NCBI GenBank assembly: GCA_947446025.1
Contig: CANFEY010000007.1
Location: forward strand, 1-64,000
DNA length: 64,000 nucleotides
Direction: 5' to 3'
Source: Bryobacterales bacterium
GTDB lineage: Bacteria; Acidobacteriota; Terriglobia; Bryobacterales; Bryobacteraceae
Part shown: one piece after another, positions 1-64,000 of the stretch
How the letters are laid out: each line of letters begins with the position of its first letter
How positions within the stretch are numbered: the stretch's first letter is position 1
The notes under the pieces: generated by a model
The model's database searches: none
What the model was told of the DNA's origin: nothing
The model's input: only the letters and a program-made list of their open reading frames with translations
Position numbers and translations under genes: made by a program

Positions 1-171
1 GGTGCGGCCAAGGTTCATCCCTCATGGTGTCAGCCTCGTGTTTCGTCTTCTGGTATTTCAAATCGCGGCAACTCAAAAGAGGCCTCAACCGCCTACTCTT
101 CAGTTAGTTGCCGTCGGCGTGTCGCGCGTTAGCCGGACACTACTGATTCTTTATTTTCAATCTAAAGACCA
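1..171. other. Left-edge stretch with no supported gene
   Basis: I see no convincing complete gene here. An ATG on the minus strand at 25-23 with GAGG about 12 bases upstream could open a gene running off the left edge, but only eight codons are visible. A GTGTC (119-123) and GACAC (136-140) inverted repeat flanks a short segment next to the tRNA-Gly fragment, which would fit the end of a mobile or integrated element. That is a guess. Confidence 0.3.
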
Positions 172-218
172 ATCTTCCAAGCTGTTGGTCGCGGGTCCGA
201 TTCCCGTCTCCCGCTCCA
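172..218 (+). other. 3' fragment of a tRNA-Gly (TCC) gene, candidate attachment site
   Basis: The segment reads as the 3' half of a tRNA. It has an anticodon loop CTTCCAA (174-180, anticodon TCC at 176-178), a T arm with stem GCGGG/CCCGT (191-195 and 203-207), the 3' acceptor strand CTCCCGC (208-214), discriminator T and encoded CCA (216-218). No matching D arm or 5' acceptor GCGGGAG is found upstream. The five bases before the anticodon loop do not pair with GCTGT after it. The T loop reads TCCGATT instead of the usual TTCRANN, which suggests decay. Homology starting at the anticodon loop is typical of a tRNA-derived att site left by an integrase-borne element. The element itself would lie left of the window. 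Confidence 0.7.
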
Positions 219-223
219 AAACA

Positions 224-3200
224 TCAAGCTAGGTGCGCGCTGCGTCTGCGCCATGCCAACAAGAGAGCCAACACCGGCATGCCGATCCACACCGGAGCCC
301 AATCGCCGGTCATCACTGGCTGGCTGGCGGCGTTGCGCGCGGCTTGCGTGGCTTGCTCCTTCACTTCCATCAGGAACCCCTGCTGGCCGGGAGGAGCAGG
401 CGCGGGGACCTGGCTAGTCACCTGCGTCGCATCCGGCTGCGCCTCATTCTTCTCCACAAAATTCTCCGCCGCCTGCGCGGCCTTGGAGATCTGCTGGCCA
501 ATGGCCTTCTCCATCGCTTTCTGGAAACCGTCAATGGACGGCACCGGAATGCCCATGGCCTTGGCCCGTTCCATGACGTACTTCGAGAGCCGCGGATTGC
601 CGCAGGTGTGTTCCGCGCAGCCGACTCCGTGTGTGTTCACGCTGGCCAGGTATTCCTCCACCAGCTTCTTTTCCGTGGCCTCGTTGGCCTTCCAGTAGCC
701 CTTGCGAATGGTCTCCACCATGCGCGCGGTCATATCCTGATAGGCGAAGGGCGAATCCTTCTCAAAGAACTCCTTCATGCCGAGCTTGTGTTTGTCCTCA
801 ACGTAGACGTCGAAGGTCTCTTTCCACATCGCGTCATCCACGGTTTCCGGCGCGGTGGCATCCCAGCCCCACAGGTATTCGACGAAGGATTTCATCTCGC
901 CCGCTCCGGCGTAGCCTTCCTTCTTCATACCCTCAATCCAGGTGGGATTGACGTAGCGCGAACGAAACTCGGCTCCAATGAACTTGTCGATGGAGGTCAT
1001 CTCCGGCTTCGAAGGATTGCGCGTGTTGGTCACCACCATCTCCGGCGTCTTCCCATCCACGCTGCGCACCGCCGCCGCAAGCCCCCCCATATACATAAAC
1101 ATATCGTCGTTGTCTAAGGCGCCGTAGAGCATGGTGGAGCTGCTGTGGACCACTTTGTCCGTACCGGACAGCGCCATGCGGAAGACGTCTTCCATCGACT
1201 CGCCCCAGAAGCCGTTGCCGAAGCCGTGGCCCAGCTTGCGGATGTACTCGTCGGCCATGCCCTTGTCGGTATCCCAGGTGCCGCTGGCGACGACGATGGT
1301 GGACGTATTAAGGTTGTAGGTCCCCGGCGGCTCGTCGAAAATGCGCACGCCCGCGCGGCGGTCGGCGTCGTCTTCCGAATAGCCCTTCGCAATCAGCGCG
1401 GTCTTGGTGGCAAGGTAGTGGCGGCGAACGTAGTTCTCCGTCTCCTCCAGCATCTTCACTTTCTGGACTGCTTTATCCATCAGCAAAGTGAGATTGGTGA
1501 ACATGCCCTCGGCGGCGGAGGCGATGATGATGTCGACGCGGGGGCGCTTGAGTTGCGCGGAGGGGATCACTTCCACATCGACGACCTTGCCGCGATCATT
1601 CCACACCAGCTTGGTTCCCAGCAGGTGGAAAATCTGCGATTCCAAGACGCCTTCGTGGCGCATGGTCTCATCGCCCCAGATGACGAAGGAGACTTTCTCG
1701 GGATACTTGCCGTTCTTCTTCAGATGGTCGGCCAGCATCTGGTCGGCGAGTTTCACGCCTAGCTCCCACGACGCCTGCTTGGGGACCTTGTCGGGGTCGA
1801 TGCCGTAGAAGTTGTTGCCGGTGGCGTAGGAATCAGGATTGCGGATGGGCTCGCCACCGCTGCCCGCAGGGACGAAGCCGCCGCGCAGGGCGCGCATCAT
1901 GGAATCGAGTTCACGGGGACCGGAGGAGGTGATGCGCTGCGTCATCTGCTCGGTTTCCACTTTGATCTTGGACGGCAGCAGGCTGCGGTCCGTGGCCACG
2001 ATGGCGTTGACCGTGGTCTCCAGCAGGTCCTTCTCCGGCACGCGCCCCAGGGCGTGCAGTCCGTAAGGGATGTTGGCGCTCTTCATGTCGGCGACGTGTT
2101 CTTCGATTTCGTGGGTGATCGCGTCGGTGAGATCTTCGGGCTTGCTCAGCTTGAGGCCCAGGTCCTTCGCGATACCGAGCTTGCCCACCTGCTCAATGAC
2201 TTTCTCCGCGTAGGCGCGGGCAAGTTCGGGATTCTTGCTCAAGTTGGTCCCGTAGTCATTCATGGTCTCGGCCAGCGCGGCGAGTTCCGGGTAGAGGCCG
2301 CCGGGTTTGAAGGGCGGCACCATGTGATCTACCAGCGTAGCCATGCCTCGGCGGCGCGCCACCAAGCCTTCGCCCACCACGTCCACGTTGTAGACATAGA
2401 TGTCCGGCATGTCCGACATCAGCGCGTCGGGCGCGTCTTCGCTCGAAAGGCCGATGTCCTTGCCGTCCAGCCATTCCAGCGTTCCGTGCGTGCCCATGTG
2501 GACCACCGCGTCGGCCTTGTAGCCGTTGCGCAGCCACGCGTACGCGGCGGCGTACTGGTGATGCGGAGCCAGATCCTTCGCGTGGTACATCTTCTCAGCG
2601 TCCTCACCCCAGCCACGCGCGGGCTGCGGCATCAGCAGGATGTTGCCGTATTGGATCGCGGGCATCACGAAGGCTCCGTTGACCGCCATCAACTTCGTCT
2701 TCTCCGGCGGACCCCAGTCTTTGATCAGCTTCGCGCGAAAGCCGGGAGCAAAGTCGTTCATCCATCGCTTGTAGTCGGCAATGGGCACACGGATCGCCGC
2801 CCCTTGCGCCACCATTGCGTCCAATTCACCGGGAGCGTAACCGGCCACGTTGCGCCCTTTTTCGGTGATCTCTTTCAGCACGGCGGCGCTGCTGAGATCA
2901 AGCGTGCCGGTGTCGTAACCATCCGACTTCAGGCGCACCAGCAGGTTGGCCAGCGAATCGGCGACGTTGAGGTAGGAAGCTCCGATGTTGGCCTTGCCCG
3001 GGGGGAAGTCGTAATAGAGCAGCGCGATGCGCTTCTGGCTGTTGGGCTTGGTGCGCAGCGCGGCGTAGCGCAGTCCGCGCTGCACGGCCTTGCTCACCTG
3101 CGCGGCGATGGGGCGCGTCAGGATGACGGAGAGTCCGGTCACCGCATCCTTGACTTTTTCCTTGCTGCCGACCACGGTGGGCGCAACTAGCCCCGCCAGT

Positions 3201-4189
3201 TCCGGCACGGCCACCTGGAAGGTCCCTTCAAATATCGATAGGCCGGTGTTGGAATTGCGCCATTCTGCTTCCGTGCGGCCGTAGAGGCTCACCAGGTTGA
3301 TCACCGGGATGTCGAGCTTCTCAATGGTCTTGGACGCCTCGAAGTCGGCGAAGCGGAAGTTGAGCGCCAATGCGATATCGGCGCGCGACTTGCCTTGCGG
3401 ATCCAGCAGTTGCCTGTCGAACGACAACGCGTCGGGATACCCGAACACGGGGATGGCTTCCGCGCCCTGCTTTTCAATTTCGCGGATGAGCGCGTCCAGC
3501 AGCGCGACATCGCCGGTGTAGTAGGCCGCTTTGTAGAAGCCGATGGCGATGCGCGGCGCTCCGGGCTTGCGTTTGCCGTTGGCGGAGCGCCAGGCATCGA
3601 ATTCGTCCCAGGTCGGAAAAACACGGCCCGAGCGCCCGCCGTAGTAGTAGTAACCGAAATCCAGACTGGGCTGCGGGTCGGGAATCGTCAGCCCTACCAC
3701 GCCCGCCTGCGCTAGTGCGAACTTCATCAGCCCCAGATGATTCGCCGCGCCGGAGCCTGCCCAGAACGCGCGCGCGCGGTCATTCCACAACGCGCCTTGC
3801 TGTTCGTAGAATTCGCGATGCTGCAGGCCTTCGCCCACGGCCACCACTTTGCCGCGGCGCTTGACGCTATCAATCACGTCGGACTTGCGCGCCGTATTGA
3901 AGCGGTCCAGCAGCTGCTGGTTCATGGTGTCCAGCACCAGCACGTCGGAGGATGTCAGGTCCGCCGTCTTCGCGTCCTCGAACATGGACTCGGTCAGGAA
4001 GTTCAACTGCACGCGGCCGCGCAGATCGGGGCGCTCTTCCAGCAGCGTCTTGTAGGCTTCCAGAGTCGCCGGGATGTTGCCGTCCGAGTACACGAAGCTC
4101 AGCCGGATCGGCTTCGGCGCGGGCGTACGCGAGGCTTGCGGCGTGAGCAGCCACGGCAGCAGCAGCATTCCGGCCAGCAGGCGTTTCAT
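224..4189 (-). CDS. CobN-like chelatase, exported and membrane-anchored (HmuS-like)
   Basis: A 1321-residue protein of the CobN / magnesium-chelatase H family. It carries the family signature HMGTHGTLEWLDGKD near residue 575 and ends its chelatase part with GVGCAEHTCGNPRLS. Unlike cytoplasmic cobalamin-pathway CobN, it begins with a signal peptide (MKRLLAGMLLLPWLLTPQAS) and ends with a proline/glutamine-rich linker, one hydrophobic helix and an RRR tail. The chelatase domain should therefore face the periplasm. It is the last gene of a five-gene overlapping operon and its ATG overlaps the TGA of the DUF2149 gene. No cobalamin biosynthesis genes are nearby. In Bacteroidota the similar HmuS sits in hmuYRSTUV and has been reported to take iron out of haem. 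By analogy it may demetallate haem or handle another tetrapyrrole; the substrate is inferred. Confidence 0.85.
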   Translation of the reverse strand: MKRLLAGMLLLPWLLTPQASRTPAPKPIRLSFVYSDGNIPATLEAYKTLLEERPDLRGRVQLNFLTESMFEDAKTADLTSSDVLVLDTMNQQLLDRFNTARKSDVIDSVKRRGKVVAVGEGLQHREFYEQQGALWNDRARAFWAGSGAANHLGLMKFALAQAGVVGLTIPDPQPSLDFGYYYYGGRSGRVFPTWDEFDAWRSANGKRKPGAPRIAIGFYKAAYYTGDVALLDALIREIEKQGAEAIPVFGYPDALSFDRQLLDPQGKSRADIALALNFRFADFEASKTIEKLDIPVINLVSLYGRTEAEWRNSNTGLSIFEGTFQVAVPELAGLVAPTVVGSKEKVKDAVTGLSVILTRPIAAQVSKAVQRGLRYAALRTKPNSQKRIALLYYDFPPGKANIGASYLNVADSLANLLVRLKSDGYDTGTLDLSSAAVLKEITEKGRNVAGYAPGELDAMVAQGAAIRVPIADYKRWMNDFAPGFRAKLIKDWGPPEKTKLMAVNGAFVMPAIQYGNILLMPQPARGWGEDAEKMYHAKDLAPHHQYAAAYAWLRNGYKADAVVHMGTHGTLEWLDGKDIGLSSEDAPDALMSDMPDIYVYNVDVVGEGLVARRRGMATLVDHMVPPFKPGGLYPELAALAETMNDYGTNLSKNPELARAYAEKVIEQVGKLGIAKDLGLKLSKPEDLTDAITHEIEEHVADMKSANIPYGLHALGRVPEKDLLETTVNAIVATDRSLLPSKIKVETEQMTQRITSSGPRELDSMMRALRGGFVPAGSGGEPIRNPDSYATGNNFYGIDPDKVPKQASWELGVKLADQMLADHLKKNGKYPEKVSFVIWGDETMRHEGVLESQIFHLLGTKLVWNDRGKVVDVEVIPSAQLKRPRVDIIIASAAEGMFTNLTLLMDKAVQKVKMLEETENYVRRHYLATKTALIAKGYSEDDADRRAGVRIFDEPPGTYNLNTSTIVVASGTWDTDKGMADEYIRKLGHGFGNGFWGESMEDVFRMALSGTDKVVHSSSTMLYGALDNDDMFMYMGGLAAAVRSVDGKTPEMVVTNTRNPSKPEMTSIDKFIGAEFRSRYVNPTWIEGMKKEGYAGAGEMKSFVEYLWGWDATAPETVDDAMWKETFDVYVEDKHKLGMKEFFEKDSPFAYQDMTARMVETIRKGYWKANEATEKKLVEEYLASVNTHGVGCAEHTCGNPRLSKYVMERAKAMGIPVPSIDGFQKAMEKAIGQQISKAAQAAENFVEKNEAQPDATQVTSQVPAPAPPGQQGFLMEVKEQATQAARNAASQPVMTGDWAPVWIGMPVLALLLAWRRRSAHLA

Positions 4190-4530
4190 TTGGCGTCGCC
4201 CTCTGGAACGTAGATAATTTGCCCGTTGGCCAAGCGGTAAGCGGTGCCCAGGCGTTCGCCGTCGCCCGCGGCGGTCTTGCCGGTGACCTTGTATGCCGTG
4301 ATCTTGGTGCCCTTCTTGACGATGATCTCCTGTTCACCCTGAGCGTTGGTCTTCACCATGGTGACTTCGCTCTTGGAATCCACCATGTCACTCATGCGGT
4401 AGACGGAAAACAGCGTGATCATCAGGCCGACGATGAACACCACGGACACGTCAAACAGGTTCGCGATGCCGCTCAGCGGATCTTCTTCCGCGACTTCTTC
4501 GGGCGAGGGGAGATGCAGGAATCGTGCCAT
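4186..4530 (-). CDS. DUF2149 small membrane protein (HmuV-like)
   Basis: A 114-residue protein with one transmembrane helix (about residues 27-45, FDVSVVFIVGLMITLFSVYR) and a short soluble domain rich in beta-strand residues. The size, position and topology match DUF2149, which in Bacteroidota lies beside an ExbB/MotA-like channel and a CobN-like chelatase. The topology recalls ExbD/TolR, so it is probably the partner of the proton channel encoded just upstream. Its TGA overlaps the chelatase ATG (ATGA), indicating translational coupling. It is unlikely to act alone. Confidence 0.8.
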   Translation of the reverse strand: MARFLHLPSPEEVAEEDPLSGIANLFDVSVVFIVGLMITLFSVYRMSDMVDSKSEVTMVKTNAQGEQEIIVKKGTKITAYKVTGKTAAGDGERLGTAYRLANGQIIYVPEGDAK

Positions 4531-4532
4531 GC

Positions 4533-5171
4533 TTAGCTCCTGCGCGCGAGTTCGGGCTGCGGTATTTCGCTCAAGATACGTTCGGCCATGTAGCGCTGTT
4601 CGCGCACCGTTTGGTTGACCCAGGATAGCCGCACACTTGCGACCACGTAGGCCAGCGTGCCAGCCGCGAGGCCGATGATGGTGGTAGTGAAGGCGACCAC
4701 CATCTGTCCGGCCATGGCTTCCAGATTACCCGCCGCCAGCGACGCCAGCGACTGTCCCATGGGGATCAGCGTGCCCAGCAAGCCGAGGCTGGGGCCGACC
4801 TTGACCAGCATGCGCGGCCCGCCCAACACTCCCCGCACGCGCTCTTCGAATTCCAGCACCAAGTGCTCCAGCGCGCCGTCGTGCAGTTCGTGCTCGCGGC
4901 GCGCCTGCTCCACGTCATTGAGCAACTGGCGCAGGGCCGACGGAAGCTGCCGCTTGCGTTCCTCGGAGGTGCCCAGAACCGGACCCGCCTTCAGCCAGCG
5001 GTCCAGCGTGAAGCCGCTGCGTTCCCGCCGCCGCGCCACGAACTCCACCATCGAAGCGCCCGCCATAAAGAGCGCCGAGGCCACGCACGCCCACAGCAGC
5101 ACCATGACCGGAAAGCGCAGGACCTGGCCCAGCGCGAACAATCCATTCTCAAGCAGTTGCAGTACGTTCAA
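4533..5171 (-). CDS. MotA/TolQ/ExbB-type proton channel (HmuU-like)
   Basis: A 212-residue inner-membrane protein with one N-terminal helix (about 16-40), a long charged cytoplasmic segment with an arginine/glutamate-rich helix, and two closing helices. The second part carries the family pattern VGPSLGLLGTLIPMG...L and a final hydrophobic stretch VVAFTTTIIGLAAGTLAYVVA. Proteins of this family use proton flow to drive TonB, TolA or flagellar partners. Here it probably energises the TonB-type receptor of the same operon or the periplasmic chelatase. It starts with TTG, overlapping the TGA of the previous gene (TTGA). Confidence 0.85.
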   Translation of the reverse strand: MNVLQLLENGLFALGQVLRFPVMVLLWACVASALFMAGASMVEFVARRRERSGFTLDRWLKAGPVLGTSEERKRQLPSALRQLLNDVEQARREHELHDGALEHLVLEFEERVRGVLGGPRMLVKVGPSLGLLGTLIPMGQSLASLAAGNLEAMAGQMVVAFTTTIIGLAAGTLAYVVASVRLSWVNQTVREQRYMAERILSEIPQPELARRS

Positions 5172-5752
5172 CTACGCCTCCAGACGGCAAACGCTCCGCC
5201 GATTGCGGCGGAGGCACTCCCCAACGCCAGGACCCAAACGGGAATGGCTGCGGGCACTTCTTTATTGTCCACCAGGTTCATGCCACCCGCCGAGCTCCAC
5301 CCGGCGGCAATGCCGGGAGCGGCTCCGGTCATCAGCCCGAAGATGCCGATGAAAAGCAGCGCTTCTTCCTGCACATGCAGCGGCGCGAAGGCAGGATTCC
5401 GGCTGGCCAGCCATGCACAGATCAGTGGAATGGCGGCGGCCGCCGGCAGCGCGGCCCACATGGGAACGCCCTGCCCTTGCACCAAGGATGCCAGCAATCC
5501 GGCAAAGGCCCCGCCCAGCACCGGTTGCAGGGGTGCGAAGCGGGGCCGGAAGAGAATGCCGAGGGCGAAAATAGCGGCGGCGGTTCCCACCCAGACAGGA
5601 TCGGGCAGATTCGCCGAGGTCAGCCATGCCGCCAGCCCGAATCCCGCCAGCGACATCCCCGCCTGCATCCGCGTGCGCACCCGCGAGGCGAAGGTGGCCG
5701 AAGCCAGACCGCAGAACAGGTACAACGCGAAGAAGAATGGAGTCGCCGTCAA
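5168..5752 (-). CDS. Polytopic membrane protein of the haem-type uptake operon (HmuT position)
   Basis: A 194-residue, strongly hydrophobic protein with about five to six helices and few charged residues. I do not recognise a catalytic motif. It lies between the TonB receptor and the ExbB-like channel, the slot that in Bacteroidota hmu loci holds an unnamed membrane protein. A TTG start at 5752 follows seven bases after the receptor stop, and the gene ends in a four-base overlap with the channel gene. It could be an accessory subunit of the channel or a permease-like component. The function is inferred from context only. Confidence 0.6.
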   Translation of the reverse strand: MTATPFFFALYLFCGLASATFASRVRTRMQAGMSLAGFGLAAWLTSANLPDPVWVGTAAAIFALGILFRPRFAPLQPVLGGAFAGLLASLVQGQGVPMWAALPAAAAIPLICAWLASRNPAFAPLHVQEEALLFIGIFGLMTGAAPGIAAGWSSAGGMNLVDNKEVPAAIPVWVLALGSASAAIGGAFAVWRRS

Positions 5753-5759
5753 GTTCCCA

Positions 5760-7961
5760 CTACCAGGTGATGCGAACGCCTCCCATGGCGTTGCGCGACC
5801 AGGCTCCGTAGCCGTTTACTTCTTGATACTGCTCGTCGAACAGATTGTTGATGCGCACGAACGGGGCTATATGCTTCGTAGCCTGGTAGTTCGCGCTGAA
5901 GTATACCGTATTGTACGCCGTGATCCGGTTGATGCCAAATTGCGCGAAGGCGTTGCGGCTGTTGCCTGTGAAGCGCCCGCCGATGATGCCGGTCCAGCGG
6001 CGGCGCGTCACTTCCAGCGAAGCCGTCCCAGAGTTGCGCGGACGGCGGAGCAACTGCTGGCCGATATCCGAGGCGCTGGCCGACGCCACAATCTGCGTGG
6101 CCAGCCGGGTGTAGCTGGCGCGGGCGGTGATGAAGGAGGTCACCTTGACGGAGCCGTTTACCTCGGCGCCGCGGCTCCAGGCTTTGGAAACGTTCTGCCA
6201 GCTGCCGATGAACAGCGGCGCGGGGCCGGAGACAAACTGGATCAGGTCTGAGTAGCGGTTGCGGAAGTAGGCGACTTCAGTATGTACGCGATTCCCGAAC
6301 CAGTCGCGCGTGAGACCCGCTTCAAAGCTATCGGTCTTGGCTGGACGCAGATTCGGATTGCCTACAAAGGTAGAAGCTAGGGCGTAGTTTTCGAGCAGCG
6401 TGGGCTGCTTGATACCGCGGGCCAGGCTGAGGCGCAAGTAAGTGTCCGTGGGCAGGCGGAAGGTGATCGCGCCTCTGGGAGCGAAACGGTTGCCGAAGAC
6501 ATTGCTGTGTTCGTAACGCGCGCCGGCGGATACGAAGATCCGGTTGTGCCACGCCCACTGGTCGAACGCACTCAGACCATTATTACGACGATCCACGTTG
6601 TTGTTGGTGATCAAGCCAGACTGGCGCTCGAAGTCGTACCCGGCAACGAAGGTGCCGCCCTGATGGGATAGCGTGGCTTGGTAGCCTGCACTGGTGCGGT
6701 CCGTAATGGAAAGGCTGGTGGAGGGGAACGTGGAAATCGTCTGGGAGACCAAGCGCGTACCCGCGTCCGGAGTGGCTCCAGCAGGGACCAGGCGGACGAA
6801 GAACGTTCCGACTCCCACTTCATCGCGGACCAGCGCGTTCAGCCGGTAGCTCTCCGGCGAGAAATCTCCAAAGCGGGAACGCAGCCGATGGTAGCCGAAC
6901 GTCGCGCGCTGGCTGAAGCGGTCTGAGCGGAAATCCTCCATTCGCACACCCACCACCGAATCGCGGTCAGCTTGACGGGCGTCCAGGTTGTAGGCAGTGA
7001 AGGCGGTGGCGCCCGGAGCGCCGCTGATCGAATCGTACTCGCGGAACAGGCCGCGGATCGTGGTTTTTTCCGAGATCTTGAACCCCAGGTTCCCGGTGCC
7101 CGCCGTGTTGCGGAACACGTTGTTCGGGAACTGCCCGGTGGAGCGGAACTGGTCCGTGGTAAGCGAGTAGTCGAAGCGTTTCAGGAAGCCGCCGCTGAGG
7201 GCCGCAGTCCAGTGGTCGGTTGAGAAGGAACCGCGCTCATAGGTTAGTTCCCCGTGCGGGATTCTGGCCTCGGGGTCGCCGCGCTTGGTGTACATCTGGA
7301 TGACGCCGCTGGCGGCTTCGGCTCCGTAGAGCGAACTCTGCGGGCCGCGCACCACTTCCATGCGTTCCAAGCCGGGGGTGGACAGGCCAGCCAGGTTCAG
7401 CGAGCCGCCTGGGTCGGTTACAGGGATGCCGTCGATCATCACCAACATGGCGTTCGATTCCCCGCCCCGTGCGAACATGCCCACGATTCCGCCGTTGCTG
7501 CCGGTCTGCACCAGATTCAAGCCGGGCACGTCACGCAGCACGTCGGCCACACGGTTGAAATTGCGGACCTTAAAGTCCTGTTCCGTAAAGATGGTGGCGG
7601 ATACCCCGGCCTCTTCAAGGGAAATCGCCGTGCCGCGGCTGGTCACCGTGATGGATTCGCTGTCGGCCGCCAATTCGAGGCGGAAGTCCTCCGTGGCGGT
7701 TGCGCCCGCAGCCAACAGGATAGTCCTGGAGGCTGGGCGAAACCCTTCCGCATCGACCGTCAGCGTGCCTGCACCCGTGACCGGGGTCAGGCGGTACTGC
7801 CCGTCCGCGCCAGAAGTGCCGGTGACGGGGGCAGCTTGGCCGGTAAACGTGACTTTGGCACCCGCGATGACGGCACCGTTGGGATCCTCTATTGTACCCG
7901 TGAGAGCTTGGCAGAAAGCCGAACCAGCGGCTAGAGAGAGGATGAGAAAAACCTTGAGCAT
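5760..7961 (-). CDS. TonB-dependent outer-membrane receptor (BtuB/HmuR-like)
   Basis: A 733-residue receptor. It has a signal peptide (MLKVFLILSLAAGSAFCQ), a carboxypeptidase-regulatory-like domain (about 19-95), a plug domain (about 115-230) with VLVMIDGIPVTDP-type and ERMEVVRGPQSSLYG motifs, and a long beta-barrel ending in the aromatic terminus RITW. It is the first gene of the operon with the channel and the CobN-like chelatase. The plug is BtuB-like, so cobalamin, haem or another tetrapyrrole are possible ligands. AAAGGAA precedes the ATG. I saw no B12-riboswitch box in the leader, which argues mildly against a cobalamin-regulated BtuB. Confidence 0.9.
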   Translation of the reverse strand: MLKVFLILSLAAGSAFCQALTGTIEDPNGAVIAGAKVTFTGQAAPVTGTSGADGQYRLTPVTGAGTLTVDAEGFRPASRTILLAAGATATEDFRLELAADSESITVTSRGTAISLEEAGVSATIFTEQDFKVRNFNRVADVLRDVPGLNLVQTGSNGGIVGMFARGGESNAMLVMIDGIPVTDPGGSLNLAGLSTPGLERMEVVRGPQSSLYGAEAASGVIQMYTKRGDPEARIPHGELTYERGSFSTDHWTAALSGGFLKRFDYSLTTDQFRSTGQFPNNVFRNTAGTGNLGFKISEKTTIRGLFREYDSISGAPGATAFTAYNLDARQADRDSVVGVRMEDFRSDRFSQRATFGYHRLRSRFGDFSPESYRLNALVRDEVGVGTFFVRLVPAGATPDAGTRLVSQTISTFPSTSLSITDRTSAGYQATLSHQGGTFVAGYDFERQSGLITNNNVDRRNNGLSAFDQWAWHNRIFVSAGARYEHSNVFGNRFAPRGAITFRLPTDTYLRLSLARGIKQPTLLENYALASTFVGNPNLRPAKTDSFEAGLTRDWFGNRVHTEVAYFRNRYSDLIQFVSGPAPLFIGSWQNVSKAWSRGAEVNGSVKVTSFITARASYTRLATQIVASASASDIGQQLLRRPRNSGTASLEVTRRRWTGIIGGRFTGNSRNAFAQFGINRITAYNTVYFSANYQATKHIAPFVRINNLFDEQYQEVNGYGAWSRNAMGGVRITW

Positions 7962-8076
7962 GAAATTCCTTTGCTGTAGTGCGAGACGTGTTGCCGTGGG
8001 AGAAAGAATACCATCGATGGGGATCTTTTCCGCGTGGTGGTCGGTTGTAGAGGGGTATCACACGAGTCAGTGACCG

Positions 8077-8089
8077 CAAGGTGACCTTG
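8077..8089. promoter_or_regulatory. Candidate operator between divergent uptake genes
   Basis: A perfect 13-base palindrome CAAGGT-G-ACCTTG lies between the divergent TonB-receptor operon and the PepSY gene. GTGACC occurs twice (8070-8075 and 8081-8086). A TTACAAT box follows at 8093-8099 and a TACAAT box at 8133-8138, 12 bases before the PepSY start. The palindrome is well placed to control both directions. The regulator is unknown and it does not look like a classical Fur box. Confidence 0.4.
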
Positions 8090-8150
8090 TGCTTACAATC
8101 ACTTAGGAGACCGCACCCCTTGACCGCCCGTCTACAATTGAGAGACACAG

Positions 8151-9233
8151 ATGATCTCCCGCCCCGGCACCCGAATCCGCCAATGGACCTTCCAGCTGCA
8201 CTCCTGGTGCGGGCTGGCGCTGGGGCTGTACGCCATTGTGATCGGGCTGAGCGGGGCGGTGTTGGTGTGGCAGGACGAGCTGGAAGCCGCAGAGTATCCG
8301 CAGTTCCATGCGGCCAATTCGACCAAGAGCGGGGAGATTTCCACAGCCCCGGATCAGGCGCTGGCCCAGGTCCGGGCGGCGTTCCCGGCGGGACGGCCCA
8401 TCAGCCTGACCTGGCCGAATCCGGGGACTCCTTTCTGGATGAGCTACGTCCTGCTGGGGAGCGACGCCCGGGAGGTCTACGTGGACCCTGCCTCGGGGCA
8501 AGTCGCCGGCGTCCGCGACCCCAGGGCGGGTTGGGTGGGCTGGGTCGGTCGGCTCCACACCAATCTTCTGGGGGGCTCGGTCGGGCGGCGCATCAATACA
8601 TACGCCGCTTGCCTGCTGCTGGGGCTGTGCGTGACCGGGACCGTCTTGTGGTGGCCGCGCAAGCGGCTGTGGCAAATCGATTGGTCCGGCGGGTGGTGGA
8701 AGGTTTTCTGGCAGGCACACCACGTGGTGGGGGCCGGCACGGTGCTGTTCATCGCGCTGTTGTCGGTGACCGGAACATACTTCTATTGGTCTTCGGCGTA
8801 TGTGGGTGCAGTCAGTGCTGTGTTTGCGCGCACGGCGGAGCCGCGAGTGGGGAGCCTCACTGGACCATTGCTGAGCATGTCGGGCATTGAACGCGCGGCT
8901 CTGGCGGCCTTGTCGGGGGTGCCCATCCACCGCATCGCCGTAGTGGAGCAGCCGAACCAAGCCGTCCGCGTGACCTACCGCGAGGCTGCGCCCGAAGAGT
9001 TTCACCTGGTGAGCACGGTGTTTCTGCATCCGGTGACCGGAGAAGTGCTGCTGCGGAACACCTTGGAGCAGCGCCCCGCAGGCGACACGATTCTAACGTG
9101 GATCAGCGCGCTGCACTTCGGGATCTTCGGCGGATGGCCGGTCAAGGTGCTGTGGTCCGTGCTGTCACTCAGCCTGCCGCTTCTCGCCGTGAGCGGATTT
9201 TGGATCTGGTGGGGGAGGCTGAGGCGCGGATGA
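8151..9233 (+). CDS. PepSY-associated membrane protein (PiuB-type)
   Basis: A 360-residue protein with four or more transmembrane helices: near 16-40 (WCGLALGLYAIVIGLSGAVLVW), near 155-180 (YAACLLLGLCVTGTVLWW), near 198-220 and at the C-terminus (LWSVLSLSLPLLAVSGFWIWW). Conserved histidines at the membrane edges (QLHSW, RLHTNLLG, HHVVGAG, LHFGIFGG) fit the PepSY_TM/PiuB family, often found with siderophore or haem uptake and proposed as haem-binding reductases. It is divergent from the receptor operon and overlaps the next gene by four bases (ATGA). A role in reducing or handling the imported metal ligand is inferred. Confidence 0.85.
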   Translation: MISRPGTRIRQWTFQLHSWCGLALGLYAIVIGLSGAVLVWQDELEAAEYPQFHAANSTKSGEISTAPDQALAQVRAAFPAGRPISLTWPNPGTPFWMSYVLLGSDAREVYVDPASGQVAGVRDPRAGWVGWVGRLHTNLLGGSVGRRINTYAACLLLGLCVTGTVLWWPRKRLWQIDWSGGWWKVFWQAHHVVGAGTVLFIALLSVTGTYFYWSSAYVGAVSAVFARTAEPRVGSLTGPLLSMSGIERAALAALSGVPIHRIAVVEQPNQAVRVTYREAAPEEFHLVSTVFLHPVTGEVLLRNTLEQRPAGDTILTWISALHFGIFGGWPVKVLWSVLSLSLPLLAVSGFWIWWGRLRRG

Positions 9234-10138
9234 GACGGCTACTGATCGCGTTGCTGCTGGGCGCACCCGTTCTTTTCACCGGCGCGGAAAGGCCCCGAGT
9301 GGTGAGCTTGTCCGCTCCCCTGGCGGAGACGATGTACGCCATCGGAGCGGCGGGACAGCTCGCCGGGGTCACAGACGCGGCCGTGTTTCCCGAGCAATTA
9401 GTGCGCGACCGCAAGAGCGGCAAGGTGCGGGAGATCGGCAGTTTCATGCGGCCCGATCTGGCGCTGCTCGACCAGCTCCACCCGGACCTCATCCTCAGCG
9501 ATACCGGCTTCCACACGGCGCTAGCAGGCGAACTCCGCGGCAAGGGCTACAAGGTGCTGCATTTCGAGCCTAAGTCCTTAGAGGATATCTTCCAGCAAAT
9601 CGCGGCAGTGGGCGCGGCCGTCGGCAAGAAGAAAGAGGCCAGCGCGCTGGCCGCCAGGATGCGTGCGGAGCGGGATGCGATCGCCGCCAAATCCTCCCGG
9701 CTGCCACGAGTTCGCGTCTACCTCGAAATCAATCACGAGGGTCCCTGGACCGTGGGCACCGAATCGCCGCTCAACGACCTGATCCAGGCCGCGGGCGGGC
9801 AGAACATCTTCGCGGACCACCGCGAAGGCACATTCGTCACCACGCATGAGGAGATTGTCCGCCGCAACCCGGACATCATCCTCTCGCCCATTTGGCTGGA
9901 CGCGAAGGTAGGCGGCATCGACGGCATCATTCCGCTGGCCCAGATCTACGCGCGCCCAGGCTACGCGCAGACCAACGCCGTGCGCGATAGCCGCGTACTG
10001 TACTACGATTCCGCGCTGCTCAAGCACGAGGGACCGCGGCAAATCCTGGCGCTCCGCAAGCTCGCCCGTCTGCTGCACCCGGAGGCGTTTGAAGACCCGC
10101 CGGGGACCATCGCCTGGGAGCTGGGGCGCATACGGTAG
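9230..10138 (+). CDS. Periplasmic metal-chelate binding protein (BtuF/HmuT-like)
   Basis: A 302-residue protein with a signal peptide (MRRLLIALLLGAPVLFTGA) and the helical-backbone metal receptor fold: RVVSLSAPLAETMYAIGAAGQLAGVTD, then the REIGSF...PDLALLDQLHPDLILS pattern, a long linker helix and a C-terminal lobe ending in RHVRR-free LRKLARLLHP. I chose the ATG at 9230, which overlaps the PepSY stop (ATGA) and is followed at once by the signal peptide. The reading frame stays open upstream but overlaps PepSY. It likely binds haem, cobalamin or a siderophore in the periplasm. No ABC permease or ATPase gene is adjacent, which is odd. Confidence 0.85.
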   Translation: MRRLLIALLLGAPVLFTGAERPRVVSLSAPLAETMYAIGAAGQLAGVTDAAVFPEQLVRDRKSGKVREIGSFMRPDLALLDQLHPDLILSDTGFHTALAGELRGKGYKVLHFEPKSLEDIFQQIAAVGAAVGKKKEASALAARMRAERDAIAAKSSRLPRVRVYLEINHEGPWTVGTESPLNDLIQAAGGQNIFADHREGTFVTTHEEIVRRNPDIILSPIWLDAKVGGIDGIIPLAQIYARPGYAQTNAVRDSRVLYYDSALLKHEGPRQILALRKLARLLHPEAFEDPPGTIAWELGRIR

Positions 10139-10173
10139 CACCTTATTCCAGCGCATAATGGAACTGGGTGCCT

Positions 10174-10398
10174 ATGACTATCGAACAGACTTTGCTGGAG
10201 GCTGTCCGCGCGCTGCCGCCAGAGAAACAAAAGGAACTCCTGGAGCATGCTGGACGCCTGCGTAGTGCTACATCGTCCAAGAAGCCGTTTCAGAGCATCA
10301 AGGGTCTCTGGGCTGGCATGGGCATCTCCGTCTCTTCGGAAGAGTTTGACGAGTTGCGCCGGGAAGTGTGGAAAGACTTTCCTCGGGAAGACCTCTGA
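10174..10398 (+). CDS. VapB-like antitoxin
   Basis: A 74-residue protein opening MTIEQTLLEAVRALPPEKQKELLEHAGRL, a helical motif seen in many short antitoxins that precede PIN toxins (DUF2281-like style). The C-terminus (EEFDELRREVWKDFP) resembles the toxin-wrapping tail of VapB antitoxins. Its TGA overlaps the ATG of the PIN gene (TGATG, 10396-10400). An in-frame GTG two codons upstream is an alternative start. The family assignment comes from pattern and context. Confidence 0.65.
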   Translation: MTIEQTLLEAVRALPPEKQKELLEHAGRLRSATSSKKPFQSIKGLWAGMGISVSSEEFDELRREVWKDFPREDL

Positions 10399-10799
10399 TG
10401 CCGGCTGTCGTGGTCGACACGCATACCATCCTGTGGTATCTGACCGGGGACTCGCGCCTATCCAGAACAGCGATGGAATCCATGGACGCGGCGACAGTCA
10501 GCGGCGACCCAATCTTCGTCCCTGCGATTTGCTTGGTTGAACTCACCTATTTGACCGAGAAAGGGCGATTGCCCGCTCAAGCGCGGCAGTTGCTGACTCA
10601 GGCGCTGGATGATCCAGAAAAGCCTGCTCGACTGGTTCCGATGGATCGGTCCGTTGTAGATGCAGTTGGACAGGTAAGCCGCGATGAGGTGCCGGACATG
10701 CCGGATCGAATCATTGCCGCAACGGCGGTTGCCCTGGGCCTACCCGTGATCAGCCGCGACTCGCGCATCCGCTCGTCGCGGGTGGATACGATCTGGTAG
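10398..10799 (+). CDS. PIN-domain toxin (VapC-like ribonuclease)
   Basis: A 133-residue PIN-domain protein. The acidic active-site pattern is visible: VVVDTHTILWYL (first Asp), VELTYLTEKG (Glu), PDMPDRIIAATAVALG (Asp) and VISRDSRIR (last Asp). Proteins of this type cleave RNA and are held in check by the partner encoded just upstream, whose stop codon overlaps this start. I chose the ATG in the TGATG overlap. The upstream ATG in the same frame lies inside the antitoxin gene. Confidence 0.85.
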   Translation: MPAVVVDTHTILWYLTGDSRLSRTAMESMDAATVSGDPIFVPAICLVELTYLTEKGRLPAQARQLLTQALDDPEKPARLVPMDRSVVDAVGQVSRDEVPDMPDRIIAATAVALGLPVISRDSRIRSSRVDTIW

Positions 10800-10834
10800 G
10801 AACGCGGCCAGCCTTTGGATCCGGCAACTGGTTC

Positions 10835-11302
10835 TCAAGAGTGCAACAGCAGCCCGGCGAAGATCGCGTATCCTCCCGCCAGCATGACAAGCAGGCTGAA
10901 TCCAAGCGCGACCATCGTCGCATACCACATGGGTGTATAAGACTTGGGTTGATGACAGTAGACCTCATATCGCCACGACATCAGGCCTACGAACAAAACT
11001 CCGTCAACAATCGCCATGGCAAACCAAACGAGGGGCCAATCTAGGTGGGGAAGAGGAGGGCGCGAGTTCTTGGCTGCATCCTGCATTAGAAGCGCGATTG
11101 CACCGATGGACGCAGAACTCAGCCCTATCACGAGCTTCGCAATCTCAAGGTAGTTCTTGTGGTGCCGGTCAAACGTCCCTTTGCCGCCGGCGTCCTCCGG
11201 ATCGAGCGCAATTGGGCTGCTTTTGTAGGCCCGCTTGATATCCCGGTAGGTCACACACCAGAGAACGGCAAATACTGCAAGGGCGGTAGCGAGCGGTATC
11301 AC
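10835..11302 (-). CDS. Four-helix membrane protein of unknown function
   Basis: A 155-residue protein with four predicted helices (about 3-18, 57-72, 89-108, 125-150) and a charged loop after the first. No family recognised. It starts with GTG, and GTGA overlaps the stop of the upstream CMD-family gene, so the two are probably cotranslated. It is the last gene of a three-gene minus-strand group headed by the PQQ dehydrogenase at 13889. Confidence 0.65.
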   Translation of the reverse strand: MIPLATALAVFAVLWCVTYRDIKRAYKSSPIALDPEDAGGKGTFDRHHKNYLEIAKLVIGLSSASIGAIALLMQDAAKNSRPPLPHLDWPLVWFAMAIVDGVLFVGLMSWRYEVYCHQPKSYTPMWYATMVALGFSLLVMLAGGYAIFAGLLLHS

Positions 11303-11928
11303 GGCAACGCCTTCAGCGGTGGTGGAGCACCATCAGGCAGCGGGTAGCGATCCACATTCAGCAGCATACTCACCATCTGATACCACCCCATGAGGCCGAT
11401 CAGATCCACCACGCCGCGTTCGCCGAGCTGCGCCTTGGCGGCCGCATACGTAGGATCGCTCACCTGGTGCGTGGTCAGCAGCTCTGTCGTGAAGTTGTAG
11501 ACCACCGCCTCTTCCGCGGTGAGCTTCGACGGACGGCGGCCTTCGGCGATGTCCCTGATGATGGCGGCGTCCAGGCCTGCCTGTTCAGCCGCGCGGGCAT
11601 GGGCTTGCCATTCGAACTGCGCAGTCCAGTGGCGGGCAACTAGGATGATGGCGAGCTCGCGCTGCTTGGCCGGCATCGATGTGAGGAACCGCATGGACGC
11701 CCCGAACTGCTGGGCTAGATCGCCCATCGCCGGACTGCGCAGCAGGATGTTCATGGGTCCGCCCAGGGCAGCGCGGGGGCCGGAAAGCACGCTCTCGGCC
11801 ATTTTGCGCTGCTCCGGAGTCATAGTCTCCCACGTCAGCGCGGCGAAGCGGTCGCCCTGTAGATTGATCTCGGGCCGCTGTTGCGCGGCCAGCACAAGCG
11901 TACTCAACAGAAATGAAGCAACTCGCAT
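11299..11928 (-). CDS. Exported carboxymuconolactone-decarboxylase-family protein
   Basis: A 209-residue protein with a signal peptide (MRVASFLLSTLVLAAQQ) followed by a CMD/AhpD-like domain: LRSPAMGDLAQQFGASMRFL, KQRELAIILVARHWTAQFEWQAHARAAEQAGL and DLIGLMGWYQMVSMLLN. The usual CxxC of peroxidase-type AhpD proteins is absent, so it is more like the decarboxylase-type members. Export is unusual for the family but recurs in Acidobacteriota. I chose the ATG at 11928 because the signal peptide starts there. It follows the PQQ dehydrogenase by eight bases. Confidence 0.8.
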   Translation of the reverse strand: MRVASFLLSTLVLAAQQRPEINLQGDRFAALTWETMTPEQRKMAESVLSGPRAALGGPMNILLRSPAMGDLAQQFGASMRFLTSMPAKQRELAIILVARHWTAQFEWQAHARAAEQAGLDAAIIRDIAEGRRPSKLTAEEAVVYNFTTELLTTHQVSDPTYAAAKAQLGERGVVDLIGLMGWYQMVSMLLNVDRYPLPDGAPPPLKALP

Positions 11929-11936
11929 GGAACCTC

Positions 11937-13889
11937 CTAGGGAAGTGCGAAGGCCAGCACCGCATCGGTGGCGACGACGGCTACGTATTGCTTGCCGTCC
12001 TTGCCTTGGTAGGTGACTGGGTTCGCGTTGATGTTCTTGCCGACCACCGGGGCCCATAGTTCGCGGCCGGTTTTGGCGTCGAAGGCACGAAAGCGGTTGT
12101 CCGTGGTGGCTCCGATGAAGACCAAGCCGCCGGCGGTGGCCATGGGTCCGGCGCTGACCGATGAGCCTACGTTTTGTTTGCCGGGGGGCAACGATTCATT
12201 GATGCCGAGCGTCGTGCTCCACACAATTTCGCCGGTGTTGGCGTTGACGGCGTGAAGCTTGGACCACGGCGGGCGCTGGCAGGGGAAGGTGCCGATCAAC
12301 TTGCCATCTTTGTCGCGCACCGGGGCTGCGAAGTTCGCGTAGGGTCCGGGACCGGCGACGCTGGCGCGGTCGTAGCCTTGATTCGACCCATCCGTACCGC
12401 GACCGTAGTAGGCTCCGGGCTGAATCTTCTCCACGTAGCCGATGAGCGCCAGGTCGTGCGTCTGCACGAAGACGAAGCCGGTGTTGGGGTCCGCCGCCGA
12501 TCCTCCCCAGTTGCTGCCGCCGAGCATGCCGGGAAATTGCATCGCACTCTTCGGCGGCGCGCCCTGCTCGTGATAGGGGAACGGCGTGTAGGGGCCGTTG
12601 CCGGTGAGGCCGTGCTCTTCCATCAGCTTGAGACACGCGGCCACGTGCTCGGGGATCGTGTCCTCGGCGCGCACCAGATCGGCCATGGCGAAGCTGTTGC
12701 GCGCGAGCGGTGGAGGCTTCAGTGGAAACGGCTGCGTGGGCGCATACCATTCGCCCGGAACATCGCCCTTGGCGACGGGGCGCTCTTCCACGCCGAAGAT
12801 CGGCTTGCCGGTCTCGCGATTCAAGATGAACATGAGTCCGGTCTTGCCCACCAGCGTCAGCGCTGGGATCGTGCGTCCGTTCTGCTTGATGTCGATGAGG
12901 TTGGGCGCGGCGGGCAGGTCGATGTCCCAGATGTCGTGGTGGACCGTCTGGAAATGCCACTTGTACTTGCCGGTGTTCGCGTCCACGGCTACCAGAGAGT
13001 TGGCGAAGAGGTTGTTGCCCGGACGGTCACCGCCGTAGAAGTTGCCTGCCGGTCCGCCGATGGGGATGTAAAGGATGCCGCGCTGTTCGTCGACGGTCAT
13101 GCTGAAGCCCCAGGTGTTGACGCCGCTGCGGTTCTTCCAACTGTCACGCTCCCATGTATTGTTGCCGAACTCGCCGGCGCGGGGCACGGTGTGGAACTCC
13201 CACAGCTTCTTGCCGGTGCGGGCGTCGAAAGCTCGGGCGTCGCCGGGCGGGCCGACGGGGCTTTCGGGGACGCTCGCGCCCAGGATGACCAGGTTCTTGA
13301 AGACTGTCGGCGTGCCGCTGTAGCCGACTTCCAGATCGACAATGCCTTCGCGACCGAAGCCGGGGTCGAGCCTGCCGGTGTTGGCGTTCAGTGCCCGCAG
13401 CGTATTCTTCGGACCCGAGCCGGGCTGCGCGGGACCCGCCGCCGGTGCCGACATCACGTCACCGCCGTTGGTGAACAGGATGCGCGGCGGATTGTTGCCA
13501 TCGCCCGGCCAGAATCCCAGGCCTCGGGGCGGCGTGGTCATGCCCGATGGAAGTTCGTAGGCCCACAGTTCCCGGCCCGTGTGGGCCTCCAGGGCGAGAA
13601 TCCTGCCCGCAGCAGCGACGTACATCACGCCCTCGATGACGATGGGAGTTTCTTCCGCCGTGGGAGCGCCGGTGGTGCGCAGCGTGACCGTCCACGCCCG
13701 CTTGAGGCTCGCTACGTTCGAGGCGTTGATCTGCGTCAGAGGCGAAAACTTCCGCCCCTGCACGTCATGCGCGTACATCGGCCAATCGCCCGCCGTGATC
13801 GCGGCCTTGCGGGGCGCTTGCGCAAACAAGGCCAGCGCCAGAATGCTGCCGAGCGCGGCGGGCAATGGATTTCTCATGGACTGGATCAT
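11937..13889 (-). CDS. PQQ-dependent dehydrogenase (quinoprotein, glucose-dehydrogenase type)
   Basis: A 650-residue exported beta-propeller enzyme. The signal peptide is followed by repeated propeller W motifs such as ALEAHTGRELWAYELP, FDARTGKKLWEFHTVP, VDANTGKYKWHFQTVHHDIWDID and FDAKTGRELWAPVVG. The long HHDIWDID segment and the insert before GNGPYTPF match membrane-free glucose/alditol quinoprotein dehydrogenases. There is no haem CxxCH. It would oxidise a sugar or alcohol in the periplasm and pass electrons onward. The start is either 13889 or the ATG at 13877, which gives a tighter signal peptide. It is divergent from the RNase T2 gene. Confidence 0.85.
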   Translation of the reverse strand: MIQSMRNPLPAALGSILALALFAQAPRKAAITAGDWPMYAHDVQGRKFSPLTQINASNVASLKRAWTVTLRTTGAPTAEETPIVIEGVMYVAAAGRILALEAHTGRELWAYELPSGMTTPPRGLGFWPGDGNNPPRILFTNGGDVMSAPAAGPAQPGSGPKNTLRALNANTGRLDPGFGREGIVDLEVGYSGTPTVFKNLVILGASVPESPVGPPGDARAFDARTGKKLWEFHTVPRAGEFGNNTWERDSWKNRSGVNTWGFSMTVDEQRGILYIPIGGPAGNFYGGDRPGNNLFANSLVAVDANTGKYKWHFQTVHHDIWDIDLPAAPNLIDIKQNGRTIPALTLVGKTGLMFILNRETGKPIFGVEERPVAKGDVPGEWYAPTQPFPLKPPPLARNSFAMADLVRAEDTIPEHVAACLKLMEEHGLTGNGPYTPFPYHEQGAPPKSAMQFPGMLGGSNWGGSAADPNTGFVFVQTHDLALIGYVEKIQPGAYYGRGTDGSNQGYDRASVAGPGPYANFAAPVRDKDGKLIGTFPCQRPPWSKLHAVNANTGEIVWSTTLGINESLPPGKQNVGSSVSAGPMATAGGLVFIGATTDNRFRAFDAKTGRELWAPVVGKNINANPVTYQGKDGKQYVAVVATDAVLAFALP

Positions 13890-13915
13890 GATACTAGAGA
13901 TACGCGTGCGCTACC

Positions 13916-14590
13916 ATGCAGCCTGTGATCCGTATCCTTGCACTTTGCATCGCCGCCGCGCTCTTGGGGAGCTGCGGCAGCGCGCCGCTTCCGGAGGCGG
14001 CTCCAGCCAAGCCGGCGCGCCCCTTCGATTTCTACGTGCTCGCGCTTTCCTGGTCCCCAGGATTCTGCGCCACCCAGGCCGGTCGCAATGAACCGCTGCA
14101 ATGCGGCCCGGAGCGCCGCTTCGCCTTCGTGCTGCACGGCCTGTGGCCGCAGTTCGAGAAGGGTGGCTGGCCGGAGGATTGTTCCACCGCAAAGGTGAGC
14201 GGCGAACTGGTGGACCACATGCTGCCCATCATGCCCAGCCCCAGTCTGGTGCGGCATGAGCGGGAAAAGCATGGGACGTGCAGCGGAATTCCCCCCGCGG
14301 AATATTTCGACGAAGCCGCACAGGCCTACGCCGGCATCCGCATCCCCGCCCAATACCAAGCGCAGCAACGGCAGATTTCGGTGGACCCGGAACAGCTGCG
14401 CCAGGAATTCGCGCAGGCCAATCCCGGCATAGGCGCGGGTGGATTCGTGGTCCTCTGTAGCGGCAATGGCCGCTACTTGCAGGAGGTCCGGGCGTGCCTG
14501 CGCACGGACCTGAAGGGCCGCGCCTGCAATCGCGAGGTGCAACGCGACACCTGCCGGTCCCGGCAAGTGGTCATGCGCCCGCTGCGCTAA
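13916..14590 (+). CDS. Ribonuclease T2 family protein, predicted lipoprotein
   Basis: A 224-residue protein with the two conserved active-site segments of RNase T2: FVLHGLWPQ (CAS I, near residue 69) and HEREKHGTC (CAS II, near residue 116). It also has the early FDFYVLALSWSPGFC motif. The N-terminus (ALCIAAALLGSCGSAP) has a lipobox (LLGSC), so it is probably anchored in a membrane facing the periplasm, where it would degrade RNA non-specifically. Several cysteines suit disulfides in an exported protein. Its stop codon lies within a perfect palindrome shared with the convergent gene. Confidence 0.9.
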   Translation: MQPVIRILALCIAAALLGSCGSAPLPEAAPAKPARPFDFYVLALSWSPGFCATQAGRNEPLQCGPERRFAFVLHGLWPQFEKGGWPEDCSTAKVSGELVDHMLPIMPSPSLVRHEREKHGTCSGIPPAEYFDEAAQAYAGIRIPAQYQAQQRQISVDPEQLRQEFAQANPGIGAGGFVVLCSGNGRYLQEVRACLRTDLKGRACNREVQRDTCRSRQVVMRPLR

Positions 14591-14610
14591 ATGGTGTCTG
14601 ACACCATTTA
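14588..14610. repeat. Perfect 23-bp palindrome holding both convergent stop codons
   Basis: TAAATGGTGTC (14588-14598), a single T (14599), then GACACCATTTA (14600-14610). The first three bases are the TAA of the RNase T2 gene, and the last three, read on the minus strand, are the TAA of the facing gene. The GGTGTC-T-GACACC core recurs at 20251-20263, again between convergent genes. It could be a bidirectional terminator or a REP-like element. There is no clear T-run. Confidence 0.75.
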
Positions 14611-15093
14611 GTCGAGCTTGAGCCAAGGGTGAAAAATCGCCAGCTCAGCCTCCCGGATCAACACGACTTGGCCGGTGGGCTGGCCCACAGTCGCCGAACC
14701 CATCGCCATCAGCACGCGGCCGCCGCTGAGACGCCGCACGCGTACGCCGTATTCGGGATGCTGCGCGTCGGGGTAGTAATACGTCTTGGTCTCGGCCGCC
14801 GGAAACATCTCATCCACGCTGCGCTCATGTTCCCAATTGCGGGTGGCGCTCAGAAGTTCGCCGGTGGAAACACGGAAAAGCAGAATGTGAGAAAACTCGT
14901 GGTTATCCTCTACGCCGATCTGATACTGCCAGGACTCAAAGTCCCCGGCGGGAATAACCAGCACGGGTGCCCCGAGCTTTTCCCGCGCCTGAGCCCGGCT
15001 CTCATTGAGTTCGAAGCCCAGGATATCGTCCTGCTGTGAAAAAACGGGCGCTGCTAGCAGCAGCGCCCCCAAAAGTACAACGAGGTTCTTCAT
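14608..15093 (-). CDS. Exported protein of unknown function
   Basis: A 161-residue protein with a signal peptide (MKNLVVLLGALLLAAPVFSQQ) and a mature part that opens with ILGFELNESRAQAREKLGAPV, a pattern seen in small exported acidobacterial proteins with SmpA/BamE-like beginnings. No catalytic motif. It follows the alkaline phosphatase gene by six bases and is probably cotranscribed with it. Confidence 0.7.
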   Translation of the reverse strand: MKNLVVLLGALLLAAPVFSQQDDILGFELNESRAQAREKLGAPVLVIPAGDFESWQYQIGVEDNHEFSHILLFRVSTGELLSATRNWEHERSVDEMFPAAETKTYYYPDAQHPEYGVRVRRLSGGRVLMAMGSATVGQPTGQVVLIREAELAIFHPWLKLD

Positions 15094-15099
15094 GTTTGA

Positions 15100-17097
15100 T
15101 TACTTGCCAATGGTGGTGGGGAAGCCGCCGGTCTTGGTCAGCATGTCCAGAGCGGCATCCACTTCGGTCATGTCCATGGAGGCCGACGCGGCCATCTTGA
15201 AGAAGATGTCGGTCTGATCCATGTAACCGGTGAAGAGCAACGCGCCCGGACCTTCGGCGGTCACGGGAACACTGGAACCGGTGTGGTCACCAGTACGGAA
15301 GCCAACGGCCAAGCGGCGCAGGCCAACTCCGGAGTTCACCGGGTAGCCGTTGGAACCGCGGCGGTATGCGGTGAGCCCGGCGTAGGTCGAAAGCGTGCTG
15401 GATGCCGGATCAGAGTTGGAGTTGGTGGGCGCGAAGGATCCCGGAGGTCCCAACGGGCCGGTGCTGATGGTCGCCGGAGCGCCGCCGCTGTTCACGTACG
15501 GATAGGCGGAGCGAACGTTCGCATAAGAGTCGCCATAGACGGTGAAGGCTTGCACCCCCGCCGGACTGCTCATCGTGAAGTTGTTGCTCTTCGTGCGGTC
15601 AAAGTATTCGGCATCGGGGGTATTGGTGACGCCGTTGATGACCATGGACTGGTCATGGTCGGCGGTCACGACGATGAGGGTGTCTTTGCGCTCACGGGCC
15701 GCTGCAAAGGCGCGCGCAACACCCACGGAACGATCCATTTCAATGGCGTCCCAGATGGTGCCGGCCGCGTTGTTGGGGTGCGACTGCTTGTCGATAGAGG
15801 CGGCTTCAACCATGAGGATGAAGTTGTCTCCGTTCGCGGAAAGCACTTCGATGGCCTTGCGCGTCATGGCTTCCAGCATCGGCTGATCGGTATAGGTGCC
15901 GAAGTTGACCGTGGGTTCGGAAGCGGGCCGCTGCAGCAGCAGCTTGTCATAGGCGACGTCCATGTTCACGTCCGCGGTAGCGATGCCGGCAGCGTTGGGG
16001 GCCGGGGCAGCAGAACCCTTGAACAGGCCGATGAGCGGAGCCGGACCGGTGATGGCGGCAAGCTGCCCCGCGTTGGTTACGCTGCGGTAGCCGATGCCTT
16101 GGAATTCACCCAACAAGTCGCGGCGATCCGGCCGGCCGGCACTGGTGAACGGGTCCGCGCCGCCGCCCAACATTACGTCGAACGCAGGCGCGCCGTTCAG
16201 CATGGGATTCTCGCGGTACTGACGCGCGATTTCCAGGCGCGTTTGGCGGAGCGCCGTGTAGGCGCCCTGAACCGCCGGAGTCGCGTCGGTAATCGCCGCC
16301 GTGCTCACGATGCCGGTTTTGTAGTTGAAGAGGCGCTTGAGGTACTGCCACAGATTCTCAACGCGCGGGTTGTCGAGCATGGCCGGCTGCGTAGTCGCAT
16401 TCTGCACGCCGGTGAAGCGCCAGGTGCAATCCGTGCCGTCTTCGAACACGTTGACCGCGCCCGTGAACGTCTTGTTGCCAGTGGCCCAGGCCGCGCCGGT
16501 GTTGGCCGAGTCCGGGACGATGGCGTCCGTGCCGTAGGTCATCGACATGCCGCTTACAGGCATCCGGTCCATCTCAGAAAGGCTGTCAAAGAAGCCGCCG
16601 CGGAACGAATTCCTGCCGTTGGCATCCACAATGGCGCGATCCACCAAACGGACCGAATCGCGGTAGGCGGTGCCCATCGCGTCGCCGATGAAGAGGATGA
16701 GGTTGCGGCGCTGCGGGGCGGCGAACGGGCGGACCTGGATGGTGCGCGTGTCGGTCAGCGTCCGGCCGTCGGCGGTAACGGTCGCCGTCAGCGTGACGTC
16801 GGAGTTAAAGGACTGCAGGTTGGCGCGATACACCCAGTCGGAGCTGGTGTCGCAATCGAGCAACCTGGCGGTGGCCCCACCGAAGGACGAAGACAGGTTG
16901 ATTCCGAAGGCAGCAACGTTCAGGCCGCTCACGGCGGTGGCGTTGCGGACTTCAATCACCAAGTCCACCAGCTGGCCTTGCAGCAGGCGCGTGCGCTCCG
17001 GCAGAACGATCCGGATACTGGGCGCCGGTGTCTGACCGAACGCCGGAACAATCGTGGCCGCGCAGAAAAGTGTGGCGGCGAGTTTTTTCAGAAACAA
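15100..17097 (-). CDS. Alkaline phosphatase (PhoA superfamily), exported
   Basis: A 665-residue protein. A signal peptide (LAATLFCAATIVPAFGQ) is followed by an immunoglobulin-like N-terminal domain (about 25-125), then the phosphatase. Visible motifs are NLILFIGDAMG (metal-binding Asp), VPDSANTGAAWATG (nucleophile Ser), MVEAASIDKQSH (metal ligands) and VVTADHDQSM (metal ligands). It hydrolyses phosphate monoesters in the periplasm or outside. The start is TTG (17097-17095) with AGGAGG nine bases before it. That Shine-Dalgarno is inside an 8-bp hairpin, suggesting translational control. I cannot see a Pho box with confidence. Confidence 0.9.
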   Translation of the reverse strand: MFLKKLAATLFCAATIVPAFGQTPAPSIRIVLPERTRLLQGQLVDLVIEVRNATAVSGLNVAAFGINLSSSFGGATARLLDCDTSSDWVYRANLQSFNSDVTLTATVTADGRTLTDTRTIQVRPFAAPQRRNLILFIGDAMGTAYRDSVRLVDRAIVDANGRNSFRGGFFDSLSEMDRMPVSGMSMTYGTDAIVPDSANTGAAWATGNKTFTGAVNVFEDGTDCTWRFTGVQNATTQPAMLDNPRVENLWQYLKRLFNYKTGIVSTAAITDATPAVQGAYTALRQTRLEIARQYRENPMLNGAPAFDVMLGGGADPFTSAGRPDRRDLLGEFQGIGYRSVTNAGQLAAITGPAPLIGLFKGSAAPAPNAAGIATADVNMDVAYDKLLLQRPASEPTVNFGTYTDQPMLEAMTRKAIEVLSANGDNFILMVEAASIDKQSHPNNAAGTIWDAIEMDRSVGVARAFAAARERKDTLIVVTADHDQSMVINGVTNTPDAEYFDRTKSNNFTMSSPAGVQAFTVYGDSYANVRSAYPYVNSGGAPATISTGPLGPPGSFAPTNSNSDPASSTLSTYAGLTAYRRGSNGYPVNSGVGLRRLAVGFRTGDHTGSSVPVTAEGPGALLFTGYMDQTDIFFKMAASASMDMTEVDAALDMLTKTGGFPTTIGK

Positions 17098-17104
17098 AGT
17101 GTGT

Positions 17105-17138
17105 AGCCTCCTTAGATGAACTTTGATACTAGGAGGCT
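17105..17138 (-). promoter_or_regulatory. Hairpin that would hide the Shine-Dalgarno of the alkaline phosphatase
   Basis: In the minus-strand transcript AGCCTCCT (17138-17131) can pair perfectly with AGGAGGCT (17112-17105), with an 18-base loop. AGGAGG is the ribosome binding site for the TTG start at 17097. The fully paired state would block initiation. Confidence 0.5.
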
Positions 17139-17444
17139 GACATCAAAGTCTGTTGGCGATCGTATGAATCTCTGGTCAATGTCGAACGCGTTACAGAATA
17201 TTGGTATCGAACGGACAGCCACGCTGGTGTCGTGATCCTACAACGTATGTTGAAGTGGAGTGCATGATTCCTCTACGCTGCGCCGTTTCCGGCGGGTCTG
17301 GCCCGCCAAATTGCCACGGGCAGAGCTCGCAGGAGGCCAGGATTCTGGTGCGCGAACGCGATACGCTCAAAGTGGGAAGGCCGCCTCCTTCGAGAACGGT
17401 GCCTCGGAATCGAAATGACGTTTTAGCGGAAAGGAGCCGTCTAC
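17139..17444. other. Intergenic stretch between divergent genes
   Basis: About 300 bases between the alkaline phosphatase and the barrel-protein gene. I see no convincing gene or ncRNA. AAGGAG (17431-17436) serves the ATG at 17445. A GCGGGTCTGGCCCGC-type inverted repeat near 17291-17308 may be a short hairpin. Confidence 0.4.
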
Positions 17445-18083
17445 ATGTGGCCCATCAGACCCATTGTGAACTTTCTCTGCATCGTGCTCGCCGCACAGAT
17501 TGTTCTCTTCCTTCCCACACCGTCTTTGGCGCAACAGCGCGAGCCGGCCTTCGAAGTGTACGGGCTCACGGGCGGATACTTCCACGGAAACCTCTCCGCA
17601 TCGCACGAGTGGAAACCTCACGTGGGGGGCGGCCTGCTTGCTCCACTCGGCCGCAAGTGGGCCGTTCTATTCGATGTAACCACTAGCGCCGTCGAGGGCG
17701 ATCCATCCGTGGATGGATACTCGGTGCCGCAGTCCGGCAACTTCGTTAAGGAGCGGCGAGTCGCGATGATTCCGTCCGCGGTCCGGATGTGGCGCCGCGA
17801 TCGCTTCTCCATCTACGCTGGCGCGGGCTGGGCCTACGAACACGAACGGCAGCACTACCGGGTCCGCCCGGTCGTCGGACGTGAGCCGGATGGCAGGGCA
17901 ATCCTCGGTCCACCCACCGAGGGCCGTTCCACTCGAACGGATGCCATGCTCGCACTGCGATTCGGCGGGCTCATCAGCGTCACGCCAAAGACCGTATTCC
18001 GCGCCGGATTCTCGCTGCTCCCGCGATACACCGACGAGGCCGCGTCGAAGAGTCTGGAATTGGGCATCGGCTATCGGTTCTGA
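17445..18083 (+). CDS. Outer-membrane beta-barrel-like protein
   Basis: A 212-residue protein with a signal peptide (IVNFLCIVLAAQIVLFLPTPSLAQ) and a mature part of alternating short strands with aromatic ends. It closes with SKSLELGIGYRF, the terminal phenylalanine typical of barrels inserted by the BAM complex. Its length suits an eight-strand OmpA/OmpW-type barrel. AAGGAG precedes the ATG at a good distance. The specific function is unknown. Confidence 0.7.
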   Translation: MWPIRPIVNFLCIVLAAQIVLFLPTPSLAQQREPAFEVYGLTGGYFHGNLSASHEWKPHVGGGLLAPLGRKWAVLFDVTTSAVEGDPSVDGYSVPQSGNFVKERRVAMIPSAVRMWRRDRFSIYAGAGWAYEHERQHYRVRPVVGREPDGRAILGPPTEGRSTRTDAMLALRFGGLISVTPKTVFRAGFSLLPRYTDEAASKSLELGIGYRF

Positions 18084-18149
18084 CCGGAAAGAGCATTTAT
18101 GTTGGACACGACTCTGCCGCTATCAAGTTAGTCCTGCTGGGCCGTGCCG

Positions 18150-18953
18150 CTATAGGGTGTCCGCATCCAACCGCGCGACGATGCCCTCCAGACCCGGCTT
18201 CGCTGCGGGGTAGCGGGCCAACACCAGCGGATCATGGCCGGGGATCACATGCGAAGGTGAGGTGGCCAGCTTCTGAATGGTCTTGAAGCCTTCCACCATC
18301 TCCGCCACGTTCACCACCACCGGATACGGGCGCATCGTCTCCATGTTGGCGTAGTAGTGCGTCGCGTCCGACGCCAGCACCACCCATCCACGGCGCGTGC
18401 GCACCCGCACCACCTGCAAGCCTAGCGAATGCCCGCCGACGCGATGCACGGTGACGCCTGGAGCCAACTCATCGTCGCCGTCGTGGAACTCCACGCGGCC
18501 TTCGAAGATGCGGTGGACCATGGTGGAAACGTGGTCGGCCTCGAACGGAAAGCGCGTGGTGGCGTTGCACATGTGGCGGCCAGTGCAGAACGCCATCTCG
18601 CGATCCTGCAGATGATAGCGAGCCTGCGGGAACTCGTCGAGCGATCCCGCATGGTCATAGTGCATGTGGGTGATGATGACGTCCTTGACTGTGTCCGGAT
18701 TAATGCCGATCAGCTGCAAGCCCTCGGCTGGGGTGCGGAAGATCTCACGCTTGCGCTTGGCGGCCATCGCGCGGTCGAAGCCCGTGTCCACCACAAACGT
18801 CCCGCCGGGGCCGACGATGGCCCAAACGTAGAAGTCCAGCGGCATCGGCCCATCGTGGTCGTCGCCCAAGATGAAATTCTCGCGGGCTTTGCGGGCGTGC
18901 GTTCCGTACTTTACCGCGTAGACTTCATAGGTGTCGGGTGTTGTGGTGACCAT
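18150..18953 (-). CDS. Metallo-beta-lactamase-fold hydrolase (AHL-lactonase-like)
   Basis: A 267-residue protein with the metallo-beta-lactamase metal-binding motif IITHMHYDHAGSLDEF (HxHxDH), a downstream metal-ligand His in VHRVGGHSLGLQ, an Asp in VLASDATHYYAN and a His in HVIPGHDPLV. This pattern matches the N-acyl-homoserine lactonase family. Next to CMD and dehydrogenase genes it could instead hydrolyse a lactone intermediate of a catabolic route. A TACAAT box (minus strand, 18966-18961) lies seven bases before the ATG. Confidence 0.8.
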   Translation of the reverse strand: MVTTTPDTYEVYAVKYGTHARKARENFILGDDHDGPMPLDFYVWAIVGPGGTFVVDTGFDRAMAAKRKREIFRTPAEGLQLIGINPDTVKDVIITHMHYDHAGSLDEFPQARYHLQDREMAFCTGRHMCNATTRFPFEADHVSTMVHRIFEGRVEFHDGDDELAPGVTVHRVGGHSLGLQVVRVRTRRGWVVLASDATHYYANMETMRPYPVVVNVAEMVEGFKTIQKLATSPSHVIPGHDPLVLARYPAAKPGLEGIVARLDADTL

Positions 18954-18977
18954 TCGTCATATTGTAGGCTGACTGCT

Positions 18978-19361
18978 ATGTCCAAAGAAATGTTCGAAGC
19001 AGGGCTCGCCGTACGCAAATCCGTACTGGGTGCCGAGTTCGTGGAAAATGCCATCGCCAGCGCGGACGACTTCAACCGCCCGTTGCAGGAACTGGTCACC
19101 GAGTATTGCTGGGGCGCTTGCTGGACGCGTGAAGGGCTCTCAAAGAAAGAGCGCAGCATGCTGAACCTGGCCATGCTCACCGCGCTGAACCGGCCGCATG
19201 AACTGAAGATGCACGTCAAGGGCGCGCTGCGCAACGGCTTGACCAAGGAACAGATCCGCGAGGTCCTGATCCAGACCGCGATTTACTGCGGCGTCCCGGC
19301 CGCGGTGGACGCGTTCCGCACGGCCAAAGAGGCCATCAAGGAGTTCGAGGAGTCGAAGTAA
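18978..19361 (+). CDS. 4-carboxymuconolactone decarboxylase family protein
   Basis: A 127-residue cytoplasmic CMD-family protein: DDFNRPLQELVTEYCWGACWTREGLSKKERSMLNLAMLTAL, then HELKMHVKGALRNGLTKEQIREVLIQTAIYCGVPAA. The His and the GxPAA segment match PcaC-like decarboxylases. The ATG at 18978 is the natural start, since upstream in-frame codons would run into the divergent gene. Its TAA overlaps the ATG of the dehydrogenase (TAATG), so the two are coupled and probably act in one pathway. The true substrate is not clear. Confidence 0.85.
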   Translation: MSKEMFEAGLAVRKSVLGAEFVENAIASADDFNRPLQELVTEYCWGACWTREGLSKKERSMLNLAMLTALNRPHELKMHVKGALRNGLTKEQIREVLIQTAIYCGVPAAVDAFRTAKEAIKEFEESK

Positions 19362-20236
19362 TGGCCGAACACATTGGCTTTATCGGGGTCGGCCGCATGG
19401 GCGACCCCATGGTACGGAATCTGCTCAAGGCGGGTTTCGAGGTCACCGTGTACGACACCAACGCCGCCGCCGCGGCTGCCGTGGGCGCGAAGGTGGCGGA
19501 TTCGCCTGCTGCCGTGGCGTCGGTGGCGGAGGTGGTCATCGTCAGCCTGCCGACGCCCGATGTGGTGCGCGCCGTCGCGCTGCAGGTGGCCGAGGGATCC
19601 AAGGTCAAGGTGTTCATCGACGTCTCCACTACCGGTCCGAAGATGGCGGTGGAAGTGGCGGGGTTGCTGGCGGCCAAAGGCATCAGCGCGGTGGATGCCC
19701 CGGTGACCGGCGGCGTGGGCGGCGCGCAGAAAGGCACGCTCGCCATCATGGTGGGTTGTCCGAAAGACATGCTGGCGCGCATCACGCCGATTCTATCGGC
19801 CCTGGGCAAGGTGTTCCATTTGGGTGAAAACCCGGGCGCGGGACAGCTGATGAAGCTCGCGAACAACCTGCTGTCCGCGGCCGCGCTGGCGGTGACCTCG
19901 GAAGTGATGGTGATGGGCGTGAAGGGCGGCCTGGACGCGAACGTCATGCTCGACGTAATTAATTCGGGCACCGGCCGCAATAGCGCGTCCGTGGATAAGT
20001 TCCCCAAGGCGATCCTCCCGCGCACCTTCGATTTCGGCTTCGCGATCGGGCTGCTGCTCAAGGACATCCGCCTGTGCATGCATGAGGCCGAAACGCTCGG
20101 CGTACCGATGATCTGCGGCAACGCTATTAAGGAGCTGCTCACCATCACTGCCATGCGCCAAGGCTACGATGCTGACTTCACGACGATCGTGAAAAGCGTG
20201 GAAGAGTGGGCTGGGGTCGAGGTGAAGGGGAAGTAA
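19361..20236 (+). CDS. NAD(P)-dependent beta-hydroxyacid dehydrogenase (HIBADH/GarR family)
   Basis: A 291-residue protein with the N-terminal Rossmann motif IGFIGVGRMGDPMVRNLLKAG, the substrate-site segment FIDVSTTGPKMA and DAPVTGGVGGAQKGTLAIMVG, and the catalytic-lysine helix GAGQLMKLANNLL. This is the 3-hydroxyisobutyrate dehydrogenase / tartronate semialdehyde reductase family. It is coupled to the CMD gene by TAATG. Its length is typical. The substrate cannot be told from sequence alone. Confidence 0.9.
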   Translation: MAEHIGFIGVGRMGDPMVRNLLKAGFEVTVYDTNAAAAAAVGAKVADSPAAVASVAEVVIVSLPTPDVVRAVALQVAEGSKVKVFIDVSTTGPKMAVEVAGLLAAKGISAVDAPVTGGVGGAQKGTLAIMVGCPKDMLARITPILSALGKVFHLGENPGAGQLMKLANNLLSAAALAVTSEVMVMGVKGGLDANVMLDVINSGTGRNSASVDKFPKAILPRTFDFGFAIGLLLKDIRLCMHEAETLGVPMICGNAIKELLTITAMRQGYDADFTTIVKSVEEWAGVEVKGK

Positions 20237-20237
20237 A

Positions 20238-20267
20238 GATCGGGAGTTATGGTGTCTGACACCGATC
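20238..20267. repeat. GGTGTC-T-GACACC palindrome between convergent genes
   Basis: The core GGTGTC (20251-20256), T, GACACC (20258-20263) is the same as at 14593-14605. An outer pair GATCGG (20238-20243) and CCGATC (20262-20267) offers an alternative stem overlapping the core. It lies two bases after the dehydrogenase stop and just before the facing aldehyde dehydrogenase end. Confidence 0.6.
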
Positions 20268-20274
20268 CTAGGGT

Positions 20275-21741
20275 TTATCCCATGACGAAGGGGTTACGCG
20301 TTGTACCGGAGACATCGATCCACACGCTCTTGGTCTGTAGATACTCGCCGATGGCGTCCTGCCCGCTCTCGCGGCCGATGCCCGAGCGCTTGTAGCCGCC
20401 GAACGGGGACATGTAGCTGACGGCGCGGTAGGTGTTGACCCACACTGTGCCGACTTCCAGACGTTCGGGGACGCGGATGGCGCGTTGGATGCTCTGCGTC
20501 CACACTCCCGCGGCGAGGCCGTAGATGCTGTTGTTGGCGATGCGCACGGCGTCGTCTTCGTCATCGAAGGGGATCACCGACAGCACGGGGCCGAAGACTT
20601 CTTCGCGGGCGATGCGCATGTCTGGGGCGACTCCCGTGAAGATGGTGGGTTCGACGAACCAGGGGCCTTGTTCCGTCGCGGCGCGGCCGCCCAAGCGGCA
20701 CGCCGCGCCTTCGCCCTTGGCGATGCTGATGTACTCCAGGACCTTTTGGTATTGAGGATGGGTGGTGACGGGGCCGACTTGCGTGGTCGCCTCCAGCGGG
20801 TTGCCCATTTTCGCGGTCTTTGCCAACGCCAGTAGCCGTTCAACGAAAACATCGTGTATCGACCGCTGCACCAGCGCGCGCGAACCGGCGATGCAGGTCT
20901 GGCCCGTGGCCGCGAAGATGCCGGAGACCACGCCGTTCACCGCCGCGTCCATGTCGGCGTCGTCGAAGACGATGTTTGCGGACTTGCCGCCCAGCTCCAG
21001 CGTCACGTGCTTGATGCCGCGCGCGGCGAGTTCGTAGACGTGCTGGCCGGTGCCGTCGCCGCCGGTGAAGGCGACCATGGCGACGTCGGGATGCGTGATC
21101 AGCGGCTCGCCCACTTCGCCGCCGAAGCCGGTGACGATGTTGACGACCCCGGGCGGGAATCCGGCCTTCTCGAATAATTCCGCAAGCACCAGCGCGGAGA
21201 CCGACGAATGCTCAGACGGCTTCCACACAATGGTGTTGCCAGCGGCCAGCGCAGGGGCGAGCTTCCAAGCCGCGAGCAGCAGCGGCGAGTTCCACGGCGT
21301 GATCGCCGCGACCACGCCCAGCGGCTCCTGGCGCGTGTAGTTGAACACACCGGGCTTGTCGATGGGGATGACGCGGCCTTCGATCTTGTCGGCCAGGCCG
21401 CCGAAGTAGTGGAACCACTGCGGGATGTAGTTGAGCTGCCCCCTCATCTCGGCAAGCAGCTTGCCGTTGTCGGTGGATTCGATCTCGGCCAGACGGGCCG
21501 CGTCGGCGGCGATGAGGTCGGCGAACCGGCGCAGGATGGCTCCGCGGGCAGTGGCCGTCATCTTGCGCCATTCGCCTTGGAACGCGGCGCGCGCGGCGGC
21601 AACGGCTCGGTTGACGTCTTCCGCACCGGCGCGCGGGATCAGCGCCCACGGCTTGGCGGTGAACGGATTCAAAGACTCAAAGCATTCGCCCGACGCCGCA
21701 TCCACGCGCGCGCCGCCGATCAACATCTGGTATTTGTTCAT
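20275..21741 (-). CDS. Aldehyde dehydrogenase (NAD(P)-dependent)
   Basis: A 488-residue protein of the classical aldehyde dehydrogenase superfamily. Visible motifs are ITPWNSPLLLAAWKLAPALAAGN, VAFTGGDGTGQ in the cofactor site, HVTLELGGKSANIV (general-base Glu) and AATGQTCIAGSR (catalytic Cys). I start it at the ATG at 21741, which gives the usual N-terminus and overlaps the TGA of the MmgE/PrpD gene (ATGA). The open frame extends upstream but only in antisense-like sequence. It probably oxidises an aldehyde to an acid in the same route as its neighbour. Confidence 0.9.
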   Translation of the reverse strand: MNKYQMLIGGARVDAASGECFESLNPFTAKPWALIPRAGAEDVNRAVAAARAAFQGEWRKMTATARGAILRRFADLIAADAARLAEIESTDNGKLLAEMRGQLNYIPQWFHYFGGLADKIEGRVIPIDKPGVFNYTRQEPLGVVAAITPWNSPLLLAAWKLAPALAAGNTIVWKPSEHSSVSALVLAELFEKAGFPPGVVNIVTGFGGEVGEPLITHPDVAMVAFTGGDGTGQHVYELAARGIKHVTLELGGKSANIVFDDADMDAAVNGVVSGIFAATGQTCIAGSRALVQRSIHDVFVERLLALAKTAKMGNPLEATTQVGPVTTHPQYQKVLEYISIAKGEGAACRLGGRAATEQGPWFVEPTIFTGVAPDMRIAREEVFGPVLSVIPFDDEDDAVRIANNSIYGLAAGVWTQSIQRAIRVPERLEVGTVWVNTYRAVSYMSPFGGYKRSGIGRESGQDAIGEYLQTKSVWIDVSGTTRNPFVMG

Positions 21742-22925
21742 AAGTTCGCTAGGTAGGCCCCCAGGCCTTGAAAATCCTCGTCGGCAACCATCGCCGCCAC
21801 CGCGCCGGCGGAGTGCTGGAAGCGCGCCCACACGTCGGCATCGCTCGCGGGGGTGAGATCGGCCAGTCGACGCCGCACTAGGCGTCCGTCGCGCAGAGTA
21901 GCGATGACTTCGGCGCCTTGCTGCGCCGGATAGGCTGCGGTCAGCGCGGCGTCTTCTTCCAGCGTGATCATCGTAGGCTCGATGCCCAGAGCCGCGGCCA
22001 CGCCCCGCTGGATGCTCATCTTCTCTTGCAGGATGCTGCCGAACGGACCGGTCGCATTGCAGCCCGGATAGTTGAGCGCGGCGGCGGTACACAACACGCG
22101 CACGGAGGCCACGTCCGCCGCGGCCACGCCGAGCTGCCCCACTGCCTGAATCGCTGTCTGCGCGTAGTTGCAGGCACCCGCGGGCTTGTGGAAGACCTCC
22201 ATGATCTCCAGCCTCTCGCGCTCGAAGGGCCTCACATCGGCCACACGATCCAAGCGCCGCAGCGCCGCGAACAACCCGGCCTCGCCGTCCAGTGCCGTCT
22301 CCGACCCACGGGCACCCGCCGCGGCAAGCTCCACCGCCGCCACCGCATTCCTGGCTGCGAAGCCCACTTGAAAGAACATCTCATCGGTGCCCGCGCGCGC
22401 CCAGTCATTCCAGCCGCCGGTCGAGTTCGCGGCGAACCCCAGCGCACTCACGCACTGGTCTTCATCCAGCCCGAGCATCACCGCCCCGGCGATGGCCGCC
22501 CCCACGGGACCGGTAACTCCTGTGGGCCGGAACACCCGCACCGTCTCGGCATCCATCACCGCGCGCCCGATGGCCGCGCCCACCTCATAGCCGCAGATCG
22601 CCGCGGTGAAGAAATCGCGCCCGGAGACTTCGCGGGTCCGCGCCAGCTGCAGCAGAGTGGGAAACACGACCACGCCCAGGTGGCTGACCGAGGCCGTGTG
22701 CATGTCTTCCCGCACCAGGCCGTGACCCAGCACCGCGCTGATGAACGCGAGGTCGCCATGCCCAGCAGCCTTCGCCTGCACGCTCTGCGGCAGATCTTTC
22801 GACTCGAACACGCAGGACAACAGGTCGCGCAGGGCGAGCCGGGCTTTCGCGTACGCCTCCGGCGGCAGCCCGTGGACGTTCACGGACCGCATCTTGCGGA
22901 CAATCCGGCGGGAGAGATTCGTCAT
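21738..22925 (-). CDS. MmgE/PrpD family protein
   Basis: A 395-residue protein of the MmgE/PrpD fold. Supporting segments are ARLALRDLLSCVF at the N-terminus, FTAAICGYEVGAAIGRAVM, RVFRPTGVTGPVGAAIAGAVMLGLDEDQCVSALGFAANSTGGWNDWA and the later HKPAGACNYAQTAIQA. Family members include 2-methylcitrate dehydratase and aconitate decarboxylase, but many have other substrates. It is slightly short for PrpD (about 450-480). Coupled to the aldehyde dehydrogenase downstream. No other methylcitrate-cycle genes are here, so propionate use is not supported. Confidence 0.8.
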   Translation of the reverse strand: MTNLSRRIVRKMRSVNVHGLPPEAYAKARLALRDLLSCVFESKDLPQSVQAKAAGHGDLAFISAVLGHGLVREDMHTASVSHLGVVVFPTLLQLARTREVSGRDFFTAAICGYEVGAAIGRAVMDAETVRVFRPTGVTGPVGAAIAGAVMLGLDEDQCVSALGFAANSTGGWNDWARAGTDEMFFQVGFAARNAVAAVELAAAGARGSETALDGEAGLFAALRRLDRVADVRPFERERLEIMEVFHKPAGACNYAQTAIQAVGQLGVAAADVASVRVLCTAAALNYPGCNATGPFGSILQEKMSIQRGVAAALGIEPTMITLEEDAALTAAYPAQQGAEVIATLRDGRLVRRRLADLTPASDADVWARFQHSAGAVAAMVADEDFQGLGAYLANL

Positions 22926-23292
22926 CTGGGTCAGTGTCGCAGATTTCTGGACGAAACATCCATCTGATTCAGGCTGGGGGACTTGCCGGCGCGAGTGCGG
23001 GAAAAAGTTGGCTTTGTTTTATCAGGGGAGTTTTTCGCGCCGGGGCTGGCTTGGATGTGGGTGCTGCACATTGCGATCCTGGCGTAAGGATAGCGTGACG
23101 GGCGCGTGGGAGGCTCGGGTGCAACGGCAAGTGGCTGGGAGGAGGTGGTTTGCGGAGCACTATTCGAGCCTCACTCAACCTTGAGGACCCGACGCGACTG
23201 GCACGGGCACCCCATTCTCTCCCGTCTCGCGATGGGCGAGGGAGTCACTGAAGGCGTGAAGTGGAACCGCTTCCCGCAGACCTAGATTCATG
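22926..23292. other. Intergenic stretch without a supported gene
   Basis: About 365 bases. A 30-codon plus-strand frame opening at GTG 22997 reads VREKVGFVLSGEFFAPGLAW and ends MWVLHIAILA-stop. It is too short and unsupported to call, but it looks protein-like and may be the remnant of a dispersed element. An inverted repeat TCTCCCGTC/CGATGGGCGAGGGAG-type hairpin lies near 23217-23243. I see nothing else. Confidence 0.3.
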
Positions 23293-23550
23293 CTAAGCGC
23301 ATAGTTTGGCGAGGATGCGGCGCGCTTTTGCCTGCATGATGGAGATCAGATCGATGGCCTCCACGAAGTCTTTGTATTCGGCATCCTCCGCAGGTGTGAG
23401 GGTTCCTTCTTGCGCCTTCAGTCGCAAGCCGCCGATGCGGGCTTCCAGTTCGGAGTCTACGCGCAGCTCAAGAAGGGCTGAAGCCATTCTCGGCGTGAAT
23501 GCCTCGGTTAGCGGGTCGAGAATGCGATCCAGGCGGCTCGTGGTAGCCAT
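23293..23550 (-). CDS. Small conserved helical protein (often found beside HNH nucleases)
   Basis: An 85-residue, probably all-helical protein with the pattern TSRLDRILDPLTEAFTP...LLELRVDSELEARI...ANEGTLTP-like QEGTLTPAEDAEYKDFVEAIDLISIMQAKARRIL. From memory, proteins of this pattern in Planctomycetes, Acidobacteria and cyanobacteria often sit directly before an HNH-endonuclease gene. No HNH gene follows here; downstream is an empty stretch of about 365 bases. It therefore looks like an orphan. Function unknown. Confidence 0.65.
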   Translation of the reverse strand: MATTSRLDRILDPLTEAFTPRMASALLELRVDSELEARIGGLRLKAQEGTLTPAEDAEYKDFVEAIDLISIMQAKARRILAKLCA

Positions 23551-23632
23551 GGATGAATTACACCCCTTCCGTGCGGCGCGTCAGACACTTTTATGGCTTA
23601 CCGTGGTCGCGCATGTGGCACAATAACGGGCA

Positions 23633-24373
23633 ATGCCCTTGAAGATCGCCCTTGTTACCGGAGCCGGGTCCGGCATTGGACGTGCCGTCGCGCAGGCGCT
23701 GCACGGAGCCGGGTGGACCGTAGTACTCGCGGGCCGGCGACGCGATGCGCTGGAGGAGACGGCGGCGGGGCGTGAGCGGATGCTGGCGGTCCCTACCGAC
23801 GTGGCGGACCCCGGGGAGGTCCGCGCGCTGTTTGAGCGGACGCAGGAGGCCTATGGGCGGCTTGACCTGCTGTTCAACAACGCCGGCATCGGGGCACCGG
23901 CGGTTCCCATGGATGAACTCAGCTTCGAGCAATGGAAAGCCGTGGTGGATGTCAACCTCACGGGTGCGTTTCTGTGCGCGCAGCAAGCCATGCGTCTGAT
24001 GAAGGCGCAAACCCCGCGCGGGGGGCGGATCGTCAACAACGGGTCGATCTCCGCCTATGCGCCGAGGCCCCATTCCGCGCCTTATACGGCAACAAAGCAC
24101 GCGATTACCGGATTAACCAAGTCTATTTCCCTGGATGGGCGCGCCTATGACATCGCGTGCGGGCAGATCGATATCGGCAACGCCGCTACCGAAATGTCAG
24201 CTCCGATGGCCAGAGGAATCCTACAGGCGAATGGAAGCACACTCGTGGAACCCCGCATGGAGCTGCGCCATGTGGCCGATGCAGTGCTCTATATGGCTGG
24301 ATTGCCGCTGGATGCCAACGTGCAATTCATGACGGTGATGGCCACGGCTATGCCCCTAGTCGGGAGGGGTTAA
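23633..24373 (+). CDS. Short-chain dehydrogenase/reductase
   Basis: A 246-residue classical SDR. It has the cofactor motif [16 protein letters not shown], the NNAGIG segment, the Ser of [14 protein letters not shown] and the YTATK active-site Tyr-Lys. The Arg-rich AGRRRDAL after beta-2 suggests NADP(H) preference. CACAAT occurs about ten bases before the ATG. It stands alone between the small helical protein and the CHAT operon, so the substrate is unknown. Confidence 0.9.
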
Positions 24374-24396
24374 AGATTTCCCCAAATCTGTCCGAA

Positions 24397-24452
24397 TTCT
24401 CCTTAGTACGGTCCCGATAGCCCCTGGGAAAAGAGTACCGAAATAAGGAGAA
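24397..24452. repeat. Imperfect 16-bp inverted repeat downstream of the SDR gene
   Basis: The left arm (24397-24412) TTCTCCTTAGTACGGT and the right arm (24437-24452) pair at 14 of 16 positions, with a 24-base loop. It sits between the SDR stop and the CHAT operon. It could be a weak terminator without T-run or a regulator site. Confidence 0.5.
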
Positions 24453-24489
24453 ACTCATTTTTGCCATGGAAAGATGCAATATTTTTTGT

Positions 24490-24510
24490 TACGGTTGTTC
24501 TGCAACCGTA
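24490..24510 (+). promoter_or_regulatory. Perfect hairpin just upstream of the CHAT operon
   Basis: TACGGTTG (24490-24497), loop TTCTG, CAACCGTA (24503-24510). It ends 19 bases before the GTG of the CHAT gene and immediately before its ribosome binding site (GAGGTAAG). It may be an operator or a leader-RNA hairpin. Confidence 0.5.
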
Positions 24511-24529
24511 GACAGCTTGAGGTAAGACA

Positions 24530-26953
24530 GTGGCCCACCTCCCCCGAGGCCTCTGCGTCGCCCTCGTATTGTGGTTGGCAATGTCGCGCTCATCGACAGC
24601 CAGCCGGACCGAGTCGCCTGACCCTGTCCAATGGTGGCGCACGCAGGAATTTGAACAGATCCAGAAGTCCGCGGAGAGCCTGCGCAAAGGCGGCGACTTT
24701 GCCGCGCTCGAAAAGTTGTATGTCAAGGCCGTAGGCCAGGCGCGGGCGGCGAAAAATCTGCGCGCCCAGACCAGCTACCTGACGGCGCTGGGCAACACCT
24801 ACGTTTTTCTATTCCGCTATTCGGACGCGATTCAAGCTTACGCGCAAGCGCGCGACTTGGCACATGCAAGCAGCGACTGGCTTGCCGAAGGCGCAGTGGC
24901 TCCGGGGCTTTCCAGCGTGTACCTATTGGTGGGCGATTGGCCGGCAGCTCGGGAAAGCGCGCAAGCGGGCCTCGAAACCGTCAAGCGGTTGCCCACGCCG
25001 CCCTACTATGATGCCCAACTGAAGCTGCAGCACGCTCGTCTGAATCCTGGCGGAGACCGTACAGCCGCGGAGATTCTACAGGCGATCGATGCTACGCACG
25101 CGCAGCCCAACGTAGCGCTGGAGGCGGAGGCGTGGGATCTGCTGGGCGAAGAGCGCATGCGGCGGCGCGATTTTTCCGGAGCGGAGGCCGCTTTGGACAG
25201 CGCGTTCCGCCTGCGCAAACTGCACTTGCATCGCGATACGCGGCTTTCTTATTGGAGATTGGGCGCGCTTCGCTTGGCGCAAGGCCGGCTGGATGAGGCC
25301 GAACGCCTGACGGCATCCGCCATTGGAGAAATGCACTTGGAGGGGTCGGCTGTGTCCAGCCGGAACCTGCTGCTGCAACGCGGGCTGATCGCACAGGCGC
25401 GCGGCAACACAGATGCCGCGCTGCTCGATTTCGAGGCCGCCGCGCGCAGTGCCGAGCATTGGCGGCAAGCGATCCCGCCGCTTTCCCGGTCCTCGCTGGC
25501 TGCGGCCGATACGGAGGCCGACCGGAAGGTGTTCGCCACCTTTATTGAGGCCGCCGCCAGAAAAGGTCTGGCCACGGACGATGCCAAGTGGATCCGCAAG
25601 GCGCTGATGGCCGCCGAGCGCAATCGGGCGGCTAGCCTGCGCCAATCCGCTGCGTTGGCCGAAGTCTGGCGCCGCAAGCTTCCGTCTAAGTATTGGCAAA
25701 CACTGGCTCAACTGCGGACCGAGGAGACACGCCAAGTGCAGGCGGAAGGGGTGGGCGCGCAGGAGAATGCGGTGGTGGAACGGCTCCACCTAGCCCTCAC
25801 CGAGATGGAGGCCACCGCCGGTCTAGGGTATTCGCCTAATAAGATTGAGAATTTTTCCTCTGAGCGCTCACTTAGTCTTTTTCAGAAAGGGCTAAGGGAA
25901 TCGGAGTTATTCCTTAGTTTCTACACAGGAGCAGGAGAATCCTACCTGTGGGCCGTGACCCGGGAGAGCATCCATCTCTATGTGCTTCCCGCGGCGGATC
26001 GGATGGATGTGGCCGTGCAGAGTTTCCGGAACGCAGTGATGCAACATAAATCGAAAGCAAGCGAACTGGGGGAACACCTCTACGGAACGCTATTCGGGAA
26101 GCTGGACGCGCAAGAGTCGGGGCGTCCGGCTTGGATTCTTTCCTTGGAAGGTCCGCTGTTTGACGTTCCGATGGCGGCGCTGCGGCACAACGGAAAGTAC
26201 CTGGTGGAGGAGCACTCTCTGCAAATCACGCCGAGCGCGACATGGCTACAGACCGCCAAAACCGCTCCGGCAAAGAACAGCTATGTGGCCGTGGGGGATC
26301 CGATCTACAACTGGGCGGATGAGCGGCTGCGGCCGGCGGAATGGTCCGTGCGGACCTCACCCTATTATATTCCGGGCCAGTTGAACCGGCTGGTAGCGAG
26401 TGGCGAAGAGATACATCGCATCGCTCGTGTGTGGGGAAAACAAGGAACCGTGCTGGATGGACGGGATGCATCCCGTGCATCGTTCTTGAAGGCCGTTGCC
26501 ACGCAGCCCGCGCACGTATTCCTGGCGACGCACGTGGTGGCCAAGGGCACCCAGCGGGACCAAGCGTTTCTGGCTTTCTCCATTGGCGAAGGGGGCAGTC
26601 CTGAGCTGGTGGGCACTGCGGACATTGCGATGTTGCAGGTTCCCGGCGCGCTGGTGGTAATGAGCGGTTGCTCCTCCGGCGTGGGCGAGGCGAGCCCTGG
26701 TGCCGGGCTGTTGGGACTCACGCGCGCGTGGCTCTCCGCAGGGGCGCATGCGGTGGTGGCCACCAGCTGGCCGATGGACGATGTGCAGGGAGGCCTGCTA
26801 CCGGCTTTTTACGAAAATCTTGGGTCGGGCGCGAACCCGATGCCGGCGGCCGAAGCCCTGCGGAGGGGGCAGGCGGCGATGATCCACTCCGGCACATGGC
26901 AGGCCGACCCCGCTTATTGGGCGGCTTTCCAACTCACCGGCGGCGTCCGGTGA
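24530..26953 (+). CDS. TPR-CHAT protein (caspase-like protease), exported or membrane-tethered
   Basis: An 807-residue protein. The hydrophobic N-terminus (LCVALVLWLAMSRSSTA) looks like a signal peptide or anchor. Residues about 35-330 form TPR-like helical repeats (LTALGNTYVFLFRYSDAIQAYAQARDLA; RDFSGAEAALDSAFRLRKL; GRLDEAERLTASAI). A linker with coiled-coil character follows. The C-terminal CHAT domain (about 470-807) has the catalytic dyad His668 (FLATHVV) and Cys714 (VVMSGCSSGVG), plus the family end GLTRAWLSAGAHAVVATSWPM and AYWAAFQLTGG. CHAT proteins are relatives of caspases and separases. A sigma factor and an anti-sigma-like protein follow in the same direction. GTG start with GAGG nearby. 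Confidence 0.9.
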   Translation: MAHLPRGLCVALVLWLAMSRSSTASRTESPDPVQWWRTQEFEQIQKSAESLRKGGDFAALEKLYVKAVGQARAAKNLRAQTSYLTALGNTYVFLFRYSDAIQAYAQARDLAHASSDWLAEGAVAPGLSSVYLLVGDWPAARESAQAGLETVKRLPTPPYYDAQLKLQHARLNPGGDRTAAEILQAIDATHAQPNVALEAEAWDLLGEERMRRRDFSGAEAALDSAFRLRKLHLHRDTRLSYWRLGALRLAQGRLDEAERLTASAIGEMHLEGSAVSSRNLLLQRGLIAQARGNTDAALLDFEAAARSAEHWRQAIPPLSRSSLAAADTEADRKVFATFIEAAARKGLATDDAKWIRKALMAAERNRAASLRQSAALAEVWRRKLPSKYWQTLAQLRTEETRQVQAEGVGAQENAVVERLHLALTEMEATAGLGYSPNKIENFSSERSLSLFQKGLRESELFLSFYTGAGESYLWAVTRESIHLYVLPAADRMDVAVQSFRNAVMQHKSKASELGEHLYGTLFGKLDAQESGRPAWILSLEGPLFDVPMAALRHNGKYLVEEHSLQITPSATWLQTAKTAPAKNSYVAVGDPIYNWADERLRPAEWSVRTSPYYIPGQLNRLVASGEEIHRIARVWGKQGTVLDGRDASRASFLKAVATQPAHVFLATHVVAKGTQRDQAFLAFSIGEGGSPELVGTADIAMLQVPGALVVMSGCSSGVGEASPGAGLLGLTRAWLSAGAHAVVATSWPMDDVQGGLLPAFYENLGSGANPMPAAEALRRGQAAMIHSGTWQADPAYWAAFQLTGGVR

Positions 26954-26984
26954 AACAGGCAACAGACAGGCGGGACCAGAACGT

Positions 26985-27716
26985 ATGATGGGCCAGACAA
27001 TGGAACAAATCGAGTTCGCCACGGAAGCCAGGACAGTCCTGGTGGAAGCGGCGGTCGATGTGGTGTTCGCGGACCAGGAATTCGGCGGCGCGGGCGAGGA
27101 GAGCAGTGAGGCGTGCAGCGAGTGGGCGGATCTGGTGGAACGCATCCGGGACGGTAAGACCGACGGAATGGAGGAACTCTACGGCCTGTTTTCCCGCGGC
27201 ATCCGCTTTTATTTGATCCGGCAACTGGGTCCGCAGGAAGTGGAAGACAAGATCCACGACACTTTTCTGCTGGTGGTGCAGGCGATCCGCAGGGGGGAAC
27301 TGCGCGATTCCACCCGGTTGATGGGGTTTGTGCGCACCATCTGCCGGCGCCAGATCGCAGCCCATATTGACCGGCTGGTGCAGAGCCGCCGGGAGCAGGG
27401 CGAGGTAGACACCACGCCCCGCATCATGGACCCGAACTCAGATCCAGAGCAAACCGCTATCTTCTCAGAGAGAAAGGACATGATCCACAGGGTCCTCTCC
27501 GAAATCCCGGCCCGTGACCGGGAGATTCTGACCCGTTTCTACCTGCTGGAGCAGAGCCAGGAGCAGATTTGTTCGGAAATGGACCTTTCGGACACCCAAT
27601 TCCGGCTGCTGAAGTCCCGCGCCAAGAGCCGGTTCGGGGAGTTGGGAAAAAAAAGACTAGCACATCGAAATTTACAGGCAGTTTTTTTGAGAACTTCTGC
27701 CTCCCTATCGCACTAA
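26985..27716 (+). CDS. RNA polymerase sigma factor, sigma-70 family (ECF-like)
   Basis: A 243-residue protein. Region 2 is seen at about 55-130 (MEELYGLFSRGIRFYLIRQLGPQEVEDKIHDTFLLVVQAI, then LMGFVRTICRRQIAAHI), and region 4 at about 165-220 (VLSEIPARDREILTRFYLLEQSQEQICSEMDLSDTQFRLLKSRAKSRFGEL). Regions 1 and 3 are missing, as in ECF factors, but there is an N-terminal extension of about 50 residues. It starts 31 bases after the CHAT gene and precedes a zinc-binding membrane protein by 21 bases. Possible starts are 26985, 26988 or 27000. It should direct transcription when released from its partner. Confidence 0.9.
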   Translation: MMGQTMEQIEFATEARTVLVEAAVDVVFADQEFGGAGEESSEACSEWADLVERIRDGKTDGMEELYGLFSRGIRFYLIRQLGPQEVEDKIHDTFLLVVQAIRRGELRDSTRLMGFVRTICRRQIAAHIDRLVQSRREQGEVDTTPRIMDPNSDPEQTAIFSERKDMIHRVLSEIPARDREILTRFYLLEQSQEQICSEMDLSDTQFRLLKSRAKSRFGELGKKRLAHRNLQAVFLRTSASLSH

Positions 27717-27737
27717 TAGCTAGGCGGCAATGCCGCT

Positions 27738-28427
27738 ATGTTAAGAGACGAGAGCCCTGTCATGGAGCCGAACAAGTTGGAAAAGCCGCGAGCCGCAACC
27801 GCCCACCCGAGCGGAGACGTTTTGGAGAACTATGCCCTCGGGAGGCTGGTGGAACCGGAATTAGGCCACGTGGAAACCCATTTGTTTGTTTGCCATAGCT
27901 GCCAGGACGCACTGATCGAGACCGATGAATACGTCTCGGTGATGAAAAGCGCTCTGGCCGAGCCCCTGCCCGAGGCCGAGTCCTGGTCCACCCGCTGGGC
28001 GGCATTCGCCGGGCGGTTTACGGATTCCCTGCGGATTCCCCGCACTGTTCCCGTCTACTGCGCGGCACTCGCAACCCTCTCCCTGATGGCGGTGCTGTCG
28101 CAGGGCTATGTGCCCGGGCAGGCCGAAGGGACCGCGATCACGCTGCGCTCGGTTCGCGGCGGCGTGGAGGCTACGCGGGCACAAGGCCCGGCGGCACCGC
28201 ACCTTCGGCTGCGCATCGAATCTCCGTACTTATCCCCCGATCAGGCCTTGGAAGCCAGAATCGTGGACGCGGGAGGCAAGCAGACCTGGGCGGGCCGGCC
28301 CTTGTTCCATCACGATACGGGCTACGTCATGCAGGTGGACAGCGAGCTTGGCGCGGGAACCTACTGGGTCCGGCTCTACGATTCGCAGCAGCGGCTATTG
28401 CAGGAATACGGATTGCAGCTGCGGTAG
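27738..28427 (+). CDS. Membrane zinc-finger anti-sigma-like protein
   Basis: A 229-residue protein. Residues about 30-65 contain HVETHLFVCHSCQDAL; the HxxxCxxC (His48, Cys52, Cys55) is the zinc-binding anti-sigma (ZAS) signature. A single transmembrane helix lies near 101-120 (VPVYCAALATLSLMAVLSQGYVP). The C-terminal 100 residues form an extracytoplasmic beta domain (LRLRIESPYLSPDQALEARIVDAGGKQTW...YWVRLYDSQQRLL). This topology is that of regulated-proteolysis anti-sigma factors. It most likely restrains the sigma factor encoded just upstream. ATG at 27738 or 27762 are both possible. Confidence 0.8.
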   Translation: MLRDESPVMEPNKLEKPRAATAHPSGDVLENYALGRLVEPELGHVETHLFVCHSCQDALIETDEYVSVMKSALAEPLPEAESWSTRWAAFAGRFTDSLRIPRTVPVYCAALATLSLMAVLSQGYVPGQAEGTAITLRSVRGGVEATRAQGPAAPHLRLRIESPYLSPDQALEARIVDAGGKQTWAGRPLFHHDTGYVMQVDSELGAGTYWVRLYDSQQRLLQEYGLQLR

Positions 28428-28484
28428 CAAGTGTGGGGCGCCCGGAGGCGCTGGTCTGGCAGGACGGAATCCGGCCCCACTCAC

Positions 28485-30473
28485 TCAGACGCGCAGTTCA
28501 TAGCCGGCGGCGCGCATGCCTTCGATCACGGCGTTGCGGACTGAGGTCACTTCCTCAGCGGACATGGTCCGGTCGGGCGCTCCCGCGGTCAGGCGATAGG
28601 AAACGCTGCGGTCACCGGTGGGCAGGGTGAAGTCGCGCAGGAACTCGATACTCACCAGAGCCTCCCCGGCCAGGGTCTTCATGGCAGCCTGGACGTCGGC
28701 GATCAGGGCGCGCGGGCCGGCCACGACGGACAAATCAAAACTGCTTGACGGGAAACGGCGCAGTTGCTGGTACTTTACGTTGCTAGAGCGCAGTTGCATC
28801 AGCGCTTGCAGGTCGATATCGAGTACCGCGGCGCGGCCATGCTCGATCATTCGGGGGTGAAACTCGAAGAGGCGTCCGAAGAGGGTCCCGGCATGCAGTA
28901 GATCGGTGGCGCGTTGCGGATGTTCGAACTTGCGGGCGCCGGGGGAAGGGCGCGATTCGGAGCCGGGCAGCAAGCACTCTGCGAGGCGCTTCAACTCGTG
29001 CAATCCTGCTACGCCGTCGTCCTTGGCGAAGATGGCGGCTACGAAGTGAGGCACTTCGCGATCCGGGTGGACTTCGCGGCCAATTTCGAACAGCCGGAAC
29101 GAATCAAAGTGCCGGGTGTTGTCCACGATGTTTTTCCAGATGCCGGGGAGCAGACTGGTGCGCATCAGGTTCTGGTCCGCCACGATGGGGTTGGTGACGC
29201 GGATATGGGCGTCGGGGTCGAGCGAAAATCGCTGGGCGAGTTCTTCGCTGAGGAAGGAGTAGTTGTAGACTTCGGTGAACCCCTGCCCCACGGCGGCATC
29301 GCGCACCGAGTGGTGAAACACGCGCTCAACGCTGGGTGCGGGAACCGTCGCGGCGGCGAGCGGCGCGGTTGGAAGGATGGACGCGTAACCGACCATGCGG
29401 CCGATTTCTTCCACCAAGTCTTCTTTGATCGCGACGTCTTTGGTGGCGCGCCAAGTGGGGACGAAGACGGAGAGCGTGCCTGCGTCGATGCGCTCCACCT
29501 TGAACATCAAGGCTTCGAGGATGCGCTGCACTTCTTCGGCGGGCAGCGAACGGCCCAGCTTGCGGGCCAGCCAATCGAGCGGGAGCACGATGGGAGCGGG
29601 CTCTTTCGGAGGACGGTAGGCGTCGGCCAAGCCGCCGACCATGCGGATTCCGGGCGAGACTTCGAGAAGCAGTTCGTAGGCGCGTTCCAGGGCGCGGACG
29701 GTGTTGACCGGGTCTTGCGCTTTTTCGAAGCGCATGGAGGCGTCCGTGCGGAGGCGGATTTTCGATGACGTTTTGCGGATGTGCGCGGCGTTGAAGTTGG
29801 CGCTTTCGAGGACCAGGCGCGTGGTCTTCTCAGAGATGGCGCTGCCCGCGCCGCCGATGATACCGGCGATGGCGATGGCTCCCTTGGGGTCGGCGATGAC
29901 GAGCGCGGAGGGATCGAGTTCGTAGCTTTCGCCATTGAGGGCTTCAATGATTTCGCCCTGCGCGGCGGTGCGGACCTGGATGGGGCCGTCATGCAGTTTG
30001 TCGGCGTCGAAGGCGTGCATGGGCTGGGCGAGCTCCGCCATGACGAAGTTGGTGACGTCGACGATGTTGTTGATGGGGTTCAGGCCCACGGCTTCGAGGC
30101 GCTGCTGGAGCCATGAGGGGGACGGCTTGACGGTTACGTTGTCGAAGGCGAGTGCGGAGTAACGGGGGCAGAGCGAGTAGTCGTCGATGGAGACTTTTAC
30201 GGGTGGGTTCTTGGCGGTGAAGTTCTGCGGCATCACCGGGTCGCGCAGGGGTTGGCCGGTGATGGCGGAGACTTCGCGGGCCATGCCGAAGTGGCCCCAC
30301 AGGTCAGGGCGGTGGGTTAGGGATTTGTTGTCGACTTCGATGATGAAGTCTGCGCCGTGGACTTCGATGCCTTCGCACTCGGCGGTTTTGATGGTGATGA
30401 GGCGCTCGAGTACTTCGGGTGAGGCGTCGAGGCCCTTCACCATGTCGCGCAGCCAATTGTAGGAGAATTTCAT
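28485..30473 (-). CDS. pheT: Phenylalanine-tRNA ligase beta subunit, form lacking the EMAP-II domain
   Basis: A 662-residue PheT. It contains the N-terminal MKFSYNWLRDMVKGLD, the B3/B4 editing module (PINNIVDVTNFVMAELAQPMHAFDADKL; GAIAIAGIIGGAGSAISEKTTRLVLESANFNAAHIRKTSSKIRLRTDASMRFEK), B5, the catalytic-like core and the C-terminal anticodon-binding FDX domain (RRFPSSSFDLSVVAG). It is about 130 residues shorter than typical bacterial PheT. After ECEGIEVHG it goes straight to FIIEVDNKSLTHRPDLWGH, so the EMAP-II-like tRNA-binding domain is absent. It works with PheS as an alpha2-beta2 enzyme charging tRNA-Phe. Cotranscribed with pheS three bases upstream. Confidence 0.95.
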   Translation of the reverse strand: MKFSYNWLRDMVKGLDASPEVLERLITIKTAECEGIEVHGADFIIEVDNKSLTHRPDLWGHFGMAREVSAITGQPLRDPVMPQNFTAKNPPVKVSIDDYSLCPRYSALAFDNVTVKPSPSWLQQRLEAVGLNPINNIVDVTNFVMAELAQPMHAFDADKLHDGPIQVRTAAQGEIIEALNGESYELDPSALVIADPKGAIAIAGIIGGAGSAISEKTTRLVLESANFNAAHIRKTSSKIRLRTDASMRFEKAQDPVNTVRALERAYELLLEVSPGIRMVGGLADAYRPPKEPAPIVLPLDWLARKLGRSLPAEEVQRILEALMFKVERIDAGTLSVFVPTWRATKDVAIKEDLVEEIGRMVGYASILPTAPLAAATVPAPSVERVFHHSVRDAAVGQGFTEVYNYSFLSEELAQRFSLDPDAHIRVTNPIVADQNLMRTSLLPGIWKNIVDNTRHFDSFRLFEIGREVHPDREVPHFVAAIFAKDDGVAGLHELKRLAECLLPGSESRPSPGARKFEHPQRATDLLHAGTLFGRLFEFHPRMIEHGRAAVLDIDLQALMQLRSSNVKYQQLRRFPSSSFDLSVVAGPRALIADVQAAMKTLAGEALVSIEFLRDFTLPTGDRSVSYRLTAGAPDRTMSAEEVTSVRNAVIEGMRAAGYELRV

Positions 30474-30476
30474 GCG

Positions 30477-31502
30477 TCAGAATTGATTCAGGAAGCGCAG
30501 ATCGCCGCTGGCGAACAACCGGATGTCGTCGATGGCGTAGCGCATCATCGCCAGGCGCGTTAGGCCCAGGCCGAAGGCGAAGCCGTTCCACTCGTCGGGG
30601 TCGAGGCCGCCGGAGCGGAGCACTGCGGGGTGGACCAGGCCGCAGGGGAGCAGTTCCACCCAGCCGGATTGTTTACACACGGGGCAGCCTTTGCCGGCGC
30701 AGATCAGGCACTGGATATCGAGTTCAAAGCCGGGCTCAACGAAGGGGAAGAAGCCGGGGCGCAGGCGGACGGTGACTTCGCGATGGAAGATCGCCGAGAG
30801 CAGCGTCTTCATGAAGTAGATCAAATGCGCGACGGAGACATCGCGGTCCACCATCATGCCTTCCAGCTGGTAGAAGGTATGCTCATGCGATGGGTCCACT
30901 TCTTCGTTGCGGAAGACGCGGCCGGGGGCGATCATCTTCAGCGGCGCGCCGAGTTTTTCGAGCGCGCGGATCTGCACGGGCGAGGTGTGGGTGCGCAGCA
31001 AGCGGCCGTCTTTTAGCCAGAAGGTATCCTGCATGTCGCGCGCGGGATGGTCGGCGGGAATGTTGAGGGCGTCGAAGTTGTAGTATTCCTGCTCGACTTC
31101 GGGGCCGTCCATGATGGCGAAGCCGAGGGATACGAACAGGTCCTCGATTTCGCGCTGCACTTGCGTGACGGGGTGCAAGTGACCGGGGCGGATTCCGGGG
31201 GCGGGGGTAGTGAGATCGAACCACTCGCTGGCGAGGCGGGCGTCGAGGGCTACGGATTCGAGCGCGGACTTGCGGGAGTCCAGTCCAGATTCAAGCTCCT
31301 GCTTAGCGGCGTTGAGCAGGATGCCAAGGCTCTTGCGCTCCTCCGGCGCGAGTTTGCCGAATGTCTTACTGACTTCGGCGAGCTTGCCCTTGCGGCCCAG
31401 CGCGTCCACTCGGATGGTTTCCAGGGCTTCCAGTGTTGCGGCCGCATCCAGCGCCTTGAGCGTGGTGTCACGCAGTTCGGAGATAACCGATTCCGGGTTC
31501 AC
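30477..31502 (-). CDS. pheS: Phenylalanine-tRNA ligase alpha subunit
   Basis: A 341-residue PheS with an N-terminal coiled coil (about 1-85) and the class II catalytic core. Motif 2 is seen in GRVFRNEEVDPSHEHTFYQLEGMMVD and motif 3 in GFAFGLGLTRLAMMRYAIDDIR. There is a cysteine-rich stretch CLICAGKGCPVCKQSGW before motif 3, which looks like a zinc-ribbon-like insert. It forms the phenylalanine-activating half of PheRS. GTG start overlapping the TAG of the ankyrin gene (TAGTG). Confidence 0.96.
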   Translation of the reverse strand: MNPESVISELRDTTLKALDAAATLEALETIRVDALGRKGKLAEVSKTFGKLAPEERKSLGILLNAAKQELESGLDSRKSALESVALDARLASEWFDLTTPAPGIRPGHLHPVTQVQREIEDLFVSLGFAIMDGPEVEQEYYNFDALNIPADHPARDMQDTFWLKDGRLLRTHTSPVQIRALEKLGAPLKMIAPGRVFRNEEVDPSHEHTFYQLEGMMVDRDVSVAHLIYFMKTLLSAIFHREVTVRLRPGFFPFVEPGFELDIQCLICAGKGCPVCKQSGWVELLPCGLVHPAVLRSGGLDPDEWNGFAFGLGLTRLAMMRYAIDDIRLFASGDLRFLNQF

Positions 31503-32059
31503 TAAAGAGTTGCTCCGCTGGCTTCGAGATAGTCGACCATGGCTTGATGGCCTTTGAGCAGCGCCAGGTCGATGGGGCGTTGCTGATTGTCAGCACGGAA
31601 AGATGCGTCGGCACCGCTTTCGACGAGCACCTTGGCCATCTCCACATTGCCGTGCTGCGCTGCGGCGTGCAGGGCCACCCAGCCGCCGTGTTGCTGGGCG
31701 TTGGCGGGGGCTCCGTGTTCCAGCAGCAGCTTTACGATCTCGACGTGCCCGCCCGCGGAGGCCGCGTGGATGGGGTGATTATTCATCGCGTTCGTCGAGC
31801 GGGTGGTTACAGATGCGCCCTTATTCAGCAGCAGGCGCGCGGCGTCGAGCTTACCGAAGAACGCGGCGAGGTGAAGCGGGGTCCAGCCGTCGGTGCTCAC
31901 GGCTGTGACTAGAGAGCGGTTCGCCGTCAACAGGGCTTCCAGGCGCACGATGTCCCCCAGCATCGACGCCGCGAAAATAGCCAGCGTCGCATCCGCGGCC
32001 ATCAGCGCTTCCACGCGCGGGGAATCCCCTGCCCTTACGGCTTCGAACATTTCTTTCAT
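31502..32059 (-). CDS. Ankyrin-repeat protein
   Basis: A 185-residue protein made almost wholly of ankyrin repeats: DGWTPLHLAAFFGKLDAARLLLNKGASV, NHPIHAASAGGHVEIVKLLLEHGAPA, GWVALHAAAQHGNVEMAKVLVESGADA and QRPIDLALLKGHQAMVDYLEASGA. No signal peptide, so it is cytoplasmic, and probably a protein-binding scaffold. I chose the ATG at 32059, with AAGGAGG at a good distance. The open frame extends to 32125 but that part overlaps the upstream gene. It overlaps the pheS start. Confidence 0.85.
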   Translation of the reverse strand: MKEMFEAVRAGDSPRVEALMAADATLAIFAASMLGDIVRLEALLTANRSLVTAVSTDGWTPLHLAAFFGKLDAARLLLNKGASVTTRSTNAMNNHPIHAASAGGHVEIVKLLLEHGAPANAQQHGGWVALHAAAQHGNVEMAKVLVESGADASFRADNQQRPIDLALLKGHQAMVDYLEASGATL

Positions 32060-32075
32060 GCTGCAGGCGCCTCCT

Positions 32076-32537
32076 TCATGAGGCGGGCGCGAAGACTTCG
32101 GTCTGGCTCGCGACCTCCCAACCAAGGTGGTTGATATAGAACAATAACGGCGCGGGGGCGAATTTTTCGCGGAACGCGGTCCATGCCGAATCCTGCCAAC
32201 CCTCTTTGAGGATCGCCGCCACGTCGGTATCTTTGGAGAAAAAGCCCTCTTCGTGGGGCACGCCCAGATGGTCCAGGACGGCCTTGATGATGTCGAAGTG
32301 AGAGATCAGGATGGCCTGGGCCAGTTCCGCGGTAAACTCCTCATCGCGCTCTTCAATGCGCGACCAGATGCGCGGCGCAGCGTTGCGCAGCACCTCGGAG
32401 TTCATCTTGTTCAAGTGCAACCGCGTCTTCATGCGGTCGTACAATTTATACGTCTTCAGCCGGCCGATGGAAACGGACCGCAGCAATTGAGTCAGGCGGT
32501 CTTGGCCCAGCCCTAGGAAAATATCAGTAACCTGCAT
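32076..32537 (-). CDS. Cytoplasmic protein of unknown function
   Basis: A 153-residue soluble protein opening MQVTDIFLGLGQDRLTQLLRSVSIGRLKTYKLYDRMKTRL. It is mostly helical with no family motif I recognise. A TACAAT box (minus strand, 32551-32546) lies eight bases before the ATG, so the transcript is nearly leaderless. It heads a minus-strand group with the ankyrin gene, pheS and pheT. A DNA- or RNA-binding role could fit the basic N-terminus, but that is a guess. Confidence 0.65.
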   Translation of the reverse strand: MQVTDIFLGLGQDRLTQLLRSVSIGRLKTYKLYDRMKTRLHLNKMNSEVLRNAAPRIWSRIEERDEEFTAELAQAILISHFDIIKAVLDHLGVPHEEGFFSKDTDVAAILKEGWQDSAWTAFREKFAPAPLLFYINHLGWEVASQTEVFAPAS

Positions 32538-32608
32538 CTCAGATTATTGTAGCTGTATCGGATGGAAACGCGCGGTTGCTACATCATCACAGCCGCAAAA
32601 CGGAGTGC

Positions 32609-32666
32609 GGGGGCATCATCCTCTCCTGTGTTTAGGGTGCCCCCACACCCTTTGCCGGGCTACAAT
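32609..32666 (+). promoter_or_regulatory. purA promoter region with hairpin
   Basis: An inverted repeat GGGGGCA (32609-32615) / TGCCCCC (32638-32644) lies upstream of a TACAAT -10-like box (32661-32666), which is 26 bases before the purA GTG. The repeat spans the -35 region, so it could be an operator; no clear -35 is seen. Confidence 0.4.
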
Positions 32667-32689
32667 GGTCCGTTGGAGCAAAAACATAA

Positions 32690-33997
<1,308 letters not shown>

Positions 33998-34033
33998 CTG
34001 AGAAAAACTCCCGGCTCCGCCCACCTATATCAG

Positions 34034-35158
34034 GTGAAGCGAATTGTGGTGCTAGGTGGCGGGGTCGGGGGGCTGAGCGTGGTCCGGGCGCTGCGGTTTG
34101 TGCATGCGGAGATCACGCTGGTGGAGCGGCGGGACTCGCACGTATTCCAATCCAGGCTGTATGCGGCGGCGGTCGCGGGGCGCGGACGGTTGGAGTCCGG
34201 GTTCGCGCGGCTGGTTAGCGGGCAAAGCAACGTCCAGCTGGTCCGGGGCGAGGCCGTGTATCTGGACGCGCGGCAACGACGGCTGATTCTGGCCGACCGG
34301 GCGCTACCCTATGACACGCTGGTGGTGTCCGCTGGTTCGCAGCCTCGCTATGAGAGGGATGAGTGGCAGCGCTTCGCTCCGGGCTTGAAATCGCCCGAGG
34401 ACGCGCGCCGGATCCGCGAAATGCTGCGGGATCGAGGCAGCTCGGCGGTGGTCGCCGGGGGCGGGGTAAACGGGGTGGAACTGGCCGCGGCGGTGGCGCT
34501 CTCGGACCGCTCCAGGCGCGTGGTGTTGGTGGAGTCGGGCGACCGGATTCTTCCAGGATTCCCGGCTGCCTTGGGCGCCGCCGCGAAGGATCAGCTGCTG
34601 CGTTTGGGTGTCGAGATTCAATGCGGGCGGCACGTGGTCGGCATGGATGGGGAGAGCGTTCGGGTCTCCGGTGAGCAGGGGCGGGAGCGGATCTTGAGCC
34701 GCGCGGTGCTGTGGGCAGGCGGGGTGCGGGGCGCGAATTTCGGGGCAGCGTTGCGGAGCGAGGCCGGTGCCCAGTTGGATGACCAGGGCCGCGTCTCGGT
34801 GGCTCCGGATCTCACCGTGCCGAGGCACCCGGAGATTTTCGTCATCGGCGATTTGGCGCGTGTCTTGCACGAAGATGCTCCCATGGACGGGCTGGCGACG
34901 GTAGCGGCACAACAAGGCCGCTACGTGGCGGCGGCGATCCGCGAGCGCATGAGCGGCTACGACGCGCGTCCGTTTCAGTATGTGGATCAGGGCCGTTTCG
35001 CAATCCTTGGGCGAGGCGGCATCGGAGTAATCGGCGAAACCCAGCTGCGCGGCCCATCGGCCTGGCTGGCGGCCAAACTGGCGCAGAAATGGAGCGCCCC
35101 GGAGGATCTGTTGCCTCGCTTGCGTGCCTATTCCGCGGCTACGGGTTCCAGCACCTGA
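34034..35158 (+). CDS. FAD-dependent pyridine nucleotide oxidoreductase (NDH-2-like)
   Basis: A 374-residue flavoprotein with two dinucleotide-binding motifs: VVLGGGVGGLSVVRAL at the N-terminus (FAD) and AVVAGGGVNGVELAAAVA near 140 (NADH). It also has the FAD-contacting EIFVIGDLARV near 270 and MDGLATVAAQQGRYVA. The arrangement is that of type II NADH dehydrogenases, which pass electrons from NADH to quinone at the membrane. It is shorter than usual (about 400-430) and ends soon after WSAPEDLL, so the C-terminal membrane helices are reduced. GTG start. The last 31 bases overlap the convergent fliM. Confidence 0.85.
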   Translation: MKRIVVLGGGVGGLSVVRALRFVHAEITLVERRDSHVFQSRLYAAAVAGRGRLESGFARLVSGQSNVQLVRGEAVYLDARQRRLILADRALPYDTLVVSAGSQPRYERDEWQRFAPGLKSPEDARRIREMLRDRGSSAVVAGGGVNGVELAAAVALSDRSRRVVLVESGDRILPGFPAALGAAAKDQLLRLGVEIQCGRHVVGMDGESVRVSGEQGRERILSRAVLWAGGVRGANFGAALRSEAGAQLDDQGRVSVAPDLTVPRHPEIFVIGDLARVLHEDAPMDGLATVAAQQGRYVAAAIRERMSGYDARPFQYVDQGRFAILGRGGIGVIGETQLRGPSAWLAAKLAQKWSAPEDLLPRLRAYSAATGSST

Positions 35159-36090
35159 AACGCTCGCTTGCGGCCGCTCATCACGATTTCTCCCCGGTAC
35201 TTGAGGCTGCCGTTTAGCGTGAAATCCAGCGGTTGCTCCAACGGGTAGTCGAAGGCCAGCACGTCTCCTTCTTTTAACGCCAGCAGCGAGGCGACCGAGA
35301 GCGTCGGCCCTTGGAGCGAAGATTCCGCGCGGACTAAGGCTGGCTGTAGAATGCGCAGCGTTCGGAGGTGCTCGTCCTCGCTGGCGCGGGTTTTTCGTAC
35401 GCTCCACTGCTGGTCGAACTTCTGCCGCAGCATCTTGACGGTGATCGAAGGGATCCCCAGGTTCATGATGCCGGACATTTCTCCGATGCGGATCTCCATG
35501 CTGATGGCAACCACGGCTTCGTTCGGTGCCAGAATCTGCAGCAATTGCGGCTCGGTCTCGTGGCTCTCGATGGCAAACTCCATACTGGCCACCGCTTGCC
35601 AGGCGGTGCGCAGATCGTTCAGAATGATGCGTAGCAACCCGTCCAGGATGCTCTGCTCAATTTCCGTGATCTCGCGCTCCGGCTTCAGCGTTCCCTGTCC
35701 CGACCCGCCCAGCAGCATTTCCAGGATCGGAAAGACCAGCGAGGGGTTCAGTTCCAGCAGAGCGTTGCCGTCGTAAGGCTTCATGCTCAGGGACACCATG
35801 CTGGTGGGCGAAGGCAGCACTTGCGCGAACTCCATAAACGCCAGCTGCTCCACGCTGATCAGGTTGACGGCAACGTAGGCGCGCAGGTAGGCAGAGAGGC
35901 TGGACGCCAGGCTGCGCGCGAAGTTTTCGTGCAACAGATGGATGGCGCGCAATTGGTCTTTGGCAATGCGGTCCGGACGCCGGAAATCGTAGACCTGCGC
36001 CTTGGCCGCGGCATCCTCCTGCCCCTTACGCTGGGTTTTCCGAAATACACTGTCGATCTCCTCTTGAGAGAGCATCCGTTCGCCGGCCAT
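35128..36090 (-). CDS. fliM: Flagellar motor switch protein FliM
   Basis: A 320-residue FliM. The N-terminus has the conserved LSQEEIDSVF CheY-binding-type segment, the middle domain carries LLELNPSLVFPILEMLLGGSGQG (GGxG motif) and SMEFAIESHETEPQLLQILAPNEAVVAISMEIRIGEMSGIMNLGIPSITV, and the C-terminal SpoA/FliN-like domain closes it. FliM forms the C-ring that sets rotation direction and transmits torque. No other flagellar gene is near, which is unusual since fliM normally sits with fliL/fliN. Its 3' end overlaps the flavoprotein gene. Confidence 0.95.
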   Translation of the reverse strand: MAGERMLSQEEIDSVFRKTQRKGQEDAAAKAQVYDFRRPDRIAKDQLRAIHLLHENFARSLASSLSAYLRAYVAVNLISVEQLAFMEFAQVLPSPTSMVSLSMKPYDGNALLELNPSLVFPILEMLLGGSGQGTLKPEREITEIEQSILDGLLRIILNDLRTAWQAVASMEFAIESHETEPQLLQILAPNEAVVAISMEIRIGEMSGIMNLGIPSITVKMLRQKFDQQWSVRKTRASEDEHLRTLRILQPALVRAESSLQGPTLSVASLLALKEGDVLAFDYPLEQPLDFTLNGSLKYRGEIVMSGRKRAFQVLEPVAAE

Positions 36091-36156
36091 GCTCTTCTAT
36101 CGGAAGGAAGGAGTGGGGAACAAGGGTAGGAGAAGTCTGAGCCTTACAATAGAGTC

Positions 36157-37440
36157 TTGCAGAGCTTTTTCGTAAAGACGTTTGGGTGCCGGGCTTCGCA
36201 GGCCGACGGGGCCGCATTGGAGGCCGGACTGGCCGGTCGCGGCATGACGGCTGCGCCGGAACTGGCCCAGGCCGATCTGGTGGTGCTGAACACCTGCACC
36301 GTCACCGCCTCGGCTGACGACGAGCTGCGGCAAGTGGTGCGCAAGCTGCATCGCGATCAGCCGGCCTCGCGCATCCTGATCACGGGTTGCTACGCACAGC
36401 GCGCTCCGGAAGAACTGGCCGCCTTGCCTGGAGTCGAGTGGGTGGTGGGCAATTCGCACAAGACGCTCATCCCGGAAGTCTTCGACGCGCCTTACCATGG
36501 ACAGATTCACGTGGGGGAAATCGGGCGTGAGTTTCTGGCGGCTCCCGTGGACGACCCCTTGGGTGACCGCGTGCGCCCGAACCTCAAGATCCAGGACGGC
36601 TGTTCGAACAAGTGCAGCTTCTGCATCATTCCCAGCGTGCGCGGGCGGAGCCGTAGCGCTCCGGGCGACGACGTGGTGGCGCAGGTGCGCGGTCTGGCCG
36701 GCAAATACCGCGAAGTCGTTCTTAGCGGCATCAACTTGGGGCGGTGGGGACGCGATTTCCCTGGGCGAGTTCGTTTGGTGGACTTGGTGCGCCGTTTGCT
36801 GGACGAAACCGGGGTGGAGCGGCTGCGGCTTAGCTCGGTGGAACCGATGGATTTTTCCGACGGGCTGCTTCAACTGATGGCGGAGTCGGACCGCATCGCG
36901 AAACACGTCCACGCGCCGCTGCAATCGGGGTCGGACACCGTGCTGCGCCGCATGCATCGGAAATACCGTCCGCGGCACTACGCGGATCGCATTTTGCAGG
37001 CGCGCGCGTGGATGCCGGATTGCGCCGTCGGGGCCGACGTGATGACGGGCTTCCCCGGCGAAACGGACGCCGAGTTCGAGGCTTCGCGCGCCTTTATCGT
37101 GAGTCTGCCATTCACCTACCTGCACGTGTTCACCTACTCCGCGCGCCCAGGAACACCCGCGGCCGACGCGCCGGATCAGGTTCCGATGCAGGTCCGCCGG
37201 GAGCGCACCGAGATCCTGCGCGCGCTGGGCGAGGGCAAGAGCCGCGCGTTCCGCGCCAGCATGGTTGGACGGCGTGTGTCGGTGGTGTCGCTGCAGAGCG
37301 GGCGTTTTGGACTGAGTGCGAACTACCTCAAGGTGGCGTTTGCCCGCCCTCGGGAGGCGAATCGGTTGGAAGAAATCTTGGTGGGTGGAGTTGCGGTCGA
37401 CGGAGTGTTTGAAGCCGGTTCGTTGCCGGTGCTGGCATGA
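36157..37440 (+). CDS. mtaB: tRNA threonylcarbamoyladenosine methylthiotransferase MtaB-like
   Basis: A 427-residue radical-SAM methylthiotransferase. The N-terminal UPF0004 domain has FGCRASQADGAALEAGL, VLNTCTVTASADDELRQ and ITGCYAQRAPEEL, giving three cluster cysteines. The radical-SAM CxxxCxxC is KCSFC within DGCSNKCSFCIIPSVRG. A reduced TRAM-like domain ends the protein. The pattern fits MtaB, which adds a methylthio group to t6A37 of tRNA. TTG start at 36157 with a TACAAT box six bases upstream, so probably leaderless. It overlaps the next gene by four bases (ATGA). Confidence 0.92.
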   Translation: MQSFFVKTFGCRASQADGAALEAGLAGRGMTAAPELAQADLVVLNTCTVTASADDELRQVVRKLHRDQPASRILITGCYAQRAPEELAALPGVEWVVGNSHKTLIPEVFDAPYHGQIHVGEIGREFLAAPVDDPLGDRVRPNLKIQDGCSNKCSFCIIPSVRGRSRSAPGDDVVAQVRGLAGKYREVVLSGINLGRWGRDFPGRVRLVDLVRRLLDETGVERLRLSSVEPMDFSDGLLQLMAESDRIAKHVHAPLQSGSDTVLRRMHRKYRPRHYADRILQARAWMPDCAVGADVMTGFPGETDAEFEASRAFIVSLPFTYLHVFTYSARPGTPAADAPDQVPMQVRRERTEILRALGEGKSRAFRASMVGRRVSVVSLQSGRFGLSANYLKVAFARPREANRLEEILVGGVAVDGVFEAGSLPVLA

Positions 37441-38192
37441 CTGCACTGATCCTAGGTTGCGGGTTCACGGGCGAGCGCGTCGCACGGCGCATGTTGGCGC
37501 GTGGGGCGAAGGTGATTGGCACAGCGCGCAACCCATCCCGCCTAGTTGGAATCCGCGCGATCCGCGTGGAAGATGTCCCCGGCGTGATCGAGCGGGGTTG
37601 CCTGGTGCTGCATTCTATTCCTCCCGAGGGTGCTCCGGACGTGGTGGCACTGCTGGGCGATTCGCCGTCGCGAGTAGTGTATCTATCCACTACAGGCGTT
37701 TACGGCGCTGCTCGTAGCGTGGATGAGGCTACGCCAGTCGATTGGTCTAGTGAGCGCGCCCAGGTGCGCCTGGATGCCGAGCAGGCCACTGCGGTGGGCC
37801 CCTGGTCGACGCTGGTGCTTCGTCCCGCCGCGATTTACGGACCGGGCCGAGGCGTGCAGGAATCCGTGCGGCGCGGAACGTATCCGCCCGGTGAAAATTT
37901 CATCAGCCGCATTCACGTGGACGATCTGGCAGCGCACTGTGAGGCGGCGCTCTTGTCAGACGTCACCGGCGCTTACCCGGTGGCTGACGAAGAACCCTGT
38001 ACGTCGCGCGAGATTGCTGAGTTTTGCTCGCGGTTGTTGGGCGTGCCGTTGCCCGATGGACCGGTGGCCACCCCGCGCATTTTCGGGGACCGCAAGGTGG
38101 ACGGCTCGGCGATCCGCCGTCTGCTGGGCGTCACGCTGCAGTACCCCAGCTACCGCAGCGGCATCCCGGCTTGCCTTCAAGCGGTATCCTGA
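37437..38192 (+). CDS. NAD(P)-dependent epimerase-like protein (YeeZ-like)
   Basis: A 251-residue extended-SDR-like protein with the Rossmann motif ALILGCGFTGERVARRMLARGAKV and the segment VVYLSTTGVYGAARS, followed by RLDAEQATAVGPWSTLVLRPAAIYGPGRGV and FISRIHVDDLAAHCEAAL. It looks like the YeeZ/SdfA group of nucleotide-sugar-epimerase-like proteins. The usual YxxxK active site is replaced by RLDAEQA, so classical catalysis is doubtful. Its ATG overlaps the mtaB stop (ATGA). Confidence 0.8.
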   Translation: MTALILGCGFTGERVARRMLARGAKVIGTARNPSRLVGIRAIRVEDVPGVIERGCLVLHSIPPEGAPDVVALLGDSPSRVVYLSTTGVYGAARSVDEATPVDWSSERAQVRLDAEQATAVGPWSTLVLRPAAIYGPGRGVQESVRRGTYPPGENFISRIHVDDLAAHCEAALLSDVTGAYPVADEEPCTSREIAEFCSRLLGVPLPDGPVATPRIFGDRKVDGSAIRRLLGVTLQYPSYRSGIPACLQAVS

Positions 38193-38196
38193 AAGC

Positions 38197-38961
38197 GTGA
38201 AAGTTCTTGCTCTGTTTCTGTTGGCCGGCACGGTCGCCTTCTCGCAACCCAAGGCAACCGCGAAAGCGGCCACAGCTCCCATCCTGAAACATCAAGTAGT
38301 GAAGGCTTACCCGCACGACCGCGAGGCGTTCACCCAGGGCCTCTTCTTCCAGGACGGCCAACTGTGGGAAGGCACCGGACTCTACGAACGTTCCGGCCTG
38401 CGCCGCGTGGAACTCGCCACCGGCAAAGTGCTACAGGTCCACCCCATCGGCGAGGCGTACTTCGGCGAAGGCTTGGCCGCCGTGGGCAACCAGCTATTTC
38501 AGCTGACCTGGAAGAACGGGTTGATGTTCGTCTACGACAAGGGCAGCTTCCAACTACAGAAAGCCTTCCGCTACACCGGGGAAGGCTGGGGGCTGACCAC
38601 GGACGGCAAGCAGCTCATCATGTCGGACGGCACCTCCGCGCTGCACTGGGTGGACCCGTTGAACGGCAGCCGGCTGGCCACCATCCGCGTCACCGACGGC
38701 GGCCGCGAGATCGCAAATCTGAATGAGCTCGAATGGATCAAGGGCGAGATCTGGGCCAACGTGTGGCAGAGCAACCGCATCGCCCGGATCGACCCGAAGA
38801 CCGGTCGCGTGAAGGCGTGGCTGAATTTGACCGGCATCCTGACGGCGGCGGAGGCTCAAGGTACGGATGTGCTGAACGGCATCGCCTATGACGCTAAAGG
38901 GGATCGGATCTTCATTACTGGCAAGTTGTGGCCGAAGCTGTTTGAGATTAGGGCGAATTAA
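38197..38961 (+). CDS. Glutaminyl-peptide cyclotransferase, beta-propeller type, copy 1
   Basis: A 254-residue exported protein of the bacterial/plant-type glutaminyl cyclase family (five-bladed propeller). Signal peptide VKVLALFLLAGTVAFSQ, then HQVVKAYPHDREAFTQGLFFQDGQLWEGTGLYERSGLRRVEL, GEGWGLTTDGKQLIMSDGTSALHWVDP and ELEWIKGEIWANVWQSNRIARIDPKTG. It converts N-terminal Gln to pyroglutamate, probably on exported proteins. GTG start at 38197. The next gene is a close paralogue starting two bases after this TAA. Confidence 0.92.
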   Translation: MKVLALFLLAGTVAFSQPKATAKAATAPILKHQVVKAYPHDREAFTQGLFFQDGQLWEGTGLYERSGLRRVELATGKVLQVHPIGEAYFGEGLAAVGNQLFQLTWKNGLMFVYDKGSFQLQKAFRYTGEGWGLTTDGKQLIMSDGTSALHWVDPLNGSRLATIRVTDGGREIANLNELEWIKGEIWANVWQSNRIARIDPKTGRVKAWLNLTGILTAAEAQGTDVLNGIAYDAKGDRIFITGKLWPKLFEIRAN

Positions 38962-38962
38962 C

Positions 38963-39718
38963 GTGCGGCGTGTCTCGCTGGTGTTTCTTGCGGTGGCGCT
39001 GCTGGCGCAGACGAAGGCCTCGCCGGCGGTGTACGGCTACCAAGTGGTCAACCGGTTCCCGCATGATCGAGGTGCGTTCACCGAAGGCCTGTTTGTTTTG
39101 GACGGCGACTTTTACGAGAGCACAGGCCTTGAAGGGAAGTCGAATCTGCGCCGCGTCGAGATCGCCACGGGGCGCGTCAAGCAACAGTACAACGTCCCTT
39201 CGCAGTACTTCGGCGAAGGCATCGTCGCCTTCGGCAAGCAGCTGTTCCAGTTGACTTATAAGACGGAAGTCGCGTTCGTGTACGACCGCTCGACCTTCCA
39301 GTTGCTGAAGACCTACAAATATAAGGGCGAAGGCTGGGGCATGACCACCGACGGCAAACGCCTCATCATGTCCGACGGGACAGCGCAGTTGCGTTTCCTC
39401 GATCCGGCGACGTTCAAGGAACTCGGCCGCTTGTCCGTCACTGACGCGGGCCGCCCGATCGACCAGTTGAACGAACTCGAGTGGATCAAGGGCGAGATCT
39501 GGGCCAACATCTGGCTGACGAATCGTATCGTCCGCATCAATCCGCAGACCGGTCGCGTGAATTCCTGGCTCGACATGAGCGGCATTCTGAGCGTCATGGA
39601 AACTGCGGGTACGGACGTGATGAACGGAATCGCCTACGACGCGAAGACGGATCGCGTGTTCGTGACGGGTAAGTACTGGCCGAGGGTGTTTGAAGTCAAA
39701 GTCGGGGCAAAGAAGTAG
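38963..39718 (+). CDS. Glutaminyl-peptide cyclotransferase, beta-propeller type, copy 2
   Basis: A 251-residue paralogue of the preceding gene, with the same landmarks (YQVVNRFPHDRGAFTEGLFVLDG; GEGWGMTTDGKRLIMSDGTAQLRFLDP; ELEWIKGEIWANIWLTNRIVRINPQTGRV; GTDVMNGIAYDAKTDRVFVTGKYWPRVFEV). Signal peptide VRRVSLVFLAVALLAQTKA. GTG start at 38963, one base after the TAA of copy 1. The pair clearly arose by tandem duplication; divergence is enough that both probably remain functional. Confidence 0.92.
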   Translation: MRRVSLVFLAVALLAQTKASPAVYGYQVVNRFPHDRGAFTEGLFVLDGDFYESTGLEGKSNLRRVEIATGRVKQQYNVPSQYFGEGIVAFGKQLFQLTYKTEVAFVYDRSTFQLLKTYKYKGEGWGMTTDGKRLIMSDGTAQLRFLDPATFKELGRLSVTDAGRPIDQLNELEWIKGEIWANIWLTNRIVRINPQTGRVNSWLDMSGILSVMETAGTDVMNGIAYDAKTDRVFVTGKYWPRVFEVKVGAKK

Positions 39719-39719
39719 G

Positions 39720-39935
39720 CTAGGCGGCAGGCGGGCGGCGGGTTTCGAATTCATTTATTCGCGCCAGCAGTTCCTGGTCCGTAACGTTGGCGGTATTCAG
39801 GCACGCCGCATTGATCCGGGCGTAGTGATCAAAGGCCGCAAGCAAGTTCGCCTCGACGTCTCGCAGGACAGCCGTCAGTTCGCTCACCAGCTGCCTGCTA
39901 GAGTCCGCTTCGGGTACTGGCTGATCTTGGCTCAT
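39720..39935 (-). CDS. Small soluble protein downstream of the HicAB module
   Basis: A 71-residue protein opening MSQDQPVPEADSSRQLVSELTAVLRDVEANLLAAFDHYARINAACLNTA. The sequence is helical and acidic. No family recognised. The ATG at 39935 sits two bases beyond the HicB stop (39938-39940), so it is likely the third gene of the same transcript. The longer open frame upstream overlaps hicB and is probably not used. The role is unknown. Confidence 0.55.
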   Translation of the reverse strand: MSQDQPVPEADSSRQLVSELTAVLRDVEANLLAAFDHYARINAACLNTANVTDQELLARINEFETRRPPAA

Positions 39936-39937
39936 GA

Positions 39938-40150
39938 CTAAGCAAAAATCAAGCGGCGGCCCTTTGGCTCCGGAATTGGATCGCCGCATTCCTTCGCAGT
40001 CTCTACCCAGAGCTGAATCGCCTCCTGAGCATTCGCAAGCGCCTCCGCCTGCGTCGCGCCGTGAACTGCGCATCCGGGCAATTCGGGAACTTCCGCCACA
40101 AAAGCCTGGTCGTCGTCGCTCCAGTAGATGAGAACCTCGTACTTACTCAT
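39938..40150 (-). CDS. HicB-like antitoxin
   Basis: A 70-residue protein with the partial RNase H fold of HicB: YEVLIYWSDDDQAFVAEVPELPGCAVHGATQAEALANAQEAIQLWVE. The tail (PIPEPKGRRLIFA) is short and lacks the DNA-binding domain of long HicB proteins. It neutralises the HicA toxin encoded upstream, with a four-base overlap. The order hicA-hicB is the usual one. Confidence 0.88.
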   Translation of the reverse strand: MSKYEVLIYWSDDDQAFVAEVPELPGCAVHGATQAEALANAQEAIQLWVETAKECGDPIPEPKGRRLIFA

Positions 40151-40440
40151 TCGAACTTGTCTCCCAAACGATTACGCACAAGCATCGCTCTCACTTGTTT
40201 CACCTGGTAGGGCTTGGCCTGACCGCCGTCCCGTTGCAGGTTGATCCGTTCTTCCACCCCAGACTTGCGGAACAAGTGGTGGCTTCCTTTCACATGCCTA
40301 TCAAACCCTAGGTTAACCAAAAGCGAACACAGGTGGTCGAACCGGATCGCCGCATCCGAAGTTCCACTGAGGACTTGCCGAAGTGTTTTCGCGGCACCCA
40401 ATGCCGTCATTGTAGCGTAAGGTTCGTGCCAAGATATCAC
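40147..40440 (-). CDS. HicA-like mRNA interferase toxin
   Basis: A HicA-family toxin with the double-stranded-RNA-binding-like core KTLRQVLSG...LCSLLVNLGFDRHVKGSHHLFRKSGVEERINLQRDGGQAKPYQVKQVRAML; the GSHHLF histidine is the catalytic position. I chose the GTG at 40440, eight bases after AGAAGGAG. Alternatives are a GTG at 40449 and an ATG at 40410. The product has 97 residues, somewhat longer than usual HicA (60-90) because of an N-terminal extension. Overlaps hicB by four bases. Confidence 0.8.
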   Translation of the reverse strand: MISWHEPYATMTALGAAKTLRQVLSGTSDAAIRFDHLCSLLVNLGFDRHVKGSHHLFRKSGVEERINLQRDGGQAKPYQVKQVRAMLVRNRLGDKFE

Positions 40441-40467
40441 GTGATACACTCCTTCTAGAAGTTCGTC

Positions 40468-40869
40468 ATGGTCCGCTTCAACCTACTTTTTCTGGTCGCG
40501 CTACTAGGCATTCGTGCAGCGAGTGGTCAGACGACAACTGTCTTTCGGGGAATGCCGTCAATGAAGATCAGCGAGGGTGGTGTCGAACGAACACCTGAAT
40601 CGCTGGCCCGTGCTGTCGCGGTCAACTTGCAGTGCGTCGGCGACAACTACTATTGGGCTTCGCGTGAGAACAAGGAGATGGTAAAGATTGAGCTAGGTGC
40701 CTTTGCTACCTATATAGCACTCGATGGCAGCGGCTACGTCAGAGTAATTCTACCGGGAATGAAGGCGGCAATCGCTCTAGCGGAAGGAGCAACGGGCGAA
40801 AAGTTCGACTACGTTGAGCACCTGCTCGTCGGACTTCGGAGTGTCACTTACTACGGCGCTAGCCAATAG
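40468..40869 (+). CDS. Small exported protein of unknown function
   Basis: A 133-residue protein with a signal peptide (MVRFNLLFLVALLGIRAASGQ) and a mature region of mixed composition (TVFRGMPSMKISEGGVERTPESLARAVAVNLQCVGDNYYWASREN). No known motif. It is divergent from the HicA gene and convergent with recR, whose end lies five bases downstream. Confidence 0.65.
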   Translation: MVRFNLLFLVALLGIRAASGQTTTVFRGMPSMKISEGGVERTPESLARAVAVNLQCVGDNYYWASRENKEMVKIELGAFATYIALDGSGYVRVILPGMKAAIALAEGATGEKFDYVEHLLVGLRSVTYYGASQ

Positions 40870-40874
40870 ATTCC

Positions 40875-41474
40875 CTACATCTCCCGACGATTCTCTAGCG
40901 ATTTCAGCATCGTCACTTCATCCGCAAACTCCAGATCGCTGCCCACCGGAATCCCCATGGCGATGCGCGTCACCTTCACGCCCAGCGGGCGTAGGAGGCG
41001 GGAGAGGTAGACTGCGGTGGCTTCCCCTTCGACCGTGGGATTGGTCGCGAGGATGATCTCCTTGGCGTCGCCTTCCGCGATGCGGTCCAGCAGGCCTTTG
41101 ATGCGCAACTGTTCGGGGCCGATGCCGCGTAACGGGGAGATCGACCCGTGCAGCACGTGATACACGCCGTTGAAGCTGCGCGTGGTCTCAATGGGGAGGA
41201 TGTTGTGCGGCTCCTCCACCACGCAGATGCTGGCGCGGTCGCGGTGCGGGTCGCGGCAGTAGGAGCACAGCTCGGAATCAGAGATGTTGTTGCAGGCGGC
41301 GCAGAAGACCAGGTTGTCCTTGACTTCGATGAGCGCGGCGGCGAGTCCGGCGGCGTGTTCGCGCGGGGCGCGCAGGACGTGGAACGCTAGACGCTGGGCG
41401 GACTTCTGTCCGATGCCGGGCAGGCGGCGGAACTCGTCGATCAGGCGTTGCAGCGGCGCGGCGAAGTCGTGCAT
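40875..41474 (-). CDS. recR: Recombination protein RecR
   Basis: A 199-residue RecR. It shows the helix-hairpin-helix [25 protein letters not shown], the four-cysteine zinc site [16 protein letters not shown], and the Toprim domain [41 protein letters not shown] and [32 protein letters not shown]. It acts with RecF and RecO in gap repair. It is the last gene of dnaX-ybaB-recR, the classical arrangement, seven bases after ybaB. Confidence 0.98.
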
Positions 41475-41481
41475 GGGGTCC

Positions 41482-41787
41482 TTACAGGAGCCCCGGAGGC
41501 AGGCCCATGCCGCCCAACATGCCGCCCATCTTGGCTTGCGTTTCGGATTCCACCTTCTTGACGGCTTCGTTGCAGGCGATCATCACCAGATCCTGCAGCA
41601 TCTCGACGTCGCCGGCGACTTCGGGATCGATCTTTACGCCGGTGACGTTCTTCTGGCCGTCCATGCTCACCGTGACCATGCCGCCGCCGGCGGAGGCTTC
41701 CACGCGGATTTTGGCGACTTCCTCCGCCATCTTCTTCTGCATCTGCTGGGCCTGCTGCATCATGGCCTGCATGTTGGGCATCTTCAT
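41482..41787 (-). CDS. YbaB/EbfC nucleoid-associated protein
   Basis: A 101-residue member of the YbaB/EbfC family: [55 protein letters not shown] and [36 protein letters not shown]. It is a small DNA-binding dimer that shapes the nucleoid. It lies between dnaX and recR, three bases after dnaX, as in most bacteria. Confidence 0.97.
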
Positions 41788-41790
41788 GGG

Positions 41791-43374
41791 TTAGCTCTCC
41801 TTCAAATTGCGCACGGTGCGCAGTTGGGCGTCGGGGAATTGTTCCTGGAAGCGCTTGACCTCGGGATGGGAGAGGGCGCGCTCGGTTGTTTCGGTATCGC
41901 CGCCGGTGGGCTTGGGGGCCGACGGCGGGGGTGCGGAACCCACCTCGCCGATCTTCACCGTGACGCGCACGGGGCGGCCGGTGAGGCGTTTGACGGTTGC
42001 TTCAAGGCTGGCGTCCTTGAGGAACATCTGGAACACTTTCGAGGTAGTGAAGACGACCTCGTTGGCGGATTCGACCACGTCGCTGTGTTCCACTGCGTCG
42101 GCCAAGTGGATTTGCTTGGCTTCGAGCAGGGTGGCGTGCAGACGGGACCGGAGGTCGCCGGTGGCTGGGGGTTGAGCAGGCGATTCCGCCTGCGTACGCG
42201 GGGGAGGAGGCGCTGCTGCGGGCCTGGCAGGCGGAATCGCCTGCCCTACCGGGCCCAAAGACGCCAGGGCTTCTTCGATGGGTTGCAGCTTGGCGGCGTG
42301 GACCAGGCGCAGCAGGCCCATTTCCAGGTGCAACCTGGGCTGGAGGGAGCTCTGCAAATCGCGGAACAAATCGAGGGACAACTTCAGCGCCCGCGTGAGA
42401 TCTTCTTCGGTGAACTGGGTGGCGACTGTGAGAAGGCGCTCCTGCTCGGGACCCGAAGCCGCGATCAGGCGCGTGGTGCCGCCCGAAATCCTCGCCACCA
42501 GCAAGTTGCGAAAATACCGAGCCAGCTCGCGCGCGAAGTGCTGCAGACTGCGGCCATTCGATTCCAGCTCCGCCACGATGTCCAGCATGCGCCGGGAATC
42601 GCCCGCCACCAGCGCGCTGGCTACCTGCCCCATGGAATCGAGCGAGAACATGCCGAGCAGTTCGCGCACCTGAGCAGCTTCCAGCCGATCCCCGCAGCAC
42701 GCGATCGCCTGATCCAGCGCCGACAGTGAATCGCGGACGCTGCCTTCGCCGGCCTGGGCCAACACGCTGAGCACTTCGCCGTCGTAGGTGATGCCCTCTT
42801 CCTTGGAGATGTATTCCATGCGCTCGACCAGAAGGCCGAAGTCCACGGAACGGAAGCTGAACTGCTGGCAGCGCGACGCAATCGTCTGCGGGATCTTGTG
42901 CGATTCGGTGGTACACAGGATGAACACCACCCACTCTGGCGGCTCTTCCAGAGTCTTGAGCAGCGCGTTGAAGGCTTCGCTGGTGATCTGGTGCGCTTCG
43001 TCGACAATGAACACCTTGTAGCGGTCGCGCGCCGGACGGAAGCGAACGTTCTCACGCAGTTCGCGCATTTCGTTGATGCCACGGTTGGACGCCGCGTCGA
43101 TTTCGATCACGTCCATCGCACCGCCCGAGGCGACTTCCTTGCAGCTGGCGCATTCGCCGCACGGCTTCGCGGTGGGACCCTTTTCGCAGTTCAGGCACAA
43201 CGCCATGATCCGCGCTACGGTGGTTTTGCCGGTCCCGCGCTGGCCGCTAAAGATGTACCCGCTGGCGATGCGCCGTTGAGTGATCGCGTTCTCCAGTGTG
43301 GTGCGGACATGCTCCTGCCCCACGAGTTCGGCGAACGTCTGAGGCCGGTATTTCCGCGCGATAACCTGATACAT
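41791..43374 (-). CDS. dnaX: DNA polymerase III subunit gamma/tau
   Basis: A 527-residue DnaX. It has Walker A GQRGTGKTTVARIMA, the zinc motif CLNCEKGPTAKPCGECASC, Walker B VFIVDEAHQI, sensor and lid regions, then a proline-rich linker (about 395-425) and a short C-terminal domain. It is the clamp-loader motor and organises the replisome. I start it at MYQVIARKYRP (43374); a GTG five codons upstream is possible. A pair of REP-like palindromes (42176-42245) is embedded in the linker-coding DNA. The SRP RNA gene lies just upstream on the same strand. Confidence 0.97.
   Translation of the reverse strand: MYQVIARKYRPQTFAELVGQEHVRTTLENAITQRRIASGYIFSGQRGTGKTTVARIMALCLNCEKGPTAKPCGECASCKEVASGGAMDVIEIDAASNRGINEMRELRENVRFRPARDRYKVFIVDEAHQITSEAFNALLKTLEEPPEWVVFILCTTESHKIPQTIASRCQQFSFRSVDFGLLVERMEYISKEEGITYDGEVLSVLAQAGEGSVRDSLSALDQAIACCGDRLEAAQVRELLGMFSLDSMGQVASALVAGDSRRMLDIVAELESNGRSLQHFARELARYFRNLLVARISGGTTRLIAASGPEQERLLTVATQFTEEDLTRALKLSLDLFRDLQSSLQPRLHLEMGLLRLVHAAKLQPIEEALASLGPVGQAIPPARPAAAPPPPRTQAESPAQPPATGDLRSRLHATLLEAKQIHLADAVEHSDVVESANEVVFTTSKVFQMFLKDASLEATVKRLTGRPVRVTVKIGEVGSAPPPSAPKPTGGDTETTERALSHPEVKRFQEQFPDAQLRTVRNLKES
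42176..42245. repeat. Pair of REP-like palindromes inside dnaX
   Basis: Copy A is GCAGGCG-ATTC-CGCCTGC (42176-42193). Copy B is GGCAGGCG-GAAT-CGCCTGCC (42226-42245). The loops are reverse complements, so the copies are in opposite orientation, as in BIME elements. On the coding strand they encode QAIPPARP and QAESPAQP within the proline-rich linker. Confidence 0.75.
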
Positions 43375-43420
43375 AGTTTGACCGCGCACAACGCATCCGC
43401 TGTGCGCTCATTTTGGAAGA

Positions 43421-43530
43421 TGCCAGACCCCGGGTGATCCGCGGCACACAGGAAGAAGCCACTACCGTTGCTTCCTTCCGGACCTGGCGGGGTTTGCGGC
43501 GACCCGTTGCACGAAGCCCGGAGCCTGACA
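43421..43530 (-). ncRNA. ffs: Signal recognition particle RNA (4.5S type)
   Basis: The minus strand contains the SRP RNA core GTCCGGAAGGAAGCA (minus, around 43484-43470) with GGAA tetraloop and asymmetric loop, flanked by CCAG and ACGGTAGTGG. The 5' part TGTCAGGCTCCGGG (43530-43517) pairs with the 3' part CCCGGGGTCTGGCA (43434-43421), closing a single long hairpin of about 110 bases with no Alu domain. It joins Ffh in membrane targeting. Its place just upstream of dnaX is common in bacteria. The ends are estimated to within a few bases. Confidence 0.93.
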
Positions 43531-43566
43531 ACTCTCTATGCTAGCAGCTTGCGGACCGCGACGCGA

Positions 43567-43764
43567 TTAGCGCGCTGGTTTCTTGCGGGATTCCCGGTCC
43601 ATGGCCGATTCCGCTTGCGCCAGGTGTTGCTCAACAGCCTCGGCCACAAAATCCTGAAGCTTGGTGCCAGACCAGGTGGACGCCATCTTCGCCCTGTGAT
43701 GCAAATCTTCGGGAAGGGGCACGGTCGTACGAGCCCCTGTAATACTCTTGCTGTTGCTTGCCAT
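43567..43764 (-). CDS. Small ribbon-helix-helix-like protein
   Basis: A 65-residue protein with TTVPLPEDLHHRAKMASTWSGTKLQDFVAEAVEQHLAQAES. A short beta strand with polar-apolar alternation followed by two helices suggests a ribbon-helix-helix DNA-binding fold, as in many antitoxins. No toxin gene is adjacent, so it looks like an orphan. I chose the ATG at 43764, shortly after GGAG. It lies upstream of the SRP RNA gene on the same strand. Confidence 0.55.
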   Translation of the reverse strand: MASNSKSITGARTTVPLPEDLHHRAKMASTWSGTKLQDFVAEAVEQHLAQAESAMDRESRKKPAR

Positions 43765-43924
43765 TCTCCGATTCCCACCATGCTCACCGGCTCTGCAAAT
43801 TTTACACAATTACACAAAACAAAAGACTTAACGCCGCACAGCCTTGGAAGTACTATCTCACGGACCCAGCCCAGAACCAAGTTAAAAATGCGACGATAGG
43901 CAATACGGCGCTACCAGGATTCAC

Positions 43925-44575
43925 ATGGACTACAGGGTGTTCATCAGGGGTGGCACCGGGTATGTAGGCAACAGCCTGACAAAACTGCTGCTTACCCGGG
44001 GCCATTCCGTCACCGTACTGGCCCGGCCAGGGAGCGAGGGGAAGGTGGACACGGGGGCCAAAGTAGCTTTGGGCGATGCATTGCGCGCCGAAAGCTTTCT
44101 TCTTGCTCTAAGCCCGGGGGATACGCTGGTCCACCTAACAGGCGTCTCCCATCCCACTCCGTGGAAGGAGCGCCAGTTCCGCGCGGTGGATCTGGTGAGC
44201 CTGGGTGCGTCCGCCGAAGCGGCCGCAACGGCGGGCGTGAGGCATTTTATCTACGTGAGCGTGGCCCATCCCGCACCAGTGATGCATGCCTATATCGCCG
44301 TGCGGCGGGAATGTGAGGACATCCTGGCGGCGAGCGGGTTGCGACGGACGATTCTGCGGCCTTGGTACGTGTTGGGCCCGGGACATCGTTGGCCGGTGGT
44401 ATTGAAGCCGCTGTACGGGCTGTTGGAGGCTATTCCCGCGACGCGGGACGGCGCGCAACGGCTCGGACTGGTGACGTTGGCACAGATGACGGGAGCACTC
44501 GCGTGGGCTGTCGAAAATCCGCCGGCAGAGGTCCGTCGGCTGGACGTTCCTGCGATGCGGAAGCTTTCGGGCTAG
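43925..44575 (+). CDS. NAD(P)-binding epimerase/NmrA-like protein
   Basis: A 216-residue protein with the motif VFIRGGTGYVGNSLTKLLLTRGHSVTVLAR and the segment TLVHLTGVSHPTPWKERQFRAVDLVS, then GVRHFIYVSVAHPAPVMHAYIAVRRECEDIL and LRRTILRPWYVLGPGHRWP. This is the atypical/NADH-binding SDR group with no clear YxxxK pair. It might act on a quinone or sugar derivative. The 3' end overlaps the convergent gene by four bases. Confidence 0.8.
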   Translation: MDYRVFIRGGTGYVGNSLTKLLLTRGHSVTVLARPGSEGKVDTGAKVALGDALRAESFLLALSPGDTLVHLTGVSHPTPWKERQFRAVDLVSLGASAEAAATAGVRHFIYVSVAHPAPVMHAYIAVRRECEDILAASGLRRTILRPWYVLGPGHRWPVVLKPLYGLLEAIPATRDGAQRLGLVTLAQMTGALAWAVENPPAEVRRLDVPAMRKLSG

Positions 44576-45033
44576 CGGGCCGGGGCGGACCCCACAGCCT
44601 GTGGCGGACCGCCCTTGCGGCCGCGGCCCTCGGGCCGGCCTTTGCCTTCGCGACCTTCCTTGCCGCTGCGCCGGACTTGCAGGGTCCGCCATTGATCGGA
44701 TGTAAGCACGGTGCGCAGGCGCAGGGTCATCTGCGACACATCCTGCGTGAACACGCTACGTGCCTTCACAAGCTGGTCTATGGCAACCCGACCACGCTGC
44801 GAATCCACGGTTTCGGCATTCACGGCGGCTTCAAACTCGCGCTCCGCCCGCTCAGCCTCGCGGCGCTCGAAGGTGAGGCGGTCGCGGTACTCGCTGACGA
44901 TTTGCGTCACCAAGCTCCGCTGCGCCTCCGACAAGGTCAGCCCGTTGGCCACCGGATTCTCCCACCAGGCGAACGGGCGTTGCGCGAAGGCCAGTCCCGC
45001 CGCGATCAGCATGAGCAGTAAGGGGCGCATCAT
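44572..45033 (-). CDS. Exported LTxxQ-motif (Spy/CpxP-like) protein
   Basis: A 153-residue protein with a signal peptide (MRPLLLMLIAAGLAFAQ) and a helical core with two LTxxQ-like sites: GLTLSEAQRSLV and VLTSDQWRTLQV. The C-terminus is rich in glycine, lysine and arginine. Proteins of this type are periplasmic chaperones or metal sensors. It is coupled to the anti-sigma gene just upstream (AATGATG; starts at 45033 or 45030), so it may be the sensor of that sigma system, as CnrX is to CnrY/CnrH. Confidence 0.7.
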   Translation of the reverse strand: MMRPLLLMLIAAGLAFAQRPFAWWENPVANGLTLSEAQRSLVTQIVSEYRDRLTFERREAERAEREFEAAVNAETVDSQRGRVAIDQLVKARSVFTQDVSQMTLRLRTVLTSDQWRTLQVRRSGKEGREGKGRPEGRGRKGGPPQAVGSAPAR

Positions 45034-45470
45034 TCCAGCACGGGACCTTCCAGGAACAATCCGCGGACCGGAGAAGCGGCCAGCGGCTCGATTTGCTGCG
45101 TGGCGGAGTAGGTATCTTCGAACCATCCGGCCTCGATAATTCCGGTTTCCGCGCGCTCCATTTTGGCGCGCTGCATGGGCACAGGCGGTGAGGTCCGCGT
45201 CATCAGAACTCCGGCCATGAGCGCGAGAGCCACGGTGGCGGGGACCCACACGGCGTGACCGCGCGAGGGTTCGGACATGCGAATCTGCATTTCCCGCCGC
45301 TGCCGGTGGAAATACCCGGCATTCGGGAGGGGGGAAAGCGTCTGCTCCCGGCGCGTCTGCATGAGCTCCCAACGGGCCTGACAATGTGAACAGGAGTCGA
45401 GGTGGGTGTCCGGCTCGGCGATGCCGTAGATGGAGTCCAGAAGCTGGCCGTCGCTAAGATGCTGGTTCAT
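45030..45470 (-). CDS. Membrane anti-sigma factor with ZAS motif
   Basis: A 146-residue protein. The N-terminus carries HLDSCSHCQARWELM, an HxxxCxxC zinc-binding anti-sigma motif (His32, Cys36, Cys39 approx.). One transmembrane helix lies near 79-94 (VWVPATVALALMAGVLM). The C-terminal part is outside the cytoplasm. It overlaps the upstream sigma-factor gene by four bases and the downstream LTxxQ gene by a few. It should hold the ECF sigma factor inactive. Confidence 0.85.
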   Translation of the reverse strand: MNQHLSDGQLLDSIYGIAEPDTHLDSCSHCQARWELMQTRREQTLSPLPNAGYFHRQRREMQIRMSEPSRGHAVWVPATVALALMAGVLMTRTSPPVPMQRAKMERAETGIIEAGWFEDTYSATQQIEPLAASPVRGLFLEGPVLE

Positions 45471-46081
45471 GAGCGCACCTCATACAAATCGCGCAATTCG
45501 ACCCGAAGTTTCGACACCGCACGGTGCATGTGGGCTTTCACTGTGCCGCAATCGAGGTCCAGCGCCATGGCGATTTCTTCCATGGTCAGGCTCTGGTAAT
45601 GGCGCAGCGTGAAAACGGCCCGCTGCCGGACAGAAAGCTGGTCCAGGGCGGCTGTGAGCCGTTGGCGGATTTGGATAGCGAAGTACTGATCCTCAGCTTC
45701 CGGGGCCAACGACGCGGTACGCAACAGCGATTCCTGGTCTTCCAGGGCCTGCGCCCTACGGCGCCAAAACTGCCAGCGGCGGCTGCGCAAGCGGTCCAGG
45801 CAGGTGTTGACGGCGATGCGGGTGAGCCACTTGGCGGGTTCGGTGGGATCTTCGGCACCGGCTTTGAGCAGGGCGCGGTGGGCTTTGAGGAAGGTGTCCT
45901 GGGTGGCGGAATCGGCTTCGTCGCGGTCCTGGAGCATGTGCTGGCAGAGGCCGTAGATGCGGCGTTGCTCGGCGAGCATCCAGGCGGTGAAGTCCTCGGA
46001 AACGCTGAGTCCTTCCCGCACGGGGAGGGTTTCGAGCAGCGCTTGCTTGGCCAGGGTGGGTTCCGCCATCACGCCCATCAT
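45467..46081 (-). CDS. ECF RNA polymerase sigma factor
   Basis: A 204-residue sigma factor with region 2 (AEQRRIYGLCQHMLQDRDEADSATQDTFLKAHRAL, then AKWLTRIAVNTCLDRLRSR) and region 4 (LTAALDQLSVRQRAVFTLRHYQSLTMEEIAMALDLDCGTVKAHMHRAVSKLRVEL). It has the typical ECF length. It heads a three-gene operon with its anti-sigma and an LTxxQ protein. Starts at 46081, 46078 or 46069 are possible. Confidence 0.93.
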   Translation of the reverse strand: MMGVMAEPTLAKQALLETLPVREGLSVSEDFTAWMLAEQRRIYGLCQHMLQDRDEADSATQDTFLKAHRALLKAGAEDPTEPAKWLTRIAVNTCLDRLRSRRWQFWRRRAQALEDQESLLRTASLAPEAEDQYFAIQIRQRLTAALDQLSVRQRAVFTLRHYQSLTMEEIAMALDLDCGTVKAHMHRAVSKLRVELRDLYEVRS

Positions 46082-46151
46082 ACTTGATCCAGACGGGAGA
46101 GCGTGGCGGAGGGGTTACATCTACTGCGCGCCGAAGGCGGCTACATTACTT

Positions 46152-46739
46152 CTACTGTCCGCCGAATGCGGCGACGAGGGTGCGCTGTTCGCGCCGGGGC
46201 GTGACCGGCTCCAGGTTTTTGGAGACTGCGATGCGGGTTTCGGGCACCACTGGAACCGGCATGGGACGGGGAGTGCGGCGCGAATCTATTGCTACGGGAG
46301 CGGGAGCGGCGATCACGGGCGGCTCGAAATTCTCGGCCCGCGCAGAGAGGCTGTTGGCGGGTCCCTCTTCGATCACCATTTCGCGCTCTGACCAGCCGGA
46401 CATGGGCAAATTACGGAAAAACACCCGCTCCTGCATCACCATGCTGCGGCGCGCACCGTCGGCGGAGTTGGAATCGCGGACGTAGCTGCGTTCTTCCACC
46501 CGGATATCCTGCATCAGTTCGTCCAGGGCAGCGCGGCGGGCCGCTTCCTCGGTGGCCTTGATGCGCTCTTCCATGGTGACTTTATTGGATTCGATGGTCG
46601 CGCGCGCTTCGGCCAGCGTTTCGCGCTCCTTGGCCAGCGCCACTTCCATCCGGGCTTGCACAATGTAGTACGCCAGCATCGCGCTGCCTCCCGCCACGAT
46701 CAGCGGCAGAAACAACCACAAAAATGCTTGCAATGGCAT
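46152..46739 (-). CDS. Membrane-anchored coiled-coil protein of unknown function
   Basis: A 195-residue protein with an N-terminal helix (FLWLFLPLIVAGGSAMLAYYI), a coiled coil of about 60 residues (ARMEVALAKERETLAEARATIESNKVTMEERIKATEEAARRAALDEL), and a proline-rich C-terminus ending VAAFGGQ. Similar proteins seem to recur in Acidobacteriota, but I know no function. I chose the ATG at 46739, eight bases after GGAGAGGA. It lies just upstream of the ECF operon and could be linked to it. Confidence 0.65.
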   Translation of the reverse strand: MPLQAFLWLFLPLIVAGGSAMLAYYIVQARMEVALAKERETLAEARATIESNKVTMEERIKATEEAARRAALDELMQDIRVEERSYVRDSNSADGARRSMVMQERVFFRNLPMSGWSEREMVIEEGPANSLSARAENFEPPVIAAPAPVAIDSRRTPRPMPVPVVPETRIAVSKNLEPVTPRREQRTLVAAFGGQ

Positions 46740-46819
46740 GGACCGATTCCTCTCCACGTACTATCGACCGAATACGTGAAAAGGTTAGCCCCATGCGCAA
46801 GCGTAGGGCCGAAAGGAAG

Positions 46820-47650
46820 TTAGTGCGCCTGGCTGCCGTCCAACTTTTGGCCGCTCACCAGCGAGAGGAATCCCCCGAAATCGAACCGCCCTAGCGCCGA
46901 AAAGATCGCGCCCATGCGCATCCCCACGGAGCCGCCCCCGTATTTACCGGCATAGGCCGCCGCCCCCAGCACCTTATCGGTAGCGGCCAGACTGTCCCCG
47001 GCGAGCGGATCGGGCCCCGGATGAAACACGGCCTGAACCTCCGGCCGCAGCGCAATCTTTTTCGCCGCCCGGCGGATCTGCATGGCGAGTTCTGCGTCCA
47101 GCCAGTAGTGCCCGTAGCGCTGGTCGAAGAAATTCATCGCCACGATGAATGGCTTGCGGACCATCAATGCGTCCAGGGAGGCGCATTCCGGATTCGGTGA
47201 CGCCTCGGCGGGGACCATGGCGACGTTGGCAAGATCCGGCAGCCGGAAAAACTGCGCCGCACCCGCAAGCCCTGGACAAACCGCCACGGTGTCGGACTCC
47301 GCCTCCAGCGCGTCGGCCAGGGCGAGCACGGTCTTGGGCGTAACTTCGACGTTGGGTGACAAGAACAGAACCGACTCGGTCTTGGCCGTCCGCACGCCGA
47401 TGTTGAGCGCCCGCGCGGTCCCCATGTGGTGCGGCAAGCGGAGCATCTGCACGGCGGGGAACTCCGCGTCGATGCGCGCTCCGCCGTCGGTGCTGGCACA
47501 ATCCACCACCACGATTTCAAACTGCTCGCGTCCCTCGGATTGTTCCAGCGCTGCCAGGGCGCGGCGTAGCGCGGGGGTCTGGTTATAGGCCATCAAAATG
47601 ACGGAAGCCCGGAGGCCTTGCGGTGCGTCTTGGTTTACAGGTTCAGACAT
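46820..47650 (-). CDS. Glycosyltransferase family 2
   Basis: A 276-residue GT2-type protein. The nucleotide-sugar-binding start ASVILMAYNQTPALRRALAALEQS is followed by FEIVVVDCASTDGGARI, HHMGTARALNIGVRTAKTESVLFLSPNVEVTPKTV (the DxD position reads SPN, so metal binding may differ) and a C-terminal helix region. There is no transmembrane segment in the core; one hydrophobic stretch lies near the C-terminus. It probably acts on a cell-envelope glycan. The acceptor is unknown. Confidence 0.85.
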   Translation of the reverse strand: MSEPVNQDAPQGLRASVILMAYNQTPALRRALAALEQSEGREQFEIVVVDCASTDGGARIDAEFPAVQMLRLPHHMGTARALNIGVRTAKTESVLFLSPNVEVTPKTVLALADALEAESDTVAVCPGLAGAAQFFRLPDLANVAMVPAEASPNPECASLDALMVRKPFIVAMNFFDQRYGHYWLDAELAMQIRRAAKKIALRPEVQAVFHPGPDPLAGDSLAATDKVLGAAAYAGKYGGGSVGMRMGAIFSALGRFDFGGFLSLVSGQKLDGSQAH

Positions 47651-47735
47651 GCGTGGGGAAACCCCGATGATAGCGCGATCCAGGCCGCAGAACTAAAATG
47701 GAGGCGGGGCCGTAAAATAGAGTAAGATACAAAGA

Positions 47736-47821
47736 CCCCGACTTGAAGGGGACCAAGAAGTCACGATTCCGGATCCAACCGTGATCGACGCGGCGAAGGG
47801 GAGTGCAACCTGCTCCCCTTC
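47736..47821 (+). ncRNA. Candidate structured leader RNA
   Basis: Three consecutive hairpins: CCCC (47736-47739)/GGGG (47748-47751); TCACG (47761-47765)/CGTGA (47780-47784) around GGATCC; and GAAGGGGAG (47795-47803)/CTCCCCTTC (47813-47821), the last followed by a short T-rich stretch. A TAAGAT -10-like box lies at 47723-47728. The ATG of the next gene is 22 bases further. It could be an attenuator, a small RNA or a riboswitch; no known class recognised. Confidence 0.4.
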
Positions 47822-47842
47822 TCCCATTTTCAGGACCTAGCC

Positions 47843-48427
47843 ATGTTCTCGCGCCGCTTCGCTACATTTCTCCTGGGCATTTGGATGGGGTGCTGCGTTT
47901 TGGTGGACGCGCTGGCCCTGGAAGGACAGCGCATCGCCACGCGGATTCTGGACATTCCGATCATTGAAGCCAAGGCCGCGCTCACCAAGTCGGGCGATGC
48001 GCCCATTGCACCGCTGCTGCACCACCTGGCCTCGGAACAAGTTCGCGCCACCGTGGAAAACTGGGAAACAGCGCAACTGGTGATCTTCGCCGCCATGCTG
48101 GTCCTGCTGGTGTTGACGGACCAGCGCAAGATCCTGGCGGTGATCCTGGCCACGGCCATGGGGCTACTGACGTTGATCCAACACTATGGGATCACGCCGG
48201 ATCTGAACATCCTTGGCCGCAGTCTGGATTTTCTGGCGGAATCGGCAGCCTTCACGGTGCGCGCGCAGGTGTGGACGCTGACGCAAATCTACGTCGTGCT
48301 GGAGACGATAAAGCTACTCACAGGCGGGTTGCTGGCAAGCTACTTCTTCGCCATGGAATCCACTGTCAAGCGGTCCAAGACCCGGCGCACGCGCTCCGAA
48401 GACGCAGCCCTGGCCGCCTCGAAGTAG
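47843..48427 (+). CDS. Membrane protein (DUF4149-like)
   Basis: A 194-residue protein with an N-terminal helix (FATFLLGIWMGCCVLVDALAL), two central helices (about 72-112: AQLVIFAAMLVLLVLTD, ILAVILATAMGLLTLI) and a C-terminal helix (LETIKLLTGGLLASYFFAM) preceded by QIYVVLETIKL. The layout and the LExxK motif recall DUF4149 membrane proteins, but this is tentative. The C-terminal tail is basic and cytoplasmic. Its upstream region holds a candidate structured RNA. Confidence 0.65.
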   Translation: MFSRRFATFLLGIWMGCCVLVDALALEGQRIATRILDIPIIEAKAALTKSGDAPIAPLLHHLASEQVRATVENWETAQLVIFAAMLVLLVLTDQRKILAVILATAMGLLTLIQHYGITPDLNILGRSLDFLAESAAFTVRAQVWTLTQIYVVLETIKLLTGGLLASYFFAMESTVKRSKTRRTRSEDAALAASK

Positions 48428-48474
48428 GCCTTCCCGGCAACCCCTTCGACCGCTGGAACGTCTAAGATAGTGAC

Positions 48475-48942
48475 ATGCGCATCCTAATCTTCGCGCTCAC
48501 CGGCGCTGCTTTGTTCGCTCAAGACTACAACGGCCCGACGCCGCCAAAGGCCGACGTTCCCTACCTGCTGCACGCATCCACGCTGGTGGAAACGCAAGCC
48601 TCCGAGGCCATGCAGGAGACCAAGAAGGCCGCGACGCTGTATTGGGTGGCGGGAGCCGCGTCAACCGCGAAGACTCCGCTGGCGGAACCTATTTTCATCA
48701 TCCGGGTGGAAAAGCTGAACCCCGACAAGATCGAGATGTTTCGGTTTGAGGTGGCCAAAGGACGGCGCGAGTTGGAGATCAAGGACAAGCCGGGCAAGAA
48801 CGACGCCCATCCGCTGCACGTGGCGGTCACGAAGCTGGGCAAGGACCTCTACAAGATCGAGGCGTCTGAGGTACTGCCGAATGGCGAATACTCGCTGTCG
48901 CCCAGCGGGTCGAACCAGGTTTTCAGCTTCCAGGTGTATTAG
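48475..48942 (+). CDS. Exported protein of unknown function
   Basis: A 155-residue protein with a short signal peptide (MRILIFALTGAALFAQ) and a mature part containing PKADVPYLLHASTLVETQASEAMQETKKAATLYWVAG and a C-terminal beta region YKIEASEVLPNGEYSLSPSGSNQVFSFQVY. No family recognised. TAAGAT stands just before the ATG. It is followed by the MFS gene after 42 bases. Confidence 0.7.
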   Translation: MRILIFALTGAALFAQDYNGPTPPKADVPYLLHASTLVETQASEAMQETKKAATLYWVAGAASTAKTPLAEPIFIIRVEKLNPDKIEMFRFEVAKGRRELEIKDKPGKNDAHPLHVAVTKLGKDLYKIEASEVLPNGEYSLSPSGSNQVFSFQVY

Positions 48943-48984
48943 AAAAGCTGGTAGAATCACTCCTGAACCTTTGAATCGCGCGGA

Positions 48985-50250
48985 GTGAACCACCTGGCCT
49001 CGTCCACTGAATCTACGTCACCACCGCAAGCCCCGCAGGGCGTGATCGCGCGGACCTTTCAGTCCTTCCAATTCCGCGATTTCCGCATGATGTGGACCGG
49101 CGCGTGTACGTCGCAAGTGGGCACGCAGATGCAGACGGCGGCGCAAAGCTGGACAGTGCTGGAGTTGTCCAAGAACAACCCGTTCTATCTGGGCGTGGAT
49201 CAGTTTCTAGGGCAGATTCCGATTGTGCTGTTCGCGCTGCTGGCGGGAGTGCTGGCGGACCGGCGCGACCGGCGGACCATCCTGCTCTCTTCGCAGTACA
49301 CGCAAATGGCGTGCGCGTTCGTGATGGCAGCCCTGGCGTTCGCGGATGTCCTGCAAGTCTGGCATGTGTGGTGCCTCAGCTTCATCATCGGAACGGCGCA
49401 GTCGTTCGGCGGGCCGGCGTATTCGGCGCTGATCCCGACCTTGGTACCCAAGAAACACCTGCCGAACGCGATTGCGCTGAACTCGATCCAGTTCAATTTG
49501 GCTCGTGTCATTGGGCCGTCGTTCGCGGGGATCGCGCTGACAACGTTGGGGGCAGCCTGGTGTTTCGGGTTGAACGGAGTCTCGTTCCTATTCGTGATTG
49601 GAACGCTTTACATCATCAAGGTCAGCTTCGTGCCGCAGCGTTCGAGCGAGCCGTTCATGGACAGCATGAAACAAGGCTTCGGGTTCATACTGGACCGGCC
49701 AGGCATGCGGCCGTTGATCCTGCTGACCTTCATGGTGACGCTGTTGGGATTCCAGATTATTGCGTTCCTGCCGGTGTTCGCGAAAGAAGCGTTTCAAGGC
49801 AACGCGCAGACCTATACGACCATGATGAGCTTCTCGGCGGCCGGGGCCGTAACGGGAGCTTTGATCGTCGCGGCGATGGGGCGAAGCAAGAATCAGGGAC
49901 GCAATTCGCTGATCGCGTTGGTGCTGCTGGGGGTGTTGACCGTTTGCTTCGCCATGTCGCGGAACATTTACATCGCCTGTGCAATGATTTTCCTGGCCGG
50001 CATGGCGCTGATGAGCGTATTCAGCATGATCACGTCCCTGGTGCAGTTGATCGTTCCGGACGACATGCGCGGACGCGTGATGAGCGTTTACAATCTTGCG
50101 GTGCGGGGAGGCGGGGCCATCGGGCCTCTGATTGTCGGCTCGCTGATTCCGGTGTTCGGCGTCCGCAATGTGATCGCGGGAGCGGGAGTGCTGCTGTTAT
50201 GTTTGGGACTCTACTTTCTGGCGTTCAATCGGCGCGTTACGGAGCTGTAG
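48985..50250 (+). CDS. Major facilitator superfamily exporter (MFS_3/EntS-like)
   Basis: A 421-residue protein with 12 predicted helices. The N-terminal SFQFRDFRMMWTGACTSQVGTQMQTAAQSWTV and the loop 2-3 motif GVLADRRDRRTILL mark the MFS_3 group, which includes enterobactin exporters. The second half holds FSMITSLVQLIVPDDMRGRVMSVYNLAVRGGGAIGPLIVGSLIP. It probably exports a small molecule. GTG start at 48985. The next gene begins 52 bases before its stop, in another frame. Confidence 0.92.
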   Translation: MNHLASSTESTSPPQAPQGVIARTFQSFQFRDFRMMWTGACTSQVGTQMQTAAQSWTVLELSKNNPFYLGVDQFLGQIPIVLFALLAGVLADRRDRRTILLSSQYTQMACAFVMAALAFADVLQVWHVWCLSFIIGTAQSFGGPAYSALIPTLVPKKHLPNAIALNSIQFNLARVIGPSFAGIALTTLGAAWCFGLNGVSFLFVIGTLYIIKVSFVPQRSSEPFMDSMKQGFGFILDRPGMRPLILLTFMVTLLGFQIIAFLPVFAKEAFQGNAQTYTTMMSFSAAGAVTGALIVAAMGRSKNQGRNSLIALVLLGVLTVCFAMSRNIYIACAMIFLAGMALMSVFSMITSLVQLIVPDDMRGRVMSVYNLAVRGGGAIGPLIVGSLIPVFGVRNVIAGAGVLLLCLGLYFLAFNRRVTEL

Positions 50251-51470
50251 CAGCACTGCTGCTCGCCACCACCGCCCACGCCGCGGACTGGATCACGCTA
50301 CGCGTAGCCGGCGTGGAACTGGTCTCCGACGCGCCCGAAAAAACCGCACGCGAAGCACTACAACGGCTCGCCCAAATTCAGAGCATCCTGCCTTCGCAGC
50401 CGCAGGCCGACGCGGCCCCCTTGCGCATTTTTCTCTTCGCCAAGGAGAACGAGTACCGAGCCTACGCGCCCGACAACACGGCGGCGGGCTTCTACACGTC
50501 CGGTTTCGAGCGCGACTACATCGCGATGCACAGTGGAGCAATGCCCCGCGTGGTGGCGCACGAATACGTCCACTCCGCCGCGCATCAACGCAAGGTAACG
50601 CGCCCCGCGTGGCTTGAAGAAGGGCTGGCCGAGTTCTACTCGAACTACGACGGCCGGCAGCTTGGCGCGCCGATCCAAGAGCATTTAAAGCTACTCGAAA
50701 AGGCGTGGCGCTCCGCCAACGAGATGAACCAGCCCCCGTCACTGGACGCGCTGTTCTACGCCCAGAGCTGGGCGCTGGTCCACATGCTGCGCCGCGAGCC
50801 GCAGTTCCCAGAGCGCATCACGCCCCGCATGCTGGAGGAACTGCGCGTGTACCTGAAAACCATCCGCGGGACAGCCGTGAAGGCACCCGCGCCGGTTGCG
50901 CAGCGAGCGCCCGCAGAGCCGGTGAGCGTCCTCAACGCGCTGTTGCTGCAGGCGGACCTGGCCTTGCATTCGCAGAAGCCCGCACTGGCAAAAGCGCTCT
51001 ACACGCAGGCGGCGCGCGAATTTCCAAACTCGTCCGCCGTGGCAACCGGCCTCGGCACGCTCGCCTACGCCGAAGGTGATGCGGAGGCGGCTCGATCGCA
51101 CCTGAGTCACGCCTTGCAGCTGAATGATCGCGAGGCTCTTGCGTGGTTCCAACTCGCGCTTACAGAAAACAATCAGACCGCGCTGGAGCGGGCCGTCGAA
51201 CTCAACCCGAACCTCGCCGAAGCCCGCGTGCTCTTAGGAGTGCGCGCCACTGACCTCGGCGACTTCGACACCGCCCTGCTGCATTTGGAGCAAGCCACGC
51301 GCCTGCTGCCCCGCAAATCCTACGCGTGGTACTCGCTGGGGTATGCGCAGACGAAGCAGGGCGATGCCATCGGTGCGCGGCGGTCACTGGAACAAGCGCT
51401 GGCCACCGCAACCTCCCCGGAGCAGCGCCAGATGGCCGCGACGCTGCTCGATTCCTTAGGGCCAAACTAA
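50199..51470 (+). CDS. Exported HExxH peptidase-like protein with TPR repeats
   Basis: A 423-residue protein. I chose the ATG at 50199, inside the MFS gene, because it gives a clear signal peptide (YGAVAALLLATTAHAAD). The zinc-peptidase-like motif VVAHEYVHSAAHQ (HExxH) lies near residue 113, with WLEEGLAEFYSNY after it (gluzincin third ligand). This matches DUF1570-type peptidases. The C-terminal half (about 230-420) has TPR repeats such as SAVATGLGTLAYAEGDAEAARSHLSHALQLN and SYAWYSLGYAQTKQGDAIGARRSLEQAL. The substrate is unknown. Confidence 0.8.
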   Translation: MFGTLLSGVQSARYGAVAALLLATTAHAADWITLRVAGVELVSDAPEKTAREALQRLAQIQSILPSQPQADAAPLRIFLFAKENEYRAYAPDNTAAGFYTSGFERDYIAMHSGAMPRVVAHEYVHSAAHQRKVTRPAWLEEGLAEFYSNYDGRQLGAPIQEHLKLLEKAWRSANEMNQPPSLDALFYAQSWALVHMLRREPQFPERITPRMLEELRVYLKTIRGTAVKAPAPVAQRAPAEPVSVLNALLLQADLALHSQKPALAKALYTQAAREFPNSSAVATGLGTLAYAEGDAEAARSHLSHALQLNDREALAWFQLALTENNQTALERAVELNPNLAEARVLLGVRATDLGDFDTALLHLEQATRLLPRKSYAWYSLGYAQTKQGDAIGARRSLEQALATATSPEQRQMAATLLDSLGPN

Positions 51471-51497
51471 GACCCCTTTGGTCCGCCCTTCCTTTGC

Positions 51498-51503
51498 TAT
51501 AAT
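51498..51503 (+). promoter_or_regulatory. TATAAT -10 box of the dioxygenase gene
   Basis: A perfect TATAAT at 51498-51503 lies 20 bases before the TTG start, and GGAGGT (51511-51516) serves as ribosome binding site. A TTGGTC at 51478-51483 is a weak -35 with short spacing (14 bases). Confidence 0.5.
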
Positions 51504-51523
51504 CCACCCCGGAGGTAGCACCG

Positions 51524-52597
51524 TTGTCTTTCGTATCAGGATTCCATCACATCACCCTCTGCGCCGCGACCGCGCAGGAGGACATTGACTTCTTCACCCA
51601 CGTCGTGGGCCAGCGCATGATCAAACAGACCGTGTTGTTCGACGGGCGTTATGCGCACTACCACTTGTATTATTCGAATGCGAATGCCGAGCCGGGCTCG
51701 GTGATGACGACGTTCCCTTACCAGCGCGTCCCCGGACGCCAGGGAGCCGGGCAGGTGTCGTCTTCGGCCTACACGATTCCCAAAGGAAGCGTCAGCTTCT
51801 GGAAAGAACATTTGGACCGCCACAAGACGCCGCACGACGGCATCCAGGAGCGCTTCGGACAAAAGTTCATTCGCTTCCGCCATCCGTCGGGCTTGCAGTT
51901 TGAAGCCGTCGAGACCGAAGGCGACACCCGCGTAGGTTGGAACACCGACCAGATCAAGGGCGATACCGCAATGAAGGGCTTCTCCGGCACGGTGCTTTCC
52001 GTGCGTGAGATTGAGGAGACTGTTCGCTTCTTCGATGAAGCGCTGGGCTTCAAGGTCACCGGCAAGGAAGGCAACCTCACGCGCCTGGAACTCGGCGAAG
52101 GCGGCCCCAACCGGACCGTCATTCTGCAGCATGACAAAGACCGTCCGTCCGGCAGTTGGACCTTCGGCGCAGGCACGGCGCACCACATGGCGCTGGACGC
52201 AGGGACCGATGAGGGACTCGCCAAACAGAAGGCTCTGTACGAAGAGCTCGGCTATACCGACTGCTCTGAAATCAAGGACCGCAACTACTTCCATTCGATC
52301 TACTGCCGCTGCCCTGGCGGAATCCTAGTCGAATGCGCCGCGACTGCCGTGGGCGGTTTCGCGCGTGACGAGCCAGCCGACAAGCTGGGCTTCGAGCTCC
52401 TGCTCCCGCCGTGGTTCGAAGAGAAGCGCAAGGAAATCGAAGCCATGCTGGAGCCCATCACGGTTCCTGAAAGCAACCGCGCCGAGGGTCATGCCGAAGC
52501 GATGCTCAAGGACGTGAACAAGGCAGCCGTCGAGGCGGCCAACAGAGCAACTGCGGACAAGCTGTCGCGCCGCACCGACGCCGAGTTCGTCGGCTAG
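51524..52597 (+). CDS. Ring-cleaving dioxygenase-like protein (VOC family, MhqO-type)
   Basis: A 357-residue protein of two vicinal-oxygen-chelate modules. The first has FVSGFHHITLCAATAQEDIDFF; the second has GTAHHMALDAGTDE with a metal His and GGILVECAATAVGG with a metal Glu. The C-terminus is an added tail. It resembles MhqO/MhqE hydroquinone dioxygenases, which open aromatic rings using a metal. TTG start with GGAGGT. The substrate is not determined. Confidence 0.88.
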   Translation: MSFVSGFHHITLCAATAQEDIDFFTHVVGQRMIKQTVLFDGRYAHYHLYYSNANAEPGSVMTTFPYQRVPGRQGAGQVSSSAYTIPKGSVSFWKEHLDRHKTPHDGIQERFGQKFIRFRHPSGLQFEAVETEGDTRVGWNTDQIKGDTAMKGFSGTVLSVREIEETVRFFDEALGFKVTGKEGNLTRLELGEGGPNRTVILQHDKDRPSGSWTFGAGTAHHMALDAGTDEGLAKQKALYEELGYTDCSEIKDRNYFHSIYCRCPGGILVECAATAVGGFARDEPADKLGFELLLPPWFEEKRKEIEAMLEPITVPESNRAEGHAEAMLKDVNKAAVEAANRATADKLSRRTDAEFVG

Positions 52598-52657
52598 CTG
52601 GTGTAAGTAAACATCCGTGCTGAATTCGCCCTCCGGTCATAAAGTTGTTGCAATGGA

Positions 52658-53464
52658 ATGGCACGATGGAGTGTGAAGCACGGATTGTTTTTTCTCATCG
52701 CAAGCTTAGCCTACGGGGCAACGGCCGGATCAACGGACCGGTACATCCCGTTAGTCCAGGATGGCGGCGGATGGACCACGGAAGTGATGATCGTGAACCT
52801 CTCCGACCATACCGCCACGGTAGTCGCGTCGTTCTTGACCGCGGCAGGGTATTCGGCGATTTGGCCCATCGGGCTGACGGCATCCACCGGAAAGGTCCTC
52901 TCCAACGAGGTAGGAGCCAGCCTTGTGCCAGGCGGGATTCTGCGGATTCAGAGTAAGGGCGAGGCTGGAGTCCTCACGCGAGGATTCGCCGAAATTTACA
53001 GTTCTACCCCGGGGACACAGTTGGGTGCCTTCGCCCGCCTGGTGCGCAAGATCGACGATCAAGTCGTGCAAACATTTACCGTTCCCTTCGCTCCCGTAAA
53101 TGAACAGCGCTCCCGGCTCCCGCTGGACCTGACCAGAGGCGCGGCGGCGGAATTCGTCTGGGTCTCGATGACCACCGCTCCAGTCCTGGACCTCACCTTT
53201 CGAGACATCTCCGGCGAGGTCGTGGTGGAGGGTCAAATTACCCTTAATTCGGCCCAAACGTTCCTCAATCCGTTGGAGCTTTGGCCGCAATTGGTGGGCT
53301 TCTCCGGAGTAATGGAATGGAATGTCTCCTTCCCGGCAGCGGATCGCTATGAGTACCGCACTCTGGCGGCAATCTCTCTTTGGACACGAGAAGCCGGTGC
53401 AATTTTCGCGATACCCGGGATGACGCTCGCCGTGGACCAGGATAACGGCGAACCCTACAGATAG
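52658..53464 (+). CDS. Exported beta-rich protein of unknown function
   Basis: A 268-residue protein with a signal peptide (GLFFLIASLAYGATAG) and repeated beta-sandwich-like stretches (RYIPLVQDGGGWTTEVMIVNLSDHTATVVASFLTAAG; LRIQSKGEAGVLTRGFAEIYSSTPG; VWVSMTTAPVLDLTFRDISGEVV). Such exported proteins are common in Solibacter-type genomes and may sit on the cell surface. No catalytic motif. The function is unknown. Confidence 0.7.
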   Translation: MARWSVKHGLFFLIASLAYGATAGSTDRYIPLVQDGGGWTTEVMIVNLSDHTATVVASFLTAAGYSAIWPIGLTASTGKVLSNEVGASLVPGGILRIQSKGEAGVLTRGFAEIYSSTPGTQLGAFARLVRKIDDQVVQTFTVPFAPVNEQRSRLPLDLTRGAAAEFVWVSMTTAPVLDLTFRDISGEVVVEGQITLNSAQTFLNPLELWPQLVGFSGVMEWNVSFPAADRYEYRTLAAISLWTREAGAIFAIPGMTLAVDQDNGEPYR

Positions 53465-53508
53465 AGATACCCTAGAAACAACCGGCGCGAGCGGACTTAC
53501 AATGTAGT

Positions 53509-54162
53509 TTGACGCCTACTATTCCACCTAAGCTGGTTCGTCTCCGCGAAGCCGGTCAGCCCAAGGGCCTCGCCGACCGGGCCGGAATCCTTCTTCACGG
53601 CCGCTCCCGCACCAAACAAGAGATGCTCGACCTTACAACGGGTCTCGACGTGGAAGGCGCGCGCTGGCTTGCGCCCTATGCGGGCCGAGGCTTATGGTAT
53701 CCCGGCCGCCTGACCGACTCACTCGACTCCAACGAACCGGGCCTCACCCGCTCGGTCGAGCGTACGCATTGGCTGGTGATGGACGCGGCCGAAGGCGGGC
53801 GCCTGGGACCCGAACAGATCTTCCTCGTCGGTTTCTCGCAAGGTGCGTGCATCGCGGTGGAGTACGCGCTGCGGCACCCCACGTCGGTCTCCGCGATCGT
53901 GGTGTTCACCGGCGGGCTCATGGGTCCGGCGGGCACCGAGTGGAAGACCGCCGGAGGGCAATCGCTGAAGGGGCTGAACGTGTTCTTGAGCGGCAGCGAT
54001 GTGGATGAGTGGATCGACGAAGCCCGGACGCGGGAAACGGCTCGGGTGTTGCAGGAGTTGGGCGCTACCGTGGAGATGCGCATTTACAAAGGGCGCAAGC
54101 ACGTGGTGAGCAAGGAAGAGTTGGGCCACGCGCGCGAGTTTTTGGTCAGTCACTTGCAATAG
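53509..54162 (+). CDS. Alpha/beta-hydrolase (phospholipase/carboxylesterase family)
   Basis: A 217-residue alpha/beta hydrolase. The nucleophile elbow is VGFSQGACIAVEYALRHP (GxSxG), with an oxyanion-region LLHGRSRTKQEML near residue 29 and a catalytic His in GRKHVVSKEELG. Its Asp is probably in SGSDVDEWI. It would hydrolyse short esters. TTG start. A TACAAT box (53498-53503) is only five bases upstream, so the message is probably leaderless. Confidence 0.85.
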   Translation: MTPTIPPKLVRLREAGQPKGLADRAGILLHGRSRTKQEMLDLTTGLDVEGARWLAPYAGRGLWYPGRLTDSLDSNEPGLTRSVERTHWLVMDAAEGGRLGPEQIFLVGFSQGACIAVEYALRHPTSVSAIVVFTGGLMGPAGTEWKTAGGQSLKGLNVFLSGSDVDEWIDEARTRETARVLQELGATVEMRIYKGRKHVVSKEELGHAREFLVSHLQ

Positions 54163-54170
54163 GATTCTGT

Positions 54171-55791
54171 GTGAAACCACTGCTGTCCGGTTTGCTGCTG
54201 TTTTCCGCGCTCGGACAGGCGCAATTCCGCGACCTGGCCACCGCCTTCGACGGGAGCGTGGTGCATTGCGCCACGGATATGCGTCTGGCGGGAACGCTCG
54301 ACGGGTCGCAAGGCAAGAACTACAAGTGGCAAGACGGCAAATTCTCCGTAGTCATTTCTCCCAACGTCACGCCCCTCGGATTCCGCAGTGTGAGCGCGTT
54401 CGGACCGGTCATCAGCGACGACGGCGCAACCTACGGCTACGGCTTCCACGCTTTCGTCGATTCCGGAGAATACGTCTACAAGGGCAATAGGATCGACGCG
54501 GCGGGCCAACCCCGTCTCAGCCGCAACGGTCTCTACTACCTGCGCGGCTGGAATGGTGGGGGCACCGCGGCTACCCGTTTGAGCTTCTTGGCCACTGCGG
54601 AACCAGCTTTCCGCGTAAGTTCGGTGTGGGATGTGACGAACTCAGGCGACTTGCTCGCACAACGGGGCGACAGCGTGTTTCTGGGTGAGCGCCTGGTGGC
54701 CACCGCGCCCGGCAAGATCTTGAGCACAGCGATGAACGCCGACGGCTCCCGCGTGGCCTACGTGACGCAACACGACGGCCTGCTCGACCTGCGCGAAGGC
54801 AACTCCGTGCTGGCCTCGCTGTCCGACAAGGGAACCGCCTTGCGCGCGGAGCTGAGTTCCGACGGCGGCCGGCTGCTGGTGATCGAAAGCATCGGCGGCA
54901 GCTCCCGCGCGTTCTGGATGGAGCGCAACTTGCCCGGCCGCAACGAGCTCGGCCTGGTGCGCGGCGGAAACGCCACTATTTCAGGCGACGGGCGCGTCGT
55001 GTGGCTCTTGCAGACCGACGGTCGCCTCACCCGCGTCAAGCTCGACAGCGGCGAGCGCGAGTCCATGAACGAGCCTTTGCCCGCGAGCCTGCCCGCATCG
55101 TCGGGCGTGCGTGGCTCGCTGGTTCGTGTAGAGTCCGTGGGCCTGGGCGATGGCCCGTGGCTGCTCAATCTGGTGTCGCAGACGGAAGGGACTTCTCTCC
55201 CCCTGCCCGTGCTCGAATCCACTGCCGACCACGTGGATTTCCAGATCCCTTGGCAACTCTCCGACAGCTTCAACTATTCCTGGCCCCCTGCAACGTCCCA
55301 GCGGGACATTTGAAATCGTGAGCGAACTGATCCTGAACCCGCTTGCCCCACGGTTCTGGACCGGGCTTGGCCTTTACGGCATCTTCGTCCAGCCCTTCCG
55401 CGGCTACCCGCTGGTCAAAGCGATCCACCAAGGCTTCGAGCGCCAGGTCACCGCCGATGACCCGGCCCGCCCGGGCGAAGTCGTGCACCTGTACATGTCC
55501 GGCCTGGGCCCGGTGACGCCCGTGCAGTCGGACTACGCCCCGGCCACCGCTCCCCCGCCCACCATCAATACGCCGCTCACCTGCCACTTCCTAGGCGACA
55601 TCCCTGCCCGTGTCCTGTTCGCCGGACTCTCGGTGGGGCTGGTCGGCATCTACCAGGTGGAGCTTGAAATCCCACGCACCCGGATAGGCGAGCCAGTACT
55701 CATCTGCGCCGTGCCGTTTGGCGCGGTCCTCGCCTCCGCCTACCTCCCCGTGGAGGGCGGACTTGAAGGATTCCTCCCCGCCTCCCGATAG
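54171..55791 (+). pseudogene. Exported TIGR03437-type (Solibacteres C-terminal) protein, frameshifted
   Basis: A GTG start (54171) with a signal peptide (VKPLLSGLLLFSALGQAQ) leads into a long beta-propeller-like region, then VDFQIPWQLSDSFNYSW. There the frame ends in a stop at 55311-55313. Another frame continues with PLQRPSGTFEIVSELILN and then ARPGEVVHLYMSGLGPVTPVQSDYA...ARVLFAGLSVGLVGIYQVELEIP, the hallmark of the TIGR03437 C-terminal domain. Removing one C from the run of five (55284-55288) joins both into about 539 residues. It could be a genuine pseudogene, a phase-variable homopolymer or a sequencing error. Confidence 0.8.
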
Positions 55792-55803
55792 ACTAGAAGA
55801 GAC

Positions 55804-56379
55804 ATGGACATCACTCAAATTTCCGCAGGCCGCAACCCACCAACCGACCTGCACGCACTCATTGAAATCCCCGTCGGCGGCACGCCGGTCAAATACGAAC
55901 TCGACAAGCGCAGCGGCGCGATGTTCGTCGACCGCTTCCTGCACACCGCGATGTTTTACCCCGGCAACTACGGCTTCATCCCGCAGACGCTGTCGGAAGA
56001 CGGCGACCCCATTGACGTCCTGGTCATCGCGCCCGTGGCCGTCGTCAGCGGAGCCATCATCCGTTGCCGCCCGGTCGGCGCGCTGCTCATGGAAGACCAG
56101 GCCGGCCTGGACGAAAAAGTCATCGCCGTTCCGGTGGACGACCTGCATCCCTTCTACAACGACATTGCCTCGTACCTTGACCTCCCGCAAATTCTGCGCG
56201 ACCAGACGGCGCACTTCTTCAACCACTACAAGGACCTCGAACACGGTAAGTGGACGCGCATTGGCGAGTGGGTGGGCGTGGAGAAAACCGGCGACCTCAT
56301 CATGGCCGCCATCGCCCGCGCCGACGCCAAGGAGAAGCAGACCAAGCCGTTCGGACGGCGCAAGAAGGACAAGCCATAG
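55804..56379 (+). CDS. ppa: Inorganic pyrophosphatase (family I)
   Basis: A 191-residue family I pyrophosphatase. The core is EIPVGGTPVKYELDKRSGAMFVDRFLHTAMFYPGNYGFIPQTLSEDGDPIDVLVIAP, with the signature DGDPIDVLV, plus VIAVPVDDLHPFYNDI and FFNHYKDLEHGKW. It splits pyrophosphate to phosphate in the cytoplasm, pulling biosynthetic reactions forward. The C-terminal tail (KQTKPFGRRKKDKP) is basic. The length fits the family. Confidence 0.97.
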   Translation: MDITQISAGRNPPTDLHALIEIPVGGTPVKYELDKRSGAMFVDRFLHTAMFYPGNYGFIPQTLSEDGDPIDVLVIAPVAVVSGAIIRCRPVGALLMEDQAGLDEKVIAVPVDDLHPFYNDIASYLDLPQILRDQTAHFFNHYKDLEHGKWTRIGEWVGVEKTGDLIMAAIARADAKEKQTKPFGRRKKDKP

Positions 56380-56421
56380 TCGCCCTCTCGCACCCGCGCG
56401 CTGTGCTATCGTGATTCCGAT

Positions 56422-58293
56422 ATGAAGCGCTACACCCATTTCGCATCCCTGGCCGCCGCCGCTCTGTTTGCCGGCCTTATTATTTGGAGCACCGACGCTG
56501 TGGCCCAGGCTCCCGCCGGAGGAAAAGCCGACGCCAAGGCGAAAGCCGGAGCGCCCAAGCAGCAGGGGATGGAGGACGGGCTGACGTATTTTCAGACGCG
56601 CTGCATGTCGTGCCACTCCGAGCGCGCCACGAAAGCTCCCACCGCGCGGCGCATCCGTGAGCTGACGCCGGAGCAGATCTACGCCGTCGTCGCCACGCCC
56701 TCGCGGCCTGAGCATGACCAAGGCCTTACCGATCCGCAGAAGCGCCGCATGTCGGAGTTCATGGGCGGCTACCGCCAAATCGGCAGCTCTGAGGCGGGCA
56801 ATCCGAAGAACTTCCCCAACGCGTGCGCCGCGAATCCGCCGATGAAGGATCCCTCCACCGGCCCACAGTGGAACGGATGGGGCGGCGACGTGTCCAACAC
56901 CCGCTATCAAGGCAGCGAGAACGCCGGCATCACCAAGGCGGACGTGCCGAAGCTGAAGTTGAAGTGGGCGTTCGGATTCCCGCTCGGCATCAGCGCCTAC
57001 AATACGCCTGCAATCGTCAGCGGACGCGTGTTCACAGGAAGCGACATCGGCTGGATTTATTCGCTCGACGCCAAGACCGGCTGCCATTACTGGGGTTACC
57101 AGACCGATGTGACGGTGCGCGGCGCGCTCAGCGTGGGACCGGTCACCGGGCAGGGCACCGCGAAGTACGCAGTCTACTTCGGCGACGCGAAGGGCAATGT
57201 TTACGCCCTCAACGCCCAGGACGGAAAGCTGCTGTGGAAGCGCAAGGTGGACGATCACTTCCTGGCGCGCATCACGGCCGCTCCCAAGCTTTATGACGGC
57301 AAGCTCTACGTGCCTGTGTCGAACTCCGAGGAATGGCAGAGCGGCAATCAGGACTACGAGTGCTGCTCCTCACGCGGCAGCGTGGTCGCACTGGACGCGA
57401 ATAACGGGGAGCAAATCTGGAAGACCTACGTGATGGGCGAGGTTAAGCCCACCGTGAAGAATACGAACGGAGTGCAGCTCTACGGCCCCGCGGGCGGCTC
57501 GGTGTGGAATTCGCCGACCATCGATCCGGTGCGCCACGCTGTCTACTTCGGCACGGGCGACACGGAGACCGAACCCGCGCAGCCGCTGGGAGACGCCATC
57601 GTCGCCGTCGACATGGATACCGGCAAGGTCCTGTGGTCGTATCAGGCGCAGCCCAACGACGCCTTCATGGGCGGCTGCAACGGTGCCAACAAGAGCAAAG
57701 CCTGCCCCACGGTGATGGGCCCCGACGCCGACATCGGCAACTCGCCCATCCTGCGCACCTTGCCCGACGGTCGCCGCGTGCTGATCAACGGCACCAAGGA
57801 CGGCGACGTGTTCGCGCTCGATCCCGACAATCGCGGTAAGCTCCTCTGGCGCGTCGCAGCGAACTCCGGCGGCGGACGCGGCGGCATCGTGTGGGGCGGC
57901 ACTTCGGATCATGAAAACGTCTACTACGGCATGGGCAGCGGCGGCATGGCTGCGCTCAAGATGTCCAACGGCCAGCAAGTCTGGTTCAGCCCCGTCAACG
58001 CGGCGGGCACGCGTGGCAGCAACAACGCGGCGGCCACCATGATCCCCGGCGTCATCTTCGTCGGCGGAGCCACCGGCATCCTCCACGCGCTCAACACCGG
58101 CGACGGCAGCTCTCTGTGGGAGTTCGCTACGTCTCAGGATTTCGAGACGGTCAACAAAGTCTCGGGCGCAAACGGCGGAGCTATTTCATCGGTCGGCCCG
58201 GTCTTTGCCGGCGGCATGATGTACGTAGGCTCCGGCTACGGCGTCGGCGCGGGGGATTTCGGGAATGTCCTGCTCGCCTTCGGACCGGAATAA
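56422..58293 (+). CDS. PQQ-type beta-propeller enzyme with N-terminal cytochrome c domain
   Basis: A 623-residue exported protein. The signal segment is followed by a cytochrome c domain with CMSCH near residue 61. The rest is a propeller: WGGDVSNTRYQGSENAGIT, YSLDAKTGCHYWGYQTD, YALNAQDGKLLWKRKV and VALDANNGEQIWKTY. Adjacent cysteines in DYECCSSRGSVVALD match the vicinal disulfide of quinoprotein alcohol dehydrogenases. It resembles polyvinyl-alcohol-dehydrogenase-like proteins with a fused haem domain. It would oxidise an alcohol and hand electrons to the haem. The substrate is unknown. Confidence 0.88.
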   Translation: MKRYTHFASLAAAALFAGLIIWSTDAVAQAPAGGKADAKAKAGAPKQQGMEDGLTYFQTRCMSCHSERATKAPTARRIRELTPEQIYAVVATPSRPEHDQGLTDPQKRRMSEFMGGYRQIGSSEAGNPKNFPNACAANPPMKDPSTGPQWNGWGGDVSNTRYQGSENAGITKADVPKLKLKWAFGFPLGISAYNTPAIVSGRVFTGSDIGWIYSLDAKTGCHYWGYQTDVTVRGALSVGPVTGQGTAKYAVYFGDAKGNVYALNAQDGKLLWKRKVDDHFLARITAAPKLYDGKLYVPVSNSEEWQSGNQDYECCSSRGSVVALDANNGEQIWKTYVMGEVKPTVKNTNGVQLYGPAGGSVWNSPTIDPVRHAVYFGTGDTETEPAQPLGDAIVAVDMDTGKVLWSYQAQPNDAFMGGCNGANKSKACPTVMGPDADIGNSPILRTLPDGRRVLINGTKDGDVFALDPDNRGKLLWRVAANSGGGRGGIVWGGTSDHENVYYGMGSGGMAALKMSNGQQVWFSPVNAAGTRGSNNAAATMIPGVIFVGGATGILHALNTGDGSSLWEFATSQDFETVNKVSGANGGAISSVGPVFAGGMMYVGSGYGVGAGDFGNVLLAFGPE

Positions 58294-58438
58294 CATAGAG
58301 GTTCCCGCGGGAGCACCGGTACTCTCCCCGCCTCGCACCAGCGCACATAGAGCTGCGTGATCGGGCCGCTACGCCCAAATAAATATGGCAGAAACAGTTT
58401 CCACGGAGCCTGACTCTACAGGGCTAGAGGATACTTTC
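58294..58438. other. Short intergenic stretch
   Basis: Between the PQQ-haem gene and the next exported protein I see no ncRNA or terminator. A CCCGCGGG palindrome occurs near 58305. GAGG just before 58439 serves the GTG start. Confidence 0.3.
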
Positions 58439-59422
58439 GTGAAAACAACCAGACTTTTTCTTTACCTGACCATAGCCGTCACTGGCCCAGCGGTGTTTGG
58501 CCAAACCTGCTTTGACGATGATCTACGGGGTTCTTACGGATATCTGGCGACACTAGGTGTCAACAGCGTAAGCACCACCCCTGAGACCCCGCCCGCGACG
58601 TTTAGTTCGTCACCGATTGGCACCCTCCTAGGGGCCGTCGCCGGAGTTCCGGGTAGCGTCGCAGCCAGTACGCTTTACTTCGACGGAGCCGGACGGATTT
58701 GGGGAACGGCGACGTCGGCCAGCTTCGCCCAGAGCACGACAGCTTCGCCTGTCGGCAGCTACGCCGTCGCGCCGGATTGTACCTTGCGCATCACACTGAA
58801 TGACGTAATTGCTCCTGGCGCCACAACTGCGACGCCCGGAACAGCATCCCTTTTAGGCCTGGTTGTGAGACGCGGCGACGAGATCTATCTTGGACAACTC
58901 ACTCCCACGGCAACGGGGACAACGCCCGCCACTGGGACTGCGGCGCGCAACCAGCGAATTGGAGTCCGTTTGATCCGCTACAACAATCCCTACTCCGCTG
59001 CATGTTCGGTGTCACGTTTGAAGGGAGTCTATGCGCTGATTGGTGAGGGTTTCAGCACGCTCCCCACGGGCCAATCCAACGCCAATCCAGTGACGCCCTA
59101 TTTTTCCACCTTCCTGGCCCGTGTGAATTTCGACGGGAACGGCGGTCTGATTGTAGACCCGGTGGCTGGGACATCCGCTTTGGGAACGTTCCAGCATTCG
59201 GGCACCTATAGCGTCAACGCCGATTGCTCCGGCACGATCACTCTTGGGCAGCCGGCAATCGGCACGACAACTCCGCCTGCAGCGGCCACCACCGTTCGTT
59301 TTCTCCTCGCCCCGGGGCAGGGATACGAAGACAACAGACTGGCCCGGGATGCGAAGCCGGGGCTGCTGTTCAGCATCTCCAACGCAAACCAGACGCTAAC
59401 CGGGATCGGCCAGCCCCAGTAA
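58439..59422 (+). CDS. Exported protein with two related beta-rich domains
   Basis: A 327-residue protein with a signal peptide (LFLYLTIAVTGPAVFGQ). Two halves look like copies of one domain: CFDDDLRGSYGYLATLG...LYFDGAGRIWG...GSYAVAPDCTLRITL and CSVSRLKGVYALIGEGF...VNFDGNGGLIV...GTYSVNADCSGTITLG. Each half has a pair of cysteines that may form a disulfide. No catalytic motif. I chose the GTG at 58439, with GAGG upstream. A strong terminator follows the stop. Confidence 0.7.
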   Translation: MKTTRLFLYLTIAVTGPAVFGQTCFDDDLRGSYGYLATLGVNSVSTTPETPPATFSSSPIGTLLGAVAGVPGSVAASTLYFDGAGRIWGTATSASFAQSTTASPVGSYAVAPDCTLRITLNDVIAPGATTATPGTASLLGLVVRRGDEIYLGQLTPTATGTTPATGTAARNQRIGVRLIRYNNPYSAACSVSRLKGVYALIGEGFSTLPTGQSNANPVTPYFSTFLARVNFDGNGGLIVDPVAGTSALGTFQHSGTYSVNADCSGTITLGQPAIGTTTPPAAATTVRFLLAPGQGYEDNRLARDAKPGLLFSISNANQTLTGIGQPQ

Positions 59423-59443
59423 CGCTGCTTTATCCGTCGAGTG

Positions 59444-59475
59444 CCAGTCCTAGCCGCGAAGGCTAGGACTGGTTT
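59444..59475. terminator. Rho-independent terminator between convergent genes
   Basis: A perfect 12-bp stem CCAGTCCTAGCC (59444-59455), loop GCGAA, GGCTAGGACTGG (59461-59472), then TTT. It can serve both the plus-strand exported-protein gene and the minus-strand thiolase gene. Confidence 0.9.
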
Positions 59476-59484
59476 CGGCACGGA

Positions 59485-60690
59485 TTACACCCTCTCCAAC
59501 ATCACCGCCATGCCCTGCCCCACGCCCACGCACATGGAGCAAATCGCGCGCTTGGCCTGCGTGCGCTTCAACTGCAACGACGCCGTCAGCACCAACCGAG
59601 CCCCGCTCATGCCTAACGGGTGACCCAGCGCGATCGCGCCGCCGTTGGGGTTCACCTTCTCGCTCTCATCCGGCAGCCCGAACGCGCGGGTACAGGCCAG
59701 CGCCTGGGCGGCGAAGGCTTCGTTCAGCTCCACGATGTCCACGTCGTCCATCGTGAGCTTCGTCAAGCCGAGCAGTTTCTCGATCGCCGGTATCGGACCC
59801 ACGCCCATATAGTTTGGATCCACGCCCGCGGCCGCGGCGGCCACTAGGCGAGCCACCGGCGTCAGCCCGAACTTTGCCGCCGCCTCCTCCGTCGCCACGA
59901 ACAGAGCCACCGCCCCGTCATTGATGCCCGAGGCGTTTCCCGCCGTCACGCTGCCGCCTTTGCGGAACGGCGCGGGCAGTTTCCCGAGACCTTCCAAGGT
60001 CGTATCCACCCGAGGATGCTCGTCCTCCGCCACCACCGTGACTTGGCCCTTCTTGCCGGGGATGTGGACCGGCTCCACCTCATCTGCGAACAATCCGGCC
60101 GCCTTCGCGCGAGCCGTCTTCTGCTGCGAGGCGAACGCGAACTTGTCCTGATCCTCACGGCTGATCCCGTACTTCTCCGCCACGTTCTCCGCCGTCTCCG
60201 CCATGGAAATCGTGCCGTACTTCTGCTCCATCAGCGGATTCACGAAGCGCCAGCCGAGCGTCGTGTCAAACACCTGCGGCTCACGCGAAAACGCAGCGGT
60301 CGGCTTGGCCATCACCCACGGCGAGCGGCTCATGCTCTCCACTCCGCCTGCGATCGCCAGCGACATATCGCCCACCCCAATGGCCCGCGCCGCCGCAGCC
60401 ACGGCTTCCATGCCGGATGCGCACAAGCGGTTCACCGTGACTCCGGGAACAGACAGAGGCAAGTCCGCCAGCAGCAGCGCCATGCGCGCCACGTTGCGAT
60501 TGTCCTCACCCGCCTGCGTCACGCAGCCGTAGTAGACCTCATCGATGGCGGCCCAATCCGCCTTGGGAAACTTCTTCTTCAGTTCGATCAACGGATGCGC
60601 GGCTAGATCGTCGGCGCGGACTCCGCTAAGAGCGCCGCCGAAGCGGCCAATGGGCGTGCGGACGCCCTGGCAAATGTAGGCATGAGGCAT
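59485..60690 (-). CDS. Acetyl-CoA acetyltransferase (thiolase)
   Basis: A 401-residue thiolase. The nucleophilic cysteine is in [17 protein letters not shown], the second motif is [19 protein letters not shown], and the C-terminal motif is [18 protein letters not shown]. It also shows [19 protein letters not shown]. It joins two acetyl-CoA or cleaves 3-oxoacyl-CoA. The length and sequence fit the PcaF/acetyl-CoA acetyltransferase group. No other fatty-acid or PHB gene is adjacent, so the exact role is open. Confidence 0.95.
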
Positions 60691-60712
60691 GTCCTACTAT
60701 TTTAGATGCTCG

Positions 60713-62272
60713 CTAGTGTCCTGCGCCTACCAGCGGCCGGCCCGGCGACTTGCCTGCCATCGCATTCACGCGCTGGTAGTTCTTCATCAGTTCCTGCCAT
60801 TCCACTACCGTGGTGGCATCGGTCTGATTGCGCTGCTGCTCCCAGTTGGCGATGGCGTCCAGGCAGGCGTGGTCGATGTAATTCAGGCCGTGAATGTGTA
60901 CATGCGCCTCAACGTTGTGCGGCAACTGCTCCAACGCGTCGATGAGCTTCGGCATGCGCAGGAACGTAGCGGAGCCTTCCAAATGCACGTCGATGCGGTT
61001 CCCGCCGTTCTCCACCCGGACACCTAGGTGAGTGACGGAGTAGATGATAGTACCGATCGAGAGCGCCAATCCAGCCATGATCCCAGTCAGCAGATCTTCC
61101 ACGACGATGGTGGCCAGCGTGACGGCGTAGATAGCCACAGGCATACGTCCGTAATGCATCAGACGGCGGATGTTCTGGATGTTGACCAGTTTGTATCCGG
61201 TGAACACCAGTACCGCGGCAAGGCTCGCCGTGGGAATCAGGCGGAGCACGGAAGGCGCGGCGGCGACCAGCACCAGCATCCAGACACCATGAAGAATCGC
61301 CGAAAGGCGCGTCTTGGCGCCTGCCGTAACGTTGGTCGCGCTGCGCACGATGACGCCGGTCATGGGCAGACCGCCCACCAGTCCAGCCAGGAAATTACCC
61401 ACGCCCTGCGAAAACATTTCCTTGTCGTAGTTCGTCTTCGGGCCGTGGTGCATCTGGTCCACCGCCGTCGCGGAGAGCAGCGTTTCGGCGCTCGCGACGA
61501 ACGCCAGGGCCAGTGCCTCCAAAATCAGGTGGTAGTCACTGAGCCGTTCGAACATCGCCAGACTCGGCATGGGCAGCGTTCCAAATAGATTGTCCGGCAG
61601 ATCGACGTACTTAATGGGCAGATCCATCGCGTGCGCCACCGTCGTGGCAATGCCCACTCCCACCAAGGCACCGGGAACCCACTTCAATTTGCTCGGGGCG
61701 AACTTCGCCCACAGGACGATGCCCAAGATCGTCACCAGGCCCACGATAGCCGCCAGATGATGCACCGTGTCATCGGAGGGCATCACACCCTTGTAAACCG
61801 CCTCTGGGATGGCCAGCAGGTTCCGGATGCCGTTGGTTCGCGGGGCGTCATCCACCATCACATGGAACTGCGCGCCGAAGATGAGGACCCCGATTCCGGC
61901 CAGCATCCCGAAGACCACCGCCGGAGCAATCGAGCGGAACATCTGCCCCACTTTGACCATCCCGGCGATCATCTGGAAGATTCCCCCCAGCACGACCACA
62001 GGCCCCAAGGCTTCGATGCCGTAATCCTGAACAAGTTGGTAAACGATCACTGCCAGTCCGGCGGCCGGACCGCTCACCTGGAGCGCACAGCCGGAAATCG
62101 ATCCGACGATAATGCCGCCAATGATGCCCGTGATAAGTCCCGCGGCGGGCGGCACCCCGGAGGCGATCGCGATGCCCATGCACAACGGCAGAGCCACCAG
62201 GAAAACCACCACGGAGGCCAGTGCGTCCTGGGGTAAGGCACTGAAAATCGAAGGATTCTTTTTCGTGATCAT
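60713..62272 (-). CDS. SulP-family anion transporter (probable bicarbonate/sulfate)
   Basis: A 519-residue membrane protein of the SulP family with 10-12 helices: DALASVVVFLVALPLCMGIAIASGVPPAAGLITGIIGGIIVGSISG, PAAGLAVIVYQLVQDYG, and the later VGNFLAGLVGGLPMTGVIVRSATNVTAGAKTRLSAILHGV. A C-terminal STAS-like domain (RIDVHLEGSATFLRMPKLIDALEQLP) is present. It is next to a beta-carbonic anhydrase gene, four bases downstream of it, so bicarbonate is the likely substrate, though sulfate is possible. Confidence 0.93.
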   Translation of the reverse strand: MITKKNPSIFSALPQDALASVVVFLVALPLCMGIAIASGVPPAAGLITGIIGGIIVGSISGCALQVSGPAAGLAVIVYQLVQDYGIEALGPVVVLGGIFQMIAGMVKVGQMFRSIAPAVVFGMLAGIGVLIFGAQFHVMVDDAPRTNGIRNLLAIPEAVYKGVMPSDDTVHHLAAIVGLVTILGIVLWAKFAPSKLKWVPGALVGVGIATTVAHAMDLPIKYVDLPDNLFGTLPMPSLAMFERLSDYHLILEALALAFVASAETLLSATAVDQMHHGPKTNYDKEMFSQGVGNFLAGLVGGLPMTGVIVRSATNVTAGAKTRLSAILHGVWMLVLVAAAPSVLRLIPTASLAAVLVFTGYKLVNIQNIRRLMHYGRMPVAIYAVTLATIVVEDLLTGIMAGLALSIGTIIYSVTHLGVRVENGGNRIDVHLEGSATFLRMPKLIDALEQLPHNVEAHVHIHGLNYIDHACLDAIANWEQQRNQTDATTVVEWQELMKNYQRVNAMAGKSPGRPLVGAGH

Positions 62273-62276
62273 GTTC

Positions 62277-62924
62277 TTAGGAGATTTGCGCTACGACACG
62301 ATCATCGACTTGGTCAAGCTCGACGAATTTGCCCGTTACTTGGTCTAACTGCTCAATGGTGCCCTGCCCGATGTCGTAGTACCAACCTTCCACTCTGAGC
62401 GACCCGTTCCGCAATCCCGTGGCGACGCAGGGGTGGGTTCGGAGGTGCTGGAGTTGGCTGATCACGTTTTCCTTCGCCAGGGCGACCAGGAACTCGTCAC
62501 CGCTCAAGTGGCCAAACTGTCCTTTCGCCACGGCGATGGCCGACTCAGCGTGCTCAATCCAAGCGCGCACCGCCTTCATACCCTCCAGTTTTTCCGGATG
62601 GGAGAATGCACGCATCGCGCCACAATCGGAGTGACCGCAAACGACAACGTTATCAACCCGTAGCACCATGACCGCGTACTCGATGGCCGCGGTGACGCCG
62701 CCGGCAGCTGTTCCGTGCGCGGGAACAATGTTGCCGACCACGCGGCACTTGAACAATTCCCCCGGCTGAGTCTGGGTGAGATCAGCTGGCCGCACCCGCG
62801 AATCCGAGCAGGTGATGAAAAGAGTATGGGGCTTCTGCGACTTTGCCAACGCACGATACTGTGCCTCCAAACCTGGGTACACGTCTCGACGAAACTTCTT
62901 ATAACCAGTGACAAATAAATTCAT
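62277..62924 (-). CDS. Beta-carbonic anhydrase
   Basis: A 215-residue beta-class enzyme. It has zinc ligands in ITCSDSRVRP (Cys, Asp) and VVCGHSDCGAM (His, Cys), with VVGNIVPAHGTAAGGVTAAIEYAVMVL between them. It interconverts CO2 and bicarbonate. I chose the ATG at 62924, with GAGAGG upstream; the open frame extends to 62981. It stands just upstream of the SulP gene and likely forms one operon with it. Confidence 0.95.
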   Translation of the reverse strand: MNLFVTGYKKFRRDVYPGLEAQYRALAKSQKPHTLFITCSDSRVRPADLTQTQPGELFKCRVVGNIVPAHGTAAGGVTAAIEYAVMVLRVDNVVVCGHSDCGAMRAFSHPEKLEGMKAVRAWIEHAESAIAVAKGQFGHLSGDEFLVALAKENVISQLQHLRTHPCVATGLRNGSLRVEGWYYDIGQGTIEQLDQVTGKFVELDQVDDRVVAQIS

Positions 62925-62999
62925 TGAGCCTCTCCTGTGAACGCAAAACGGACCACGGGCCTCGAAGACGCAATGCGGCATCGGGGCGAACCGACGGAG

Positions 63000-63386
63000 T
63001 TAGGCTACGGCGGGAGGAGCGCGGGCGGGAAGCTGTAAGCTGCGTGCGGCACGGAGGAATCCGACCTGGGGAACCGAAATCAACTCTTCGGCATGGAATT
63101 GCACTGCGGGAATGCGAGGGGCAACCAGTGCAAAGGGCGCATCTGGCCGGCTTTGGGTCTGAACCGCCCGCGCGCTTTCCTGCCGGATATCGATCTCATG
63201 GGCGTGATCGCCGTGCGTATCCCGGCTGCTGGCTCGCTGGTTGCGGTGCTGATTGCCCCGCGTGTGACGGGCGTGCTGGGTCCCGTGCGCCACGGTCCGC
63301 GTGTACATGTCGCCGGAAAATCCAGCGCCAAGCGCGCACACCAGTGCCAGCCACACTTGCACGAGCACAGATTGGGCGCGGGTTTG
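63000..63386 (-). CDS. Small exported histidine-rich protein (tentative)
   Basis: A 128-residue frame with a signal-peptide-like N-terminus (QSVLVQVWLALVCALGAGFSG) and a histidine-rich mature part (THQHARHTRG-like NQHRNQRASSRDTHGDHAHEID). The end (QLPARAPPAVA) looks like that of other small acidobacterial exported proteins. A conflicting plus-strand frame at 63093-63488 is less convincing. It is on the same strand as the carbonic anhydrase and upstream of it. Histidine clusters could bind metal. Support is modest. Confidence 0.45.
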   Translation of the reverse strand, partial: QTRAQSVLVQVWLALVCALGAGFSGDMYTRTVAHGTQHARHTRGNQHRNQRASSRDTHGDHAHEIDIRQESARAVQTQSRPDAPFALVAPRIPAVQFHAEELISVPQVGFLRAARSLQLPARAPPAVA

Positions 63387-63544
63387 CATCCAGTACATAG
63401 GGTATCGGACGCGGAAGCTTCCCGCAACAGCCGTTTAGCCACCGCGGTTTCGCCGGGAGTAAACTTCCGTGAACTCCGCCCCGAATAGAAATATCTGCGC
63501 CGAGTAGTAGATCCACAGGAGCAGCAACACAAACGACCCGGCCT

Positions 63545-63772
63545 GTGCGCATTCATTTCTTCCAGGACTTGGTGACTGTTCGTGACTCCATCATCCACCA
63601 CGGCGCCAAGGCGGAATGGAACGGCCGCGGGAAAACAAGTATTCCCGCCCGCTATCGGAGTCCCTACGCGGAGGTCGAGATCTCAGCGGATCAGATTAAG
63701 GAAGCAGTTGCAAAGGCCGTGGAACAGGTCAAGTGGTATGGAGAGAAGCTTTCTGCGGTGCCGAAGAAGTAG
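63545..63772 (+). CDS. Small HEPN-like protein or C-terminal fragment
   Basis: A 75-residue frame: [71 protein letters not shown] has the R-x4-H form of HEPN RNases, and the flow looks like the C-terminal part of a larger HEPN-type protein. The upstream sequence (63399-63544) shows no clear matching N-terminal part, so it may be a decayed remnant or a minimal protein. GTG start. An antitoxin-like gene follows. Confidence 0.5.
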
Positions 63773-63786
63773 AGTATGCTGAAAGC

Positions 63787-64000
63787 GTGACTGGATTGCT
63801 CGAAAAAGCTCTAACCCGGCTGGAGGCCTTACCCCCCGCCGAACAGGACGCCGTCGCTGCGCAGATTCTAGATACCCTCGACGATGACGCCGCATGGGAG
63901 GCGAGTTTTCGTGACCATCCCGAACATCTTCGCACCCTCGCCGACGAAGCTCTGCGTGAGCACCGCGCCGGTGAAACGCGCCCCTTGAGAAATTACTGGA
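63787..64000 (+). CDS. Antitoxin-like protein, cut off by the right edge
   Basis: A GTG start at 63787 opens VTGLLEKALTRLEALPPAEQDAVAAQILDTLDDDAAWEASFRDHPEHLRTLADEALREHRAGETRPLRNYW, 71 codons running off the window. The pattern (helix, LPxxEQDAVAxxIL, then a W-containing segment and ALREHRAGxTxPL) is that of many short antitoxins placed before RelE/ParE-type toxins. The toxin gene would lie beyond 64000. Confidence 0.7.
   Translation, partial: MTGLLEKALTRLEALPPAEQDAVAAQILDTLDDDAAWEASFRDHPEHLRTLADEALREHRAGETRPLRNYW

Follow-up and report, generated by a model that had tools for sequence, protein, structure and literature searches.

A TPR-CHAT protein, an ECF-type sigma factor and a membrane anti-sigma factor encoded together in Bryobacteraceae: a possible outside-in switch

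In the RseA system, a DegS-type serine protease acts as the site-1 protease, and we know of no ECF site-1 protease that is a CHAT cysteine protease. CHAT-domain proteins have been connected to sigma factors in other settings. In the passages surveyed, the only worked-out CHAT-to-sigma pathway is that of the CRISPR-linked protein Csx29, which is activated by target RNA on Cas7-11 (PMC10028731). The available passages on ECF54 place CHAT-domain proteins in its conserved gene neighbourhood and mention these sigma factors as being controlled by proteolysis with no anti-sigma factor involved (PMC8999054). DdvA and DdvS are proteins of Myxococcus xanthus, the organism being taken from passages of PMC4374960 and from the protein name. 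DdvA and the CHAT neighbourhood of ECF54 were overlooked in an earlier note on the DNA described here. No description of a trio of CHAT, sigma factor and zinc anti-sigma (ZAS) genes was found in the open-licence literature, which is weak evidence of its absence from print.

Three adjacent genes and their products

The locus lies on contig CANFEY010000007.1 of a Bryobacterales bacterium, in a window (the whole stretch of DNA analysed) of 64,000 nucleotides. Genes for a CHAT protein, a sigma factor and an anti-sigma factor follow one another on the + strand, separated by 31 and 21 bases (Table 1), and the coordinates and gaps given in the earlier note match these. That note had called the genes one operon. 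This description is incomplete: a conserved promoter-like element precedes the anti-sigma gene, which is displaced in some genera.

Table 1. Features of the locus, with positions in the window
Feature	Position	Strand	Details and basis
TPR-CHAT protein	24530..26953	+	807 aa, GTG start; PF12770 156 bits and TPR matches
N-terminal hydrophobic segment of CHAT protein (putative signal peptide or membrane anchor)	24530..24610	+	ortholog hydropathy
CHAT domain	26063..26941	+	Pfam match, residues 512-804
His668 codon (dyad)	26531..26533	+	ortholog conservation
Cys714 codon (dyad)	26669..26671	+	ortholog conservation
ECF-type sigma factor	26985..27716	+	243 aa; TIGR02937 54.8 bits
Promoter-like element TGAGA-N18-CACTA, 5' of the anti-sigma gene, overlapping the 3' end of the sigma gene	27684..27715	+	ortholog counts and genome search
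Membrane anti-sigma factor	27738..28427	+	229 aa; conserved ZAS/TM/beta-domain architecture
Zinc motif H48-x3-C52-x2-C55	27879..27902	+	conserved across full-length copies
Predicted transmembrane helix (limits approximate)	28050..28109	+	model helix 106-121; hydropathy
Extracytoplasmic beta-sandwich domain with invariant Arg140 and Glu223	28131..28421	+	model strands 132-228

The CHAT domain was matched by PF12770 in a Pfam search (E 1.8e-45; 156.1 bits against a curated cut-off of 24), and TPRs were also matched. The model of the protein (pLDDT 85.6) is similar in fold to Csx29, DdvA and separase; a single-sequence search of the CHAT domain alone against PDB sequences gave no match. The intact-looking dyad described in the earlier note was correctly placed, and both residues are invariant: position 668 is His in all 143 readable orthologs (148 in total, 5 cut short) and position 714 is Cys in all 147 (148 in total, 1 cut short), at a mean column identity among orthologs of 35%. 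A hydrophobic stretch was found within the first 90 residues of 114 of the 120 full-length orthologs, compared to 6 of 480 control stretches, and the protein looks exported or membrane-tethered, as had been proposed. This CHAT gene is the only one found in its own genome.

The second protein exceeded the cut-off of the sigma70-ECF model TIGR02937 (54.8 against 42.9 bits), in agreement with its earlier description as an ECF-like sigma factor. In Pfam, region 4 scored above its cut-off and region 2 below. Against the PDB, a single-sequence search with the sigma protein gave no match, and its profile gave none at E 1e-10.

The anti-sigma factor consists of a zinc domain, one predicted membrane helix and a C-terminal outer beta domain, as judged from the sequence and the model. 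Over 145 full-length copies, the HxxxCxxC motif and single helix noted earlier are conserved: H48, C52 and C55 are present in 144, 144 and 145 copies, and the 19-residue hydropathy maximum has a median of 2.06 and is at least 1.6 in 131. Arg140 and Glu223 of the beta domain are present in all 145. The protein had no Pfam match and only sub-threshold NCBIfam matches. Its profile showed weak similarity to the ChrR, RsiW and DdvA chains in the PDB, and no Csx30 chain was among the 14 matches with E up to 1. Judging by this weak similarity and the gene neighbourhood, the anti-sigma factor may bind and inhibit its cognate sigma factor, which the zinc domain would hold. Fold searches with the beta domain returned just generic Ig-like, SKICH-like and CopC-like sandwiches (best Z 8.7), and no family could be named.

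Conservation, coupled loss and a promoter-like element

Lack of conservation in relatives was the first outcome that the earlier note had named as refuting its proposal, and the search for CHAT-sigma-ZAS neighbourhoods showed the opposite. Among 53 ortholog loci of a first set, 47 have the three genes on one strand in the order CHAT-sigma-anti; in a second, family-wide sample of Bryobacteraceae, 72 of 100 loci do. A chance neighbourhood is ruled out by these counts. The flanking genes are less conserved than the trio in these relatives: beyond the trio and its antisense shadows, the neighbour clusters listed each cover at most 11 of the 53 loci. In about 20 genomes the anti-sigma gene is sited elsewhere.

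Other CHAT proteins are common in these genomes, and 28 non-orthologous CHAT places were used as a control. At three of them (L095, L104, L106), the retrieved sequence contains a match to the sigma profile of the trio itself. With a looser sigma profile, 9 of the 28 have a same-strand ECF sigma gene no more than 2.5 kb away (7 before CHAT, 2 after). The association of CHAT with ECF genes therefore extends beyond the trio, and these places are an imperfect negative control.

The family scan covered 200 genomes, mostly drafts and related to one another; 185 gave a sigma match at E 1e-45 or better, and 105 new places among those listed were analysed (100 and a further five). All 148 genomes taken as CHAT-ortholog-positive carry an anti-sigma factor that has its beta domain, whether next to the other genes, at another site or across contig ends, among the matches listed. 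This number includes three genomes (G013, G031, G056) in which contig ends cut the gene set, and in G056 the visible portion of the anti-sigma factor is limited to its TM and beta regions. It also includes several CHAT genes cut by contig ends or in pieces, and G153, where the CHAT half stands next to sigma without the TPR half. The anti-sigma factor lies in two overlapping frames in G127 (L148) and in two matched stretches in L042. When CHAT-less genomes were searched whole, the sigma gene was kept in 14 of 14 and an anti-sigma match of at least 100 bits was found in 0 of 14; 12 carry a zinc-domain anti-sigma stub. Stops or frame breaks interrupt some stubs, including that of G055, which may thus be degenerating. 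Two genomes that seemed to break the rule, G115 and G220, carry their CHAT gene at another site.

Among the five added places, three have CHAT and a full anti-sigma gene. Several genomes stand outside these counts. The other two added places, in G199 and G148, are CHAT-less and additional to the 14, the latter with a stub next to sigma in the adjacent region examined. G001, at 65% completeness, gave a sigma match of just 179 bits and lacks both CHAT and a full anti-sigma gene; it was left out of both counts. Sixteen genomes had no sigma gene found or were of low completeness. Five of these gave a CHAT match of 411-858 bits outside the 148, four being cut by contig ends and one (G234, 79% complete) having a lone CHAT gene. 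G160, G203, G213 and G198 contain distant, longer anti-sigma relatives that score 57-70 bits and span positions 6-9 to 190-195, and in every case another CHAT gene lies about 3 kb away. These relatives were taken as paralogs because ortholog copies score at least 125 bits.

Since the sigma gene sits between the two lost parts, a single deletion cannot account for the coupled loss. A 57-row sigma tree, built by a quick search under a simple model from all 14 CHAT-less rows and 43 hand-chosen rows of the 144 others, rejected a single origin of the CHAT-less state (p-AU 6.3e-5). It contained at least 6 changes on supported branches and 6 supported independent contrasts (sign test p 0.031), with long branches flagged for L084 and L124; a 158-row tree gave just 3 supported independent contrasts. 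Loss of CHAT is accompanied by loss of the full-length anti-sigma factor with its beta domain, and these sequence comparisons give good support for a joint action of CHAT and the outer anti-sigma domain outside the membrane. The coupled loss speaks for joint action and is silent on who cuts what.

Among 145 full-length anti-sigma genes, 95 are preceded by the element GAGA-N18-CACT, compared to 0.4 in shuffles, where 95/145 refers to distinct genomes with paralogs excluded (108/168 with paralogs and a few genomes doubled). It also precedes 14 of 21 displaced anti-sigma genes. Two attempts at expectation maximisation mostly returned the coding end of the sigma gene, and a seeded run and fixed-spacing counts gave the element. 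It had first been spotted by eye, so these counts test a motif chosen after looking, and genome searches are the more independent check. The own genome has two strict TGAGA-N18-CACTA sites; across 101 genomes the strict pattern gave 60 sites, with 43 genomes matched, against 5 for the reversed pattern. Many strict sites precede unrelated genes, and the element may therefore not be exclusive to this sigma factor. Its location before the anti-sigma gene suggests autoregulation. Upstream of CHAT, the GAGA-type element TGAGA-N18-CACT was present in just 2 of 116 loci, and an extended -10-like TGGTAnnAT in 50 of 116, compared to 2.3 in shuffles.

Possible mechanism and alternatives

The earlier note had proposed that CHAT cuts the anti-sigma factor and so releases the sigma factor, and the data support its interpretation in part. 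Their likeliest reading is that CHAT would cut the anti-sigma factor as a site-1 protease. We consider the chances slightly better than even that the trio works as an outside-in switch, in which cutting of the outer anti-sigma part by CHAT would free the sigma factor and activate the anti-sigma gene's own promoter. The sigma factor would be held by the zinc domain, and the TPR part of the CHAT protein would act as the sensor of a signal from the envelope or from outside the cell. Once activated, the CHAT domain would make the site-1 cleavage in the outer anti-sigma part, and an M50 protease and cytosolic proteases would complete the degradation. Free sigma factor would turn on TGAGA-N18-CACTA promoters, including that of its own anti-sigma gene, giving negative feedback. 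M50 matches number five in the own genome and occur in 14 of 14 control genomes; being near-universal, these proteases say little in favour of the switch.

Joint action of CHAT and the outer domain could also take the form of binding. RseB binds RseA, and CHAT may be a sensor or co-regulator that binds the outer anti-sigma domain and sets its stability without cutting. Binding explains the coupled loss equally well, and in DdvA CHAT is part of the anti-sigma chain. However, every readable copy keeps the dyad residues (His in 143, Cys in 147) against a mean identity of 35%, and a protein that only binds would not require both. We regard this reading as rather improbable. The similarity of the CHAT fold to separase, which is held by securin, points to a different arrangement that we judge to be less probable again: the beta domain might keep the CHAT protease inactive, CHAT would cut other envelope proteins and sigma would be the alarm that follows. 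An unguarded exported protease could do harm, and this would tie the two proteins together. A leftover guard would be harmless, yet a full-length anti-sigma factor without CHAT was unseen among the genomes searched, a weak argument as the main model also expects few. Moreover, there is no reason for a zinc domain and a guard to share one chain unless the output is sigma release.

Exported proteases are usual ECF targets, and the CHAT gene might simply be a passenger, an exported protease gene travelling with a stress sigma factor and making no contact with the anti-sigma factor. The abundance of other CHAT proteins, and the lack of a same-strand ECF sigma match within 2.5 kb at 19 of 28 such places, are consistent with this. 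At the remaining 9 of 28, though, sigma lies beside CHAT, and the link recurs. The element is upstream of CHAT in 2 of 116 loci as against 95 of 145 for anti-sigma, and a passenger leaves unexplained why the outer anti-sigma half vanishes with CHAT across an intact sigma gene. We therefore give this reading very little credence.

Comparison with known systems

If CHAT does act on the anti-sigma factor, the trio would be a chromosomal, membrane-crossing CHAT-sigma system in many genomes of a large soil family. The natural loss experiment and the promoter sequence make the question of whether CHAT drives sigma by anti-sigma cleavage directly testable. A broader reading, to which we give a little under an even chance, is that the module is family-wide, has an exported TPR-CHAT protein as its dedicated site-1 protease and is a split counterpart of DdvA. 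On this reading caspase-like CHAT proteases would have entered sigma switches several times: as a split system in Bryobacteraceae, as a fused one in Myxococcus, as an RNA-guided one in type III-E CRISPR, and with the gene order sigma-anti-CHAT at further loci of acidobacteria.

DdvA (PDB 8rw5, 8rot, 8rlz) is the closest relative, first by Foldseek E-value and with a VIA-align Z of 20.3. It is a transmembrane anti-sigma factor of an ECF sigma factor, with an N-terminal zinc domain and a C-terminal TPR-CHAT part whose dyad positions lie in ATHG and AACEGG. DdvA is a single fused chain, whereas here two proteins are encoded on either side of the sigma gene, and the anti-sigma factor has its own C-terminal beta domain. 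The trio may offer a reason for the CHAT domain in DdvA. In contrast to ECF54, the trio has a membrane anti-sigma factor, adjacent or elsewhere, in all 148 CHAT-positive genomes among the matches listed. As in RseA/DegS-type systems, an anti-sigma factor with one membrane helix and an outer domain would restrain an ECF sigma factor; the difference is that the site-1 protease of the trio would be the neighbouring CHAT cysteine protease. The Csx29-Csx30-CASP-sigma system of type III-E CRISPR likewise links a TPR-CHAT protease to an ECF sigma factor via an inhibitor protein, and Csx29 gave the best Z for the whole CHAT model (25.8). It differs in its activation by target RNA and in its inhibitor, Csx30 being absent from the matches of the anti-sigma profile. 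The trio also offers a plausible older setting for the CHAT-sigma arm of the CRISPR system.

The trio and its conservation in relatives

The earlier note had described a TPR-CHAT gene followed by the genes of an ECF-type sigma factor and a membrane anti-sigma factor. This was borne out: the three genes lie in a row on the + strand and are separated by 31 bases (CHAT/sigma) and 21 bases (sigma/anti-sigma), and the CHAT and sigma proteins match the corresponding profiles. The zinc motif of the anti-sigma factor is H48-x3-C52-x2-C55. A genome search found a single match to this CHAT protein in its own genome, and its best 80 named relatives came almost throughout from MAGs of Acidobacteriota, a good number of which bear the label Bryobacterales or Bryobacteraceae. 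The acidobacterial CHAT gene is also present under the titles Bordetella parapertussis and Acidimicrobiia (L300, L372), which appear wrong for these MAGs. Immediately 5' of the CHAT start is a perfect inverted repeat, TACGGTTG-TTCTG-CAACCGTA. Many family members (25/116) carry an extended -10-like TGGTATGAT in its place. After it comes an inverted repeat that is longer and GTAC-rich; its arms, by eye, vary yet still pair.

Features of the window and of related loci
Feature	Position	Strand	Remark
TPR-CHAT protein, 807 aa	24530-26953	+	Pfam CHAT score far above cut-off
ECF-type sigma factor, 243 aa	26985-27716	+	exceeds NCBIfam ECF cut-off
Anti-sigma factor, 229 aa	27738-28427	+	zinc motif, predicted membrane helix, C-terminal beta sandwich
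Perfect inverted repeat	24490-24510
Promoter-like element	27684-27715		overlaps 3' end of sigma gene
323-aa protein gene/orthologs	L267 185-1245; L268 1107-2204; L262 1501-2592
CHAT half alone (G153)	L136 2254-3699		beside sigma gene
Contig end 3' of sigma gene	L036 9746-10001		apparent IS110-type transposase start
Second arrangement	L104 3004-7710		further gene in between
Second arrangement	L106 6359-11318
Second arrangement	L083, L100, L101, L102, L110

The first set comprised 101 genomes (relatives and own). CHAT-protein matches were found in 69, many being other CHAT proteins, and 53 places were taken as orthologs. The order CHAT-sigma-anti-sigma, on the same strand, was present at 47/53 of these. 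Three exceptions (G050, G026, G036) have the anti-sigma gene elsewhere; in the other three (G013, G031, G056) contig ends cut the trio and the missing gene or part is on another contig. Clustering of the surrounding reading frames revealed the trio as the only unit common to nearly all 53 loci; among the neighbour clusters listed, none reached more than 11/53 loci, antisense shadows of the trio aside. The second sample, 100 of at least 105 newly listed sigma places drawn from 200 family genomes, had CHAT adjoining sigma in 90/100 and the full trio contiguous in 72/100. The claim that the three genes stay together in relatives thus holds at most loci of both samples. The genome of L036, whose contig ends in a transposase-like sequence, has a complete anti-sigma gene close to the end of a different contig.

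Coupled loss of CHAT and the outer half of the anti-sigma factor

The main result, shown by sequence comparison, is this coupled loss. All 148 CHAT-positive genomes (53 + 92 + 3, the last being further places analysed beyond both samples) have an anti-sigma factor with the beta domain. A strict full-length criterion was passed by 145/148 copies, the lowest score being 125 bits; of the others, one is truncated at a contig end (G056), one falls into two matched stretches (L042) and one into two overlapping frames (L148). In the second sample, 18 CHAT-positive genomes lack an anti-sigma gene beside the locus, and each of them carries a full-length copy at another place (147 to 182 bits, spanning model positions 4-13 to 209-210). 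Conversely, in G115 and G220, with a full anti-sigma factor and no adjacent CHAT, the CHAT ortholog is located on a different contig (741 and 551 bits).

Fourteen genomes have the sigma factor and no ortholog-level CHAT match (G016, G023, G029, G042, G055 and G060 in a first group; G138, G160, G163, G180, G198, G203, G209 and G213 in a second); their best CHAT match was 337 bits, and G016 and G055 had none at E 1e-20. None of the 14 gave an anti-sigma match of at least 100 bits. In 12/14, the sigma-adjacent gene is a stub (about 60 to 145 codons) that retains the zinc domain, without a clear membrane helix except in G023 and perhaps G160; the other two, G138 and G163, yielded no anti-sigma gene beside sigma. 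G148, examined next to sigma, is likewise CHAT-less with a stub; neither it nor the CHAT-less G199 is counted among the 14. G160, G203, G213 and G198 contain longer, distant anti-sigma relatives (57-70 bits), each with a different CHAT gene ~3 kb away. In G016, from the same genus as the window, a CHAT remnant (31.6 bits) persists 5' of sigma. Given the gene order, no single deletion can remove both CHAT and the anti-sigma gene's 3' half yet spare sigma.

Genus labels g1, g34, g73 and g80 contain CHAT-positive and CHAT-less members alike; the CHAT-positive one in g34 is G153, which has the CHAT half only. On a tree of 57 of the 158 sigma proteins, grouping of all CHAT-less rows in a single clade was rejected (p-AU 6.3e-5), supported branches forced at least 6 changes (9 on the best tree), and the two traits coincided in 6/6 supported independent pairs (p 0.031). 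The 158-row tree also needed 9 changes, but its supported pairs numbered 3.

CHAT dyad, promoter-like element and possible mechanism

Among the 148 CHAT orthologs, one per genome, the dyad His is present in 143/143 and the dyad Cys in 147/147 readable copies, against a mean column identity of 35% (43 aligned copies). A hydrophobic stretch lies within residues 1-90 in 114/120 full-length copies compared to 6/480 stretches of their TPR parts, consistent with a signal peptide or a membrane anchor and in support of the proposal that CHAT may be exported or tethered. The sequences together show a conserved dyad, a likely export segment and coupling of CHAT to the outer anti-sigma half. The TPR half is absent from the G153 gene, and the CHAT ortholog has been lost from four genomes of the same genus (G055, G180, G198, G209).

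The pattern GAGA-N18-CACT, with exact spacing, occurs upstream of 95/145 anti-sigma genes (0.4 in shuffles) and of 14/21 displaced ones. The strict element has two sites in the own genome, before the anti-sigma gene and the gene of a 323-aa protein. A Pfam search with this protein gave no match; one ortholog has a weak molybdopterin-biosynthesis match. The element precedes orthologs of its gene in G007 and G010, not in G014. The reversed pattern had zero sites in these four genomes, and 101 family genomes held 60 strict sites compared to 5 reversed. The element is likely the target of the trio's sigma factor. Other recurrent genes 3' of it, by eye, encode a ~150-aa exported-looking protein (L269, L278, L285, L297), a BON-like protein (L279, L280) and RAYT-type transposase-like proteins (L271, L286, L291).

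The earlier note's main idea, that CHAT could cut the anti-sigma factor, gains support from evidence that was not available to the note. The zinc domain would bind the sigma factor, CHAT would cleave the anti-sigma factor on its outer side, M50 proteases (with five matches in the own genome) would then act, and the freed sigma factor would raise expression of its own anti-sigma factor. CHAT may instead bind the outer domain without cutting, or the beta domain may inhibit CHAT; either would likewise yield coupled loss. Two outer-domain residues, Arg140 and Glu223, are invariant in 145/145 anti-sigma copies; they are candidates for recognition or fold and are not claimed as the cleavage site.

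Other CHAT-sigma arrangements and known relatives

An ECF sigma gene lies beside 9/28 other CHAT places in these genomes, mostly 5' of CHAT, so the CHAT-sigma link recurs in a second order. Here a different CHAT protein is preceded by an ECF sigma gene and often by an anti-sigma-like gene as well. Sigma systems thus seem to have acquired CHAT on more than one occasion.

In fold comparison, the CHAT model (pLDDT 85.6) matched Csx29 (Z 25.8) and further Craspase chains, as well as separase and DdvA, an anti-sigma factor (8rw5; Z 20.3; rmsd 6.0 over 576 aligned residues, DdvA 295-991); by Foldseek E-value DdvA was top, with Csx29 close behind. With the anti-sigma profile, weak matches were obtained to DdvA 7-95 (E 0.034) and construct 8rlz (E 0.025), and the CHAT-domain profile matches the 991-aa DdvA chain at 831-977 (E 8e-9), where motifs ATHG and AACEGG occupy the dyad positions. 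DdvA thus naturally unites, in one chain, relatives of both co-lost proteins, which in the window are encoded by separate genes. DdvS is reported to be active once DdvA is inactivated, with the signal described there as unknown (PMC4374960), and a review reports CHAT domains in the ECF54 gene neighbourhood (PMC8999054). In the CRISPR system, Csx30, an inhibitor of CASP-sigma, is reported to be cut by Csx29. Relatives of the arrangement are already known in DdvA, Csx29 and ECF54.
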